From Ureibacillus sp. FSL W7-1570 (GTDB lineage Bacteria > Bacillota > Bacilli > Bacillales_A > Planococcaceae), in NCBI RefSeq assembly GCF_038593265.1, contig NZ_CP151979.1, positions 1,488,001 to 1,552,000 of the forward strand: a DNA stretch of 64,000 nt, read 5' to 3'. Positions within the stretch are counted from its first letter, which is position 1. Every line of letters begins with the position of its first letter. The notes beneath the pieces are model-generated. The model was given only the letters and a program-made list of their open reading frames with translations. It did no database searches and had not been told where the DNA came from. The position numbers and the translations under genes were made by a program. Shown in pieces: positions 1 through 64,000 of the stretch.

Positions 1-821
1 CAAAAGAATGAATCGTGATCCAAGAACAGTGAAGAAGTATGCGGAAATGGAAGACTTCAATCCCTCAAAAGTTAAACAAACGAGAAAAGCGAAAGTGATG
101 GATCCAGTGAAACCGATATTGGATCAATGGATTAAAGAGGACTTGACAAAGAAGAAAAAATATCGAAGAACTGCGAAACGAATGTATGAAATCTTAAAAG
201 AAGAATATGGATTTACAGGTTCAGATCGTTCTGTTCGGCTCTATGTATCAAAAAGAAAACAAGAACTGCTCGAACAAAGTGAACCAGCTGCGTTACCTTT
301 AGAATCGAAACCTGCAACGGCTCAAGTTGATTTTGGAGAAGCTCCTTTTCTCTATCAGGGGAAATACGTCGATTTTCCTTACCTGGTCGTTTCATTCCCT
401 TACAGTAATGCGGCCTATGTGCAAGTCATGCCAGCTCAAAATCAAGAATGTTTCTTGGAAGGATTAAAACGAATCTTTCACTATATGGGAAGGGTTCCAA
501 GGGTCATTCGTTTTGATAATCTCTCCCCTGCAGTAAAAACGATCTTGCCAAACGGAGAAAGAGAATTGACAGAGACATTTCAACGATTCGTTTTACATTA
601 TGGCTTTGAATGCGAGTTCTGCAACCCAGCCAGCGGAAATGAAAAAGGGAATGTCGAATCAAAGGTGAAATATATTCGAAACAATTTCTTTTTACCTGAA
701 CAAACAATCTATCAACTAGAAAGTTTTAATGAATCTTTATGGGAGAAATGTGAGAAGGACTGGAATGTAAACGTCAACCCCAAATGAACAATTTTTGCTC
801 ATTTCGGATGAACACTTTTTG

Positions 822-1571
822 CTAAGAAAAAATTGTTTCTTGATGTTTTAATCGGTAACTTTCGTTGTTCATATGAATCACTTCAACTCGATGTAACAGA
901 CGGTCAAGTATTGCAGTCATCATCCCTGGATTATCTACGAGTTCTATCCATTGTTCTGGGCTTCGATTGGATGTTAAAATTAACGAACTTCGTTCATATA
1001 ATTGATGAATAAGCTGGAAGAACAATGTGCCTTCTCGTTGATCCATTGCCATATACATGACATCATCAATTATCACAAGATCTGATGCACGCAGTCTCTT
1101 TAACTTAGTTTTTGACTTATTGACATATTCTTCTGTTTTTAATAGCTGAATTAATTCCCCCATGGTCACAAAATACACTTGAAAGCCTTTTTGAATCGCT
1201 TCAATTCCAAGGCCAACGGATAATAAAGTTTTTCCCGCTCCAGGTGGTCCAAGTAATATTAAGTTGTATGCTTGTTCTAACCATTGAAATTCACGTAATT
1301 GCCTTAATTGCCGCTCTGTAATGGCTGTTTGCTCATCTATATTAAACATACTTAAAGGTTTATAGAACGGGAAACGAGCCCAATTCATTCGTCTTTCAAT
1401 ACTTTTCTCCTCACGTCTTTTTAGTTCATACGTAGTTATCTGTTCTAAGAACTCTAAATATGTCCAAGATGATTGCTCTGCTTTCCGAAGGAGCTCTGGG
1501 AGCTCCTCCGCTGTTTCGGATAATCTCAATTGTTTAAAGGCTTGTTGAATTTCTGGAACACTTTTATTCAT
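822..1571 (-). CDS. istB: IstB-like ATPase of IS21-B
   Basis: The 249-residue product is the AAA+ helper ATPase that works with IstA in IS21 transposition and target selection. A Walker A motif is seen as GPPGAGKT near residue 110 and a Walker B-type motif as LVIIDDVMY near residue 166. An SRS-like TSNRSPEQW and a C-terminal LDRLLHR segment follow, as usual for IstB. The ATG at 1571 follows a GGGAGG ribosome site, and the gene overlaps the end of istA by 8 bp, the usual translational coupling. The family's normal length is about 250 residues, so it is complete. Confidence 0.93.
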   Translation of the reverse strand: MNKSVPEIQQAFKQLRLSETAEELPELLRKAEQSSWTYLEFLEQITTYELKRREEKSIERRMNWARFPFYKPLSMFNIDEQTAITERQLRQLREFQWLEQAYNLILLGPPGAGKTLLSVGLGIEAIQKGFQVYFVTMGELIQLLKTEEYVNKSKTKLKRLRASDLVIIDDVMYMAMDQREGTLFFQLIHQLYERSSLILTSNRSPEQWIELVDNPGMMTAILDRLLHRVEVIHMNNESYRLKHQETIFS

Positions 1572-3093
1572 TTGTTTTTCCTCCCATTCTTTGAATGTAT
1601 GTATTGAAATCCCTTGTTTCTACAGCTATCGAAGAAACAAGTTTAGTAGAATTGACCTGTATTTCAAGAATGGGATTAGATTCTTGTAGCTTTAAGTAAT
1701 TTACGACATCTTGAAAAGCATTTGCACTATACAGTTTTTCACGGATACATTTCTCTAACGCCATTGGAATCCAATGAGGATCATTTTCGGCAACCCTTTG
1801 TAAAATGAGTAATTGATCACGGCGATAGCGCTTATATCTCTGGCAGATTTCATCAATATATTGTCTCGATGCTTCTCCAGTAGGAAATAAATGAAGCACT
1901 CTTTGTTTAAGCATATCAAGCGATTCTGTATGATCTCGTGCATGATTCGTATTTTTAATTAGCTTTCCTTTTTCTAAACTTATCGTGTGCTTGGCAAGTA
2001 TTTCACCAGTTGTAGGTTCTATGATGATTAATTTTTCATTATTGATTTGCAGATTCACTGTAGGGCATTTCGTATATGTGCCGATAGGTACTGAATAGCG
2101 ATTCGATTTGTAACGAATCGTGTTGTCCTTATTCACATTCCTTGTTATAATTTCAATAGGGTTGCTTTCTGTTAAAGAAAGCGGTGAGGAGATCTTTCGT
2201 AAGTGTTTCTTTTCCAGTTGATACACTTCGTAAGGTCTCTTTTTTATTGTTTGATGCACTTTATAGTTCCCAGTACGTTCTAGCCAATTCCAGGCTTTTT
2301 CATTCCAATCTCCGATTGTTGAGAAGATACGATGTGCTGCGAAATTATACTTGATATATTTCACAACGTTCTCAATTTTTCCTTTCGATTGGGGATCTGC
2401 TTTTCGACATAGGTAAATCTGAAATTTACGTTCGTTCACATATGCCTGAAATTTCTTTGTTAAGATAAGATCTCCAGCATTTTCGCTTACCGCAATAAGA
2501 TTGTCTTGATCATAAACAATTTCTTCAGTCATTCCCCCAAAATATCTAAAGGCATTTTCGTGACAACGAATGGTGTCTTTGGTTGTAAAGGGGCGGTCTT
2601 GCCATTCCATATACTTTTGTCGAGAGTGAGATAATACAAAGGCAATAAAATAAAGTTTGATGTCCTTATTATCTATTGTTTTCTGAATGGTTTGTCCCCA
2701 GTCTACTTGCATTTGTTTTCCTGGTGGTAATTCATCAACAGCTTCATGTTCTCGGGGTTCATCCGTTTTTTCAATTTGATAAATTTCTCTCATCTCTTTG
2801 ACATACCGACGAACTGTACTTTCTCCAACTTGTAAGTCAGGAAACTTTTCTTGAAGCCAGTCCAAAATTTGTGCTCCACTCATGCTTGGATTTTCTTGTA
2901 ACCATGTCACAATCCAATCCCGATAGGGATCTAACTTTTTCTTTCGCTCAATCGTGCCAAACTCCTCCACCGCTTCTTCAAATGTCATATTTAAATACTT
3001 ATAAACTGTATTACGTGAGATTTTCAATTTCCTTGCGATTTGTGAAATTCGCAATCTTTTAGTACGTAATTGATGGATTTCAATATATAACAC
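1564..3093 (-). CDS. istA: IstA transposase of IS21-B
   Basis: This is an IS21 transposase of about 509 residues. An N-terminal helix-turn-helix is seen (ISQIARKLKISRNTVYKYL), followed by an rve-type integrase core with a VDWGQT first-aspartate motif, YDQDN for the second, and KGKIENVVKYIK with the catalytic glutamate. I placed the start at the GTG at 3093 because a GGAGGAG site lies 6 bp upstream; an in-frame extension to 3123 exists but has a weaker start context. Its IstA is clearly related to that of IS21-F (27395-28927), sharing LYIEIH and ARKL.ISRN.V.. segments. Confidence 0.92.
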   Translation of the reverse strand: MLYIEIHQLRTKRLRISQIARKLKISRNTVYKYLNMTFEEAVEEFGTIERKKKLDPYRDWIVTWLQENPSMSGAQILDWLQEKFPDLQVGESTVRRYVKEMREIYQIEKTDEPREHEAVDELPPGKQMQVDWGQTIQKTIDNKDIKLYFIAFVLSHSRQKYMEWQDRPFTTKDTIRCHENAFRYFGGMTEEIVYDQDNLIAVSENAGDLILTKKFQAYVNERKFQIYLCRKADPQSKGKIENVVKYIKYNFAAHRIFSTIGDWNEKAWNWLERTGNYKVHQTIKKRPYEVYQLEKKHLRKISSPLSLTESNPIEIITRNVNKDNTIRYKSNRYSVPIGTYTKCPTVNLQINNEKLIIIEPTTGEILAKHTISLEKGKLIKNTNHARDHTESLDMLKQRVLHLFPTGEASRQYIDEICQRYKRYRRDQLLILQRVAENDPHWIPMALEKCIREKLYSANAFQDVVNYLKLQESNPILEIQVNSTKLVSSIAVETRDFNTYIQRMGGKTNE

Positions 3094-3389
3094 AAGCTTC
3101 TCCTCCACTAGTACAACCTCCAATAAACTTAATAAACTAGTTTATTAGAAGTGTATTTGATAGTGAAAAAGTGTTCAATCCAAATGAGCGGAATCTGTTG
3201 ATTTTATTTTATCGTTTACATGGAATCGTCCGCATTATGAGAAGGAGCGACTCATCGCTGAATTATTTGAAGAAGAACAAGCGTTATTTCTTCAATTGCC
3301 AGCAAAAGAATTTGAATGTGTCCGATATGAGCAGGTCACGGCTGATAAGTATGGTTTCATCCATTTAGAAAACAATTTATATTCCACGT

Positions 3390-3790
3390 GTCGGCAAACC
3401 TGGATCTATAGCAGAAGGAGTTACAATTGAATCAATTGTTCGTTGTTTTGAAATTTCGTTTGAAATTAATTTCTTATCATTTTCATATATAACACTTGCA
3501 GTTTCTTCACTAGAAAGAAGAGTTACATTATATTCCTCGTCTACACTAGCAACCCCTAATTCTATTAAAAAATTAGCACTATTAATCTTTTCTAAAAACT
3601 CAGAGTACAACATCTAAACTAGTCTCATCGCCTAGATAAATTATTTGACCATTACTCTTTAGATCAACTAATCCTAACTCCACGGCCTTCTTAAAAGCCT
3701 CATCATTTTCAATTAAACTTTCTTTGCTAGATGAATCATAAGTATTAGCAGAAGCTTCACTTGAAATTCCGAATACTGTGAATCCAACTA
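3390..3790 (-). pseudogene. Fragment of a small secreted protein gene trapped between IS elements
   Basis: Two minus-strand reading frames (3790-3600, then 3613-3390) together read like one protein. It starts with what looks like the end of a signal peptide (VGFTVFGISSEASA) followed by a Ser/Asp/Glu-rich mature part. The 5' end is cut by the IS1182 terminus at 3791. The 3' end is cut at the junction with IS21-A at about 3389. The two frames overlap around LDVVL / YSEFLEK, so a one-base deletion near 3605 has shifted the frame. I do not recognise the family; a secreted peptide is an inference from the alanine-ended hydrophobic start only. Confidence 0.5.
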
Positions 3791-5286
3791 GAGGCTGGGA
3801 CAAAACTAGCTTCTAGATAGGAAAAAGGAGAATTTGAGCCAACTCAAATTCTCCTTTTTCCATTTATCCCCATTATTTTTGGTTAGTTGATCTTTGTTGG
3901 CCGTGTATTTTCGTAAATTCACGGCCATTAAGGCAATGCCCATTTCATTTTCCACTTTCGATTTTCCTCGAACGGAAAATCGAGTGAAACGCAAATTAGC
4001 CTTCAAGAATCCAAAAACTGGTTCTACGTCTATTTTACGTTGACGGAAAATAGAACCAGCTTTTTCTTCTGAAAGCTTCGCTCTTACATATTCTTTTTGT
4101 TGTTCCCATTTTTCATTCACCATGACCTTTCGGTGATTGCCTTCCTTTGCTTTTGTGCATGATGAACGAAATGGACATCCTGAACAGTTTTCACATTCAT
4201 AGATTTTCAATTCTCGTTTGAAACCAGTCTTATCTGTACGTACAGAACGATAACGGAAGGTTACTCGCTGCTGATTTGGACAAATGTAGGTATCACTTTC
4301 TTCGTCGTACATCCAATTGTCTGGATGAAATGGATTTTGTTTATATTTCTTCTTTTGTTCTTTCTCATACATGGTATATGGAATGAGTGCCTCACATTTT
4401 CGATTCGAAAGGATGTCTTCATAGTTTTGTTCACTACCATAACCAGCATCTGCGACAATATACTTTGGCAACGGAAAATAATCCTTTTCTATCTTATTCA
4501 AGAACGGAATTAATGTACGTGTATCAGTAGGATTTGGAAAGATGCTATAAGCTAGTGCGTATTGACCTTCTGTTGCGATTTGTACGTTGTATCCAGCCTT
4601 CAATTGACCGTTTTTCATATAGTCGTCTTTCATTCGCATGAACGTCGCATCTAAGTCTGTTTTGGAATAACTATTCCGTTCACCCAAGATTTCGAAGTCT
4701 TTTTGATACTTTTGTTTACGTAAAATCAAGTCAATCAACTGTTTGTACACTCGCTTCGGATATTTCCGTTCGCTTCTTAATGCTTTTCGTTCTGTGGCAT
4801 CGGGCGATGATTCGATTTTTTGGTCATATTCCGTAATCACTTCATCGACTTGTTGCACCATTTGAGCGAGTTCTTCAACAGACAGTTCTCCCTCATTTTC
4901 CCGCTCCATTTCAGGGATGATTTCTTTTTCCAATAGTTCGTTGTATAACTGATTGGACTTTTCAATTAAGTTTTGGTTGTATTTTTCAATGGATTTCTTC
5001 CATACGAAAGTAAATTTATTGGCATTCGCTTCAATCTTCGTACCATCGATAAAAATAGCTTCTTGATCGATTAATTTTTCTTCCACCAGTTGGCAACGGA
5101 ATTGGACAAAACATTGACGAATTAATTCTTTTACTTCCGGATGTACACGAAAACGATTGATCGTCCGATAACTTGGTTCATATCCTTGTGCCAACTAGAA
5201 ATGATAATTTAAATTTGTACACAAATGCTTGAATAATAATGTACAAAATTGATTTTAGATTACATACTAATCTTGAGGTGATTAGT

Positions 5287-6570
5287 ATGTACATATCGAT
5301 AAATGTCGAAACTGATTTTAAGATTAAGAGTCTTGAAGACTTACCAAAATTAAAACAACTAATGGAGCATTTGAAGATGAAAATTAATAAAAGTCAATTA
5401 GCTAGAGATCTAGGTGTAGATCGAAGAACCATTGATAAATATTTAAATGGATTTATTCCTAAACGTACACGAAAGAAGCCCTCCAAAATTGATGAATACT
5501 ATGAAATCATCGCTGCACTACTTTCGGAAGATGCTAAGCAAAAGTTTTATTATCGTCGTGTGCTATGGCAGTATTTAAAGGATAATCATGGACTGGATTG
5601 TGCAGCATCGACGTTCCGAGCGTATATTGCGAAAACGCCCGAATTTAATGCTTACTTTGAAGAGGATAAACGAATTCCTTCTCCTAAAGGCACAGCACGT
5701 TTTGAAACGCCTATAGGAAAACAAGCACAATTGGATTGGAAAGAGAGTATTCCTTTTGAAACAAAGGATGGTCAGAACGTTGAAATCAATGTTGCAGTAC
5801 TGATTCTATCTCATTCACGTTTCAGAACCTTCCTAATGAGTATTTCTAAGTCACAAAGTGTCCTGTTTTTCTTCTTAACAGAAACATTCGAAGCTCTTGG
5901 AGGGGTGCCAGCTGAAATCATCACGGATAATATGAAAACCATTATGGATGAGGCAAGAACAGAACATTCCCCAGGAAGAGTAAATGCCAAGTTTGCACAA
6001 TTCGCTAAGGATTTTGGTTTTGAGGTGAAGCCATGCATTGCTGGACGTCCAAGGACAAAAGGAAAAGTGGAAACCACAATGAAAATATTAGATGAAATTC
6101 ATGCTTATCAAGGTCAGTTGACCTTGGAAGAATTACATCAATTTGTGCAAGATTTATCTCATCGAGTAAACCATGAGGTCCACCAAGGAACTGGAAAAAT
6201 TCCTGCGATAGAATTCAAAAAAGAAAGGAATCACCTACTCCAGTTACCAACTGAGAAAGTAAGAGATTCCTATCGGATCAAACATACGCTTGTAAAAGTA
6301 AATGCATCCAACATGATTTCCTACAAATCAAACCAATACTCGGTACCAGCACAGTACCAAGGAAAGAAAGTAGGCTTACAAGTGTATGATAATCAATTAT
6401 GGATTTATTATAACACGGAACTGATTGCGCAACACCCAATAAGTAATAAGAAATTAAATTATCAGGAAGCACATTATCAAGAAGCCTTGGGCGTTTCCAT
6501 GCCGAATTATCCGGATATTGATGATTTAGCGAAACGGAATTTAGCAACGATTGGAGAAGTGTATAAATAA
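5287..6570 (+). CDS. istA: IstA transposase of IS21-C
   Basis: This 427-residue IS21 transposase has a helix-turn-helix (KSQLARDLGVDRRTIDKYL) near residues 40-58 and an rve core. The core shows AQLDWKE, ITDNMKT and GRPRTKGKVETTMK as the three acidic catalytic neighbourhoods. I chose the ATG at 5287, which has a GAGGTG site 7 bp upstream; the open frame extends 16 codons further upstream without a good ribosome site. The stop codon TAA overlaps the istB ATG by one base at 6570. Confidence 0.92.
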   Translation: MYISINVETDFKIKSLEDLPKLKQLMEHLKMKINKSQLARDLGVDRRTIDKYLNGFIPKRTRKKPSKIDEYYEIIAALLSEDAKQKFYYRRVLWQYLKDNHGLDCAASTFRAYIAKTPEFNAYFEEDKRIPSPKGTARFETPIGKQAQLDWKESIPFETKDGQNVEINVAVLILSHSRFRTFLMSISKSQSVLFFFLTETFEALGGVPAEIITDNMKTIMDEARTEHSPGRVNAKFAQFAKDFGFEVKPCIAGRPRTKGKVETTMKILDEIHAYQGQLTLEELHQFVQDLSHRVNHEVHQGTGKIPAIEFKKERNHLLQLPTEKVRDSYRIKHTLVKVNASNMISYKSNQYSVPAQYQGKKVGLQVYDNQLWIYYNTELIAQHPISNKKLNYQEAHYQEALGVSMPNYPDIDDLAKRNLATIGEVYK

Positions 6571-7328
6571 TGAATCCTACAACAAACTATCAACAACTCA
6601 TACAAAACTTAGATTATTTGAAGCTCAAGCAAATGTCCTTACATTTAAATGAAGTCTTAGACTTCAGCGTTAACCATCAATTGTCACTGGTAGATACGCT
6701 AGTGAAACTGACGAATTACGAAATTGATGTACGTGAACAAAATATGATTCAATCGATGGTGAAGGTTGCGGCTTTTCCGCATTTGAAAGAAATAAAGGAT
6801 TTTGATTTTAGTTTTCAACCGTCAATAAATCAAAAACAAATTTTAGATTTTCTAACACTTCGATTTATTGAAGCAAATGAAAACATAGTTTTTCTAGGGC
6901 CAAGTGGCGTAGGAAAAACACATTTAGCCACTTCCATTGGGATTGAGGCAGCGAAGAAACGTACAAGCACTTATTTCATTAAGTGCCATGACTTAATTCA
7001 AAATCTGAAGAAAGCACGTTTAGAAAATCGGTTAGAGAGTAGATTAAAACACTATACAAAATATAAACTCTTAATTATCGATGAGATCGGTTATTTACCG
7101 ATTGATGCCGAGGACGCAAAGCTTTTCTTCCAACTCATCGATATGCGTTATGAGAAGCGTAGTACGATTCTTACAACGAATGTGAATTTTAAAGCATGGG
7201 ATGAAATCTTTCAAGAACCCAAGCTGGCCAATGCGATTTTAGACCGCATTTTACACCACGCAACCGTTGTCACTATCGTTGGAGATTCTTATCGATTAAA
7301 GAATCATTTAGAGAAAGAAAACGAGTGA
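6570..7328 (+). CDS. istB: IstB-like ATPase of IS21-C
   Basis: This is a 252-residue AAA+ ATPase. Walker A is GPSGVGKTH near residue 113, and Walker B is LLIIDEIGYLP near residue 170. TTNVNF and ILDRILHHA follow, as in other IstB proteins. It starts on the last base of the istA stop codon (TAATG), so translation is coupled. It is complete and presumably functional with its IstA. Confidence 0.93.
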   Translation: MNPTTNYQQLIQNLDYLKLKQMSLHLNEVLDFSVNHQLSLVDTLVKLTNYEIDVREQNMIQSMVKVAAFPHLKEIKDFDFSFQPSINQKQILDFLTLRFIEANENIVFLGPSGVGKTHLATSIGIEAAKKRTSTYFIKCHDLIQNLKKARLENRLESRLKHYTKYKLLIIDEIGYLPIDAEDAKLFFQLIDMRYEKRSTILTTNVNFKAWDEIFQEPKLANAILDRILHHATVVTIVGDSYRLKNHLEKENE

Positions 7329-7646
7329 TTTTGTACATCCTTAAACAAGCAAAAGTGTACATATTTGTGTTGACATTTATATGCCAACCACATCATTCGT
7401 ATACTATCCTTTAATAGCGCTTCAATTTTTCGACCTGAAAAGACAGACTGCGAATAGGCACACAAAATAATTTTTAGCATCATGCGTGGATGATAAGCAG
7501 GACAACCTGTATTTCGAAGAAACGGCTGGAAGGCTTCATCTGGAATACTTTCAACTAAATGGTGAATGTGGAAGGTGTTTTTGGCAAGTAGAAAATGTAT
7601 GAAATGGCAATTAAAAATGCATACATACACTTGCCAAATTCCATGG

Positions 7647-8366
7647 TTAACGTTGAGAGATTGAGTCTTTGTATCGGTGACTTTCACCATTGAAGATGAT
7701 TAAATGAGAATGATGAATCAGCCGATCAATGACGGCCTCTGTTAAAATGGGATCGCCAAAGACATTATTCCATTGGCTAAACGGTAAATTGGTTGTCACA
7801 ATGATGCTTTTGGTTTCATAACACATGGAAATAACTTGAAATAATAACTCTGCCCCCTGTTTATGCAATGGAATATAGCCCAATTCATCAAGAATCAAGA
7901 GATCCAACTTTTCGATTTGATTGAGAAATTTACCAAGGTCACCTTTTTCATTGGCCTCCAATAAAGCATTGACAATGGAGGCGGCCGTATAGAACTTCAC
8001 TCTTTTTCCTTGTTTTTTCATCAAATTGAGGGCGATGAGAGTGGAAAGGAATGTTTTACCGGTTCCCACTCCGCCATAGAAGATAAGGTTTTCCTGATTT
8101 TTCGTAAACTCACCTTCTAAAATATAATCTTTTGTGATGCCTGGGGCTAGTTGAATCTCCCGCCAATCATAAGGTTTATTTGGAATTTTCGGCAATGTCG
8201 CCTGTTTTAGTAGTAAATTTATCCTTCTCTCATCTCGATGCTGCACTTCTCGTTCAAACAGCTTCAGTAAAAATTCCTCATTTGTTTCCGCATGGATGGT
8301 ATGGTAATTGGCTGGAATCCAGCTTAATTTTAGTCTTTTGGCATATTCCTTAATCATTTGTTCCAT
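7647..8366 (-). CDS. istB: IstB-like ATPase of IS21-A
   Basis: This is a 239-residue IS21 helper ATPase. Walker A is GGVGTGKT near residue 99, and Walker B is LLILDELGYIPLHKQGAEL near residue 158. TTNLPFSQW and a C-terminal VIDRLIHHSHLI block complete the family pattern. A good AAGGAG site precedes the ATG at 8366, and the gene overlaps the 3' end of istA by 13 bp. Confidence 0.93.
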   Translation of the reverse strand: MEQMIKEYAKRLKLSWIPANYHTIHAETNEEFLLKLFEREVQHRDERRINLLLKQATLPKIPNKPYDWREIQLAPGITKDYILEGEFTKNQENLIFYGGVGTGKTFLSTLIALNLMKKQGKRVKFYTAASIVNALLEANEKGDLGKFLNQIEKLDLLILDELGYIPLHKQGAELLFQVISMCYETKSIIVTTNLPFSQWNNVFGDPILTEAVIDRLIHHSHLIIFNGESHRYKDSISQR

Positions 8367-9871
8367 GATGCCACATCTCCTTGGGATTCGAATAGGCGGT
8401 CATAATGCCTTACTCCTCGGATGGCTTCCGGCATATCTGGAACGTGTTTTTTCGGTTGAATTGGCTCTCGTATACCTCTTCCATTGATTAATTGATAAAA
8501 TACCTGTTTAATCGATTCTACTTTCGGATGACCATACTGGGAGGCAATCCTCAAAGCCTGTGTCGAAACTTCGAAATCATGTTCTTTTAGTAAAACAGCT
8601 AGTAGTTGTAATGCTTCCTTCTTTTCTTGAACGGTACAATTGGAAAAATAATTTTTCCATTCTTCCGGCATCTTTTCATAGAAATCCGTATATTTTAATG
8701 CATTTGGCCTTTTGGCCATTAACGTAAGATATGGTTGCCATTTCATTGATTTTTGTTTTGTGCCATATAAACGCTCGTGCTTGATAATCAGCTCATGCTC
8801 TTCTGTTAAAATGGCAATCTCATGATAAGAGATCTTTGCCAAAACCTTTTGTTTGGCAAAACGGGGAGACGTGGAATATAAATTGTTTTCTAAATGGATG
8901 AAACCGTACTTATCAGCCGTGACCTGCTCATATCGGACACATTCAAATTCTTTGGCTGGTAATTGAAGAAATAACGCTTGTTCTTCTTCAAATAATTCAG
9001 CGATGAGTCGCTCCTTCTCATAATGCGGACGATTCCAGTCCTTCTCACATTTCTCCCATAAAGATTCATTAAAACTTTCTAGTTGATAGATTGTTTGTTC
9101 AGGTAAAAAGAAATTGTTTCGAATATATTTCACCTTTGATTCGACATTCCCTTTTTCATTTCCGCTGGCTGGGTTGCAGAACTCGCATTCAAAGCCATAA
9201 TGTAAAACGAATCGTTGAAATGTCTCTGTCAATTCTCTTTCTCCGTTTGGCAAGATCGTTTTTACTGCAGGGGAGAGATTATCAAAACGAATGACCCTTG
9301 GAACCCTTCCCATATAGTGAAAGATTCGTTTTAATCCTTCCAAGAAACATTCTTGATTTTGAGCTGGCATGACTTGCACATAGGCCGCATTACTGTAAGG
9401 GAATGAAACGACCAGGTAAGGAAAATCGACGTATTTCCCCTGATAGAGAAAAGGAGCTTCTCCAAAATCAACTTGAGCCGTTGCAGGTTTCGATTCTAAA
9501 GGTAACGCAGCTGGTTCACTTTGTTCGAGCAGTTCTTGTTTTCTTTTTGATACATAGAGCCGAACAGAACGATCTGAACCTGTAAATCCATATTCTTCTT
9601 TTAAGATTTCATACATTCGTTTCGCAGTTCTTCGATATTTTTTCTTCTTTGTCAAGTCCTCTTTAATCCATTGATCCAATATCGGTTTCACTGGATCCAT
9701 CACTTTCGCTTTTCTCGTTTGTTTAACTTTTGAGGGATTGAAGTCTTCCATTTCCGCATACTTCTTCACTGTTCTTGGATCACGATTCATTCTTTTGGCA
9801 ATATCGGAATAGGAACATCCTTTTTGGTTTGCTTCATATCTGATATAATGAATTTCAGCCACTGCTAACAT
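8354..9871 (-). CDS. istA: IstA transposase of IS21-A
   Basis: This is an IS21 transposase of about 505 residues. A resolvase-like helix-turn-helix (YSDIAKRMNRDPRTVKKY) lies near the N terminus. The rve core shows AQVDFGEAPF, IRFDNLSPAV and GNEKGNVESKVKYIR with the catalytic acids. I chose the ATG at 9871, behind GGGAGG; the frame continues 12 codons upstream to a TTG at 9907. It is nearly identical to the split gene at 2-3389. Confidence 0.92.
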   Translation of the reverse strand: MLAVAEIHYIRYEANQKGCSYSDIAKRMNRDPRTVKKYAEMEDFNPSKVKQTRKAKVMDPVKPILDQWIKEDLTKKKKYRRTAKRMYEILKEEYGFTGSDRSVRLYVSKRKQELLEQSEPAALPLESKPATAQVDFGEAPFLYQGKYVDFPYLVVSFPYSNAAYVQVMPAQNQECFLEGLKRIFHYMGRVPRVIRFDNLSPAVKTILPNGERELTETFQRFVLHYGFECEFCNPASGNEKGNVESKVKYIRNNFFLPEQTIYQLESFNESLWEKCEKDWNRPHYEKERLIAELFEEEQALFLQLPAKEFECVRYEQVTADKYGFIHLENNLYSTSPRFAKQKVLAKISYHEIAILTEEHELIIKHERLYGTKQKSMKWQPYLTLMAKRPNALKYTDFYEKMPEEWKNYFSNCTVQEKKEALQLLAVLLKEHDFEVSTQALRIASQYGHPKVESIKQVFYQLINGRGIREPIQPKKHVPDMPEAIRGVRHYDRLFESQGDVASWNK

Positions 9872-10180
9872 CTCCTTGAATACCTCCCGTTGAACTGTTT
9901 TGTCCAACTAGGAGGGTAGTGTATTTGGGGAATGTTGGCAAGTGGTTTTTTGTTTTATAGGACCTGCATAAATTAATTGCCAAACGTTACATTTTTAGTT
10001 TGCCATAAACATGTGGAAGGCAATATCATTTTCTTGTAATTTTATTTCTAAATCTAGAGGCAAAACTAATTGATTCATGTTATAATATTTGAACATAAGG
10101 ACCCTTCTTTCTGTTAGGTTTTGTGTGCTAACTTAATTTTAACAGAAGAGGTCCTTATTTTTTATTGAAAAAATGAAAAA

Positions 10181-10217
10181 CAGCCCATGAAATTTCATTC
10201 CAAAATTTCATGGGCTG
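10181..10217. repeat. Near-perfect palindrome at the IS1182 copy 1 right end
   Basis: Fifteen-base arms (CAGCCCATGAAATTT and its inverse) flank a 7-base asymmetric centre reading cattcca. The same palindrome occurs in copy 2 (20804-20840) and copy 3 (60373-60409). In copy 2 the centre is inverted (tggaatg). It lies outside the transposase gene, upstream of its promoter region, and could stop read-through into the element. Confidence 0.9.
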
Positions 10218-10319
10218 TTTCCATTTTAGAGGGGGTTTTGTCCCAGCCTCCTTCATTTCCTCAACTCCTTTATGTATTATATTATAATATATACCATAAA
10301 ACGACATTATTGTAAATTA

Positions 10320-10730
10320 TTACCTATCATAAGTGGATATGCGAACTACCGTTAATAAATAAAATGGATATAGTATTAAACTCGCTGTAAAAACTAATCC
10401 TATAATAGGGATTGGTCTATCCCCTTCGTTGTACATAGGAAATATATTTGTAAAAGAGGAAATAAATAAGAAAATAATCGGTAAACAAATAAATGGCCCC
10501 AAGTAATTCCACTTGTTTTGTTTTAAAAATTTTTTATTGAGCATATAGAATATAAAAGTGCTGGATATTATTAAAATTAAAATTAGCAATCCAATTAAAA
10601 TGGATACTGTCCCTACCTCTAAATTAATAAATCTACTAATACGATAGATATTCAGCATAAGTTCTGCCTCTATCACATAAAAGAGGGCATAAATACTACT
10701 AACACATATCAATTTAAAAAAGTAATTCAA
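10320..10730 (-). CDS. Small membrane protein of unknown function
   Basis: The 136-residue product has four predicted membrane segments, at roughly residues 5-25, 40-62, 76-96 and 107-128. They are separated by short charged loops (NKKFLKQNKWN and YNEGDRPIP). There are no recognisable motifs. It is very AT-rich and has no obvious operon partner; it sits between IS1182 copy 1 and an IS3 element. Ribosome-site context is ordinary (aggtgg just upstream of the ATG at 10730). I cannot assign a function. The DNA from 10731 to 10960 shows nothing else I can identify. Confidence 0.5.
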   Translation of the reverse strand: MNYFFKLICVSSIYALFYVIEAELMLNIYRISRFINLEVGTVSILIGLLILILIISSTFIFYMLNKKFLKQNKWNYLGPFICLPIIFLFISSFTNIFPMYNEGDRPIPIIGLVFTASLILYPFYLLTVVRISTYDR

Positions 10731-10986
10731 ATAACCACCTCAAACTTTAAAAATTCCTATCATATGATTTATTCCTCAAAAGCTTATAGAACTTAGAATG
10801 GACAAGGATTTTTTAGTTTTTTAACGAATTCGTTCCTTCTTCTTATTTCGACAATTAATATAAGTATCCCTTTTAAAAATATAAATAGATTCGAAAGTCT
10901 CAACATAATAACAACCCTTTGTCCTAGGAGTTTTAAGCTCTTGGATCTACGTCAAGTTTTTGGACACAAAAAGATTAAGTTTTTTT

Positions 10987-11096
10987 GCACAACAACCATT
11001 CATGGATTGTTCCACATCCCAAGTAGATTGTCAAAGTGAAAAGAGCCTTTGACAATCTACTTGGGACGTGGAGAAATAAACCCATGGCTGTTGTGC
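10987..11096. repeat. 110-bp imperfect palindrome inside the IS3 element
   Basis: The inner arms are 25 bp (11012-11036 and 11047-11071) with a single mismatch and a 10-base loop. Outer arms extend the symmetry with GCACAACA near 10987 and TGTTGTGC ending at 11096, plus CATGG/CCATGG in between. It lies between the stop of orfB and the left terminus. It may be a strong RNA hairpin or a small nested palindromic element; no coding capacity is seen. Confidence 0.8.
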
Positions 11097-11137
11097 CAAA
11101 AAAATGTGAAGGGGGGAAGTGTTCTGTACCCCATGTT

Positions 11138-11992
11138 TTACGCTGCTATTCGGCACATTTTTTCGTATTCATCCGGTGTCAAATAACCAATGCTTCCATG
11201 AATTCGTTTGCGATTATACCAACCTTCGATGAATTGAAATAACGCAATTCTCGCTGTCTCAAAGCTTTCGTATTTGGTTAGATACACTTCTTCTTTTTTC
11301 AATATGGCATGAAAAGATTCAATACAAGCGTTGTCATATGGACATCCTTTTCGACTAAATGACGGAACCATTTCATGTTTTTTTAGTAGTTTTTGAAAGG
11401 CTTCACTTGTATATTGTGTTCCTAAATCTGTATGCACGATAAGACCGGGATCGGGCTTTTGATCTTGAATCGCATTCTGAAGTGCTTCCAGCACAATTTC
11501 TGTTGTCATGGTACGAGAGAATTTATATCCGACCACTTTTTTTGTATGTAAATCAAGAACGGACGCTAGATAACACCAACCATCACGAAGCGTATGGACA
11601 TATGTAATATCAGCTACCCATTTTTCGTTGATTGTTGTTGTAGTGAAATCTTGATTTAATACATTTTCTCGTTCTTCTACGGGCTTTTGTGTTGGTGTTG
11701 GGCGGAATTTTTTTACAATACATGATTGGATGCCTGCTTGTTTCATCAAACGTTGAACTCGATTGATACTGCCTGTATAGCCTTCTTTTTTAAGTATTTC
11801 AAAGATTTTAGGGGCCCCATAACGACCCTTACTTTCTTTATGGATTGCTCGAATTCGTTCAAGCAGTTGTTCGTTGGCGACATGATAGCTATTCGGCTTC
11901 TTGTGAAACGATTGATAATACGTACTTTTAGGCATCTTTAAAACACGACACATCATTTGGATTGGATGATGTTCGGTTTCTTTTGTAATCAA
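11138..11992 (-). CDS. IS3-family transposase OrfB (integrase core)
   Basis: The 284-residue frame carries an HTH_21-type segment (RIRAIHKESKGRYGAPKI) and then an rve core. The DDE residues appear in WVADITYV, VHTDLGTQYTS and CIESFHAILKKE. A family-typical ending, WYNRKRIHGSIGYLTPDEYE, follows. It lies in the -1 frame relative to orfA, and its open frame continues upstream into the orfA end. A -1 slip on the A-run around 12014-12021 would therefore produce an OrfAB fusion (ARK-IDEQELI). That frameshift is the usual IS3 mechanism; here it is inferred. Confidence 0.9.
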   Translation of the reverse strand: MITKETEHHPIQMMCRVLKMPKSTYYQSFHKKPNSYHVANEQLLERIRAIHKESKGRYGAPKIFEILKKEGYTGSINRVQRLMKQAGIQSCIVKKFRPTPTQKPVEERENVLNQDFTTTTINEKWVADITYVHTLRDGWCYLASVLDLHTKKVVGYKFSRTMTTEIVLEALQNAIQDQKPDPGLIVHTDLGTQYTSEAFQKLLKKHEMVPSFSRKGCPYDNACIESFHAILKKEEVYLTKYESFETARIALFQFIEGWYNRKRIHGSIGYLTPDEYEKMCRIAA

Positions 11993-12012
11993 GTCAATCA
12001 GTTCTTGCTCAT

Positions 12013-12273
12013 CTATTTTCTCGCGAATATGGTCATAGCCTTTTTTAAGATTTCGATCTCCTGTTTTAATCGAAGATTTTCCTTTTGAATGGCTTCTATA
12101 TCAGCCAAAGTTAATTCCTGTTCACATTCAATTGGAGAGAGTTGCTTAATCCATTTATAAATCGTTACTTCTGAAACACCATATTCGCTAGAGTGTTGAC
12201 TGACTGGAGTGCCTGAGCGATAAAGCTCAACTACTGTTTGTTTAAATTCTTGATTATACCGTTTTTGACTCAT
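12013..12273 (-). CDS. IS3-family transposase OrfA (helix-turn-helix protein)
   Basis: The 86-residue DNA-binding subunit has an HTH_Tnp_1 domain (FKQTVVELYRSGTPVSQHSSEYGVS split by the turn, then TIYKWIKQL). A leucine-zipper-like C-terminal coiled coil follows (IQKENLRLKQEIEILKKAM). It recognises the terminal repeats and forms the transposase with OrfB. It begins just inside the right end, downstream of the terminal repeat, and ends in ARK-stop at the likely frameshift site. Confidence 0.9.
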   Translation of the reverse strand: MSQKRYNQEFKQTVVELYRSGTPVSQHSSEYGVSEVTIYKWIKQLSPIECEQELTLADIEAIQKENLRLKQEIEILKKAMTIFARK

Positions 12274-12330
12274 GATTCGGACACAACCTTTCGTTAGTTT
12301 AATATTAATGACTTAACCAAGTTGTGTCCA

Positions 12331-13484
12331 TAAATCTATACTACATCTATTCTTATCGTACTGTTTGTTACTTTATCTCTGAATGGATGAATACTCACCA
12401 AGAAGAAAAGGATAAAGGGTATGAAAGATTAGAACATCCTCCGGGTGAAGCTCAAGTAGACTTTGGAGTAATGGAAGCTGTACAAGATGGAGAAATTGTG
12501 GATATTCATGCTTTAGTTATGACGTTTCCTCATAGTAATGCTGGATTTGCAGTACCGTTACCAGCTGAAAATCAAGAATGCTTCTTACATGGTCTCAATA
12601 TTCTTTTTAAACAGGTTGGGGGAGTACCTAAAAGGATAAGAATCGATAATTTGACCCCCGCTGTGAAGAAAAAAAGGACAAAAAATGAAGAAGCACAATT
12701 AACTGATGAATTTGTTCAATTTCAGCATTATTATGGCTTTGATGTGCAGGTATGCAATCCAAGAAGTGGCCATGAAAAAGGAAATGTTGAGAATAAAGTT
12801 GGATATATACGCTATAACTTTTTTACTTCAGCTCCAATAATGGACAGCTATGAGGGTTTAACGGATCAATTATTTCATAAATTAGAGGCGGACAGAAATA
12901 GAATTCATTATGCCAAAAACGTACGTATTGAGGACTTATGGCAGGAAGAACGGGATTATCTTCTAGCATTACCGGAAAAGCCCTATCCTGTATTTAAAGA
13001 GCATCTTGTTAAAGTAAACAAATATAATGAAGTGAAAGTGGATCAGACGTTGGTTCATGTCCCTAAGGGTGGCAACTATAGTCAATTACAAATGATATTA
13101 ACATGGGATCAATTAAAGATTGTTTCACCTAATGGGGAGATATTATTGGATGACTATCGGCCATATATGAAAAAGCGAAAAGCATTACCATGGCTTTCAA
13201 TAATTAAAACATGGATTCATAAACCAAGGGTTGTAGAATATTCGCGCTATAATAAGTATTTACCGGGAAGAATTAAAGAATTTTTGTTGGTAGATAATTT
13301 AATTATTCGACGAAAACGATTAGAAGCTCTAGCTAGTTTATTAGTTTCTCATGACATGAAGAAGATTAATGAAGAGTTCTATGAATTAATTGCACAGGAT
13401 AAGCTACCTAGTGATAATAATCCTTATGAAGTGGACTGGAGTAAATACGATTCATTAGCTCCTAGAGAGGAGGCTGTCAATTGA
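12331..13484 (+). pseudogene. istA: 5'-truncated IstA of IS21-D
   Basis: The frame enters from the IS3 end at 12330 and runs to 13484 without its own start. It preserves the integrase core (GEAQVDFG, IRIDNLTPAVKKK, GHEKGNVENKVGYIR) but lacks the N-terminal helix-turn-helix and about 120 residues. The core resembles IS21-A IstA (PAENQECFL.GL, VGYIRYNFF). The gene ends with a 4-bp overlap onto istB. With no DNA-binding region it should be inactive. Confidence 0.9.
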
Positions 13485-14233
13485 AACAGGACATTAAAGA
13501 ATTGTGTAAGTCATTGAGGTTAGCTTATGTTGCGGATGTATACGAGCAAATACCGTTTGAAACTCCGAAACAATTCTTATATGGGCTACTTAAGGAGGAA
13601 ATAAGATTAAGAGAAAAAGCGAGAGCAATCCGCTTGATAAAAAAGGCGAAGTTCTTAGATAAAAAGAGTTTACATGATTACGAGTGGACCGAACAACTTC
13701 GGTTCCCTCCTCACTTAACCAAAGAGGATTTGTGTAGCCTACAATTTATTGAGAATCGAGAAAATGTAGTTTTAGTTGGTTCACCCGGGACAGGGAAGAC
13801 TCATTTAGCCACAGGACTAGGGAAAAAAGCTTGTGAACTAGGTTATGAGGTTCGTTTTTACCGTGTTGCCCACCTAGTTGAGGAATTAGAGCAAGCTTTA
13901 CGTAACAACCGTTTATCAGCATTTAGAAAACGGATGGAGAAGGTTGATTTGGTCATTTTAGATGAAATGGGATACTTACCATTTAGTAAAGAAGGAGCTG
14001 AATTATTATTCCAAATTATATCGGAGTTTTATGAACAGAAAAGCGTAATTATTACATCTAACTTAGAATTTAGTCAATGGAACCGGATCTTTACAGATTC
14101 TCGTTTAACAGCAGCGTTAGTGGACAGGCTAATTCATCACGCCCATATCATCTCTTTTCATGGCGAGAGCTATAGACTGTCCCACGCATTGTCGAAAAGG
14201 AATAAAATGGGTGGCAAACCTCTGCATTTTTAA
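13481..14233 (+). CDS. istB: IstB-like ATPase of IS21-D
   Basis: This is a 250-residue AAA+ ATPase. Walker A is GSPGTGKTH near residue 105, and Walker B is LVILDEMGYLPFSKEGAEL near residue 158. TSNLEFSQW and ALVDRLIHHAHII close the family pattern. A TTG start follows GAGAGGAGG and overlaps the istA stop by 4 bp. The gene is intact, but its partner istA is truncated, so the element cannot move alone. Confidence 0.9.
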   Translation: MKQDIKELCKSLRLAYVADVYEQIPFETPKQFLYGLLKEEIRLREKARAIRLIKKAKFLDKKSLHDYEWTEQLRFPPHLTKEDLCSLQFIENRENVVLVGSPGTGKTHLATGLGKKACELGYEVRFYRVAHLVEELEQALRNNRLSAFRKRMEKVDLVILDEMGYLPFSKEGAELLFQIISEFYEQKSVIITSNLEFSQWNRIFTDSRLTAALVDRLIHHAHIISFHGESYRLSHALSKRNKMGGKPLHF

Positions 14234-14606
14234 TTGCATTTCTCTGCACTTTTCTATTGCAAAATACAGTTCTGTTTCTAATAAAAGAGGTATCTATATA
14301 ACATGCCCCTTTCAAATGTTTATGAAATCCATTTTCCATCATCATATCAAGTTCGATTCTGTTTAATATAATGAAAGGGATTATACTGTAATCATATCAA
14401 TTATCGAATTTTCTACAAGTACTATTTAGATCATACCAATCCATTTATGAGCGATTGTATTCTTCAAGAGTTCCTAGATTGCGTAAGTTTTGTATAGAAG
14501 GCTCATGTTGAGCAATACTTTATTTACTAAATATAAACTATAGACATCCCTCAGCAATTCAAAAGTATCCCTCAACGCCTAGGCTAAAAATCAATTTAAA
14601 CATTAT
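14234..14606. other. Right end of IS21-D and AT-rich remnant DNA
   Basis: The stretch after istB carries repeated TTGCA motifs (tttttaattgcatttctctgcac, tctattgc), probably the right sub-terminal repeats of IS21-D. The exact end cannot be fixed because the left end is lost. Beyond about 14300 I see no open frame or RNA structure that I can support. Confidence 0.4.
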
Positions 14607-14714
14607 ATGAAATTATGTAAATCTGATTTAGGCTATTCAAATGTAAAAGGTATCATCGTATGTGCAGGAATATTACCTTATTTTGAAGATGAATTACAAA
14701 ATACTAAAAAGTAA
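14607..14714 (+). pseudogene. C-terminal remnant of a gene, possibly a NucS/DUF91-type endonuclease
   Basis: A 35-codon frame ending in TAA reads like the tail of a larger protein. It contains YSNVKGIIVCAGILPYFEDEL, and the upstream in-frame codons read QFKHYM. That pattern, a 'Q..RYM...VRGIIV...ILP' tail, resembles the end of NucS/Mrr-like restriction endonuclease folds. This is a weak resemblance from memory and the rest of the gene is absent. It is probably a fragment left by IS activity. Confidence 0.3.
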
Positions 14715-14772
14715 AATATTATTGTCCAAACCTTTGGATGGAACTTCACTATAACAAGTAGGGAGGATAAGA

Positions 14773-15231
14773 ATGGATACTAATAAATTAGTAAATACTA
14801 AATTACAAGAATTGATAGAAGTATTTAATGAATTTTCTTCTTGCACAATTGAACCAAATCGTGGCGAACGCTTATTGATTGCAAGTAACAAGCCTGTTCC
14901 ATGGGCTTCAAAATTAAAAAAACAGTATGGAGAATCAGAATACAAAATAGGATATATAGATCCTAAGAAGACTTGCCTTGGGTTATATATTGATTTTCCT
15001 CAAGGATTCTTAAACTTTGATGAAGTTTCCAAAGTTGTAAATCCAGACAATTGTTTACTTTATGCTCCACCTGAACAAAAGGCCCCTACTAGCAAAAGTT
15101 GGTGGCGCTTTAGAACAGAGGATTTTGACAGTATTCATATGGTTATTCGAAATAATGAATTACACTCCTATACTTTTAAGAAAATCGAATGGATTGAACT
15201 TTTGCGAAAAATTGTAGATGTGCATAAATAA
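14773..15231 (+). CDS. Hypothetical protein, 152 residues
   Basis: The frame starts at an ATG behind a strong AGGGAGG site (14760-14766) and is complete. The protein is soluble with no signal or membrane segment. It has an N-terminal helical region (VNTKLQELIEVFNEF), a central mixed region rich in aromatic and proline residues, and a tryptophan-bearing middle (SKSWWRFRTEDFDSI). The strong ribosome site and balanced composition argue that it is real cargo among the IS elements. I do not recognise its family; an immunity or accessory protein is possible but unsupported. Confidence 0.6.
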   Translation: MDTNKLVNTKLQELIEVFNEFSSCTIEPNRGERLLIASNKPVPWASKLKKQYGESEYKIGYIDPKKTCLGLYIDFPQGFLNFDEVSKVVNPDNCLLYAPPEQKAPTSKSWWRFRTEDFDSIHMVIRNNELHSYTFKKIEWIELLRKIVDVHK

Positions 15232-15451
15232 TGAGTCAATGGAAAAGGATAGTTTTATAGCTACCTACTTTTAGATTAATATTTAAAATTTAGATGAAAT
15301 GGTGGAATCAACTTTTAAATAGATTTTGGATTTGTATAAGAAACATTCATAAATGCCATCGATTAAGAAAATATTTTCAAAGTATCAAAATAGTGTCAAG
15401 GCCGATTATTTTTTCCCCAAAATCGCCGGTTTAAAATTCCCCAGAAGGACC

Positions 15452-16203
<752 letters not shown>

Positions 16204-16207
<4 letters not shown>

Positions 16208-17406
16208 GAGCTTTCCCCTCGCAGGAATGTGTCATAAACGGACAATGGACGAGTATCCACTTCCACCGAAACAGGCGAAATGGTGACGGCCATTTCCGTC
16301 TGTTTCTTTTTGATTTTTTCGGCGAATGAAATCACTTTTTTCTGTTGGTTCAAGTAAGAAATCTCCTCCCCTCGATAATACAATCGAATATCCCCATTTA
16401 ATCGCTCCTTCACCAGAATTTCTTTGCCCGCATACTCCGCCGATAAGAGCCATTGTTCCCCTTTGTATGAGAAACTGCCATCCCAATGCACTTTCCGATA
16501 GGAAAGATAGCTCGTATCGTAATCGTTCAACGGGAGAGGTTTCAGCTGTTCCTCTGCCCAACGCTCTTGCGGAGGAATGCCGGTAGTGGCGTTTGGCTTC
16601 CGATTCGCCACTTGATCGAGCCAACGATGGAGAAGGAAATTTAATTCCTCGATGCTTTCAAACGCTGTCCCCACATAGAAGTGATCCATGATATACTGAA
16701 TGGCTCGTTCGACTTTTCCCTTTGTCTGGGCCCGGTAAGGCCGGCACACTTTTGGAATAAATCCGTAGTAACTCGCAAATTCAGAAAATCGTTGATTCCA
16801 TTTCACCACTCCTTGTTCCCGGCCGTCTGTAACGGTCTTCATATTATCAAATAACACCTTCTTCGGAACTCCGCCGAAGTATTGGAAACTCTGAATCAGG
16901 CATTCCATTAAGTGTTCCTGGTCCTGGCTGGTCGTAAATACCGCGTATTTCATCCGCGAATAGCCTAATGTGGCCACAAATAGCGATAACTTGACTTTTC
17001 TCCCTTCGATTATCACCTCCCCGACTTCTTTCCAATCGACTTGCATTTGTTCACCAGGAAGCGTTTCATAACGAACAGTGTATTTCTTTTTCGCCGTCTC
17101 TCGGAAAGGTTTTATATAGTCCTTTAAAATCGTCTTTCCTCCTGTATAGCCCTGTTGTCGAATTTCGAAAAATAACTTTTCGCTATTGAACACCCCATCC
17201 TCTAACATTCGTTTTTGAAGATACTCTTTAAATGGATCTAACTTGCTTTTTCTTTGTTTTCGCTTAGATTTGGAAGGGGGATTGGGGGAGAGAATATATT
17301 TTCGAACGGTTTTCCGATCAATCCCCAACTCCCTCGCAATATCGGAAATACTCATTCCCCTTTCATACATCTCTTTGATCATAAAAAATTCCCCTCTCGT
17401 AATCAC
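16204..17406 (-). CDS. istA: IstA transposase of the IS5376-like element
   Basis: This is a 400-residue IS21 transposase. A helix-turn-helix lies at about residues 17-38 (MSISDIARELGIDRKTVRKYI), and an rve core follows with MQVDWKEVGEV, VLFDNMKTV and RAQTKGKVERAIQYI. The start at 17406 is GTG behind GGAG. An ATG eight codons downstream has its own GAGGGG site and is an alternative. The gene is intact and ends overlapping istB, whose nonsense codon may cripple the element. Confidence 0.92.
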
Positions 17407-17711
17407 GAACCATAGCTCCTCTCATTGACACTATGGTTCTATTGTAAGTGGGGAATTTTATTCCGGCTATATTGGGGATTTTATCATCGGCTTTAACAAT
17501 AGTTTGAGGTGCAGTTTTTCTGTGGAAAAAATTTTGTACAAATAAATGAATGGAGAAGAAGGTGCTTTTTTATGAAAAGGTTGTAATCGAAAAGTTGTAA
17601 TGGAAAAATCAACTAACAGAATATTCCGGATTATTAATATATCGAGCATTTTGCACATTTTTCAACCCAAGAGTCATAAGGTTTTCTAAAGCATAAAAAA
17701 GGACTTCACCC

Positions 17712-19005
17712 CTTATTTGTAGAATTTTGAAGTGACCAAACCACAAAAATCCATAAGGAGGAAGTCACTTTGTATATTCTACAAGAAAGTCTATTTTCCT
17801 TTGAAGAATTGCAAATTTTAGAGTCAAAAGAGAAATTACCGATCTTTTTTAGTGCTCTAGATTTGCGTCCTTATGCTAAACAATTGAAAAGTTCTTCACC
17901 CCAAGGGGCTGAAGGACATTCCAAAGAAGGGATATTAAGGGCTCTTATCGCTGCCCCATTAGAAGGTATTGATACTTTTACTTCTCTTCACAATCGATTA
18001 AAAAATGACCTGCGTTTTCGTTACCAATGTGGTTTAGATATTAGCAGGCCTGCACCATCCATCTCTACTCTTAGCCGAGTATTTTCTTCACTAACCAAAA
18101 CTGGACTTGTGAAAAGAATCTTTCAAGATCTCGTCCAGTTAGCTCAAGAGGAAGGAGTAATTGATGGAAAACATCAGGCTATCGACAGTGCCGCCATTGA
18201 TGCTTATGAAAAGAAGCAGCCTAAGAAGCGAAGTGAACAAACAGGCAACGCCAATTGGGGGGCAAAGTTTGATTCCTTCGGTAATAAAATTACTTGGTTT
18301 GGCTATAAGATGCATCTTTCCGTTGACACCAAAAGTGAATTACCAATGGCGATTGAAGTAACCCCTGCTCATATCAACGATGGGGATGTCGCACCACAAT
18401 TAATTGAACAAGTAAAGAGTTGTACAAACTCTAAAATTGATTTCCTGATAATGGATGGTGGGTACGACCAGCTAAAAAACTACGAATCCGCCAAGAACAT
18501 CGGGGCTCAAGCTATTATTCCACTCAATTTGCGTAATGAAAAGGAGCCTCCCGAAGGAATTGCCTCCAATGGAACCCCACGCTGTTCGATGGGGTACGAA
18601 ATGACTTATTGGGGCGCCAATAAGGATCAGCTCAAATTCAGATGTCCACACGCAACCGGAAAAGTGGATTGCCCATTAGGAATGGCAGCCTGTTCATCCT
18701 CCAACTATGGAATGGTAGTAAAAATTAACGTGAATAAGGATCTTCGCCGGTACTCTAATCCACACCGCGATTCCAAACGTTGGAAAGAACTTTACAATGA
18801 GCGAACCAGTGTAGAACGGTGCAATTCAAGAATGAAAAGTTATCTTACAGCGAACTCCCTGCATGTGTGGGGAATCGATAAAGTAAAAACTCATATTTAC
18901 TTGAACGCCATCGTATTACTGGTTTCAGCTCTCGCAATGGCAAAAGAGAGTAAAAAGCAACAAACCGCTTAAAAAATTTTTAAAGCGAAAAATTCTGCAA
19001 GTACG
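17712..19005 (+). mobile_element. IS element with a 400-residue DDE transposase (IS4/IS1182-like)
   Basis: The terminal repeats pair as CTTATTTGTAGAATTTT on the left and, inverted, CGTACTTGCAGAATTTT on the right. Their outer limits are approximate. The 10-base string aaaaaaggac occurs just outside both ends (17695-17704 and 19009-19018) and may be part of the target duplication. A single transposase gene fills the element. The 200 bp between the IS5376-like element and this one hold no gene that I can see. Confidence 0.7.
17770..18972 (+). CDS. DDE transposase, DUF772/IS4-like
   Basis: This 400-residue transposase has an N-terminal DUF772-type helical domain (about 30-130) and a DDE_Tnp_1 core. 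The core shows QAIDSAAIDAY, FLIMDGGYD and RTSVERCNSRMK as the acidic catalytic regions. The start is a TTG preceded at 8 bp by a consensus AAGGAGG. It is full length and looks active. Related but distinct transposase fragments occur at 29078-29846 and 37175-37626. Confidence 0.88.
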   Translation: MYILQESLFSFEELQILESKEKLPIFFSALDLRPYAKQLKSSSPQGAEGHSKEGILRALIAAPLEGIDTFTSLHNRLKNDLRFRYQCGLDISRPAPSISTLSRVFSSLTKTGLVKRIFQDLVQLAQEEGVIDGKHQAIDSAAIDAYEKKQPKKRSEQTGNANWGAKFDSFGNKITWFGYKMHLSVDTKSELPMAIEVTPAHINDGDVAPQLIEQVKSCTNSKIDFLIMDGGYDQLKNYESAKNIGAQAIIPLNLRNEKEPPEGIASNGTPRCSMGYEMTYWGANKDQLKFRCPHATGKVDCPLGMAACSSSNYGMVVKINVNKDLRRYSNPHRDSKRWKELYNERTSVERCNSRMKSYLTANSLHVWGIDKVKTHIYLNAIVLLVSALAMAKESKKQQTA

Positions 19006-19066
19006 CCCAAAAAAGGACAAACAGAATATTTGTAAACCAAAGATACAAAATGAGGCTGGGACAAAA

Positions 19067-20719
19067 CTAGCTTCTAGATAGGAAAAAGGAGAATTTGAGC
19101 CAACTCAAATTCTCCTTTTTCCATTTATCCCCATTATTTTTGGTTAGTTGATCTTTGTTGGCCGTGTATTTTCGTAAATTCACGGCCATTAAGGCAATGC
19201 CCATTTCATTTTCCACTTTCGATTTTCCTCGAACGGAAAATCGAGTGAAACGCAAATTAGCCTTCAAGAATCCAAAAACTGGTTCTACGTCTATTTTACG
19301 TTGACGGAAAATAGAACCAGCTTTTTCTTCTGAAAGCTTCGCTCTTACATATTCTTTTTGTTGTTCCCATTTTTCATTCACCATGACCTTTCGGTGATTG
19401 CCTTCCTTTGCTTTTGTGCATGATGAACGAAATGGACATCCTGAACAGTTTTCACATTCATAGATTTTCAATTCTCGTTTGAAACCAGTCTTATCTGTAC
19501 GTACAGAACGATAACGGAAGGTTACTCGCTGCTGATTTGGACAAATGTAGGTATCACTTTCTTCGTCGTACATCCAATTGTCTGGATGAAATGGATTTTG
19601 TTTATATTTCTTCTTTTGTTCTTTCTCATACATGGTATATGGAATGAGTGCCTCACATTTTCGATTCGAAAGGATGTCTTCATAGTTTTGTTCACTACCA
19701 TAACCAGCATCTGCGACAATATATTTTGGCAATGGAAAATAATGCTTCTCAATCTCATTCAAGAACGGAATCAATGTACGTGTATCAGTAGGATTTGGAA
19801 AGATGCTATAAGCTAGTGCGTATTGACCTTCTGTTGCGATTTGTACGTTGTATCCAGCCTTCAATTGACCGTTTTTCATATAGTCGTCTTTCATTCGCAT
19901 GAACGTCGCATCTAAGTCTGTTTTGGAATAACTATTCCGTTCACCCAAGATTTCGAAGTCTTTTTGATACTTTTGTTTACGTAAAATCAAGTCAATCAAC
20001 TGTTTGTACACTCGCTTCGGATATTTCCGTTCGCTTCTTAATGCTTTTCGTTCTGTGGCATCGGGCGATGCTTCTATCTTTTGGTCATATTCCGTAATCA
20101 CTTCATCGACTTGTTGCACCATTTGAGCGAGTTCTTCAACGGACAGTTCTCCCTCATTTTCCCGCTCCATTTCAGGGATGATTTCCTTCTCTAACAGTTC
20201 GTTGTAGAGCTGATTGGATTTTTCAATTAAGCTTTGGTTGTATTTTTCAATGGATTTCTTCCATACGAAAGTAAATTTATTGGCATTCGCTTCAATCTTC
20301 GTACCATCGATAAAAATGGCTTCTTGATCGATTAACTTTTCTTCCACCAGTTGGCAACGGAATTGGACAAAACATTGACGAATTAATTCTTTTACTTCCG
20401 GATGCACACGAAAACGATTGATCGTCCGATAACTTGGTTCATATCCTTGTGCCAACCACATCATTCGTATACTGTCCTTTAATAGCGCTTCAATTTTTCG
20501 ACCTGAAAAGACAGACTGCGAATAGGCACACAAAATAATTTTTAGCATCATGCGTGGATGATAAGCAGGACAACCTGTATTTCGAAGAAACGGCTGGAAG
20601 GCTTCATCTGGAATACTTTCAACTAAATGGTGAATGTGGAAGGCAATATCATTTTCTTGTAATTTTATTTCTAAATCTAGAGGCAAAACTAATTGATTCA
20701 TGTTATAATATTTGAACAT
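19067..20719 (-). CDS. IS1182-family transposase, intact
   Basis: This 550-residue transposase has an N-terminal DUF772 region (IPDEAFQPFLRNTGCPAYHP split by PRMMLKIIL), a central Glu-rich insertion (LEKEIIPEMERENEGELS) and a DDE core (AIFIDGTKIEAN, VADAGYGSEQNYE). A cysteine-rich ICPNQQ...CENCSGCPFRSSC region precedes the last catalytic block FGFLKANLRFTRF. The first ATG (20719) follows GAAGGG at a good distance. The last codons overlap a perfect palindrome, so transcription probably ends inside the gene's tail. Residue differences (QSLIEKS, IEASPD, NEIEKH) set it apart from copies 1 and 3. Confidence 0.92.
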   Translation of the reverse strand: MFKYYNMNQLVLPLDLEIKLQENDIAFHIHHLVESIPDEAFQPFLRNTGCPAYHPRMMLKIILCAYSQSVFSGRKIEALLKDSIRMMWLAQGYEPSYRTINRFRVHPEVKELIRQCFVQFRCQLVEEKLIDQEAIFIDGTKIEANANKFTFVWKKSIEKYNQSLIEKSNQLYNELLEKEIIPEMERENEGELSVEELAQMVQQVDEVITEYDQKIEASPDATERKALRSERKYPKRVYKQLIDLILRKQKYQKDFEILGERNSYSKTDLDATFMRMKDDYMKNGQLKAGYNVQIATEGQYALAYSIFPNPTDTRTLIPFLNEIEKHYFPLPKYIVADAGYGSEQNYEDILSNRKCEALIPYTMYEKEQKKKYKQNPFHPDNWMYDEESDTYICPNQQRVTFRYRSVRTDKTGFKRELKIYECENCSGCPFRSSCTKAKEGNHRKVMVNEKWEQQKEYVRAKLSEEKAGSIFRQRKIDVEPVFGFLKANLRFTRFSVRGKSKVENEMGIALMAVNLRKYTANKDQLTKNNGDKWKKENLSWLKFSFFLSRS

Positions 20720-20803
20720 AAGGACCCTTCTTTCTGTTAGGTTTTGTGTGCTAACTTAATTTTAACAGAAGAGGTCCTTATTTTTTATTGAAAAAATGAA
20801 AAA

Positions 20804-20840
20804 CAGCCCATGAAATTTTGGAATGAAATTTCATGGGCTG
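20804..20840. repeat. 37-bp palindrome of IS1182 copy 2, centre inverted
   Basis: The arms are the same as at 10181-10217, but the 7-base centre reads tggaatg, the reverse complement of cattcca in copies 1 and 3. The whole unit is thus an exact inversion of copy 1. Confidence 0.9.
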
Positions 20841-21123
20841 TTTCCATTTTAGAGGGGGTTTTGTCCCAGCCTCTTCTTTTAAAACTCTTTTTAATAAAAA
20901 TCTAATTTTGCAAAACTCTCAAAATTAGATTATCTCTCAAAAAATCTTCTATTAATTAGTTCTTAAACATACAAAAAGACCGTCAAAGTGACGATCTCAT
21001 AGTATCCCATTTCCTTCTTTCTATTTATTTATTACTAAAATCTATCTCATAATACCTTTGGGAAGTCTAAAATTTTTTTGATTGATTCAATAAGATTTTT
21101 CCCATTGTTCATGTAACTTGTTT

Positions 21124-21900
21124 TTATAGTATATCCATCCATACTTTAATAGCTGTACCGATAATGAGAATCGCTAGAATCCACTTCAAAATAGAAGTGT
21201 TCATTTTTTTACCAACCTTCACTCCTAAAGGTGAAGCAATGATACTTGCGACAATCATAATAATGGCTGGCAAGTAATCTACTTGCCCTGTTGATAGTTT
21301 CCCTACTGCACTTCCTATCGATGAAATAAACGTAACAGCTAAACTTGTTGCAATGGTCATGCGAGTTGGTATTTTTAATACGACAAGCATTATCGGTACA
21401 AGGAGGAAACCACCGGCTGCTCCAACAATCCCTGAACCAATTCCCACTATGAGAGATAAAATCGTTGCAAGTAGTTTATTGAAAGTGACTTGTTCTAACG
21501 GGATATCATCAATTTGCTTCTTTGGAATAAACATCATAATTCCGGCGATTAACGCCAAGATTCCGTATACAATGTTAACACCTTGTTCCGAAAAATAGGA
21601 TGAACCAAAACTTCCGATGATACTTCCTATTAAAATTCCACTTCCCATATAGAAAATAAGGGATTTATTTAAAAAGTTACCTTTTCGATATGCCCAAACA
21701 CCAGCAAGAGAAGCAAAGAATACTTGTACAGCACTTATCCCAGATACCTCATGAGCTGTAAATGCGGTAAAGCCTAATAAAGAAGGGATATACAAAAGCA
21801 TTGGATATTTAATAATCGATCCACCAATTCCAACCATCCCTGAGATAAATGACCCAACAAATCCTATTGCAAATATGGTTAGAATCCAAGCAATGTCCAT
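21124..21900 (-). CDS. yrkJ: TauE/SafE-family sulfite or organosulfur exporter (YrkJ-like)
   Basis: This is a membrane transporter of 258 residues with about eight hydrophobic segments and the internal duplication of the TauE/SafE (DUF81) family. Glycine-rich [15 protein letters not shown] and [16 protein letters not shown] mark the two halves. I chose the ATG at 21900, with GAAAGG upstream, over an in-frame start 16 codons earlier. It is the last gene of the sulfur operon and would export sulfite or a related sulfur oxyanion made during persulfide detoxification; the substrate is inferred from family and context. Confidence 0.85.
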
Positions 21901-21968
21901 GTTGATACCTTCTTTCCAGAAGAGGTGACACCCTCTCCCGAATGTCACCTCTCCTCTTTATCGATTCG

Positions 21969-22196
21969 TTATCCCTTTTTAATAATGAATTTGATTACAT
22001 CCGCTTCAATCGATTGATCTAATATTTCATGTCCACTTGATTTAGCCCAAGCAGGAAAGTCAGATAGTGCGCCTTTGTCTGTCACATGCACTTCTAACAC
22101 TTGACCTGTCGCTAACGTATCCATTGCTTTTTTTGCCCGTACAATCGGGAGTGGACAAGATAATCCTTTTGCATCTAACACTTGATTGACTTCCAT
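21969..22196 (-). CDS. yrkI: TusA-family sulfur carrier protein (YrkI-like)
   Basis: This is a 75-residue TusA/SirA fold protein. The catalytic cysteine sits in GLSCPLPIVRAKKAM near residue 15, which carries persulfide between sulfurtransferases. Length and CPxP motif fit the family exactly. It lies between the MBL-rhodanese gene and the exporter on the same strand, with an AGGAGC-like site. It should accept sulfur from the rhodanese or DsrE-like partners encoded upstream. Confidence 0.88.
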   Translation of the reverse strand: MEVNQVLDAKGLSCPLPIVRAKKAMDTLATGQVLEVHVTDKGALSDFPAWAKSSGHEILDQSIEADVIKFIIKKG

Positions 22197-22263
22197 TTCA
22201 AACGCTCCTTTTTAATTCTCATTAAAAAGGGGGAGTTTATCATTCTCCCCACCTGTTTCATAA

Positions 22264-23391
22264 TTAACGTACCGCACAACGGTTTGGACCGATTTCCATT
22301 TCCATTTGTTCTTCTTCGTCTGGTGTCAATTTCCCCATATTTACTTGACGAATTTCTTGGTATGCATTTGGTTGTGGTGGCAAGTTTTCTGTTACTGTCT
22401 TACGGAATTCTTCTTCACTTTCAATATTTAAACCATGGTTTTCCGCAAATAGATTCCCTAAACGTTTTGCAACTGTTCCATCTTCATTCAACTCATCAAT
22501 AATCATGAAGTGTGCAGGCAATACAATTAAATCTTCCGCTAACTCACGATAACGGCGATAAAGCGTTTCACGAAGATCGCCTACCCAATCCTCAGCACGT
22601 CCTGCTAAGTCAGGTCGACCGATGGAATCAATGAATAAAATATCTCCTGTTAATAAATACTTGTTATCTACGATGAAGGAAGTTGAACCAATTGTATGAC
22701 CTGGTGAATACAGAGCGCCTACTTCAATTTTGGAATTCCCAACCTTCACTGTTAAACCATCTTCCAATGGATTATATTCATAAACCACCTCATCTGCATC
22801 TTTTGGTGGTAAATAATATTTCGCCCCTGTTTCCTTTGCAATATGGCGTCCTCCGGAGATGTGGTCCGCATGTAAGTGTGTATCAAATACGTGGGTAATT
22901 TCCACATTTTTTTCTTTCGCAAAGTTGATGAACACATCTTTAAAACGAACTGCGTCAATAATGGCAGCTTCACCATCAGAAATGACCATATAAGATAAGC
23001 AGCCTTTCCCTAGACGAACAAATTGATACAGTTCACCTCCATTAGTCAAATCACCTACTTTAATTGGCTCGAGGTAAGAGCTCCAAGCTTTCATACCCCC
23101 CTCAAGGTAGTACACATCGTATCCTGCATCTGAAAGCATTTCCGCAACCATGACAGAAGAGCCCTCTTTCGCACAAACAACTAAAATATCTTGATCGGAC
23201 GGTAATTTTGGAAGAATTTTTTCCACACCATCTAATAATTCAAAGTAAGGCACATTTAAATATTCAAATCGGTGTCCTTCAATTTTCCAATCTTCAAAAT
23301 TATCTCTGTTTCGTACATCTAAAATAAATAATGGTTGATTTTCGATTACTTTACGAGCTACTTGTGCTGATGTCATTTTTTGAACTGCCAT
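22264..23391 (-). CDS. yrkH: Rhodanese plus metallo-beta-lactamase hydrolase, persulfide dioxygenase-like (YrkH-like)
   Basis: The 375-residue protein has an N-terminal rhodanese domain (about 1-110, with [12 protein letters not shown] and the active-loop cysteine in VVCAKEGSS). A metallo-beta-lactamase domain follows (about 125-340), with metal motif [14 protein letters not shown], then SPGHTIGS and [17 protein letters not shown], as in ETHE1/CstB-type persulfide dioxygenases. The start is ATG 23391 behind GGGGGTAAG; an upstream in-frame start has no such site. Rhodanese-first order differs from Staphylococcus CstB and matches B. subtilis YrkH. It probably oxidises low-molecular-weight persulfide to sulfite or transfers its sulfur. 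Confidence 0.85.
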
Positions 23392-23475
23392 TCCACTTAC
23401 CCCCTGCAGGTATATTTTTGTGATATGAAGTGGAAGAGTAATCCTTTCCACTAAAGAATGGAATAAAACAAATGA

Positions 23476-23871
23476 TTAAAACGTTAATGTTGGTGCAGCA
23501 TCTTTTGCAAACTCAAGGAATGTAACTGCGCCACCTACATCAATTCCATCAATAAAGTCTTCTTTCGTTAAATTCATAACATCCATTGTCATTTGACAAG
23601 CGATTAATTTTACTCCCATCTCTTTTGCCATTTCTACTAATTCCGGAATACTTGGAACATTTGCTTTCGCAAATCCTTCTGCATAATGTTCTTTTCCTTC
23701 TGGAAGTGGCAATTGTTTCATCGCTTCTTTATGAATCAAGTTCAGACCCTCAAATGTAAAGAAGATTGCTACTTCTTTCTCTGTAGCAGCTGCTGCCGTT
23801 GCGATATTAAATACCTTATATGCATCAAATAATCCACCATTACTTGCAATAATTGCAACTTTATTAGACAT
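23476..23871 (-). CDS. yrkE: DsrE/DsrF/DrsH-like sulfur-relay protein (YrkE-like)
   Basis: The 131-residue DsrE-family protein begins KVAIIASNGGLFDAYKVFNIA and ends DGIDVGGAVTFLEFAKDA. A likely functional cysteine lies in KLIACQMTMDVM near residue 96. Such proteins bind or pass persulfide sulfur with TusA and rhodanese partners. It is 19 bp from yrkF and has GGAGGG just upstream of its ATG, so the two are cotranscribed. Confidence 0.87.
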   Translation of the reverse strand: MSNKVAIIASNGGLFDAYKVFNIATAAAATEKEVAIFFTFEGLNLIHKEAMKQLPLPEGKEHYAEGFAKANVPSIPELVEMAKEMGVKLIACQMTMDVMNLTKEDFIDGIDVGGAVTFLEFAKDAAPTLTF

Positions 23872-23890
23872 TTTTCAAACCCCTCCGAAT

Positions 23891-24451
23891 TTATAATTTT
23901 TTTATTAAATCGCCTTTCCAAGCACTCATTCCTGGTAAGACGTTATAAACTTTTGTAAAACCTTTTTCTACTAATTTTTGAGCAGCTAAATCACTGCGTG
24001 TACCTGTTCGACAAATGACATAGATTTCCTTGTCTTTGTCTAATTCATCTAAACGGTCTTCTAATTCCCCCATTGGAATGGATATGGAACCTTCAATATG
24101 ACCAAAAGCGTATTCCGCTTCTTCTCGAACATCTAGAAGAATTCCGCCATTTTTCACTCGACTCAGAACTTCATCATTCGAGATTGTATGTTCAAATTTC
24201 TTTTCAACAACTTGCTCATTACATTTACGAATGTAATGAAACAGCACGCCATTTTCTTCAAACATACCGATATATTGATGTCCAACACTGTCACACCATG
24301 CTTTTAAGTCGGCAATTGAACCTTTATCGGTCGCTTTCACTTCTAATACTTGGCCTTCCTCGATACCTTCCATTGCCTTTTTCGTCTTCACAATCGGCAT
24401 TGGACATGAAAGCCCCGTACAATCTAACTGTACATGTGCCTTTATCGACAT
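23891..24451 (-). CDS. yrkF: TusA-rhodanese fusion protein (YrkF-like)
   Basis: The 186-residue protein joins a TusA domain (residues 1-76, cysteine in GLSCPMPIVKTKKAM) to a rhodanese domain (about 88-186). The rhodanese has GGILLDVREEAEYAFGHI and the active loop VICRTGTRSD. It is the first gene of the operon, with GGAGG eight bases before the ATG. A CstR-like palindrome lies immediately upstream of that site (24464-24483). It likely takes persulfide sulfur from donors and hands it to YrkE, YrkI or YrkH. Confidence 0.88.
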   Translation of the reverse strand: MSIKAHVQLDCTGLSCPMPIVKTKKAMEGIEEGQVLEVKATDKGSIADLKAWCDSVGHQYIGMFEENGVLFHYIRKCNEQVVEKKFEHTISNDEVLSRVKNGGILLDVREEAEYAFGHIEGSISIPMGELEDRLDELDKDKEIYVICRTGTRSDLAAQKLVEKGFTKVYNVLPGMSAWKGDLIKKL

Positions 24452-24463
24452 CTCAAAACCTCC

Positions 24464-24483
24464 AAATACCTAATAGGGTATTT
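24464..24483 (-). promoter_or_regulatory. Second CstR-like operator, next to the yrkF ribosome site
   Basis: An inverted repeat AAATACC...GGTATTT with a 6-base AT-rich centre sits just upstream of the GGAGG of yrkF. It resembles the ATACC(C)..GGGTAT operator core of CsoR/CstR-type repressors and the site at 24712-24729. Binding here could block elongation or a weaker internal promoter. Confidence 0.6.
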
Positions 24484-24590
24484 TATTTTAGAAAAATTTT
24501 TTGTTGAATATAAAATCAAAAATTTGCCGTCATGGAATCTTTTTTCTTCATGTATGGATAAATATTTTATTACAGAAATTGTTTTTTCTT

Positions 24591-24650
24591 CTAATTTTGA
24601 ATAGAACTCCAACACAAATTAGAGCAAAACTTGAATTGACAGCAATACAT
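24591..24650 (-). CDS. Possible Cys-rich leader peptide ahead of the sulfur operon
   Basis: A 19-codon frame in the leader of the yrk operon reads MYCCQFKFCSNLCWSSIQN, with four cysteine codons. A consensus AAAGGAGG lies at about 24675-24682, 24 bp before this ATG. In the same frame six codons earlier, an ATC sits at the ideal distance from that site. Either initiation is non-canonical (ATC), or this is a decayed gene start. There is no clear terminator between this frame and yrkF. Function is speculative. Confidence 0.25.
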   Translation of the reverse strand: MYCCQFKFCSNLCWSSIQN

Positions 24651-24707
24651 TATCTTAAGATAGATGATTTGAAACCTCCTTTTCCCTTTCTTTGTTACTC
24701 TAACGAT

Positions 24708-24736
24708 ATCATATACCCATTAGGGTATAATGTCAA
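24708..24736 (-). promoter_or_regulatory. Promoter of the yrkFEHIJ operon
   Basis: On the minus strand TTGACA (24736-24731) and TATGAT (24713-24708) are separated by exactly 17 bp, a near-consensus vegetative promoter. Transcription would start near 24700, giving a leader of about 250 nt before yrkF. Confidence 0.82.
24712..24729. promoter_or_regulatory. CstR/CsoR-type operator inside the promoter spacer
   Basis: The perfect inverted repeat TATACCC-4-GGGTATA fills the spacer between the -35 and -10 of the operon promoter. Its form matches the operators bound by the persulfide-sensing CstR repressors, so repression in the absence of sulfane sulfur is the expected control. No CstR-type gene (yrkD equivalent) is present in the window. 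Confidence 0.72.
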
Positions 24737-24743
24737 CGCTTAA

Positions 24744-25000
24744 ATATTATTTTTACTGTTTTTAAAAGATTAACTAAAATTTCCAATACTTTTGTACAAT
24801 TCCGTAAAGGAAATGTAGCCCTTAAAAGAAGGGAATTCTCTATTCAAGTCGTAAAATTGTTGATGGTAATTAATTTTTGTAGTGTTTGGCAATTAAGGTT
24901 ATGCATAAATTTTTGCATATTTGACGCTTTACATGGTGGTGGGCATGATAGGCTACTTTGCCTTGCAAAGTCCAAATATAATTATGGCTTGCCCCCTTTG
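24744..25000. other. AT-rich intergenic DNA, possible decayed IS ends
   Basis: This stretch holds TTTGGCAATTAAGG and ATGCATAAATTTTTGCAT motifs reminiscent of IS21 sub-terminal repeats, but no paired end or coding frame that I can support. It forms the left flank of IS21-F and does not match the right flank. Confidence 0.35.
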
Positions 25001-25434
25001 TGTAACCGTCAAGTAGAATTAAACAATTTTCCACAAATAATTTTAAACAGTTTTCTACAATTAAGATTCAACAGTTTGCTAAATTAAAATAATACCTTTC
25101 TGTATTTCATACGAATGCTATCCGTTTCGTTATCGAAAGTGATAATTTCACTCCTATGTAATAAACGGTCAAGTATAGCTGTTGTTAAAGTAGGATCACC
25201 AAGAAATTTTCCCCATTCATTTGGCCCTTTATTAGAGGTTAGAATGAATGCTGCTTTATCATATAAATCATAGATAAACTGGAAAAATAGATTGGCTTCC
25301 TGAGTCTCGTAAGTCATGTACATGACATCATCAATAATAATTAAATCCGAAGCTATAATACGTTTGTAGCGTATTTTAGATTTATTGATATATTCTTTTG
25401 TTTTTAAAATATACATAAGCTGATTCATGGAGAC

Positions 25435-25456
25435 AAAGGATACTTTGTATCCTCTC
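25435..25456. repeat. Palindromic target duplication of the IS1182-like element (left copy)
   Basis: A 21-22 bp sequence is repeated exactly at 26994-27015. It contains the inverted repeat AGGATAC-TTT-GTATCCT. In the undisturbed istB this would be a single palindrome, so the element has duplicated a hairpin-forming target. Confidence 0.9.
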
Positions 25457-26993
25457 AGCTTGTAGACAAAGTCCCTAACTAGGGGCCAAATCTACAGGCT
25501 TTTTTGTATAATAGGGATAGAATTCTTGGTTAACGGGGGAAATTTAGGATGTTATCGAAGCGTACTGACAATAATCGAAATCAATTGGAAATGGTGGCTC
25601 TTGATCAATTGGTTCCAGAAGATCATTTGGTAAGGAAGATTGAACAAGCCATAGACTTTGATTTTATTTACGATCTTGTCAAAGATACCTATTGCCTAGA
25701 TAACGGAAGGCCTAGTATTGATCCTGTTGTGCTCATTAAAATGGTCTTTGTGCAGTATTTATTTGGTATTCGATCCATGCGTCAAACGATCAAAGAAATT
25801 GAAACCAACGTGGCGTATCGATGGTTCTTAGGATATGGTTTCACAGAGAAAATTCCTCATTTTTCAACGTTCGGCAAGAATTATGTTCGTCGTTTTCAAG
25901 GTACTGATTTATTTGAACAGATTTTTTATCGTATTTTAAAAGAAGCGATGAATAAAGGATTAGTGGATGCATCTGTTGCCTTTATTGATTCAACACATGT
26001 CAAAGCGAGCGCCAATAAAAAGAAGTTCGATAAGAAAATTGTCCGGGCAGAAACAAAAAGCTATCAAGCGCAATTAGAGTTAGAGATTAACCAAGACCGT
26101 GAAAACCATGGAAAAAAGCCCTTTCCCCCGAAAGAGAATGAAGAAACCAAGGAAATAAAGGTCAGTACAACCGATCCTGATAGTGGCTATTACGTAAAAG
26201 ATGAACGGGAAAAGATGTTTGCCTATTCTTTTCATACCGCCTGTGATGCAAAAGGCTTTGTCTTAGCTACCAAGGTAACGGGAGCGAATATTCATGATAG
26301 TCAGGTGTTTGGTCAATTACTCGAACAAGTCATCGAAAAAGTAGGCAAACCAACTGCAGTAGCCGTAGATGCCGGATACAAAACCCCAGCGAATGCGAAA
26401 AGTCTATTGGATAAAGAGATTCGTCCAGTCATGCCATATACAAGGCCTAGAACAAAGGACGGTTTCTTTAAAAAGTATGAATATGTATACGATGAGCATT
26501 ATGATTGTTATATCTGCCCAAACAACCAAACTCTTGAATACCGAACAACAACAAGAGAAGGATATCGACAGTACGCTTCGAAACCGGAAATATGTAAAAC
26601 GTGCCCATTTTTAGAAAAGTGTACCCAAAGTAAAGATCACACTAAATTTATTCATCGCCACATTTGGGAGCACTATGTGGAAGAAGTCGACCACTTAAGA
26701 CATACAGAAATCAATAGAAATATATATGATAAGCGCAAAGAAACGATTGAACGGGTCTTTGCCGATGGAAAAGAGAAGCATGGCATGCGATGGACAACTC
26801 TACGAGGACTGGAAAAATTGTCCATGCAGGCGATGCTTACTTTCGCTGCCATGAACTTAAAGAAAATGGCAAACTGGACATGGAAAAGACCATGTCCAGC
26901 CTAAATAAGAGAAGAATCTTAGAAAATGATGAGCAAAAAAAGACAAACCCCAACTCAAATGAAACATTTGAGTTGGGGTTTGTCGACAGTCTG
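25456..26993 (+). mobile_element. IS1182-like element inserted in istB of IS21-F
   Basis: The element is about 1538 bp. The left end CAGCTTGTAGACAAAG and inverted right end CAGACTGTCGACAAAC are imperfect terminal repeats. Near the right end, CCCCAACTCAAATG and its inverse form a strong hairpin (26949-26978), likely a terminator for the transposase gene. Its transposase differs from that of the three 1822-bp IS1182 copies. Confidence 0.87.
25549..26904 (+). CDS. IS1182-family transposase, 451 residues
   Basis: This DDE transposase has an N-terminal DUF772 domain (RPSIDPVVLIKMVFVQYLFG). Its DDE_Tnp_1 core shows VAFIDSTHVKASANK, AVAVDAGYKTPANA and KETIERVFADGKEKHGMRWT. A zinc-binding-like ICPNNQ...CKTCPFLEKC segment lies between the second and third catalytic regions. 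ATG 25549 is 451 codons from the stop, the normal length, and follows a GGGG-type site. It is intact and possibly active. Confidence 0.92.
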   Translation: MLSKRTDNNRNQLEMVALDQLVPEDHLVRKIEQAIDFDFIYDLVKDTYCLDNGRPSIDPVVLIKMVFVQYLFGIRSMRQTIKEIETNVAYRWFLGYGFTEKIPHFSTFGKNYVRRFQGTDLFEQIFYRILKEAMNKGLVDASVAFIDSTHVKASANKKKFDKKIVRAETKSYQAQLELEINQDRENHGKKPFPPKENEETKEIKVSTTDPDSGYYVKDEREKMFAYSFHTACDAKGFVLATKVTGANIHDSQVFGQLLEQVIEKVGKPTAVAVDAGYKTPANAKSLLDKEIRPVMPYTRPRTKDGFFKKYEYVYDEHYDCYICPNNQTLEYRTTTREGYRQYASKPEICKTCPFLEKCTQSKDHTKFIHRHIWEHYVEEVDHLRHTEINRNIYDKRKETIERVFADGKEKHGMRWTTLRGLEKLSMQAMLTFAAMNLKKMANWTWKRPCPA

Positions 26994-27394
26994 AAAGGAT
27001 ACTTTGTATCCTCTCTCCACAGCGTGTATTCCTAATGCAACGGATAAATGTGTTTTTCCTGCTCCTGTTGGTCCCATCAAAATTAAAGTAAAAAATTCTT
27101 CAATCCAATTCAGTTCTTTTAATACATTTAGTTGTTTTTCACCAAGAGCTGTTTGTTCCTTCAAATCATAGGTATCAAACGTCAATATTTCTGGGAACTC
27201 TGCCCATTTCATTAATCTCTCATTATTTTTCTGCTCTCTACATCGCATCTCATAGCTTAAGATTTCATAAACCAGTTCATGATATGTCCAATTCTTTGCT
27301 TCAGCTTCACGGAGTAAATTCGGTAATTCTTTAGCCGTCTCAGCGAGGCGCAAGGTACGACATTTATCTTGTAAAATTTCATAGGGATGATGAT

Positions 27395-28927
27395 TCATTC
27401 ATTTTCACCTCCAGATAAGACTTTTAAATAAATGTCTTCGGATCGTTCTGGTGCTGATAAATCTTTATACTTCTCATTCAATTCAACGATTTTAGGTGAA
27501 CTTTTTTGATATTGTACAGATAATGCATGTGCAATATCCCGAAAATCATTTGCACTGGTCATTCCAAGTTTCTTCATTTCAGATAAAGCTTCCTCACAAT
27601 GATTTGGGTAAATTCTGATGGCTTGTTGTAGTACTTTGAGTTGATCCACTAAATGACGTGGATATCGTTCTTTCAATTTGTGTATTAACCATTGAATATT
27701 CTCTTTATCTATGAATGTTTCTTGAATTTGATGAATTAAAAGATCTCGTTTACTTGTGCTATGTTCCCGATGGGAGGGATCTGTAATAATCAATCCTTTT
27801 CCTTCGGATATTCGGTGCTTTGCTAACTCCATCCCAGTTTCTTTCAGTCGAATAATTAACCAACCATCCTCTTCTTGTAAATAAGCAAGATTTGGGGCAT
27901 CTGCTCTATATGTTCCTTTAGGAACGCTATATCGATTTCCTTCATAACGAATAACATTGTCCTTATGGATATTTCTTGTTATACTTGGAGTTGAAACATT
28001 TGCGAAAATGTAAGTACCAGAGACTTTCTTTAAGTGTTGCTTTTCCAGGGCGTGCACTTCAGAAGGTCTCTTTTTCGTATTATGATGAACTTTATAGTTT
28101 CCTGTTCTTTTCAACCAAGCGTGGCACGATTGATTCCAATCTGAAAGATGATCGAATACTCGATTTTTGCTAAAATTATTTTTTACAAATTTCACAACCT
28201 GTTCAATTTTACCTTTTGATTCCGGATCACTCTTTCTACATAAATAAACATTAAATTTACGGGTATGATGATATTTAGTAAATTCAGCTGTAAGAATTAA
28301 ATCACCTGCATTTTCACTAACTGCTAATAACGCATCTTGGTCATAGACCATTTCTTCTGGCATTCCTCCAAAGTATTCAAATGCATTTTCATGCATTCGA
28401 ATCATATCGGAAGTACGAAAAGGTCGATCGAGCCATTCTACATATTTATATCTTGAATGTGATAAAACAAATGCGATAAAATACAACTTTTTATTCTCAC
28501 CTTGTCTGTTTTTGACGGTAGTTTGTCCAAAATCCACTTGAGCCTGTTTTCCCATTGGTAATTCTGGAACTACACTATATGTCCTCTGAACCTTTACCTT
28601 TGGAATCCGATAGTAATCCCTCATTTCGTTTAAATAATTTCGTACAGTGTTCTCAGCGACTTCCCTGAAACCTAACTTTTCTTCCAACCAATCATAAACT
28701 TGTGCAGCAGTTAAATCAGGATGTTCCTTCAACCACCCTAGAATTTGATCATGATAAGGGTCTAGTTTCTTTTCTCTTGTACGTAATGTACTTAAAAATT
28801 CTTCAAACTCATCAGTACTCATATTCAAATAATCTATCACTCTATTTCTTGAAATATTTAGTTTTCTTGCAATAGCACTCTTGGAGAATCCCTCTTTGTA
28901 TAAACGATGAATCTCGATGTAAAGCAT
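27395..28927 (-). CDS. istA: IstA transposase of IS21-F
   Basis: This is an IS21 transposase of about 510 residues. The helix-turn-helix is seen as FSKSAIARKLNISRNRVIDYL. The rve core shows QAQVDFGQTTV, MVYDQDALLAV and SKGKIEQVVKFVK. I chose the ATG at 28927 behind TAGGAGTG. The gene is intact, but its istB partner is split, so the element is probably immobile unless another IstB helps. Confidence 0.9.
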   Translation of the reverse strand: MLYIEIHRLYKEGFSKSAIARKLNISRNRVIDYLNMSTDEFEEFLSTLRTREKKLDPYHDQILGWLKEHPDLTAAQVYDWLEEKLGFREVAENTVRNYLNEMRDYYRIPKVKVQRTYSVVPELPMGKQAQVDFGQTTVKNRQGENKKLYFIAFVLSHSRYKYVEWLDRPFRTSDMIRMHENAFEYFGGMPEEMVYDQDALLAVSENAGDLILTAEFTKYHHTRKFNVYLCRKSDPESKGKIEQVVKFVKNNFSKNRVFDHLSDWNQSCHAWLKRTGNYKVHHNTKKRPSEVHALEKQHLKKVSGTYIFANVSTPSITRNIHKDNVIRYEGNRYSVPKGTYRADAPNLAYLQEEDGWLIIRLKETGMELAKHRISEGKGLIITDPSHREHSTSKRDLLIHQIQETFIDKENIQWLIHKLKERYPRHLVDQLKVLQQAIRIYPNHCEEALSEMKKLGMTSANDFRDIAHALSVQYQKSSPKIVELNEKYKDLSAPERSEDIYLKVLSGGENE

Positions 28928-29077
28928 AAATCTGTTCACTCCTAATTCCTCACTTTCAATAGACTAGTAACAGTATATTTGAAAGTGATTGATGGTGGGG
29001 AAACTGTTTAATCTTATTTGGGGAATTCTGTTGAGTTCTATTTGTGGAAAACTGTTGATTCTAGTTTAGCGTTTACA

Positions 29078-29846
29078 ACAGCTGGATATCCCATTAGAAA
29101 CCCTTTGGAAGGATGTACCGATTGAGCCAAAATGGGGTGTGAAAAAGAATAGTAAAGGAAAAAATACATTCTGGTTTGGTTATAAAGCACATTTAGCTGT
29201 TTCGACGAAAAGTCAATATATCATCACTCGTTTGATGTCCTCAGGTAATTTAAGTGATTGTAAAGCTGCGATTCCATTATTGAAAAAACTTCATCACTTA
29301 GGAAACGGTCAATTTACAATCGCTATATTTGATGCTGGTTATGATGTTGAACCTATTTACCGTCAAGCCGTATCACAGTCCATGCGAGTCGTGATTCCTT
29401 ACAACGTTCGCCGAGAAGGAGAATATATAGGATTCGATGAACATTTTCGTCCAACCTGTGTGCGTGAACATAGTTACCAATATGACAGCTTTGACGCTAA
29501 GTACAATACATTAAAATTCACACGTCCAAAGGAATGTGCAACTTGCCCATTACGAGAAGACACCCTTTGCCAAAAAGTTTTCAAAATCAAATGTGATATA
29601 GATATCCGTAAATTTACCTATCCAGCACGTGGGACAGAACGATGGAAACAGCTTTATCAAGAACGTACAGCAGTCGAACGCGTTAACGCTTATTTAAAGG
29701 AATACTTTCAATTAAACAATGTCCGTCATCGTACAGGAAAGAAAGCAAAAATGCATTTCAATCTGGTGACGTTAATTTATAATACCTGCAAACTAGCAGT
29801 TGATCGAATCAATGCTTTATTACAGCAACAAAACCAAGTTGCATAA
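29078..29846 (+). pseudogene. 3' half of a DDE transposase, cut by IS21-F
   Basis: The frame runs from the IS21-F end into the sequence QQLDIPLETLWKDV with no start of its own. It holds the middle and C-terminal core (WFGYKAHLAVSTKS, IFDAGYDVEPIY, ERTAVERVNAYLKEYFQ). The missing N-terminal half matches in type the fragment at 37175-37626 on the other strand, beyond cydABCD. About 40 linker residues are absent between the two. It is inactive. Confidence 0.85.
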
Positions 29847-30292
29847 TTAAAAAAAAACGAAGTTTTTAGTATAGGGGTACTCTATACTTCAGAAAAACTA
29901 TGATTTATGAAATTGATTCATATGAATATTTAAAGGGAAAGATTTGAATGTGATGCTAGTAGAGATTCATAGAAAAGTAATGAATAGGGGAAGTAGAAAT
30001 AACAAAGTTATATAAAAATAACTTTTACATAATATGGAGATTTGAGTTAAGTAATAAATGAAGAAACAAATAATAATAATTTTTTTGTGAAATAATGGGT
30101 TTTAACCATATATTCTCAATTATTTCACATTTAGAACACAGAATAGACATAGTTTTCAATATTGATACAGTATTAACACATTATTGTGATGGATTGTTCA
30201 AAAATTAAAAACCCATCTTAGTATAACAAAACTATAATATTTATAAACATAATTTATTTGAAGTTGAAAACAACAATAAGGAGGATATAAAT
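29847..30292 (+). promoter_or_regulatory. Upstream region of cydABCD with inverted repeats
   Basis: The first 35 bp include gtataggggtactctatac, probably an end of the broken transposon. Further on, GTGAAATAAT (30087-30096) and its inverse (30119-30128) form a 22-bp-spaced inverted repeat. TTGTGAAATAAT resembles half of a Rex-type redox operator, which would fit oxygen/NADH control of cyd, but the match is partial. A TATAAT-like box lies at about 30234. The GTG of cydA follows AAGGAGG. Confidence 0.4.
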
Positions 30293-31684
30293 GTGGATGT
30301 ACTTTTATTAGCACGTATACAGTATGCAATCACAACAGTATTCCACTTTTTCTTTGTTCCATTGTCCATTGGAACAATCTTTTTAGTGGCAATAATGGAA
30401 ACGCTTTATGTTGTAAAGAAAAAAGAAATTTATTTAGAAATGTCTAAGTTTTGGGGGAAAGTCTTTTTATTATCTTTTGCGATTGGTGTCGTCACAGGGA
30501 TTTTACAAGAATTCCAATTCGGTATGAACTGGTCTGAATATTCTCGGTTCATGGGTGACGTATTTGGAGCACCATTAGCCGTGGAAGCATTACTTGCATT
30601 CTTTATGGAATCGACTTTTATTGGGGTATGGATTTTCGGTAGAGATAAGTTACCTAAATGGATGATAGCAGCTTCAGCCTGGCTTGTAAGTATCGGTACG
30701 ATGTTGTCAGCTCTTTGGATATTAGCTGCCAATTCCTTCATGCAGGAGCCAGTTGGATTTGAAATTATAGATGGTAAAGCGGTTTTAACCGATTTTATGG
30801 CTCTTTTAACAAATCCTCAATTGCTTGTTGAGTTCCCACATACAATATTTGGGGCTCTAGCAACAGGTGCATTTGTTGTAGCAGGAATTAGTGCTTATAA
30901 CTTTATGAAAAAACGCCATCTAGATTTTTTCCGTAAGTCTTTCAATATGGCAATGGTTGTTGCTTTAATTAGTGGATTCGGAATCGCTTTTAGCGGGCAC
31001 GACCAAGCAAAGCATTTAATGGAATCTCAACCGATGAAAATGGCTGCTAGTGAAGGGCTTTGGGAAGATAGTGAAGACCCTGCAGACTGGACTTTAATTG
31101 CGGACATCGATGTAGAAAATCAAGAAAATAATTGGCAAATTGATATTCCGTATGCTTTAAGTTATTTAGCTTACGGGAAGTTTGAAGGAGCCGTACCAGG
31201 GATGCTTAGTCTTCAACAAGAGTATGAAGAAAAATACGGAGAGGGTAATTATATTCCACCAGTAAAAACTGTTTTCTGGAGTTTCCGTATTATGGCTGGC
31301 TTCGGTGGATTAATGGTTCTTATTAGTATGTTAGGTTTATGGTATAGCTATCGTCGGACAATTGAACAGAAAACATGGTTCTTAAAAGCGTTAGTTGTTT
31401 CTATCGCGATTCCATTCATTGCGAATACAGCAGGATGGATTATGACTGAAATCGGAAGACAACCTTGGACAGTGATGGGGTATTATACGACGGCTCAATC
31501 GGTGTCACCAAATGTGACAGCGGGACAAGTGTTGTTCTCAACAATCTCCTTTACATCGGCTTACGTTATTTTAGCGATTGTCATGATTTACATGACTGCG
31601 AGAGTTGCGAAACGTGGTCCATATGTAGAACAGATAACGGATGAAAATGTTGACTTACTAAGCAAGGAGGCGTTTAAATCGTGA
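30293..31684 (+). CDS. cydA: Cytochrome bd ubiquinol/menaquinol oxidase subunit I
   Basis: This is the 463-residue quinol-oxidising subunit of the high-affinity terminal oxidase, in the cytoplasmic membrane. His18 in the first helix (TVFHFFF) and His183 (EFPHTIFGAL) match the heme b595 and b558 ligand positions. GRQPWTVMGYYTT near residue 395 is the conserved family block. The quinol-binding loop region (about 235-330) has the short Gram-positive type. The start is GTG with AAGGAGG 8 bp upstream. It overlaps cydB by 4 bp (GTGA) in a four-gene operon. Confidence 0.96.
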   Translation: MDVLLLARIQYAITTVFHFFFVPLSIGTIFLVAIMETLYVVKKKEIYLEMSKFWGKVFLLSFAIGVVTGILQEFQFGMNWSEYSRFMGDVFGAPLAVEALLAFFMESTFIGVWIFGRDKLPKWMIAASAWLVSIGTMLSALWILAANSFMQEPVGFEIIDGKAVLTDFMALLTNPQLLVEFPHTIFGALATGAFVVAGISAYNFMKKRHLDFFRKSFNMAMVVALISGFGIAFSGHDQAKHLMESQPMKMAASEGLWEDSEDPADWTLIADIDVENQENNWQIDIPYALSYLAYGKFEGAVPGMLSLQQEYEEKYGEGNYIPPVKTVFWSFRIMAGFGGLMVLISMLGLWYSYRRTIEQKTWFLKALVVSIAIPFIANTAGWIMTEIGRQPWTVMGYYTTAQSVSPNVTAGQVLFSTISFTSAYVILAIVMIYMTARVAKRGPYVEQITDENVDLLSKEAFKS

Positions 31685-32682
31685 GTTTACCAGAACTTTG
31701 GTTTATTTTAATAGCGGTATTATTTATCGGCTTCTTCTTTTTAGAAGGATTCGATTTTGGTGTAGGCATGTTAACGAGACTCCTTGCTAAAAATAAAGAT
31801 GAACGGACTCAGTTGCTAACGACGATTGGACCGTTTTGGGATGCTAACGAAGTTTGGCTAATTACAGCGGGCGGTGCGCTTTTTGCTGCCTTTCCAAACT
31901 GGTATGCAACGATGTTTAGTGGATATTATACATTGTTCGTTATCTTCTTATTGGCGCTCATTGCTAGAGGAGTTGCGATTGAATATATTCATCATACGAA
32001 AACAGATAAATATTTGAATCTTTGGTATTGGTGTATTGCCATCGGTAGTTTTTTATCACCCTTTTTGTTAGGCATGTTGTTCACGAGCTTAATTCAAGGG
32101 GTTCCGATTGATGAAACGATGACGATGTACGGTACGTTTTCTGACTTTGTAAATGCTTATTCTGTTGTTGGTGGACTTGCTGTTGTTTTATTAAGCCTCG
32201 TTCATGGGTTAACTTATATAGGACTTCGAACGACAGGACCTGTACACGACCGAGCTCTTTCGTTATTGAATAAAGTGTATGTTGTGTTATTCATTGGTTT
32301 AGTTGTCTTTGCAGCACTTACGTATGTTTCAACAGATTTATTTATCGTTAGACCTTTAGCTACACCAATACTATTAGGTGCTGTAGTTTTAACTACTATA
32401 CTCGGCATTATCTTTGCGAATAAAAGAAGAGAAGGATTAGCATTTACGATGTCCGGGTTAAGTATTGTATTTACAGTTGCAATGCTATTTATCGGTTTAT
32501 TCCCACGAGTAATGATTAGCACTATCGATCCGGCATTTAATTTAACGATTGATAATGCGGCTAGTGGAGAGTATACCCTATCTGTTATGACGAAGGTAGC
32601 TGTTACATTATTACCATTCGTACTTGGTTATCAAATCTGGAGTTATTACGTATTCCGTAAACGTATACATCCAAAAAATTAG
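31681..32682 (+). CDS. cydB: Cytochrome bd oxidase subunit II
   Basis: The 333-residue membrane subunit has about eight hydrophobic helices. The family motifs FFFLEGFDFGVG near residue 20 and GPFWDANEVWLITAGGALFAAFP near residues 49-71 are both present. It completes the oxidase with CydA. Its GTG overlaps the cydA stop, with AAGGAGG inside the cydA end. Normal length. Confidence 0.95.
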   Translation: MSLPELWFILIAVLFIGFFFLEGFDFGVGMLTRLLAKNKDERTQLLTTIGPFWDANEVWLITAGGALFAAFPNWYATMFSGYYTLFVIFLLALIARGVAIEYIHHTKTDKYLNLWYWCIAIGSFLSPFLLGMLFTSLIQGVPIDETMTMYGTFSDFVNAYSVVGGLAVVLLSLVHGLTYIGLRTTGPVHDRALSLLNKVYVVLFIGLVVFAALTYVSTDLFIVRPLATPILLGAVVLTTILGIIFANKRREGLAFTMSGLSIVFTVAMLFIGLFPRVMISTIDPAFNLTIDNAASGEYTLSVMTKVAVTLLPFVLGYQIWSYYVFRKRIHPKN

Positions 32683-32690
32683 GTGAGATC

Positions 32691-34424
32691 ATGATTGATC
32701 AAACATTGTTGAAATTAAAAGGAATTAAGAAGATATTTGGAATTCTTTTCATAACCGCCGTTTTGACTGGAGTTTTAACCATTGCTCAAGCAGTTAGTTT
32801 AGCGACAGTGATTACGAATTTATTTGATGGGAAAGAGCTTGAAACACAGCTTTTTCCTATCCTTTTATTTGTCCTTTTTTATACTGGAAAACATTTGTTA
32901 CACTTTTTTAGAAATCGAATAATGGATCGTTATTCGATGAAATCTGGTAGCGACATTCGTAAACAATTAAACGAGAAACTGTTCGAAATCGGACCGAATA
33001 TCACCGCAAAAGAAGGTACGGGAAATATTGTTACAATGGCGTTGGAAGGAATTTCTCAAGTTGAAAATTACATTAAACTATTTTTACCAAAGATTTTTAA
33101 CATGCTTGTCATTCCAACGTTTATATTCATTTATACCCTTACCCTTGATATAAGATCTGCCGTCGTTTTAGTTGTTGTTTTACCAACTTTACTGTTTTTC
33201 CTCATCATTCTTGGGAAAGCTGCTAAATACCGAGCAGATAAACAGTATAAAACGTATCAATTGTTATCCAATCATTTTGTCGATTCATTAAGAGGATTAG
33301 AAACGTTACGATTGCTAGGGTTAAGTAAGGATTATGATCGAAATATTGAACAGGTGAGTGAACGATATCGAAAATCGACCATTGCAACGTTAGTCATTGC
33401 TTTTCTATCATCCTTTTCTCTTCAGTTTTTTACGAGTCTATCTGTAGCGATTATTGCGCTCTTCCTTGGACTTGCTTTAATTGATGGGGAGATCACGTTA
33501 TATCCCGCTCTAGTAATATTAATATTAGCCCCAGAATATTTCCAACCAATTCGCGATTTTGGTTCAGATTATCACGCAACCCTTGACGGAAAAAATGCAT
33601 TAACAGAAATTCATCGAATTATCCAAACTAAAGATTTGCAAAAAAACGATGTATTACTACCAAAATGGGATGAGCATTCAACGATTTCTTTTTCGGATGT
33701 AACAGTTGTTCATGAAGAGAGGAATAAGCCATCGGTCGAAGGGGTTTCATTTTCATGGAAAGGTTTTGGAAAAGTTGGGATCATTGGTGGTAGCGGTTCA
33801 GGGAAATCTACATTCATACAACTATTAAGCGGCTTTTTGGACCCGAATAATGGTGTAATTCAAATTAACGATCAAGAACTTTCAAGTTTAAGAAATGATA
33901 GTTGGCAAAAACAAATTTTGTACATTCCTCAAAAACCTTATATTTTTAATGATACGTTAGCGAACAATATTTCCTTTTACACACCAAATGCCACGAGAGA
34001 ACAAATTGAACGAGCTTGTGAACTGGCAGGTCTTACTGAAATTGTAAATGCTTTACCGAATGGACTGGACGAAGTGTTAGGGGAAAGCGGTCGCATGATT
34101 AGCGGGGGACAAGAACAGCGGGTTGCGTTAGCACGTGCTTTTTTAGATAAAGGAAGAAAAATCTTATTATTTGATGAGCCAACTGCTCATTTAGATATTG
34201 AAACGGAATATGACATAAAACAAAAAATGTTGCCACTTCTTGAAGATCGTCTCGTCTTTTTTGCTACCCATCGCCTTCATTGGATGGTTGAGATGGATTG
34301 GATTCTTGTATTAAATGAAGGAAAGCTAGTTGAAATGGGGACCCATGAGGAATTAATCAAGAAAAAGGGTCATTACTATCAATTCATTCAAGCGCAGTAC
34401 AAGGAGGAGGTGGAGGAATGTTAA
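32691..34424 (+). CDS. cydD: ABC exporter subunit CydD for cytochrome bd assembly
   Basis: This is a 577-residue half-transporter, with an N-terminal six-helix ABC membrane domain (about 1-310) and a C-terminal ATPase. Walker A is GGSGSGKS near residue 365, the signature is ISGGQEQR near 470, and Walker B is ILLFDEPTAHLD. With CydC it forms the heterodimer that exports thiols (glutathione/cysteine in E. coli) and is needed to assemble heme-bd oxidase. It starts 8 bp after cydB and overlaps cydC by 7 bp. Confidence 0.92.
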   Translation: MIDQTLLKLKGIKKIFGILFITAVLTGVLTIAQAVSLATVITNLFDGKELETQLFPILLFVLFYTGKHLLHFFRNRIMDRYSMKSGSDIRKQLNEKLFEIGPNITAKEGTGNIVTMALEGISQVENYIKLFLPKIFNMLVIPTFIFIYTLTLDIRSAVVLVVVLPTLLFFLIILGKAAKYRADKQYKTYQLLSNHFVDSLRGLETLRLLGLSKDYDRNIEQVSERYRKSTIATLVIAFLSSFSLQFFTSLSVAIIALFLGLALIDGEITLYPALVILILAPEYFQPIRDFGSDYHATLDGKNALTEIHRIIQTKDLQKNDVLLPKWDEHSTISFSDVTVVHEERNKPSVEGVSFSWKGFGKVGIIGGSGSGKSTFIQLLSGFLDPNNGVIQINDQELSSLRNDSWQKQILYIPQKPYIFNDTLANNISFYTPNATREQIERACELAGLTEIVNALPNGLDEVLGESGRMISGGQEQRVALARAFLDKGRKILLFDEPTAHLDIETEYDIKQKMLPLLEDRLVFFATHRLHWMVEMDWILVLNEGKLVEMGTHEELIKKKGHYYQFIQAQYKEEVEEC

Positions 34425-36184
34425 AACCGTTATTCGATATATGGAATCACTCGTGGATTCGCCCTTATGTGAAAGACAATAAAAAACTATTTATTTTCGT
34501 CATTGTTTTAGGGGTGCTAACGATGGTTAGCGCAGGGGCATTAATGTTTACATCCGGATATTTAATTTCCAAATCGTCCACCCAACCTTATAATATTTTA
34601 ATGGTTTACGTTCCTATTGTGTTAGTGCGAGCATTCGGAATTGCAAGGCCAGTTTTTGGCTATTTCGAAAAACTAATTAGTCATAACTTTGTGTTGAAAA
34701 TTTTATCTAAAATGCGGGTTCGCCTGTATCAACACCTTGAACCGCAAAGTTTAACTTTAAAATCCCGGTTTAAAACGGGGGATCTATTAGGAATTTTGGC
34801 GGATGATTTAGAGCATTTGCAAAATTTGTATTTAAAAACGATCTTTCCAACATTAGTCGCTTTAGTTCTTTATGTTTTAATCGTTCTTTCTTTAGGATTC
34901 TTTTCAATTCCCTTCGCACTACTGATGCTAGGCATTTTCTTTTTATTAGTTGTGATCGTTCCACTACTAAGCTTACTCGCTAATCAAAAAGGCCAAATGG
35001 AAATGAAAAGGATTCGAACGAGGCTCTATGGAAAATTAACCGATGCTGTAATGGGTTTAAGCGATGTGAAAATAAGCGGTCGGCAAAAAGACTTCCTTAC
35101 AGCCTATGAAAAAGATGAAAGAGAATATGATTTTCAAGAAATGAAACTGGAACGATTTCATCACTTACGAGACTTTTTCCTTCAATGTACCGTTGCCGTT
35201 GTTGTTCTATTAATGATCTTGTTTGTAAGTAATCAAGTGGAGTTGGGCGTCTTTAGTCATTTATGGATTGCGGCTTTTATTCTTGTTGTCTTTCCAGTAA
35301 TGGAGGCCTTCACACCAATCCCAAAAGCAATAACTGATTTAACGAATTATGATACATCTTTAAAACGTATTCAACAAGTAGAACATACCGGTGTTGATTT
35401 ACAAGAAACTGATTCAAAGTATTTACAACAGTTGAAAGTTCAATACCATTTTACTGTATCCTTTGAAGATGTGTACTTTCGTTATATAGAGGATTCAAAA
35501 ATGGTGTTAAAGGGATTGAATTTACAAATTTGCCAAGGGGAAAAAATTGCAATTCTCGGAAAAAGTGGAGCGGGAAAGAGTACTATTGCAAAACTGTTGC
35601 TCGGTTCTGTCATACCAACAAATGGTGCAGTAAAAATCAATGATATTAAAACTTATAATATAGCCCGAGATATTCACGAATGGGTTTCTGTATTACATCA
35701 AAAACCTCATTTGTTTAATTCAACGGTGATGAATAATATTCGCCTTGGAAACATTCATGCGTCGGATGAAGAGGTGAAGGAAGTGGCTAAACAAGTACAG
35801 CTTCACGATTATATCGAGTCCCTTCCAAATGGTTATAATACAAAAATTCAAGAATTAGGGGAGCGTTTTTCTGGAGGAGAACGTCAACGAATAGCTTTAG
35901 CACGAATATTGTTGCAAAAAACGCCGATTGTGATTTTAGATGAACCGACCGTCGGATTAGATTCGATTACCGAAAGGAAATTGCTTGATACAATCTTTAA
36001 AAGTTTGGAAGGAAAAACGATAATTTTTATTACCCATCATTTAATCGGTGTAGAATTAATGGACCGGGTCATTTTTATTGAAGACGGTAATATAGAAATG
36101 GAAGGTTCTCATGGAGAGTTGTTGCAATCAGCAGAAAGATATAAAGCTTTATACAAAATGGACCGTCCCTTTAATATTTCGTGA
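34418..36184 (+). CDS. cydC: ABC exporter subunit CydC for cytochrome bd assembly
   Basis: This 588-residue partner of CydD has six membrane helices followed by an ATPase domain. Walker A is GKSGAGKST near residue 385, the signature FSGGERQRIALARI near 488, and Walker B VILDEPTVGLD. It starts behind GGAGGTGGAGG within the end of cydD. A terminator hairpin follows 35 bp after the stop, ending the operon. Confidence 0.92.
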   Translation: MLKPLFDIWNHSWIRPYVKDNKKLFIFVIVLGVLTMVSAGALMFTSGYLISKSSTQPYNILMVYVPIVLVRAFGIARPVFGYFEKLISHNFVLKILSKMRVRLYQHLEPQSLTLKSRFKTGDLLGILADDLEHLQNLYLKTIFPTLVALVLYVLIVLSLGFFSIPFALLMLGIFFLLVVIVPLLSLLANQKGQMEMKRIRTRLYGKLTDAVMGLSDVKISGRQKDFLTAYEKDEREYDFQEMKLERFHHLRDFFLQCTVAVVVLLMILFVSNQVELGVFSHLWIAAFILVVFPVMEAFTPIPKAITDLTNYDTSLKRIQQVEHTGVDLQETDSKYLQQLKVQYHFTVSFEDVYFRYIEDSKMVLKGLNLQICQGEKIAILGKSGAGKSTIAKLLLGSVIPTNGAVKINDIKTYNIARDIHEWVSVLHQKPHLFNSTVMNNIRLGNIHASDEEVKEVAKQVQLHDYIESLPNGYNTKIQELGERFSGGERQRIALARILLQKTPIVILDEPTVGLDSITERKLLDTIFKSLEGKTIIFITHHLIGVELMDRVIFIEDGNIEMEGSHGELLQSAERYKALYKMDRPFNIS

Positions 36185-36218
36185 TTTATTAAAAGGGAAA
36201 GAATCACAATACTAAAAT

Positions 36219-36262
36219 AAGAGTATCATCCCTCTATTGATTAGATGGAAGATACTCTTTAA
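36219..36262 (+). terminator. Terminator of cydABCD
   Basis: The stem AAGAGTATCATCC pairs with GGAAGATACTCTT with one mismatch over a 14-base loop and is followed by an AT-rich tail with few consecutive Ts. A second weak hairpin (about 36281-36323, TTAGTTC/GAACTA followed by TTTTTT) lies just downstream. Confidence 0.7.
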
Positions 36263-36379
36263 TTCACAATATTTTTCAACAAATTAAAGGCTTAGTTCAT
36301 TTGGAGAACTAGGTCCTTTTTTGTAGTGATCATTACCTCAATGGTTGTACCGCTAGATGCAAAAATTAACGTTAAGATT

Positions 36380-37180
36380 TTACATTAATCCGTTTGCTTC
36401 TTTCCAATCAAGGAATTCTTCATATGTGCATTGTTTATCTAAAATGGAGCCATCTTCTTGAATTTCAATGACACGGTTCGCGATCGTTTGAATAAATTGA
36501 TGGTCGTGGGATGTGAAAATCATAGCTCCTTTAAATGCGATTAAGCCATTGTTCAATGCTTGAATCGATTCCAAGTCTAAATGGTTCGTTGGTTCGTCTA
36601 ACAATAGTACGTTTGCATTGGAAAGCATCATTTTTGCTAACATACAACGAACTTTCTCTCCACCTGATAATACAGAAGGGGATTTTTTCACTTCTTCGCC
36701 AGAGAAGAGCATGCGACCTAAGAAACCGCGTAGGAACGTTTCTGTCTCATCTTCTGGAGAATATTGACGTAACCAATCAACTAATGTTTTTTCGTTTCCT
36801 TCAAAATATTTCGAGTTATCCATAGGGAAGTAGGATTGACTTGTTGTCACTCCCCATTTGAAAGTTCCACTATCCGCTTCTCTTTCTTCCATTAAAATAT
36901 CGAGCAATGCCGATTTTGCTAACGGATTTCCTAATAAAACGATTTTATCGTCGCGATTCATTGTGAATCGAATATCTTTAAATAGCACTTCACCATCTTG
37001 AGTAGTTGTTAAGCCATCGACAGTTAAACAATCATTCCCAATTTCTCGGCCGATTTGGAAGTTGACATATGGATATTTACGGCTAGAAGGTTTAATGTCA
37101 TCCAATTGAATTTTTTCCAACATTTTTTTGCGGCTCGTTGCTTGTTTCGATTTTGAAGCATTCGCAGAGAAACGGAAAGC
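36380..37180 (-). pseudogene. C-terminal half of an ABC-F ATPase, fused to transposase sequence
   Basis: The fragment holds the linker and second nucleotide-binding domain of a YkpA/YbiT-like ABC-F protein. It begins at FRFSANASKSKQATSRKK and includes the signature LSGGEKVRCMLAKMM, Walker B VLLLDEPTNHLDLES and TSHDHQF. Walker A is altered to LLGNPLAKSAL, lacking the GxxGxGKS form. The first nucleotide-binding domain is missing. The frame remains open into a transposase remnant (DASHFEARDA) upstream, so a hybrid protein is possible on paper. It lacks a proper start and is most likely a dead gene. ABC-F proteins normally act on ribosomes and some give antibiotic resistance. Confidence 0.85.
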
Positions 37181-37626
37181 ATCACGAGCTTCAAAGTGAC
37201 TCGCATCGATGGCGACATGTTCATCATTTAGAAAGCCTTCCAACATCGCTGTTTTGATGAGTGTATCGTTCATTTTATCTAGCACATCTGATTCACTAAT
37301 GACTTGAATCATGCGTGAATAAGAGCTTTCAGATGGTACGACATCAGACACAAGGAATCCACAGTCGAAACGAAATAAAGGATCATGGACCAAACGTTTG
37401 ACTAATCCTTCATTGTTGGAATTCGTTCGACAATACGAATAATCAGCGATTGAATCATTGCACCATCATTCAATTCACGTGGTGCACCTTTCAATGTCTT
37501 TTTAGAAAACAATTGAAAAATAGGTTGAATGTCAATCACACTAAAAATGGCATCATAACGATGGGAACTTTCCATTTCTAATAATTGATGGATGTCAAAA
37601 AGAGAAATTTGTTTTACAATAGTCAT
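37175..37626 (-). pseudogene. 5' part of a DDE transposase, frameshifted and truncated
   Basis: The gene starts at ATG 37626 with an AGGTGAG site and reads MTIVKQISLFDIHQLLEMES at first. A one-base loss near 37400 puts RIVERIPTMKD out of frame with the continuation LVHDPLFRFDCGFL. It ends at HVAIDASHFEARDA, where the first catalytic aspartate lies, and joins the ABC-F fragment. It is of the same type as the 3' half at 29078-29846, in opposite orientation. Inactive. Confidence 0.82.
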
Positions 37627-37724
37627 AGGGTACTCACCTCTTTCGTATGGTTTGTTTGGTTACTTACCATTATAACGAAATTTGGGGAGGTACCCATTTT
37701 TTATTGTCTTGAATCCCTTGAAAA

Positions 37725-38576
37725 TCAAGGGGTGAGAATTATGAAATTAACTCTACTAACAGTCTTTTTACAATATTCTTCCCAATAGTTGTCTTCATCT
37801 CCCCAAATCTCATGTAACCAAATGTACATTAGAATAATTTCAAGTTGTTGCTTCTTCCCTCTCATAAATGGTTTTTTTGAAATTTTTGTGTAAAGCGAAT
37901 TTAAGTTAAATAAATTTGTTTTTTGTTTATAATCATAAAAATAAGGCTTCCATTCTTCATTAGATTTAATCTTATGTTTTGTCGGCCAGAGAGAATCATT
38001 ATCAAAAAATCTCGAAGCATAATCTGTAGCAAAAGCCCAAATATTTACTTTATATTTATTCCAAGTATTTTCCAGCCAATCATTGATGTCATCTGAAATA
38101 AATACTGAAGGTTTATTTATTTCTTTTTCACTTTGAATTCTGTGATAATCCCTAATAAAGCGAAACAGCATTTCGGTTTGATCTTTTAAAAAAGGATTTT
38201 TTTTGATAAGTTGAGCATAACAATCATATGAACAACTCCTAAATTCATCATCTGTATGATATAAAAGAAAGAGCGGTTCCTTTTTTAAAAAGCTTATTAT
38301 TGAACGATGTATATGCTTATCATAATTATCATAAATATTAACCAACCAATCTTGAATATCTTTATCATACATTTCTAATTGATTCTTAAATTTTAATAAA
38401 CGTTCCTCCTGTAGAATGGTCTGCTCATTCATTTTATTAATATCCAAATATTGATTAAAATACTCGAAAATATAATTTACGCAAATTTGCATATTTTCCA
38501 ATCTTGCTTCTATATCAAACTCATTAATTTTGTCTTCCCGCTTTCTTTTTGCAATGTATTCTTCAATGGACAACAA
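37725..38576 (-). CDS. Hypothetical protein, 283 residues, AT-rich
   Basis: The frame begins at TTG 38576 behind GAAGGTGA and is complete. The protein is soluble, Lys/Glu/Asp/Asn- and aromatic-rich. It has an N-terminal helical stretch (IEEYIAKRKREDKINEFDIE), a middle with CSYDCYAQLIKKNPF, and a Trp-rich region near residues 160-215 (INDWLENTWNKYKVNIWAFA). I recognise no family. Its very low GC and place between a broken transposon and ISL3 suggest horizontally acquired cargo; a defence or phage-related role is possible but not shown. Confidence 0.6.
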   Translation of the reverse strand: MLSIEEYIAKRKREDKINEFDIEARLENMQICVNYIFEYFNQYLDINKMNEQTILQEERLLKFKNQLEMYDKDIQDWLVNIYDNYDKHIHRSIISFLKKEPLFLLYHTDDEFRSCSYDCYAQLIKKNPFLKDQTEMLFRFIRDYHRIQSEKEINKPSVFISDDINDWLENTWNKYKVNIWAFATDYASRFFDNDSLWPTKHKIKSNEEWKPYFYDYKQKTNLFNLNSLYTKISKKPFMRGKKQQLEIILMYIWLHEIWGDEDNYWEEYCKKTVSRVNFIILTP

Positions 38577-38661
38577 TTTAATTCACCTTCTATTTTTTAT
38601 AATTCATTAATATTAAATACAGGAAATAAAAATAGCTTTTTATACTATACTTTCATACTTA

Positions 38662-40157
38662 GGTTCTTTGTCAAATGGTGTTGGTGAATAAATTTTAGTG
38701 ACATTATTTGGTAATATGTAATCGGATGGCTTAGGGGAAATTCGAGGTTCCCCTAAGCTGTTTTTATTTTCGCTAAGTTTTGGGTAATGAATATTCGGTT
38801 TCTAAAGTGATAGAAGGATCGATAACCGAAAGAAATGCGTTTAATCACTTTGATTTTGTTATTAATCCCCTCTAAAATGCCGTTGTTATAATCATATTTC
38901 AACGTATTCTCCACGTAATTGATGTATTTGTTGATTGTCTTGATGGCGGTTTTCATATAGCTGGAAACGATATTTTGTTTATTCTCTAATGTTTTCTTTA
39001 GGAGCTCAAAGTCTTTGATTTTTATGCAATGTTGCACGTATTGATATAACTCATAGGACGCTTTTAATTCAGAATCTAAATCAATGAGATAGTGGAGAAT
39101 CTCCACCTCACACATATGCTTTTTAAAGCAACGATGATATTTATAGTTCTTATAATCAAGTTTTGTTTGATCTTTCAGAAGGAGCTTCCAGTATTTTTTT
39201 AATTTATTGTAATTCTTTTTATCCCGATTCATGACGTTGATGCGCGTTTTGTTTAAAGCTCTGCTAAATAGTTGGAGGATATGGAATTTGTCGAGTACGA
39301 TTTCCGCTTTAGGGAAAACTTCGTGGATTAAGGAAATATAAGGGCTGTACATATCGATGACAATCGTTTTTACCGCATCTCTCGCCTTCTTGGAATACCG
39401 TAAGAAATACTCTTTGAGGACATGTAATCTCCGGTCCTCCACGATATCCACAATCTCCCCCGTTTCAGAGTCGCAGAAAATAAAGGACATCGCTCCAGCT
39501 GCGGATTTCACTGATTTAAACTCATCAAAACACAAATGCTTTGGAAGGTAGTGAACATTTGGTTGATAATAGCTATAAAAGCTGTCAATGACACGACTGA
39601 CAGTGGCATGAGAAACATTATGTTTCATCGCAATATCTTTTTCGGATATTTTATCTTTGGCGTTTAAAGCAATCGCTACTTTAGTATTGTTGGAAATACA
39701 ACAGTTTTTAGCCACGACGCTCGTTTTTAAAGTAAACGTGGAATGACAATGTTTACAGAAATAACGCTGTTTACGCAATTTTAAGTAGGTATGAAAACCT
39801 GAAATGCTAGGCATTTTAATGAGAGACGTTTTAAAACCGTGTTTAATGATTTGAACATCAAAGACATGTCCACAAGCATAACAAGCTTTTGGTTGGTAAG
39901 TTAATTGGCCATAAAAGACTTTTGATTGGACCCCTTTAATGAGTTCTTCTGCACAAAAATTTTCATCAAATGTGATATTTTTGTCTTTTATATTGAGTAG
40001 GTTTCGTATAGAATGATGGTGAGACATGTGACACAACTCCTTTGGAAAATGTGTTTTGGCGATTACATTTTACCAGAGTTTTGTCACTGTCTCATTTTTT
40101 TTTGTTCAAAAAAATTGGTGCTGGTTTATACTCACCAACACCAAATATTATAGAGCC
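38662..40157 (-). mobile_element. ISL3-family element, complete
   Basis: The element is 1496 bp. The left end GGTTCTTTGTCAAATGG and inverted right end GGCTCTATAATATTTGG are followed on both sides by TGTTGGTGA. An exact 8-bp target duplication catactta lies at 38654-38661 and 40158-40165, the size typical for ISL3. A hairpin (CTTAGGGGAA/TTCCCCTAAG, about 38729-38757) precedes the end of the transposase gene. It landed about 20 bp beyond the tmRNA terminator. Confidence 0.95.
38753..40027 (-). CDS. ISL3-family transposase
   Basis: The 424-residue transposase has an N-terminal zinc-ribbon pair (CYACGH and CKHCHSTF), an HTH_29-like helix-turn-helix (ISEKDIAMKHNVSHATVSRVI), and the DDE_Tnp_ISL3 core (LCFDEFKSVKSA, TIVIDMYSPYISLI, GILEGINNKIKVIKR). 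I chose ATG 40027, nine bases after AGGAG; an in-frame TTG lies three codons upstream. It is complete and probably active. Confidence 0.93.
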   Translation of the reverse strand: MSHHHSIRNLLNIKDKNITFDENFCAEELIKGVQSKVFYGQLTYQPKACYACGHVFDVQIIKHGFKTSLIKMPSISGFHTYLKLRKQRYFCKHCHSTFTLKTSVVAKNCCISNNTKVAIALNAKDKISEKDIAMKHNVSHATVSRVIDSFYSYYQPNVHYLPKHLCFDEFKSVKSAAGAMSFIFCDSETGEIVDIVEDRRLHVLKEYFLRYSKKARDAVKTIVIDMYSPYISLIHEVFPKAEIVLDKFHILQLFSRALNKTRINVMNRDKKNYNKLKKYWKLLLKDQTKLDYKNYKYHRCFKKHMCEVEILHYLIDLDSELKASYELYQYVQHCIKIKDFELLKKTLENKQNIVSSYMKTAIKTINKYINYVENTLKYDYNNGILEGINNKIKVIKRISFGYRSFYHFRNRIFITQNLAKIKTA

Positions 40158-40179
40158 CATACTTATAGAGATTTTATGA

Positions 40180-40225
40180 TAAAAGAAAAAGGCCAAAACC
40201 TTGATACATCAAGTGTTTTGACCTT
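40180..40225 (-). terminator. tmRNA terminator
   Basis: On the minus strand AAGGTCAAAACACTTGAT pairs with ATCAAGGTTTTGGCCTT and is followed by TTTTTCTTTT. It lies about 30 bp after the tmRNA 3' end. Confidence 0.88.
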
Positions 40226-40251
40226 AGGTGATTTTTATTAATTTAATTGTA

Positions 40252-40604
40252 TGGAGACGGCGGGAGTCGAACCCGCGTCCAGAAACTCCAACACTTAAGC
40301 ATCTACGCGTGTAGTTTGTCTATTGGGATTTCGCGTTGCATTCTGCCGACAAACAGGCGTCCTGCACGCTAGCTTGTTGAGTCTCTTGCCAGTGCCCCAA
40401 GCAAGGCACTCGCCGTAGCCCACTCAAGATGAACCCTAATGCAGCCACATGGGCGATGGCTGATTAGAGTGCCTTAGCAAATTAAGCAGCTAAAGCGTAA
40501 GATTGTTTGTTGCCAGTTATTTTTAACTGCCGTTGATCACGGAGACGAGCCCTCCGACGCGCAGCTCAAGCTTGAACCATTCCTGTCGAATCCGTAACGT
40601 CCCC
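40252..40604 (-). ncRNA. ssrA: tmRNA
   Basis: The transcript begins GGGGACGTTACGGATTCGAC and ends in a T-arm GTTCGACTCCCGCCGTCTCC plus discriminator A, giving the tRNA-Ala-like acceptor stem. The next genomic bases are TAC, so CCA is not encoded and must be added. The reading frame at 40514-40482 encodes GNKQSYALAA and stop, with the usual ALAA degron. The preceding TAAAAATAACT matches the resume-codon context of Bacillales tmRNAs. It rescues stalled ribosomes together with SmpB, encoded upstream. A TATACT -10 box lies 8 bp upstream of the first base. Confidence 0.96.
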
Positions 40605-40769
40605 TTCATAGTATACTACAAAAGGACTACGGTCATTTGAGAACGTCCAAACTGGCTGTCTTCGATTATCATTATACTTTAATCCTAAACTATTTGCAAG
40701 TATCCGGGACAAGTTTTTAGTATATTCCTTTGATAAATATCACTTTTTTGATTAAGACGTAAATCAATC

Positions 40770-41234
40770 CTATTGGTTTTTCAATTTCAATGCGCGTTCC
40801 ATTTCGCGTTTTGCTTCTTTCTTCCGCTCATCGGCGCGTTTATCATATTTTTTCTTCCCTTTTCCGAGGCCGATCAACAATTTCGCGTAACCGTCTTTGA
40901 TATAGATTTTCAGCGGTACAATCGTATAGCCGTCCCGTTTTACCGCACCGGCCAGTTCGGCAATTTCCTTTTTATGTAGAAGCAGTTTCCGCACCCTTAA
41001 TGGATCATGGTTGAAGCGGTTTCCCTGTTCATAAGGGCTGATGTGCATGTTGTGGATCCACGCTTCCCCGTTCCGGATTAATACGAAGGAATCTTTCAAT
41101 TGCACGCGGCCAGCACGGATGGATTTGATTTCGGTTCCTTGCAACACCATGCCGGCTTCAAAAGTCTTTTCAATAAAATAATCATGGGTCGCTTTTTTGT
41201 TTTGGGCAATGACTTTTCCTGTTCCTTTTGGCAT
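40770..41234 (-). CDS. smpB: SsrA-binding protein SmpB
   Basis: The 154-residue OB-fold protein binds the tRNA-like part of tmRNA and carries it to stalled ribosomes. The N-terminal [20 protein letters not shown], the central [16 protein letters not shown] and the C-terminal basic tail ([19 protein letters not shown]) are all family-typical. Length is standard. It lies directly upstream of ssrA in the same orientation. Confidence 0.97.
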
Positions 41235-41260
41235 CTTTTACACCTCTCTAAACACACAAT

Positions 41261-41314
41261 AAAAGGCTGCATGAAATACTTTATTTCCATTTTAAAGTAT
41301 TTTCACAACAGCCT
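41261..41314 (-). terminator. Terminator-like hairpin between rnr and smpB
   Basis: A long imperfect hairpin (AGGCTG...CAGCCT outer arms, AATACTTTAAAA/TTTAAAGTATT inner arms) on the minus strand is followed by TTTTATTG. It lies after rnr and before smpB, so it would end or attenuate rnr read-through into smpB. Confidence 0.65.
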
Positions 41315-41353
41315 CTAGTATAATTCTTCGACAGCTGTTTGTCGATTCATCGA

Positions 41354-43657
41354 CTACTTTCTTTTCTTCTTTTTCCCTTTTTTGGCGACGCCTTCGTAAA
41401 ATTTCTCTTTCTTCTTGCCTTTTCTGCCGCGCTCTTCTTCCTCTTTATCTTTCCGTTTTCTTTGCTTCCGTTCCGCCTGGATCACTTTCGGGGCCTCTCT
41501 TCGAACTTTGTGGAAGGATTTGACCATATCCACAATTTCAAAGTCGATGGAGGATTCGTCCAAATTCACATTGGCAACCCGGACCTTCACTTCATCCCCA
41601 ATGCGGAAGATGCGTCCGGTATATTCCCCGACCATGATCATCTGGCGTTCATCGAAGTGATAGTAGTCATCGGTCAAATTCGTAATGTGGACGAGCCCTT
41701 CGATTGTATTCGGCAGCTCGACGAAAATGCCGAAGTTCGTTACAGAAGAAACAATGCCCACAAATTCTTCGCCGATTTTGTCGGACATGTATTGGGCTTT
41801 CTTCAGCGATTCCACATCCCGTTCGGCATCCACCGCTCTCCGTTCACATTCAGACGTATGGTCGGCGATTTCATCCATCACTTGCGCCCATTTGAAAATC
41901 GTCTGTTTCGAAACATCGCCTTCAAATAAATAAGTACGGATCAACCGGTGCACAATCAAGTCCGGATAACGGCGGATTGGCGAAGTGAAATGGGTATAAA
42001 AGTCCGTTGATAACCCGAAGTGGCCAATGGATTCCGGATAATATCTCGCCTGTTGCAACGAACGAAGGAGCATTGTCGAAATAACCGGCTCTTCCGGCAA
42101 ACCTTTAATGGATTCAAGAATTTCCTGCAAGGCTTTCGGATGGACGGAATTTCCTGTCCCTTTCACAATCAACCCAAAGTTAGTAATGAATTCAAAGAAG
42201 CGTTGCAATTTTTCCGGTTTCGGATCTTCGTGGATACGGTAAAGGAATGGCACTTCCATCCAATGGAAATGTTCCGCCACCGTTTCATTGGCGCAAAGCA
42301 TGAATTCCTCGATGATGCGTTCGGCAATCGTGCGCTCCCTTAGCACCACGTCGATTGGCCACCCTTCTTCATTCACCACGATTTTCGCTTCTTCAAAGTC
42401 AAAATCGATGGCGCCGCGGTTCATGCGTTTTTTGCGCAAAATGAGGGCCAATTCCTTCATTTCCTTGAACATCGGAACAAGCGGTTTATAGCGTTCAATG
42501 AGCGCTTCGTTTTCCTCTTCCAATATTTTATATACATCGGAATAGGTCATCCGTTCCGTTGTCCGGATCACGCTCGGGAAGATTTCATGCTCAATGACGT
42601 TCCCGTTTTGGTCGATAATCATTTCACAGGAAATCGTCAAGCGGTCCACTTGGGGATTCAAAGAGCATATTCCGTTTGATAACCGGTGGGGGATCATTGG
42701 AATCACGCGGTCCGCCAAGTAAACGCTCGTTCCGCGTTTATAGGCTTCTTTATCGAGCAAAGAGCCTTCTTTCACATAGTAACTTACATCGGCAATGTGA
42801 ACACCCAATTTATATGTGCCATCTTCATTTTTCGTCACCGTCACCGCATCGTCCAAGTCTTTCGCATCTGCGCCGTCAATCGTCACAATCGTTTCATTTC
42901 GTAAATCCCGGCGTCCCACCAAATCTTCTTCCGCAATCACATCCGGCACTTTTGCCGCTTCTTTCAGCACCTCTTCCGGAAATTCCGGCGGGATATCATG
43001 TTGAAAAATGATGGATAAAATATCCACACCCGGATCGTTTTTATGCCCTAAAATTTTGATGATGACGCCCGTTGCCGATTTGATTTCGCTCGGCCAGTTC
43101 GTCACTTCCACAACCACTTTATGGCCGTCCACAGCGCCCAGCGAATCTTCCTTGGCAACGAAAATATCCATGTTCAACCGTTTATCGTCCGGCACGACAA
43201 AGCCGAAGCCGCGATTGGCCTGGTATGTGCCGACAAAGGTTGTTTTGGAACGCTCCACCACTTTGATGATGGTGCCTTCCCGCTTCTCGCCGGAAGATTC
43301 TTTCAATACGCGCACTAAAACAATGTCCCCGTTCAATGCGCCATTGACTTCGTGCGGCGGGATGAAAATGTCATCCAACCCTTCTTCCTCTGGTGTGACA
43401 AATCCGAAGCCCTTTGAGTGGCCGATAAATTTTCCCCGGAGCAGGTTCATCCGTTCCGGCAAGCCGTAGCGGTTCGAGCGGGAACGGACGATGTACCCCT
43501 GATCTTCCATGCGGACAAGGGCTTTGACCAATTCTTTGAATTCATCGGCCGTTTCAATGCCGAGCACCTCTTCCAGTTCATCCACTTTAAGCGGCTTATA
43601 ATCTTCTTCCTTCATTAAATTTAAAATTCTTTGCTCAAGCTCAGTATGTTGTGCCAT
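41354..43657 (-). CDS. rnr: Ribonuclease R
   Basis: The 767-residue 3'-5' exoribonuclease degrades structured RNA and, with tmRNA-SmpB, non-stop mRNA. Domains in order are an N-terminal winged helix (about 1-70), two cold-shock domains ([20 protein letters not shown] and [19 protein letters not shown]), and the RNB catalytic domain with [14 protein letters not shown] near residue 268. An S1 domain ([19 protein letters not shown]) and a long Lys/Arg/Glu tail follow. I chose ATG 43657 right after AAGGAGGGATTGTG; an in-frame codon 7 upstream has no site. The secG-est-rnr-smpB-ssrA order is the Bacillales arrangement. Confidence 0.96.
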
Positions 43658-43682
43658 CACAATCCCTCCTTTATTCAAACCT

Positions 43683-44432
43683 TCACTGATCTTCCCAGTC
43701 CAGGCTTTCCAAAAATTCGTAAATCACTTCATGCAATTGTTGTTTTTCTTTGTCCAAAGTAATGACATGACTCGATTCTTCAAACCAAACCAGTTTTTTA
43801 TTCAAGGATTCCACATTCTCATAGATAATATGAGCAGAATTCGGGTCAATAATTTCATCATGTCTTGATTGAATGACGAGAATCGGTGCATATACTAAGT
43901 CGAGATCGTTTCGGACTTCCTGGACGAACTGCTGCAAATCCGCCAAACCCGGCATGCCCTTTTGGCGGATCGCTTCAATTTCTTCGGTGATTTGCTGTTC
44001 CGATTTCCCTTCATATTTTTTATATTCTTTGGCATATTTGATGACGCCTTTAAACATCATGTCCGTCGTTCTCATCGTCATTGGGGAGCACATCGTAATG
44101 ACACCTTTCAGAGGGACGTTCATGGCAAGTTTTAATGACAAAACGCCTCCCAGGGACAATCCGGCAACCGCAATTTGCTCATATCCTTTTTCCTTCAAGG
44201 TTTCATAAGCTTTTACGACATCTTCCCACCATTCTTTCGGCCCTGTTTTGATGAGTTCTTCCGGCGGTACACCATGGCCACGGTAATGGGGCGCATAACT
44301 TGTATAGCCTTTTTTTTCAAGAAAGCGGCCGAGCATCCGAACATCCGCGGAACTTCCGGTAAACCCGTGAAGCAGGAGCACCGCGCGCTTTCCTGCAGGG
44401 AAAAAGAAGGGTTGCTGTTCTTTTTTCTTCAT
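43683..44432 (-). CDS. Carboxylesterase, Est30/YvaK type
   Basis: The 249-residue alpha/beta-hydrolase has an HGFTGSS oxyanion-loop motif near residue 21 and the nucleophile elbow GLSLGG near residue 94. The acid is in SRHDEIIDP and the His in ESSHVITLD. This matches the thermostable Est30 monoacylglycerol lipase/carboxylesterase family in length and motifs. I chose ATG 44432 five bases after GGAGG rather than the upstream in-frame TTG. It is 26 bp from rnr and is probably cotranscribed with it. Confidence 0.9.
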
Positions 44433-44528
44433 AAGTTCCTCCAACAATTGTATGTCAACATTCCTTCATTTATTTTTGTGCCCATTATTTTCGTGAATAT
44501 ACAAATTTTCTCTCTCCATTATAAATGA

Positions 44529-44558
44529 AAAAGCCTAACCATGCTTGGTTAGACTTTT
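44529..44558 (-). terminator. Terminator after secG
   Basis: On the minus strand AAGTCTAACCAAGCATGGTTAGGCTT folds into a tight hairpin followed by TTTC. It lies 11 bp beyond the secG stop, separating secG from the esterase gene. Partial read-through is possible. Confidence 0.75.
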
Positions 44559-44568
44559 ATTTTATCCA

Positions 44569-44796
44569 TTAAAACTTGATAACCAACAATGTTAAAATGA
44601 AAAACAATACCGCAAGAACAATGGTTGTTCTATGTAAAATCAAATCGATTCCTCTAGCTTTCGTTTTACCGAATAGTTGTTCAGCTCCACCAGAGATGGC
44701 ACCTGATAAGCCTGCACTTTTACCAGATTGCAATAATACCACGGCGATTAAAGCAAGAGATACAAGAATTAATAATACCAACAATACAGTATGCAA
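44569..44796 (-). CDS. secG: Preprotein translocase subunit SecG
   Basis: The 75-residue membrane protein of the SecYEG channel has two helices (about 2-24 and 53-73) around the family loop [24 protein letters not shown]. The most likely start is the TTG at 44796 giving (M)HTVLLVLL, because AGGAGGTGG lies just upstream. An in-frame ATG at 44817 overlaps that site. Confidence 0.93.
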
Positions 44797-45022
44797 TAGT
44801 CCCACCTCCTGAACCATAACTTCCTTTAGTATAGCAAAAACCCATTTCCGTTACAATCTTTGTAAAAAAAATGAAATATTATTTATGTATATTATTTTAT
44901 CCGGATGCTTCCTTGTATATAATCAAAAAGTTCTATTTTTTCAGAATTTTATTGATTTTGTTTTACTATTTTCATAAAATATATTTCACTCAACATTTTT
45001 AGGTAGTAAGAGAGGGATTTTG

Positions 45023-45973
45023 ATGAACACGTTTCAAAAAATAGGGAAATTTGCAGGCGATACTTTTGCATTATGGGTATTATTGGCTGCGGGTCTCGCC
45101 ATGTGGATTCCCGAATATTTCACTTGGATTTCCCCATGGATCACAACATTGCTTGGAATTGTCATGTTCGGCATGGGGATGACGTTAAAATTGGAAGATT
45201 TTAAATTGGTCTTATTGCAGCCTAAAGGGGTTATCATCGGCATTATCGGACAATTTACCATCATGCCATTCCTTGCTTTTGTCTTGGCGAAACTTTTCCA
45301 GCTTCCACCTGAAATTGCGGTTGGCGTGATTTTGGTCGGTTGCTGTCCAGGGGGAACGGCATCAAACGTCATGACGTTCTTGGCAAAAGGGAATACGGCG
45401 TTATCCGTAACCATTACTTCCTGTACCACATTGCTTGCCCCAATCGTGACACCTGCATTGATTTACTTTTTGGCGAGCGAATGGCTGCCGGTTTCTTTCA
45501 TGGCCATGTTCCTTTCAGTGGTAAAAGTCGTGTTGATTCCGATTGTTTTAGGGATTCTTGCGCAAATCTTCTTTAAACCGGTTGTTGAAAAAAGTATCGA
45601 TATTTTGCCAACAATTTCCGTTACTGCGATTGTATTAATTGTTGCAGCCGTCGTTAGCGGTAGCCGTGATAAAATTATCGAATCTGGTTTATTGATTTTG
45701 GCGATCGTTATTTTACATAACGGATTGGGTTATGCAATCGGCTATTTGGCAGCGAAAGTGTTTCGCTTGGATTATGAAGATAAAAAGGCGGTGGCCATCG
45801 AAGTGGGTATGCAAAACTCCGGATTGGGTGCAAGTTTGGCAGCAACCCATTTCGATCCGGTTTCTGCCGTGCCAAGCGCCATCTTCAGCTTCTGGCACAA
45901 TATTTCCGGCCCAATTTTGGCAACGTATTGGGCGAAGAGGGCAAGCAAGCGGAAAGTGGCGCAGGGTGATTGA
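45023..45973 (+). CDS. Bile acid:sodium symporter (BASS) family transporter
   Basis: This 316-residue protein has about nine to ten membrane segments. The BASS motifs GVILVGCCPGGTASNVMTFLAKGNTALSV (near 105-135) and the crossover EVGMQNSGLGASLAATHF (near 255-272) are present. Bacterial members take up organic anions or pantoate; the substrate here is unknown. The ATG at 45023 follows AGAGAGGG. It is transcribed alone, divergently from secG, with its own terminator. Confidence 0.9.
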   Translation: MNTFQKIGKFAGDTFALWVLLAAGLAMWIPEYFTWISPWITTLLGIVMFGMGMTLKLEDFKLVLLQPKGVIIGIIGQFTIMPFLAFVLAKLFQLPPEIAVGVILVGCCPGGTASNVMTFLAKGNTALSVTITSCTTLLAPIVTPALIYFLASEWLPVSFMAMFLSVVKVVLIPIVLGILAQIFFKPVVEKSIDILPTISVTAIVLIVAAVVSGSRDKIIESGLLILAIVILHNGLGYAIGYLAAKVFRLDYEDKKAVAIEVGMQNSGLGASLAATHFDPVSAVPSAIFSFWHNISGPILATYWAKRASKRKVAQGD

Positions 45974-45990
45974 TTTTTATTCTAGTAAAT

Positions 45991-46023
45991 CAAGGCGTAA
46001 CTTGTGAGGTTGCGCCTTTTTTA
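45991..46023 (+). terminator. Terminator of the BASS transporter gene
   Basis: AAGGCGTAAC and GGTTGCGCCTT form a stem around TTGTGA and are followed by TTTTATTTTT. Confidence 0.85.
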
Positions 46024-46191
46024 TTTTTGTGCAAAATGGCGCATATTTATTGCATTCCCTTTACAAAAAGTGCTGTTGTTGTTTTTAAATTTTGATTTTC
46101 GGGTCGATTTTCCGCTCAAAATTTTATTTTCAGGTAAAATATTCCAATTCTTTATCAATTGTTTTATTATTTGGCTGAAGGAGGTGAAGAG

Positions 46192-47151
46192 TTGCTTCTG
46201 CTGGATCGAAAAACGCCGAAAAGCATTCTGATTTTAGAAGCGCTTTTGCGCAGGTTGGATTCCAACGATCGGGACTTTTCCTACTTCCAAGACTACTTGA
46301 CCCGGCTGAAGTTCGGGCACGAAGGGGAGCATCGGGTGGACCGGGAATGGTTTGAAATGCCCTATTTGAACGAGCATTTTTTGTTTTTTAATTATGAAAT
46401 TGAAAATGAATTAGGCTTCTCGCATCAGATTGACACTTTATTGCTGACAAAGCACTTTCTGTTGATTTTGGAGGTTAAGAACATTGCTGGGCGGATTGAT
46501 TATGACGAACAGAAGCATCAATTGATCCGCACCCGTCCCACAGGTACAGAAGATACTTTGACGAATCCTTTTGATCAGCTGCATCGCCATGAAGAATTGT
46601 TTCATCGGATTTTATCGAAATGGAAGTTCTCTTTGCCGATTGAGAAGGCGGTTGTCATGGCCAATCCCGCCACCATTATCGGAAATGTCCCAAAGTCCCC
46701 ACCAATCTTTCATGCAAGCGGTTTGCGATCGTTCATTAAAAAATGTTTGGTTCGGCATGAAAGTCAGCTCACAACGGGCCAATTGGACAAGTTGGCAAAG
46801 CAGCTTTTGTCGCGGGCTGTATCCCGCAATTTTGATTTGAATATCAGCGTGGATCGCATTCGAAAAGGCGTGCTTTGCGAGAAATGCAATTATGCTGTGG
46901 CGATGACTTACGGCAGAGGGATTTGGACTTGCCCTAAATGCGGATTTGAAAGCAGGGATGCGTTGCTGCGGGCACTGGATGACTATCGGTTATTGATTAG
47001 CGAGCGGATTACGAATCGGGAGTTTAGGGAGTTTTTTAATGTGGATTCCGGAGATGCTGCACAAAAAATATTGACCAGACTTAATCTTGTAGCGGTCGGA
47101 AATAACAGGGGGAGATATTATATAATTCCTGACAATTTATTAAGTAGGTGA
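46192..47151 (+). CDS. NERD-domain protein with C-terminal zinc ribbon
   Basis: The 319-residue protein has a nuclease-related (NERD) domain at about residues 25-150. The conserved sequence HQIDTLLLTKHFLLILEVKNIAG has the D...E.K nuclease-fold residues. A CxxC...CxxC zinc ribbon follows near 235-258 (CEKCNYAVA and CPKCGFES). The start is TTG 46192 behind GAAGGAGGTGA. The gene is single and faces the repeat array and eno. NERD proteins are widespread in Bacillales; the physiological role is not established. Confidence 0.88.
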   Translation: MLLLDRKTPKSILILEALLRRLDSNDRDFSYFQDYLTRLKFGHEGEHRVDREWFEMPYLNEHFLFFNYEIENELGFSHQIDTLLLTKHFLLILEVKNIAGRIDYDEQKHQLIRTRPTGTEDTLTNPFDQLHRHEELFHRILSKWKFSLPIEKAVVMANPATIIGNVPKSPPIFHASGLRSFIKKCLVRHESQLTTGQLDKLAKQLLSRAVSRNFDLNISVDRIRKGVLCEKCNYAVAMTYGRGIWTCPKCGFESRDALLRALDDYRLLISERITNREFREFFNVDSGDAAQKILTRLNLVAVGNNRGRYYIIPDNLLSR

Positions 47152-47215
47152 ATTGTTTTTAGGCGCATTTCTAAATTCAGAAATGCCCTTTTCTTTTTAT
47201 TAAGCCCTTGTTGTG

Positions 47216-48375
47216 GAGGATTTCTTCGCTCTCAGTTGCTTATTTTTTCGCGTTGGCGGATTTCCCCCTTCTTTGTGGCTTATTTTTTCTCACTGGCGGA
47301 TTTCTTCCTTGCTTTGGCGGATTTTTATCTTAGTATGGCGGATTCCTCTCGGGTTTTGGCGGATTTCTCCCCCCTTTGTGGCTTATTTTTTCTCACTGGC
47401 GAATTTCTTCCTTGCTTTGGCGGATTTTTATCTTAGTATGGCGGATTCCTCTCGGGTTTTGGCGGGTTTCTTCCCTCTTTGTGGCTTATTATTTCGCTCT
47501 GGCGGATTTAGTCATTACTTTGGCGGATTTTTTTATTAGTATGGCGGATTCCTCTCGAGTTTTGGCGAATTTCTTCCCTCTTTGTGGCTTATTTTTTCGC
47601 GTTGGCGGATTTCTTCCTTGCTTTGGCGGATTTTTATCTTAGTATGGCGGATTCCTCTCGGGTTTTGGCGGATTTCTCCCCCCTTTGTGGCTTATTTTTT
47701 CTCACTGGCGAATTTCTTCCTTGCTTTGGCGGATTTTTATCTTAGTATGGCGGATTCCTCTCGGGTTTTGGCGGGTTTCTTCCCTCTTTGTGGCTTATTA
47801 TTTCGCTCTGGCGGATTTAGTCATTACTTTGGCGGATTTTTTTATTAGTATGGCGGATTCCTCTCGAGTTTTGGCGAATTTCTTCCCTCTTTGTGGCTTA
47901 TTTTTTCGCGTTGGCGGATTTCTTCCTTGCTTTGGCGGATTTTTATCTTAGTATGGCGGATTCCTCTCGGGTTTTGGCGGATTTCTCCCCCCTTTGTGGC
48001 TTATTTTTTCTCACTGGCGAATTTCTTCCTTGCTTTGGCGGATTTTTATCTTAGTATGGCGGATTCCTCTCGAGTTTTGGCGGATTTCTTCGCTCTCAGT
48101 GGCTTATTTTTTCGCGTTGGCGGATTTCTTCCTTGCTTTGACGGATTTTTATCTTAGTATGGCGGATTCCTCTCAAGTTTTGGCGGGTTTCTCCCCTCTT
48201 TGTGGCTTATTTTTTCGCGATGGCGGATTTCTTCCTTGCTTTGGCGGATTTTTGATTCAGAGCGGCGGATTTCTCTTCATTTTTGGCGGATTTCTTACTT
48301 CACAGTGACCTATTTTTTCGCATTGGCGGATTCTTGATTCAAAATGGCGAATTTCCTTCGAATTTCGGCGGATTT
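47216..48375. repeat. Tandem array: 103-bp units of five ~21-bp modules with a 309-bp higher-order period
   Basis: The landmark TGGCTTATT recurs at 47276, 47379, 47482, 47585, 47688, 47791, 47894, 47997, 48100, 48203 and (as TGACCTATT) 48306, an exact 103-bp period. Each unit has modules of 18, 21, 21, 21 and 22 bp, nearly all starting TGGCGGATT. The segment ending at 47275 is 40 bp, lacking three 21-bp modules. Three unit variants alternate so that 47379-47687 and 47688-47996 are near-identical 309-bp blocks. The last 70 bp decay. Since 103 is not a multiple of 3, each frame shifts every unit; the open frames rich in WRI.FL are by-products. It lies between the convergent NERD and eno genes. 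Confidence 0.95.
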
Positions 48376-48428
48376 CTTCCTTTCCCAGCAGTTCATTTTT
48401 GCATATCGAATTCCCCTTGAAGATTTCT

Positions 48429-48468
48429 CAAAAAATAAAGCCCAATCCCCACGAGTAGGGAATTGGGC
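48429..48468 (-). terminator. Terminator of eno and the glycolytic operon
   Basis: On the minus strand GCCCAATTCCC and GGGGATTGGGC form a stem around TACTCGT, followed by TTTATTTTTT. It lies 9 bp after the eno stop. Confidence 0.9.
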
Positions 48469-48476
48469 ATCTTCAA

Positions 48477-49781
<1,305 letters not shown>

Positions 49782-49816
49782 CTATATTAAATTTTTTTAA
49801 GATGCTTTTTCCATTA

Positions 49817-51343
49817 TTAGAATAGTGGTTGTCCTGTCATTTCTTCAGGCTGTTCAATATTTAATAATTTTAACATGGTTGGTGCCAAATCAGCTAAAAT
49901 TCCATTTTCTCTCAATGTAATTCCTTGTTTTGTCACTATGACCGGCACTGGATTTGTTGTATGGGCCGTCATTGGTTTGCCTTCCAAAGTCAGCACTTCA
50001 TCGGAATTGCCATGGTCTGCTGTGATGATGGCCGCTCCGCCAAGTTCCAAAATTTTATCCACAACACGGCCCAAGCATTCATCCACCGCTTCAATCGCTT
50101 TGATTGTCGGCTCAAGCATGCCGCTGTGGCCCACCATATCCGGATTGGCGAAGTTTAAAATGATCGCATCGAATTTATCGGCTTCCAATTCTGCAAGTAG
50201 CGCATCTGTCACTTCATAAGCGCTCATTTCCGGTTTCAAGTCATAAGTGGCCACTTTTGGTGATGCAATCAAAATTCTTTCTTCGCCAGGGAATTTCTCT
50301 TCACGGCCGCCGCTCATGAAATACGTCACATGCGGATATTTTTCGGTTTCCGCAATGCGGAGTTGCGTCAAGCCGTGTTTGGAGATCACTTCCCCCACTG
50401 TATTCACTAAATCTTCATTTTCAAACACCACATCTGCAAATACTTCATCGCTGTATTCGGTAAATGTGACGAATTTTAAGTTTTGAGGGTGTTTATCGGA
50501 TAAAGTAAATGCATCAAATTTATCGTTTGTAAATACCATGGAAAGCTGGATTGCCCGGTCCGGACGGAAGTTGAAATGAATCACCGCATCGTTTGTGTCG
50601 ATCGTTGCCACCGGCTGTCCATCTTCCATGATGACAAATGGAATCACGAATTCATCGGTTACATCGTTGCTGTAGGATTCTTCCACACCCGCTTTTGCGT
50701 TTGGAGCCGTTTTGCCTTCTCCATCCACCAATGCTTTGTAGGAGAGTTCCACCCGATTCCAACGTTTGTCGCGGTCCATTGCATAGTAACGTCCATGAAT
50801 GGAAGCGAATTTTCCTACGCCGATTTCCTTCATTTGTTTTTCTGTTTCTTCGATATATCCAAGGGCTGTTTTTGGACCTACGTCGCGTCCATCCAAAAAT
50901 CCATGGACATACACTTCGTCAAGCCCGTTTTCTTTCGCCATTTTCAACAATGCAAATAAGTGATTATAGTGACTATGTACCCCACCGTCAGATAATAATC
51001 CCATAATGTGGAGTTTGGAGCCGTGTTTCTTAACATGCTCCATTGCCGCCAACAATTTTTCGTTTTCAAAAAATTGTCCTTCACGAATGGATTTATTGAT
51101 TCGTGTCAAACTTTGATAAACAATGCGTCCTGCACCGATATTCAAATGTCCTACTTCAGAGTTCCCCATTTGACCTTCCGGAAGACCGACCGCTTCCCCA
51201 CAGGCAGTGAGTGTCGCATGAGGATAGGTTTCCCAATAACGGTCAAAATTCGGTTTTTTACTTTGTGCTACTGCATTTCCAAAGGTTTCATCACGTAATG
51301 CAAAGCCGTCTAAAATGATTAACGCAACTGGCTTTCTAGGCAT
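49817..51343 (-). CDS. gpmI: 2,3-bisphosphoglycerate-independent phosphoglycerate mutase
   Basis: The 508-residue Mn-dependent enzyme interconverts 3- and 2-phosphoglycerate. The alkaline-phosphatase-like metal site is seen in [11 protein letters not shown] and in [12 protein letters not shown]. The phosphoserine nucleophile is in [13 protein letters not shown] near residue 62. The start is ATG 51343 behind TTGGAGGCGGGGGCA, overlapping the end of tpiA by 8 bp. A longer in-frame extension has no ribosome site and belongs to tpiA in another frame. Confidence 0.97.
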
Positions 51344-52097
51344 TTGCCCCCGCCTCCAATAATTTAAGATAAGATTCCACTTGCAAGCTTGCACCGCCGA
51401 CAAGTGCGCCGTCGATATGCTCTTTCGACAATAAATCTTCAATATTTTCCGGTTTTACGCTGCCGCCATATTGAATGCGAATATTTTCAGCCGCAGATGT
51501 TCCGAAAAGTTCTTCCACCACTTTCCGGATATGGCCGCAGACCGCATTCGCATCATCCGCAGTAGCCGTTTTCCCGGTCCCAATTGCCCAAATTGGTTCA
51601 TAGGCGATCACGATATGCTGCACTTCTTCTTCCGTTAATCCAGCTAAAGCTTCTTTCACTTGATTCGCCACTTTTTCTTCCGTGTGGCCGGCTTCCCGTT
51701 CTTCCAATGTTTCGCCACAGCAAACAATCGGTACAATTCCGTGGGATAAAGCCGCTTTCACTTTTTTGTTCACCGCTTCATCGGTTTCATTGAAGTATTC
51801 ACGGCGTTCTGAATGCCCAATAATCACATAGTCCACTTGAATCGCTTCGAGCATTTTCGGGCTGATTTCGCCTGTAAAAGCCCCTTCTTCTTCATAATGC
51901 ATGTTTTGTGCACCGATTGCCAATTCTGTATCTTTTGCCAAGTCCACCAACGTCGGCAGATACAAAGCAGGGGCACATACAACCGCATCGACCTTTTCCG
52001 CAGAAGGGATTTTGTCTTTGATTGCTTCCACAAAATCCACTGCTTCATCAAACGTTTTATACATTTTCCAATTCGCAGCTATGATTGGTTTACGCAT
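51336..52097 (-). CDS. tpiA: Triosephosphate isomerase
   Basis: The 253-residue TIM-barrel enzyme interconverts dihydroxyacetone phosphate and glyceraldehyde-3-phosphate. The catalytic residues are in AANWKMYKT (Lys), [11 protein letters not shown] (His) and the signature [14 protein letters not shown] (Glu). AGGAGAG precedes the ATG at 52097. It lies 13 bp after pgk and overlaps gpmI, so it is translationally coupled. Confidence 0.98.
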
Positions 52098-52110
52098 TCA
52101 ATTTCTCTCC

Positions 52111-53295
52111 TTATTTGTCGTTCAACGCCGCAATACCAGGCAAGTTTTTGCCTTCCATCAACTCCAGTGAAGCTCCTCCGCCTGTCGAAATGTGATCCAT
52201 TTTGTCCGCCAAACCGAATTTTTCAACCGCTGCAGCAGAATCGCCGCCTCCAATAATAGTATAACCTTCTGTTTCAGCCATTGCTTCTGCAATTTTTCTT
52301 GTTCCGTTTGCGAACTGGTCGATTTCGAACACGCCCATTGGTCCGTTCCAAATAATCAATTTTGAATTTTTGATCACTTCCGCATATTTATCAGCGGTTT
52401 TTGGACCAATGTCAAGTCCCATATAGTCTGCCGGAATTTTATCAATGTCCACCACTTTGGCTTCCGCTTCCGGAGAAAGTTCTTTCGCCACAACCGCATC
52501 GATCGGCATATACAAGTTCACGCCTTTTTCTTTCGCTTTTTCAATGAAGTTGCGGGCTAATTCTATTTTATCCTCTTCTACTAAAGATTTTCCAATTTCG
52601 TACCCTTGCGCTTTTACGAATGTAAAGGAAAGACCGCCGCCGATAATCAAGTTGTCCACTTTATCGAGCAGATTTTCAATGACACCGATTTTATCTTTCA
52701 CTTTTGCACCGCCGATGATGGCTGTGAACGGACGGTCAGGATTTGTCAAAGCTTTCCCCAATACTTCCAATTCTTTTTCCATTAATAAACCGGACACCGC
52801 CGGAATGTATTTTGCAATCCCTTCCGTAGAAGCGTGCGCACGATGAGCCGCACCGAATGCGTCGTTCACATATAGATCCGCCAATTTGGCAAATTGTTTT
52901 GCCAACTCCTCATCGTTCTTTTCTTCACCTTTATGGAAACGGACATTTTCAAGTAAAACGATTTCCCCATTTTTCATTTCTTTTACAGCTTTTTCAACTG
53001 CGGCGCCCACTGAATCATCCAATTTTTTTACCGGTTTGTTGATCAGTTTGGAAAGACGTTCACCAACAGCTGTCAAGCGCATATCATCTCTCACTTCGCC
53101 TTTTGGACGGCCCAAGTGGGAAGCTAAAATCACTTTTGCCCCTTTTTCCGATAATTGCTGGATTGTCGGAATCGCTGCCCGGATTCTTGTGTCATCTACC
53201 ACGACACCATTTTCCATCGGCACGTTAAAATCCACACGTACAAAAACTCTCTTCCCTTGTACGTCCACATCGTTCATCGTTTTTTTCAGAAACAT
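52111..53295 (-). CDS. pgk: Phosphoglycerate kinase
   Basis: The 394-residue glycolytic kinase makes ATP from 1,3-bisphosphoglycerate. [11 protein letters not shown] is the N-terminal substrate motif, SHLGRPKG the phosphate-binding region, [15 protein letters not shown] the hinge segment and [13 protein letters not shown] the nucleotide site. AGGAGGTTACTTC precedes the ATG at 53295. The 235 bp to gap contain no gene and no clear terminator, so the operon probably continues through. Confidence 0.98.
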
Positions 53296-53530
53296 GAAGT
53301 AACCTCCTATGTTATACCGTCGTCATTCTTCCCAGCGACAATATTCTGTAAAAATTCATACTTCTGTTTTTATACTAGCAAAAAAGAAGAAGCGATGGGC
53401 TACCTCCACCACTCCTTTTAACCCTACATTATTATAAATCGTTCTCATTATTTAGGCTATACTTTTTCACCAGAAAATCATAATTATGTTACACTTTTTA
53501 TAATTTGTAAAATAAAATATGACACAATGA

Positions 53531-54544
53531 TTATTGCTCCAGCCCTTGTTCCGCCATGAATGAAGCCAATTCGAGCAACCGGGCGGAATAGCCCACTTCA
53601 TTATCATACCAGGCAACGACTTTGATCAGCTTTTCATCCAATACCATCGTTGAAAGGCCGTCAACAATCGCTGAATGGGGATTTCCATTGTAGTCGATGG
53701 AAACGAGAGGCAAATCGCTGTAATCCAAAATGCCTTTCAATTCTCCATTGGCAGCTTCTTGAAAAGCGGCGTTGACCATATCGGCGGTCACATTCGTTTT
53801 GAGTTCCGCCACCAAATCCACACAGGATACATTTGGCGTCGGCACACGCATGGCAAAGCCGTCCAATTTTCCTCTTAGTTGCGGCAATACTTTGGCAACG
53901 GCCGTGGCCGCCCCGGTTGTGGTTGGAATCATGGAAAGATTGGCTGCACGAGATCGTCTCGCATCTTTATGAGGCAAATCCAATAGCCGTTGATCATTTG
54001 TATAGGAATGGATCGTGGTCATCAAGCCGCGAAGAATCCCAAATTTTTCATCAAGCACTTTCGCTACCGGCGCCAAACAATTCGTTGTGCAGGATGCATT
54101 GGATACCACATGATGCTGTTTCGGATTATATTGATCATGATTGACCCCCATCACAAAAGTGGGCATATCCCCTTTTCCGGGAGCGGATAAAATCGCTTTC
54201 TTCGCGCCGGCAGCCAAGTGTTTGGAAACGGACTCCAACGTACGGAATAATCCTGTGCATTCCAGAACTATATCTACATTCAATTTATCCCATGGCAATT
54301 TTTCAGGGTCCTTCTCGGAAAGCACTTGTATTCGATTCCCATTAACGATTAACCCATTTTCTTCATGATGCACTTCCGCTTCATAAATTCCATGTACGGA
54401 ATCATACTTTAACAGATGGGCCAATTGGCTGGCATCCGCCAAATCATTGACGGCAACCACTTCAAAACGATCCGTTTTCATCGCCTCGCGAAACACTAAA
54501 CGTCCGATACGTCCAAACCCATTAATCGCCAATTTAATTGTCAT
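53531..54544 (-). CDS. gap: Glyceraldehyde-3-phosphate dehydrogenase, GapA-type
   Basis: The 337-residue enzyme starts MTIKLAINGFGRIGR (Rossmann motif). The catalytic cysteine is in SNASCTTNCLAP near residue 153. VVAVNDLADASQLAHLLKYDSVHG with Asp-Leu in the adenosine pocket is GapA-like and NAD-preferring rather than GapB-like. Near the end the usual NE.GYS block reads NEVGYSARL. I chose ATG 54544, with GGAGG eight bases upstream. The cggR repressor gene normally preceding gapA is absent; a glutaredoxin-like gene is only 113 bp upstream. Confidence 0.95.
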   Translation of the reverse strand: MTIKLAINGFGRIGRLVFREAMKTDRFEVVAVNDLADASQLAHLLKYDSVHGIYEAEVHHEENGLIVNGNRIQVLSEKDPEKLPWDKLNVDIVLECTGLFRTLESVSKHLAAGAKKAILSAPGKGDMPTFVMGVNHDQYNPKQHHVVSNASCTTNCLAPVAKVLDEKFGILRGLMTTIHSYTNDQRLLDLPHKDARRSRAANLSMIPTTTGAATAVAKVLPQLRGKLDGFAMRVPTPNVSCVDLVAELKTNVTADMVNAAFQEAANGELKGILDYSDLPLVSIDYNGNPHSAIVDGLSTMVLDEKLIKVVAWYDNEVGYSARLLELASFMAEQGLEQ

Positions 54545-54657
54545 TGCTGTATCCTCCATTATGCCGTTTTCCAACCATTTTGCCTCAAAACAAGCGTTTA
54601 TAAACCCTTCTCCCGTGACAAATGTTTTTATTCAAATATAATGATTTTCTAAATCAA

Positions 54658-54918
54658 TTATGATTTATTCATGAAGGCTTCATATAAAGTGACGTAATCT
54701 AATTGGCCATACTGGATAATCTCTCCGTCTTTCTCCACAACCGGAATCATCAGCATGTATTTTTCATGGATTTCGTCATCTTCTTCAATGTTGATGATTT
54801 CGATTTCAAAACCGGCATCTTCTTGGACAAGTTTTAAAATAGTCAATCCTTCCTCACAGAGTGCACAATTCGGTCTGCTAAAGAAACAAACTTTCAATTT
54901 TCTCCCTCTTTTCTTCAT
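54658..54918 (-). CDS. Glutaredoxin-family thiol protein
   Basis: The protein is 86 residues, or 79 if translation starts at the TTG at 54897, which has AGAGGGAG just upstream. It has a thioredoxin fold with CXXC in SRPNCALCEEG and a cis-proline in MIPVVEKDG, as in DUF836 glutaredoxin-like proteins. In many Bacillales such a gene lies between rpoN and cggR. Here it adjoins gap directly. It is probably a redox protein of the cytoplasm; the partner is unknown. Confidence 0.85.
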   Translation of the reverse strand: MKKRGRKLKVCFFSRPNCALCEEGLTILKLVQEDAGFEIEIINIEEDDEIHEKYMLMIPVVEKDGEIIQYGQLDYVTLYEAFMNKS

Positions 54919-55024
54919 TCTCTGTTTTCACTATCCCAAATCTGTTTTGAATAATCAAATGATTTTGTAGCCAAAATAGTGATGTACGAGTGTACAGAAT
55001 AAATTAAAGGAGGAGACACATTCG

Positions 55025-55642
55025 ATGGAAAATCAATTCATCAACCAACAACGAACTTCTGAAAACATTCCCATGTCCATGAATCACGGCGCCCATGAGG
55101 TATTAGACGTTCATGAAGTATTAAGTTCTTCCATTGGTGCGTTGAACACGTTTGTCATCTTGCGTCCACATGTTCAAGACCCTGAATTGCTCAATATTTT
55201 AGACAGACAATATGCATTTATGCTCGATGAATACAATATCACGTTGGAAGCTTTTAAAACCGGACAAGACCCAAGCCATCCTACGCGCAAATACAACATG
55301 CAAATCGGCAATGACTCAAAATACGGCTTGACGCCATCCCAGCCTAAAAAACCGATCACAGCTTCCAACCAAATTGATGATGGCATCATCTCCAGCTTTT
55401 TGTTAAGCCAGCATAAAGTGTTGGCAACAGGAAAAACGGCTGCCGCTTTGGAAGCGACGAACCCTGTCGTGCGCCGCGTATTGCAAGACTCCGTTCCAAA
55501 CTGCATTGAAATGGCATACGAATTGTCCCTTTACCAAAACAAAAAAGGATATTACCAAGTTCCACAGCTTTCAACTCAAGATATGCAAACAATGTTAAAT
55601 ATGTACGGCCAAGCAGAAAAAGCAAAAGATATGCCGAACTGA
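55025..55642 (+). CDS. CotF-family spore coat protein
   Basis: The 205-residue protein has a ferritin-like helical CotF domain in its C-terminal half. GIISSFLLSQHKVLATGKTAAALEATNP and VLQDSVPNCIEMAYELSLYQNKKGYYQVP are the family blocks, and HEVLSSSIGALNTFVILRPHVQDPELLNIL is the N-terminal helix. A strong AAAGGAGGAG site precedes the ATG. It is monocistronic and ends in a terminator shared with the ABC operon. CotF-type proteins occur in the coat or as general ferritin-like proteins, so sporulation timing is inferred. Confidence 0.85.
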   Translation: MENQFINQQRTSENIPMSMNHGAHEVLDVHEVLSSSIGALNTFVILRPHVQDPELLNILDRQYAFMLDEYNITLEAFKTGQDPSHPTRKYNMQIGNDSKYGLTPSQPKKPITASNQIDDGIISSFLLSQHKVLATGKTAAALEATNPVVRRVLQDSVPNCIEMAYELSLYQNKKGYYQVPQLSTQDMQTMLNMYGQAEKAKDMPN

Positions 55643-55688
55643 TCAGGCGGAGGGCTCTCCCGGCTCAGTTTCGTCTTTTAAACCACAG

Positions 55689-55729
55689 GAAAAGGACATC
55701 TCTTCGCGTGAAGGGATGTCCTTTTTTTC
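55689..55729. terminator. Bidirectional terminator between the CotF-type gene and the ABC operon
   Basis: AAAGGACATC and GATGTCCTTT form the stem around TCTTCGCGTGAAGG, with TTTTTTT on the plus side and an A-rich run giving Ts on the minus side. It ends both convergent units. Confidence 0.88.
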
Positions 55730-55733
55730 ATGA

Positions 55734-56456
55734 TTATAAAACTTTGCTTAAAAATGCTTTTGTCCGTTCGTGTTTCGGGTTTCCAAAAACCTGTTCCGGT
55801 GGTCCTTCTTCCACAATGACTCCACCGTCCATAAAGATGACCCGATCAGCCACTTCACGGGCAAACCCCATTTCATGGGTTACGACAACCATCGTCATAC
55901 CTTCTATAGCCAGTTGCTTGATAACGTCCAACACTTCATTGACCATTTCCGGGTCAAGGGCGGACGTCGGTTCATCAAACAGCATGACTTTCGGTTTCAT
56001 CGCAAGGGCTCTTGCAATGGCCACCCGTTGCTGTTGACCGCCGGACAATTGCTGAGGATAATTGTGAGCTTTTTCACGAAGCCCGACTTTTTGAAGCAAT
56101 TCAAAGGCCAATGCCTCCGCCTCTTTTTTGTTCATTTTCCGGATGAGCATCGGAGCCATCGTAATATTATCCAATACGGTCATATGCGGGAATAGGTTGA
56201 ATTGTTGAAACACCATTCCCACTTCTGTACGGATTTTGTTGATATCCGTTTTGGGATCATTCACTTTCACACCGTCGATATAAATTGCGCCATCCGAGAT
56301 TTCTTCCAAAAGATTGATGCAGCGTAAAAATGTACTTTTTCCGGAACCGGAAGGACCAATCACACAAACGACTTCTTTTTCGTGAATTTCATAATCGATA
56401 CCGTTCAAAACATGCAAATTGCCGAAGTTTTTATGGAGATTTTCGATTTTGATCAT
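55734..56456 (-). CDS. Polar amino-acid ABC transporter ATPase
   Basis: This is a 240-residue GlnQ/ArtM-type ATPase. Walker A is GPSGSGKST near residue 34, the signature [17 protein letters not shown] near 134, Walker [16 protein letters not shown], and the switch histidine THEMGFA. It energises uptake through the permease encoded upstream, overlapping it by 4 bp. The length matches the family exactly. Confidence 0.95.
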
Positions 56457-57166
56457 GCAACAACCCGCCCTTCGTCATTTTTATTTTTGCGCGGATTGTA
56501 TTCGATGCTGAACCGTTTTTCGATAAATGAAACAATTTTCGATACAATAAATGTCAGGATTAAATAAAGAGCCGCCGCAACGAGATATGGCTCCCAGAAA
56601 CGGAAATACGTTCCCGAAACGACTTTCGCCGCATACAAAATATCATTGGCGGCAATCACCGTCACCAAGGATGAATCTTTTAAGAGAGTAATAAATTCAT
56701 TTCCAAGAGGGGGAATCATTCTGCGAAAGGCTTGGGGCAGAATCACTTTCCGCATCGCTTGGAATTGATTTAAACCGAGGGACCTTGCCGCTTCCATTTG
56801 GCCTTTATCAATGGATTGAATCCCGGCACGAATAATTTCGGCTACATAGGCCGCGCAATTCAATATAAGCGCGGCGATACCGGAAACCATAAATCCGAGT
56901 GAATGTCCAAAAATGGATGGAATCACCGCCAAGTGAATAATAAATATTTGAACAAGGAGGGGGGTTCCACGGAATAAATCGATATACAACTTACATGGCC
57001 AATAAAGCCATTTTCTTTTGGAGTTTTTCCCGAGACCAAGAAAAACTCCAAAGATGAATCCTCCGAAAAACCCACAAAGTGTCAATGCCAACGTTACCCA
57101 AATACCCCGTATGAAATAATCACGGTAGTTCCAGATTATATCCCAGCGAAAATCCAGGATTTCCAT
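56453..57166 (-). CDS. Polar amino-acid ABC transporter permease
   Basis: The 237-residue membrane protein is of the HisM/GlnP family with about five helices. The EAA loop is [34 protein letters not shown], which contacts the ATPase. I chose ATG 57166 behind GGGGGTG; a GTG three codons upstream overlaps that site. It lies between the binding protein and the ATPase genes. Confidence 0.93.
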
Positions 57167-57186
57167 CTGAAACACCCCCTAAACTG

Positions 57187-57987
57187 TTATTCAAGTTCTT
57201 GTCCTGTAATTTCTGCCAACTTACCGTTTTCTTTGATTTTTTGTAAGCCTTCATTTAGTAAATCAAGCAATTCTTTGTTGCCTTTTTTCACCATTAAACC
57301 ATAATATTCTTTTTCAAACGCATCGTCTTCGATGACTTTTAATTTTGCATTCGGATTATTTTTTAAATATTCATAAACTACCGCGTTATCACCAATTGCT
57401 GCTTGAGCCGTTCCATTAATTACTTCTTGGATGGCTAATGGAAGGTTTTCATACGCTAAAATATTTGGGTTCGTTTCGCCTAATAGCTTTTTCGCCGCCT
57501 GATGGCCTGTAGAGTTGATTTGTACAGAAACTTTTTTACCTTCTAAATCTTTCGCCGATTCAATCGGTGAATCTTCCGTAACCACAATCACTTGTGTCGC
57601 TTCGAAATATGGTTCAGTAAAGTCGAAAGTTTCTTTCCGTTCATTGGTAATCGTAATTCCGGAAGCACCCATATCAAGTTCGCCGTTTTGCACTTGTTGG
57701 AATACCGCTTCCCAACCAACATGGCGCATTTCATAATCCATGCCGAGTTCATTGAAAATGGCATCAATAATATCTTTGTCGATTCCTACAATATTTCCTT
57801 TATCATCCATATATTCGAAAGGAGCGAAAGTCGCTTCTGTACCCACCAATATTTTTTTGTCTTTCAAACCGGATTCTCCACTATCAGAATTACCTGAAGA
57901 TTTCTCGTCTCCCGCTCCACAGGCTGCCAATACAAAAGCAAACGCCATCAGCAACATTAATAAAAATACATGATTTCTTTTTACCAT
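57187..57987 (-). CDS. Polar amino-acid ABC transporter substrate-binding lipoprotein
   Basis: The 266-residue solute-binding protein has a signal peptide and lipobox (VLAAC, Cys23), a Ser/Gly linker, and an SBP_bac_3 fold. Family motifs are FAPFEYMDDKGNIVGIDKDI, DMGASGITITNERKETFDFTEPYFEA and AAIGDNAVVYEYL. It is anchored outside the membrane. GGAGG precedes the ATG, and a strong promoter lies about 90 bp upstream. The exact amino acid (glutamine, arginine or cystine class) cannot be told from the sequence alone. Confidence 0.93.
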   Translation of the reverse strand: MVKRNHVFLLMLLMAFAFVLAACGAGDEKSSGNSDSGESGLKDKKILVGTEATFAPFEYMDDKGNIVGIDKDIIDAIFNELGMDYEMRHVGWEAVFQQVQNGELDMGASGITITNERKETFDFTEPYFEATQVIVVTEDSPIESAKDLEGKKVSVQINSTGHQAAKKLLGETNPNILAYENLPLAIQEVINGTAQAAIGDNAVVYEYLKNNPNAKLKVIEDDAFEKEYYGLMVKKGNKELLDLLNEGLQKIKENGKLAEITGQELE

Positions 57988-58064
57988 CTCGTTATCCTCC
58001 TTTGGTCATTATCTCGTTTCATCAGCAGCAACAAAAAAATGATTATGTGACACTGATATGTTTA

Positions 58065-58093
58065 ATTATATAAATCGTCTAATATTTATACAA
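58065..58093 (-). promoter_or_regulatory. Promoter of the amino-acid ABC operon
   Basis: On the minus strand TTGTAT (58093-58088) and TATAAT (58070-58065) are spaced by 17 bp, about 75 bp upstream of the binding-protein ATG. Confidence 0.75.
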
Positions 58094-58137
58094 CAAATAA
58101 ATTGATTACACGATAAAATAATATAATATTCAGTAAA

Positions 58138-58617
58138 TTCCCTCAAAAAGAAAGGGCTTACATTTATGGATAAAAAATGGTTATTTGTTAAATGTGGCCA
58201 CCAAATATTCATAAAAAATATCACAAAAATATCATACCCGTTTGGAGTGGGGAAGACCCTCCCCCACTTTTTTATCATTCGGCGCCATAAAAAATTTTTT
58301 AGAGCCCCAAAAATTTCAGCCCCGGCAAATTTGCCCGATGACTTGGAAATGTATATTTTATATTTTAATTCATTCCCGTTCCGTTCATTCCCATAAAAAT
58401 TTTTAAAGGCAATATATTGAGTCCCAAAGAATAAATTTCCGAACAATCCTGTTGATTAGGTGCACAAAAAACTCCGCGGAAGTCCACAAGCAACATGGGC
58501 AAAGCTTCCCCATCCAATCCTGGCGCTTGGATGCACTTAACGAATCGATATTTCCAAGTTTTCGGTTATTTCTGCGCCAACTACATGCAAAATGATTTTC
58601 CGCGCATAAATCCAAAA
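58138..58617. other. Non-coding region before IS1182 copy 3
   Basis: I see no gene here that I can support. A plus-strand frame at 58166-58396 has poor composition, and minus-strand frames near 58403-58600 lack starts. From about 58430 the base composition becomes less AT-rich (ccgcggaagtccac), so this may be a remnant of a deleted gene. Confidence 0.35.
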
Positions 58618-58638
58618 GAGGCTGGGACAAAACTAGCT

Positions 58639-60285
58639 TCAAAATAGGAAAAAGGAGAATTTGAGCCAACTCAAATTCTCCTTTTTCCATTTCTCTCCAT
58701 TATTTTTGGTCAGTTGATCTTTGTTGGCCGTGTATTTCCGTAAATTCACGGCCATTAAGGCAATGCCCATTTCATTTTCCACTTTCGATTTTCCTCGAAC
58801 GGAAAATCGAGTGAAACGCAAATTAGCCTTCAAGAATCCAAAAACTGGTTCTACGTCTATTTTACGTTGACGGAAAATAGAACCAGCTTTTTCTTCTGAA
58901 AGCTTCGCTCTTACATATTCTTTTTGTTGTTCCCATTTTTCATTCACCATGACCTTTCGGTGATTGCCTTCCTTTGCTTTTGTGCATGATGAACGAAATG
59001 GACATCCTGAACAGTTTTCACATTCATAGATTTTCAATTCTCGTTTGAAACCAGTCTTATCTGTACGTACAGAACGATAACGGAAGGTTACTCGCTGCTG
59101 ATTTGGACAAATGTAGGTATCACTTTCTTCGTCGTACATCCAATTGTCTGGATGAAATGGATTTTGTTTATATTTCTTCTTTTGTTCTTTCTCATACATG
59201 GTATATGGAATGAGTGCCTCACATTTTCGATTCGAAAGGATGTCTTCATAGTTTTGTTCACTACCATAACCAGCATCTGCGACAATATACTTTGGCAACG
59301 GAAAATAATCCTTTTCTATCTTATTCAAGAACGGAATTAATGTACGTGTATCAGTAGGATTTGGAAAGATGCTATAAGCTAGTGCGTATTGACCTTCTGT
59401 TGCGATTTGTACGTTGTATCCAGCCTTCAATTGACCGTTTTTCATATAGTCGTCTTTCATTCGCATGAACGTCGCATCTAAGTCTGTTTTGGAATAACTA
59501 TTCCGTTCACCCAAGATTTCGAAGTCTTTTTGATACTTTTGTTTACGTAAAATCAAGTCAATCAACTGTTTGTACACTCGCTTCGGATATTTCCGTTCGC
59601 TTCTTAATGCTTTTCGTTCTGTGGCATCGGGCGATGATTCGATTTTTTGGTCATATTCCGTAATGACTTTATCGACTTGTTGCACCATTTGAGCGAGTTC
59701 TTCAACAGACAGTTCTCCCTCATTTTCCCGCTCCATTTCAGGGATGATTTCTTTTTCCAATAGTTCGTTGTATAACTGATTGGACTTTTCAATTAAGTTT
59801 TGGTTGTATTTTTCAATGGATTTCTTCCATACGAAAGTAAATTTATTGGCATTCGCTTCAATCTTCGTACCATCGATAAAAATAGCTTCTTGATCGATTA
59901 ATTTTTCTTCCACCAGTTGGCAACGGAATTGGACAAAACATTGACGAATTAATTCTTTTACTTCCGGATGTACACGAAAACGATTGATCGTCCGATAACT
60001 TGGTTCATATCCTTGTGCCAACCACATCATTCGTATACTATCCTTTAATAGCGCTTCAATTTTTCGACCTGAAAAGACAGACTGCGAATAGGCACACAAA
60101 ATAATTTTTAGCATCATGCGTGGATGATAAGCAGGACAACCTGTATTTCGAAGAAACGGCTGGAAGGCTTCATCTGGAATACTTTCAACTAAATGGTGGA
60201 TGTGGAAGGCAATATCATTTTCTTGTAATTTTATTTCTAAATCTAGAGGCAAAACTAATTGATTCATGTTATAATATTTAAACAT
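58639..60285 (-). CDS. IS1182-family transposase of copy 3, intact
   Basis: The 548-residue transposase is nearly identical to copy 2 but shares with copy 1 the variants QNLIEKS, IESSPD and NKIEKD. It differs from both at QVDKVITEYD. The C terminus ends FSFFLF, two residues shorter than copy 2, because the region just before the stop has changed. DDE core and cysteine segment are preserved. Probably active. Confidence 0.92.
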   Translation of the reverse strand: MFKYYNMNQLVLPLDLEIKLQENDIAFHIHHLVESIPDEAFQPFLRNTGCPAYHPRMMLKIILCAYSQSVFSGRKIEALLKDSIRMMWLAQGYEPSYRTINRFRVHPEVKELIRQCFVQFRCQLVEEKLIDQEAIFIDGTKIEANANKFTFVWKKSIEKYNQNLIEKSNQLYNELLEKEIIPEMERENEGELSVEELAQMVQQVDKVITEYDQKIESSPDATERKALRSERKYPKRVYKQLIDLILRKQKYQKDFEILGERNSYSKTDLDATFMRMKDDYMKNGQLKAGYNVQIATEGQYALAYSIFPNPTDTRTLIPFLNKIEKDYFPLPKYIVADAGYGSEQNYEDILSNRKCEALIPYTMYEKEQKKKYKQNPFHPDNWMYDEESDTYICPNQQRVTFRYRSVRTDKTGFKRELKIYECENCSGCPFRSSCTKAKEGNHRKVMVNEKWEQQKEYVRAKLSEEKAGSIFRQRKIDVEPVFGFLKANLRFTRFSVRGKSKVENEMGIALMAVNLRKYTANKDQLTKNNGEKWKKENLSWLKFSFFLF

Positions 60286-60372
60286 AAGGACACTTCTTTC
60301 GTTAAAATTTTTGGGGTTGGATACTTAAATTTTAACAGAAGATGTCCTTATTTTTATTGAAAAAATGAAGAA

Positions 60373-60409
60373 CAGCCCATGAAATTTTATTCCAAAATTT
60401 CATGGGCTG
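60373..60409. repeat. 37-bp palindrome of IS1182 copy 3
   Basis: Same arms as in copies 1 and 2. The centre keeps the copy 1 orientation (attcca) with one C-to-T change beside it. Confidence 0.88.
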
Positions 60410-60440
60410 TTTCCATTTTAGAGGGGGTTTTGTCCCAGCC

Positions 60441-60735
60441 ACTCTTTTTTGTATATGTATAATTAATCCTACTGTAACGGGTAAGTATTATGATCCTGTT
60501 CGTTTGGAAAAACAGCTACAGTTGGAATGATCAAATGTTTTTTCGCAAATGTCATGTCGTGCCCAAATTCATCCTCAAAATACTTTTACATCATCAGTAG
60601 TATTTTTTCTGTTCTTGTCCTGCTATTGTTTTCCGGCTTCGATTGTTGTCCATCACTGGCGGCCACCCACGCCAAGCCAGTCAAACAGAAGTACGCGCAT
60701 CTCCACCGCTACATGGCCTCTGATAAAATTTCATT
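60441..60735. other. Right flank of IS1182 copy 3 with a possible gene tail
   Basis: From 60465 a plus-strand frame reads NPTVTGKYYDPVRLEKQLQL, then Glu and stop at 60530. It looks like the end of a protein cut off by the IS. I cannot name the family. The rest, up to the chemoreceptor gene, holds only low-quality frames. No clear terminator for the chemoreceptor is visible. Confidence 0.35.
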
Positions 60736-62454
60736 TTAGTTTGTTTCCATTTCACTTGTCTTGAATCGCTTAATCATATCTTGAAGATTGTCAGCCAACA
60801 GTTTTAAATCCGCATTTTGTTCTTTCAAGTACTCGATCGTGCTGTTTTGTTGGATGGCAGAAGCGGATATTTCCTGAGTCGCAGCCACTCCCTGTTCTGA
60901 AATGGCCGAAATTTCTTGAATGGACATTAAAATTTTGTCGGATGCTTGATCCAAATCTTCCGTACTTTTCACTATCGTATCAATTCCTTTTGCCAATTGC
61001 TCCACCGACTCAAAGATTGAATTGAATAATCGCCCATTATCCTCGACAATCTCAACACCTTTTACAATATCTTCATAATCTTGCTGGTTCAAATTCAGCA
61101 CGAGATTCGCCTGTTCATTAATTTCAACGATCGCTTTCGATATGGTTTTGATCGATCCATCCGTTTGATTAGCAAGTTTCTGGACTTCCTGGGCAACCAC
61201 CGAAAATCCTTTGCCCGCCTCTCCGGCACGTGCCGCTTCAATGGATGCATTTAAAGAAAGAAGATGGATTTGTGATGAAATTTCCTGGATAATCTTAATA
61301 ATTTCATTAATATGTTCTAATTTTTTCCCCAGATTAGACAAGTTCTCTTTACTTACCATACCATTTTGTTTGATTTTGTTCATTTGTTCGGTGATGATTT
61401 CAACTTGGACATTTCCTTTTTCCGCTTGCTGACTCGTTTGATTCGTCAGGTTTTTAATCACCTTTGTTTGTTCATCTACATTGGATATCGATGAGGATAT
61501 TTCCGATATCATATTGGAAATCCTTTCAATATGGTTGGCTCTTTCTTCGGCCCCTTTCGCCTCTTCATCTGTACTTGTCGCAATCTGCTTAGAAGCCTGA
61601 TCCAATTCTTCAAAGGACTCCAATAGAGTTTGACTGGTAAGATGGATGCCTTCCGATTTCTCTTTGACATTGTCAATGATGTGACTCAAATTTTTTCTCA
61701 TTTCTTCAAAGCTGTTTGCCAAAATTCCTATTTCATCTTGGCGATTAATATTTATCGATTGGCTAAGATCTCCGGTAGAAAAGGTTTTCGCATATTGCAC
61801 CAAACTATTAAGCGGTTTTGAAATCCGATTTCCAATAAATAAAGCCAATAAGATTCCAATAATAATCATCACGGCTGTTACAATTATCGAAATCGTCAAT
61901 ATCCGGTTTTCCAACTGGTCGATAAATTTCGCGCTCATATCGATTCCGAAAATGGCTTCCACACCATCATCCTCTAAAGGAAGGAAAAATGATTTATGAA
62001 CGCCCCATTTATCTCTGTAAATCGGACTCAGAACCGTCTCTTTTTCTTCAAAGGATGTTTTTTGATCCCCCGTAAACGGAGACTCAACCATAAAATCGTC
62101 ACTGTCATTTAAAGCGACAATGACATCCTTTCCATTTTTTCTGGACAATACATATACATATTCGATTCCCTTTTTCCCTTCAAAAAATGAATCTAATTTC
62201 CGCTTCAGCTGCATCCCGTATTTTTCCGGGGATTCCATCGTATTCTTGATTAAATCCGGATCAATCGACTGTGCCAATAATTGCCCATTTTCTTTTAACC
62301 GTTCATCAAATTGTGGAATCACATGTTCTTGAATAATGTAATCTGATACATATTTAACAAACCCGAAAAGAATCATTGAAAATATAAGAAACGGAAATAA
62401 GAAACTGACAATTAATTGGGTTTTTATCGATTTCTTCCGAGTTATATTTCTCAT
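60736..62454 (-). CDS. Methyl-accepting chemotaxis protein
   Basis: The 572-residue chemoreceptor has membrane segments at about 13-33 and 185-207, and an extracellular sensor of about 150 residues between them ([20 protein letters not shown], typical of a single CACHE/PAS-like fold). A HAMP domain follows at 208-262. The long coiled-coil signalling domain has the conserved tip [32 protein letters not shown]. It would control CheA from the membrane. It starts 3 bp after the ATP-grasp gene on the same strand, so the two are cotranscribed. Confidence 0.95.
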
Positions 62455-62457
62455 TCC

Positions 62458-63630
62458 TTATCTCTCCCTCGATTGCTCCATTTCCTTTAATGCAATAAAT
62501 GGCCGTAAATCCATTTGCAGTAATTGAAAAAGCTCTTCCATTGTTTCGTTTTTGAAAAACACAACGGCAAACATTCTGTCATTGGTTGCTTGGATTTCTC
62601 GGTATTCCAAAATCTGGTTGAATTGTTCTTTGAATGACTGATGATCAATGGATTTTATCAGATTTTGTGAAAGATCCATCGGAATTTCCGCACAGAAGAA
62701 ACCGTACAAACTTTGGTCCATCTGGCGGAGCACCGCTTCCCAGTCCGGGCTGGTTCCTTGAAAATAATGTTTATACACATTGCAGCCATAAGCATGATAG
62801 CCGAGATCCGTCGTTCCGGCCCCGGCAAATCTGAGCGGATTCATTTCAATCGGAATAATCGTTTGATTATGTTTTCTCACTTCAAAGTGAAGCGGAAAAT
62901 TTTTTAACGGAACGATTTCTCTAAACTTATGCATAAAAGTCAACAGGTCATCATAGATTTCTTCGATCACTTGTTTGGACGTATAGTAGATTCGATCCGA
63001 CGTATCATATTCGTCTTTGAACACATGCTTAAAAATATTTAAAATCACAGGATTGCCATCTTGATCATAATAACTGTCAACAGCATATTCTTCTCCAAAT
63101 ACCCATTGTTCAATTAATATACTCTCTCCGTTAATCACTTCATTGTCATACATGTTTTTTATAAAAAGCATATCCACACTTAACTTATGTAAGGCTTCCC
63201 GCCATTCTTCCGCGCTTTTTACTTTATAGACTCCAACGCTTGAATATCCTTTGCTCGGCTTAATTACAACGGGAAAAGGGATTTCCTCCACCGGAATTTT
63301 ATAAAGCTCCTCCAGGTTTACCACCTTATAAAAATAATCAGGGTACATTTTAGTAAGGAGTTGACGGAACATTCCTTTATCTTTCAATTGTTTTGCCCAA
63401 CGATTTTGAACAATGTTTGGAGCATAAGATTCAAGCAATGCCAAGCAGCTTTCCGAATTTGTCAATAACTTTTGATGTTCATCGATGGTAGAGAAAAAAC
63501 CCTCAGCATCCATTATCTGTAGCGCATCCGGCATTTCCGGGCGGTTACTTTGTTTGAAAACTGGCACATCCAGTTCTTGCAACGATTTGACCAGAATAGG
63601 AGAAATGATTTGATCGTCAAGGAGAATCAT
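62458..63630 (-). CDS. ATP-grasp domain protein
   Basis: The 390-residue protein has an N-terminal pre-grasp region and an ATP-grasp fold. FPVVIKPSKGYSSVGVYKV (near 128-146) is the nucleotide-binding lysine strand, ILIEQWVFGEEYAVDSYYDQDG the central strand, and PIEMNPLRFAGAGTTDLG the metal-binding end with Glu and Asn. Such enzymes join a carboxylate to an amine or thiol through an acyl phosphate. The substrate is unknown. AAGGTG precedes the ATG. The pairing with a chemoreceptor gene is unusual and suggests a signalling or modification role (inference). Confidence 0.85.
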   Translation of the reverse strand: MILLDDQIISPILVKSLQELDVPVFKQSNRPEMPDALQIMDAEGFFSTIDEHQKLLTNSESCLALLESYAPNIVQNRWAKQLKDKGMFRQLLTKMYPDYFYKVVNLEELYKIPVEEIPFPVVIKPSKGYSSVGVYKVKSAEEWREALHKLSVDMLFIKNMYDNEVINGESILIEQWVFGEEYAVDSYYDQDGNPVILNIFKHVFKDEYDTSDRIYYTSKQVIEEIYDDLLTFMHKFREIVPLKNFPLHFEVRKHNQTIIPIEMNPLRFAGAGTTDLGYHAYGCNVYKHYFQGTSPDWEAVLRQMDQSLYGFFCAEIPMDLSQNLIKSIDHQSFKEQFNQILEYREIQATNDRMFAVVFFKNETMEELFQLLQMDLRPFIALKEMEQSRER

Positions 63631-64000
63631 GTTGAATCACCTTCCTAAAGTTGAGATTCTGCTTTTCCATAAAATTGAAATGTTTTAACGAAAAAATAAG
63701 ATAAAATGGACAGTCCGCTCTTTTACCTCTCGTTCCGTATACATTCAATATGGCATCTAATCAATCCAATTGCTGAACCACAGCTGTCGCTGGAATCAAA
63801 CGAAATAAGACCTACTACCGCTGATGAAAAGTCGCGACATTATTCTCGTTCTTTTTTTCGATGAATGGGCCCTTTATCTTATCGTCAAAATGATGAAGAA
63901 TTTTAGCATTTTAAATGTTTTTTCCTTTTTAGGTAATTTCCTTATTTATTGGAAAATAAAGAATATTGACTAATTAGTTTCCTTCATAAATTGTTGACTA
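63631..64000. other. Upstream region of the ATP-grasp gene
   Basis: I see no gene in this stretch. It is expected to hold the promoter of the ATP-grasp/chemoreceptor pair, but no clear -35/-10 pair could be chosen. Confidence 0.4.

Follow-up and report, generated by a model that had tools for sequence, protein, structure and literature searches.

A hierarchical 103-bp tandem array beside eno in Ureibacillus, a candidate member of an intergenic, helically phased array family of the Bacillus group

Introduction

The STAR element of staphylococci is the nearest described class of repeat known to us. As set out in those parts of its description that we draw on (PMC3532100), STAR consists of intergenic direct repeats in which a 14-bp motif, T(G/A/T)TGTTG(G/T)GGCCC(C/A), is combined with locus-specific spacers of at least 40 bp; it occurs at several loci per genome, with a single motif at most of them, and its function is unknown. 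The same parts of the source report that STAR loci expand and contract, that they are patchy across species and that they have different neighbouring genes in different species. The main text of PMC3532100 contains none of the words orientation, helical, leading strand, terminator or convergent. AIMS, in the portion of PMC5993296 used here, are leading-strand-biased dispersed octamers, with at least 96 copies in the E. coli analysis quoted there. Searching the open-access literature by core string and by topic, we found no description of the array family reported below, judged from the matches listed.

Other repeat classes are defined by different geometry. REP units form palindromes with structure in RNA, each known Ter site is a lone short sequence, and the iterons of plasmid origins are direct repeats about two helical turns apart that are bound on one face. 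A CRISPR array alternates repeats of some 23-47 bp with spacers of similar length.

Here we analyse a tandem array in a 64,000-nucleotide stretch of the Ureibacillus sp. FSL W7-1570 chromosome (the window), together with its relatives in other genomes. Like STAR, to the extent that the parts of PMC3532100 considered here describe it, these arrays combine a short conserved motif with variable spacers at several intergenic loci and are patchily distributed. By the same partial source they differ from STAR in three respects: the core is TGGCGGAT[AT] and not the STAR motif TNTGTTGNGGCCC; modules are spaced at about 21 bp, whereas STAR spacers measure 40 bp or more; and several array loci are common to species by their flanking genes, whereas STAR flanks differ. 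The arrays resemble the REP/BIME elements of enterobacteria in being extragenic, multi-unit and located behind gene 3' ends and between convergent genes, but their modules are direct repeats, and the window block, scored on both strands, folds less well than its shuffles and lacks a palindromic unit able to form a stable hairpin. Their spacing recalls that of iterons, although they occupy many chromosomal loci, and a 9-bp core with a 12-bp linker lies outside the repeat and spacer lengths of CRISPR arrays. We read the window array as an over-amplified member of an intergenic, helically phased family of multi-site DNA arrays in the Bacillus group that would provide sites for a putative binder, and we give this reading a probability of about one half.

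Results

Duplication of whole units in the window array

The array extends over about 47214-48400 (+), slightly wider than the 47216-48375 of a first-pass annotation of the window, and comprises about 11 units of 103 bp built from TGGCGGATT modules. It fills the gap between a gene encoding a NERD-domain protein (46159-47151, +; 330 aa, Pfam domain match) and the enolase gene eno (48477-49775, -; 432 aa, named by reading of the sequence), confirming the earlier placement between two convergent genes. The landmark TGGCTTATT recurs at 47276, 47379, 47482, 47585, 47688, 47791, 47894, 47997, 48100 and 48203, followed by the variant landmark TGACCTATT at 48306, exactly the ten 103-bp steps and variant eleventh copy that had been described. 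Counted from these landmarks, ten 103-bp units occupy 47276-48305 (+). Each unit has five modules at spacings of 18, 21, 21, 21 and 22 bp, a make-up that had been read correctly from the letters. In the stretch 47254-47377 (+), for example, a TGGCGGATT module at 47254 is followed by the odd core TGGCTTATT at 47276 and by modules at 47294, 47315, 47336 and 47357 (spacings 22, 18, 21, 21 and 21). The first landmark, TTGCTTATT at 47236, stands 40 bp ahead of the second (40 = 103-63), and the first unit is indeed short by exactly three modules, with 63 bp missing.

Units 2-4 and 5-7 form a pair of letter-identical 309-bp blocks (47379-47996, +), with 103 of 103 positions matching in each of the unit pairs 2/5, 3/6 and 4/7. 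Both levels were detected by Tandem Repeats Finder, with 10.5 copies at period 103 (score 1633) and 3.4 copies at period 309 (94% matches, score 1818). At lag 103, the array matches itself at 908 of 1084 positions, compared with a mean of 337 (sd 14, maximum 385) in 1000 single-base shuffles. The 309-bp higher-order blocks claimed by the first-pass annotation are thus present, and the exact duplicates lend support to its suggestion of repeated unequal exchange or slippage of whole blocks; to judge from the letters, units have evidently multiplied by exchange of whole units. DNA curvature exceeded that of Markov shuffles in 58 arrays (mean z 1.6, 19 above 2) and that of column-permuted periodic controls in 29 arrays (mean z 1.6, 10 above 2), an excess that we treat as weak in view of the wedge parameters used.

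At least six arrays in the same chromosome

In the single 3,280,775-bp contig of the genome, pattern searches revealed at least six arrays of this kind among the matches listed: at about 0.877 Mb (+), 0.921 Mb (-), 1.535 Mb (+; the window array), 1.566 Mb (-), 2.690 Mb (+) and 3.081 Mb (-). All six are located in spacers, two convergent and four co-directional, and have 103- or 104-bp units as determined by Tandem Repeats Finder. Their units share a pattern of three 21-bp steps plus a longer one of 40-42 bp. The longer step contains a fourth TGGCGGA and, after it, an odd element similar by eye to GAAGCCTAAATTTTTCG at most loci, with only weak similarity at 0.877 Mb. The linkers differ from locus to locus.

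The 2.690-Mb array sits in a 3.47-kb stretch that is 99.5% identical in another genome, G009, with a 15-module array in both. This stretch (L156:4086-7552 against L190) has no match at its other flank, and the eno proteins of the two genomes are 98% identical; one reading we offer is recent transfer, or a rearrangement that broke beside the array. By reading of the sequence, an ORF of the group II intron reverse transcriptase type (L154:1747-3129) adjoins the 0.921-Mb array, and a 427-aa ORF in the window at 38753-40036 (-) resembles an ISL3-type transposase. The genome also yielded 25 matches to the DnaA-type ATPase family, many of them frames of about 250 aa that read like the IS21-type ATPase subunit, which suggests that this chromosome is rich in insertion sequences and may have been rearranged.

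A patchy distribution among relatives

For the search among relatives, we used a model of four modules, 20-21 bp apart and built from sequence only, on a sample of one genome per species. It matches 16 of the 25 genomes of the genus Ureibacillus and, in a family-wide search filtered more strictly than that of the genus, 68 of 200 genomes spread over 12 of 19 genera. This model found nothing in the other 9 genus and 132 family genomes, and arrays with this core therefore look dispensable. Loci from model and pattern searches were the best-scoring ones among the matches listed. Among these, records of Neobacillus, Cytobacillus and Bacillus also contain a three-module pattern; our closer look at such named-record loci took in 36 of those listed, and named matches from beyond the Bacillus group were discounted as probable chance hits. 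Arrays with 102-103-bp units were found in other assemblies too. The first-pass annotation had proposed a search of the consensus module in related genomes for other loci and conserved position; the window array is one of no fewer than six loci in its own genome and part of a family-wide class, with positions common between species at several loci.

Spread on plasmids was rejected, as blastn gave no match in 72,556 plasmid records. As separate observations, the three-module pattern is matched by 17 viral stretches (L295-L311), of which 11 have 18-bp spacing and 5 span 51 bases, the length that 21-bp spacing gives, and the reversed control pattern gave at least 42 matches in G023, perhaps another core dialect or another 21-bp array.

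A conserved core in helical phase

In model-found loci the family core is TGGCGGATA, which is kept in the short arrays of relatives while the linkers are lost. We collected 43 short arrays from the genus, leaving aside the window's own species and its two nearest relatives: 20 have five modules, 14 have four, 6 have three and 3 have six or seven, with a detection floor of three modules. Their 143 modules, each composed of a 9-bp core and a 12-bp linker, carry 1.3-2.0 bits at each of core positions 1-9 and at most 0.10 at linker positions 13-16, with an AT preference at positions 10-12 and 17-21.

The spacing of cores follows the turns of the helix. Between successive TGGCGGA words no more than 110 bp apart, 244 of 246 distinct linkers measure 20-21, 40-42, 61-63, 82-84 or 102 bp, a count that is partly circular because the majority of loci come from a model built on 20-21-bp spacing, and in which copies within one amplified array are not independent. 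The two exceptions measure 26 and 36 bp. Two control words gave no pairs in the same count, and the best-fitting period for core distances, among ten tried, is 10.3 bp. Core and phase are also kept in orthologous spacers whose flanking genes both match (ten pairings from six groups, among them L197/L207, L202/L212/L241 and L227/L244), while their linkers differ. A 20-bp period, seen in several arrays of Bacillus and Neobacillus records and in G154, counts against strict phasing because, with 10.3-10.5 bp per turn, it gradually loses phase. Near phased arrays or in their place, L210:4056-4504 and L272 carry tandem arrays of 65/129 bp and 66/133 bp, off whole helical turns.

The retention of nine core bases close to whole-turn spacing, beside freer linkers, would be best explained by a DNA-binding factor that contacts several sites on one face. 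The earlier idea of a structural or protein-binding array thus gains indirect support from the conserved core, the free linkers, the helical phase and the positions common between species.

Arrays lie mostly behind gene 3' ends

Using gene calls from a crude longest-ORF rule, we assigned 49 genus arrays to 35 co-directional, 11 convergent and 3 divergent spacers, and 95 control spacers from the same loci to 62, 11 and 22, respectively. Divergent spacers are depleted among arrays (3/49 versus 22/95, Fisher p 0.010), and convergent spacers are in excess (11/49 versus 11/95, p 0.09). The gene end nearest to the array is a 3' end in 39 of the 49 cases. In 23 of the 35 co-directional spacers the array has the same strand as the genes, and in 12 the opposite one. 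At 17 of 69 gene ends a terminator-like hairpin separates the stop codon from the array, and at 2 it lies beyond the array; at the remaining 50, no terminator was detected on either side.

Core turnover at the eno locus

We also compared the eno 3' spacer in 25 genomes, a locus chosen by gene and independent of the model. Modules of 21 bp occupy this spacer in 11 genomes (the window's own and 10 of 24 relatives), with differing cores: AATCCGCCA in the own genome, TAATCGCCA in G011 and G016, TAATAGACAA in G012, ATCAGCCA in G002, TATTAGCCAAA in G007, TATTAGACA in G006, AATAGAAA in G003 and G018, ATTAGTCAA/ATTAGCCAA in G010 and AATAGCCAA/AATAGTCAA in G009. As far as the cores can be matched, the arrays have the same orientation relative to eno. 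Those in G009, G010 and G016 are short, with 3 to 7 cores. Unrelated 52-bp units, about five helical turns long, are found at this locus in G005 (L289), G008 (L291), G015 (L292) and G024 (L284), and the repeat in G015 contains, by eye, the palindrome ATGCAGTTCAT...ATGAACTGCAT. The remaining ten eno loci have no clear array or, in three cases, offer too little sequence.

The dominant lags at eno are 103 (own genome, G006, G011), 102 (G007, G018), 93 (G002, G012) and 52/104. With cores picked by eye, 112 of 114 distinct linkers from eleven genomes lie near whole turns (20-21, 30, 39-42, 50-51, 60-63 and 81 bp), the off-phase linkers being 7 and 18 bp. The 18-bp step of the window recurs in the G018 unit (21+21+18+21+21). 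A NERD gene as eno neighbour was matched in the own genome and, weakly, in G016, among five loci compared.

A neutral or selfish minisatellite is a possible account of these arrays, one to which we assign real if lesser weight: slippage, template switching or unequal exchange would act in unconstrained gaps behind terminators, with the core retained solely as a target of misalignment or recombination. It fits the exact 309-bp duplicates in the window, the locus-specific homogenisation, the turnover of cores at eno with several species lacking a clear array there, the patchy distribution among genomes and the 3' intergenic location, where neutral insertions harm least. However, plain slippage would not conserve nine bases while freeing most of the next twelve, nor would it hold the phase while linkers diverge between orthologous loci. 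In our view two processes are needed, growth by whole units and retention of a phased core.

Replication polarity in relatives

Polarity was determined in 14 complete or near-complete genomes besides the window's own, with the origin set at dnaA and the terminus at its antipode (15 genomes were searched; G208, without a listed locus, is absent from the counts). TGGCGGA lies on the leading strand in 81 of the 93 best-scoring loci. Because gene direction is a confounder, we classified the spacers of 88 of these loci, again with longest-ORF gene calls, leaving out one locus each in G005 and G038, both with replication, and three in G057, all against it. Loci point with replication in 28 of 30 convergent spacers, 5 of 8 divergent spacers and 36 of 39 co-directional spacers, including both of the two in which the genes face replication, and in 10 of 11 cases in which they overlap a called ORF. 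Orthologous loci are counted repeatedly in all of these numbers; when convergent loci were grouped by kinship, array and replication agreed in 19 of 21 groups (p 0.0002 when tested against one half). In the flanks, isolated TGGCGGA words divide 26 to 18, and permuted words 123 to 67. GC skew alone predicts that about 64-69% of G-rich words like this one fall on the leading strand, and thus explains part of the bias but probably not all of it.

The window's own genome has three arrays with replication and three against. In the window array TGGCGGA is on the lagging strand, so this array runs against replication, and none of the three loci in G057 runs with replication. The terminus-proximal half holds 66 of the 93 loci (p 6e-5), an enrichment limited to one genus (54/67; other genera 12/26). 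We located dif-like sites in 9 of the 14 genomes, within about 2% of the antipode (arithmetic by hand), and found no dif match in the own genome. Runs of inverted loci occur in G225 and G228 at 0.41-0.44 of the way round; a shifted terminus was rejected as their cause, the dif-like sites there lying near 0.51.

As far as the partial sources describe those systems, the leading-strand bias in relatives and the terminus enrichment in one genus may liken the arrays to AIMS and KOPS, and the presence of polar sites along the two chromosome arms, except in the window's genome, likens them to Tus-Ter and RTP-Ter. They differ from AIMS in being phased tandem arrays, not dispersed octamers, and in the absence of bias in the window's genome. 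They differ from single Ter sites in having five-module units.

It seems unlikely that the arrays are polar chromosome signposts, that is, sites for a fork-arrest protein (Tus/RTP-like), a DNA translocase or a segregation factor (KOPS/AIMS-like). The bias of the 93 loci, that in convergent spacers included, and their excess in the terminus-proximal half argue for such a role, but the even split in the own genome, the reversed loci of G057, the inverted runs in G225 and G228, the restriction of terminus enrichment to one genus and the contribution of GC skew all argue against it. Within the phased multi-site family that we prefer, site strand follows replication in most of the near-complete genomes examined.

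Terminators, reading frames and RNA at the window array

Terminator-like hairpins with T-rich tails flank the window array, one 3' of the NERD gene (47165-47196, +) and one belonging to eno (48430-48468, -). The array starts about 18 bp past the T-rich tail of the first (hairpin 47165-47186, +) and stops short of the eno hairpin (48468-48440, -). These two were picked by position and strength because the scan gave 14 terminator-like sites compared with 8.1 in shuffles, five weak ones lying within the array.

As candidate roles, coding and RNA were both rejected. None of the four scanned array ORFs matches Pfam at E 0.01, in agreement with the earlier statement that no coding role is visible. 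Across 46-50 kb there is no Rfam match at gathering scores, and on either strand a 309-nt block is less stably folded than its shuffles (z +2.6 and +2.2). The earlier suggestion that the array functions as a transcribed, hairpin-free RNA fared poorly, given this folding, the position of the array beyond both terminator-like hairpins and the opposition of array strand to neighbouring genes in 12 of the 35 co-directional spacers of relatives. Since the window array lies beyond both terminators and arrays of relatives use either strand with respect to genes, any function should be exerted at the level of DNA. A transcribed RNA element or repetitive peptide is accordingly very improbable: one of the six own-genome arrays does have frames of up to 397 codons that its 21-bp modules keep open, but 103 and 20 are not multiples of three, and the Pfam, Rfam, folding and strand results all point the other way. 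An assembly artefact of repeat copy number is scarcely credible, because the 2.690-Mb array is shared with G009 in a stretch of 99.5% identity and arrays with 102-103-bp units are present in other assemblies.

Discussion

Our preferred reading, a family of helically phased multi-site arrays, would work as follows. Each module of about 21 bp would carry a core (TGGCGGATA in model-found loci) that is read on one helix face by a putative DNA-binding protein or wrapping complex. About five modules, some 103 bp or ten helical turns, would form the working unit. The sites lie outside transcription units, mostly behind gene 3' ends and in some cases immediately after an intrinsic terminator. Whole units would be multiplied, and each locus homogenised, by local slippage or unequal exchange. 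From this arrangement we infer that the core is probably selected and bound by protein, and that the arrays may have a part in chromosome organisation, topology, or fork or segregation polarity. Possible roles include topology behind transcription units, chromosome polarity or mere self-spread.

A wider proposal, which we regard as rather doubtful, is that the arrays constitute a chromosome-wide architecture new to description in the Bacillus group: five-site, ten-turn arrays between transcription units, oriented by replication and occupied by a cooperative putative binder, with a core that shifts in dialects from species to species and a satellite-like amplification of units in the species of the window.

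Bacterial intergenic direct repeats often come without a testable hypothesis. The grammar of these arrays, comprising core, helical phase, a unit of about five sites, position at gene ends and polarity in relatives, leads to precise predictions: one protein, one helix face and an effect of inversion. Satellite-like higher-order repeats, together with core turnover at the eno locus within one genus, offer a compact system for concerted evolution, and the arrays hint at an unrecognised DNA-binding system.
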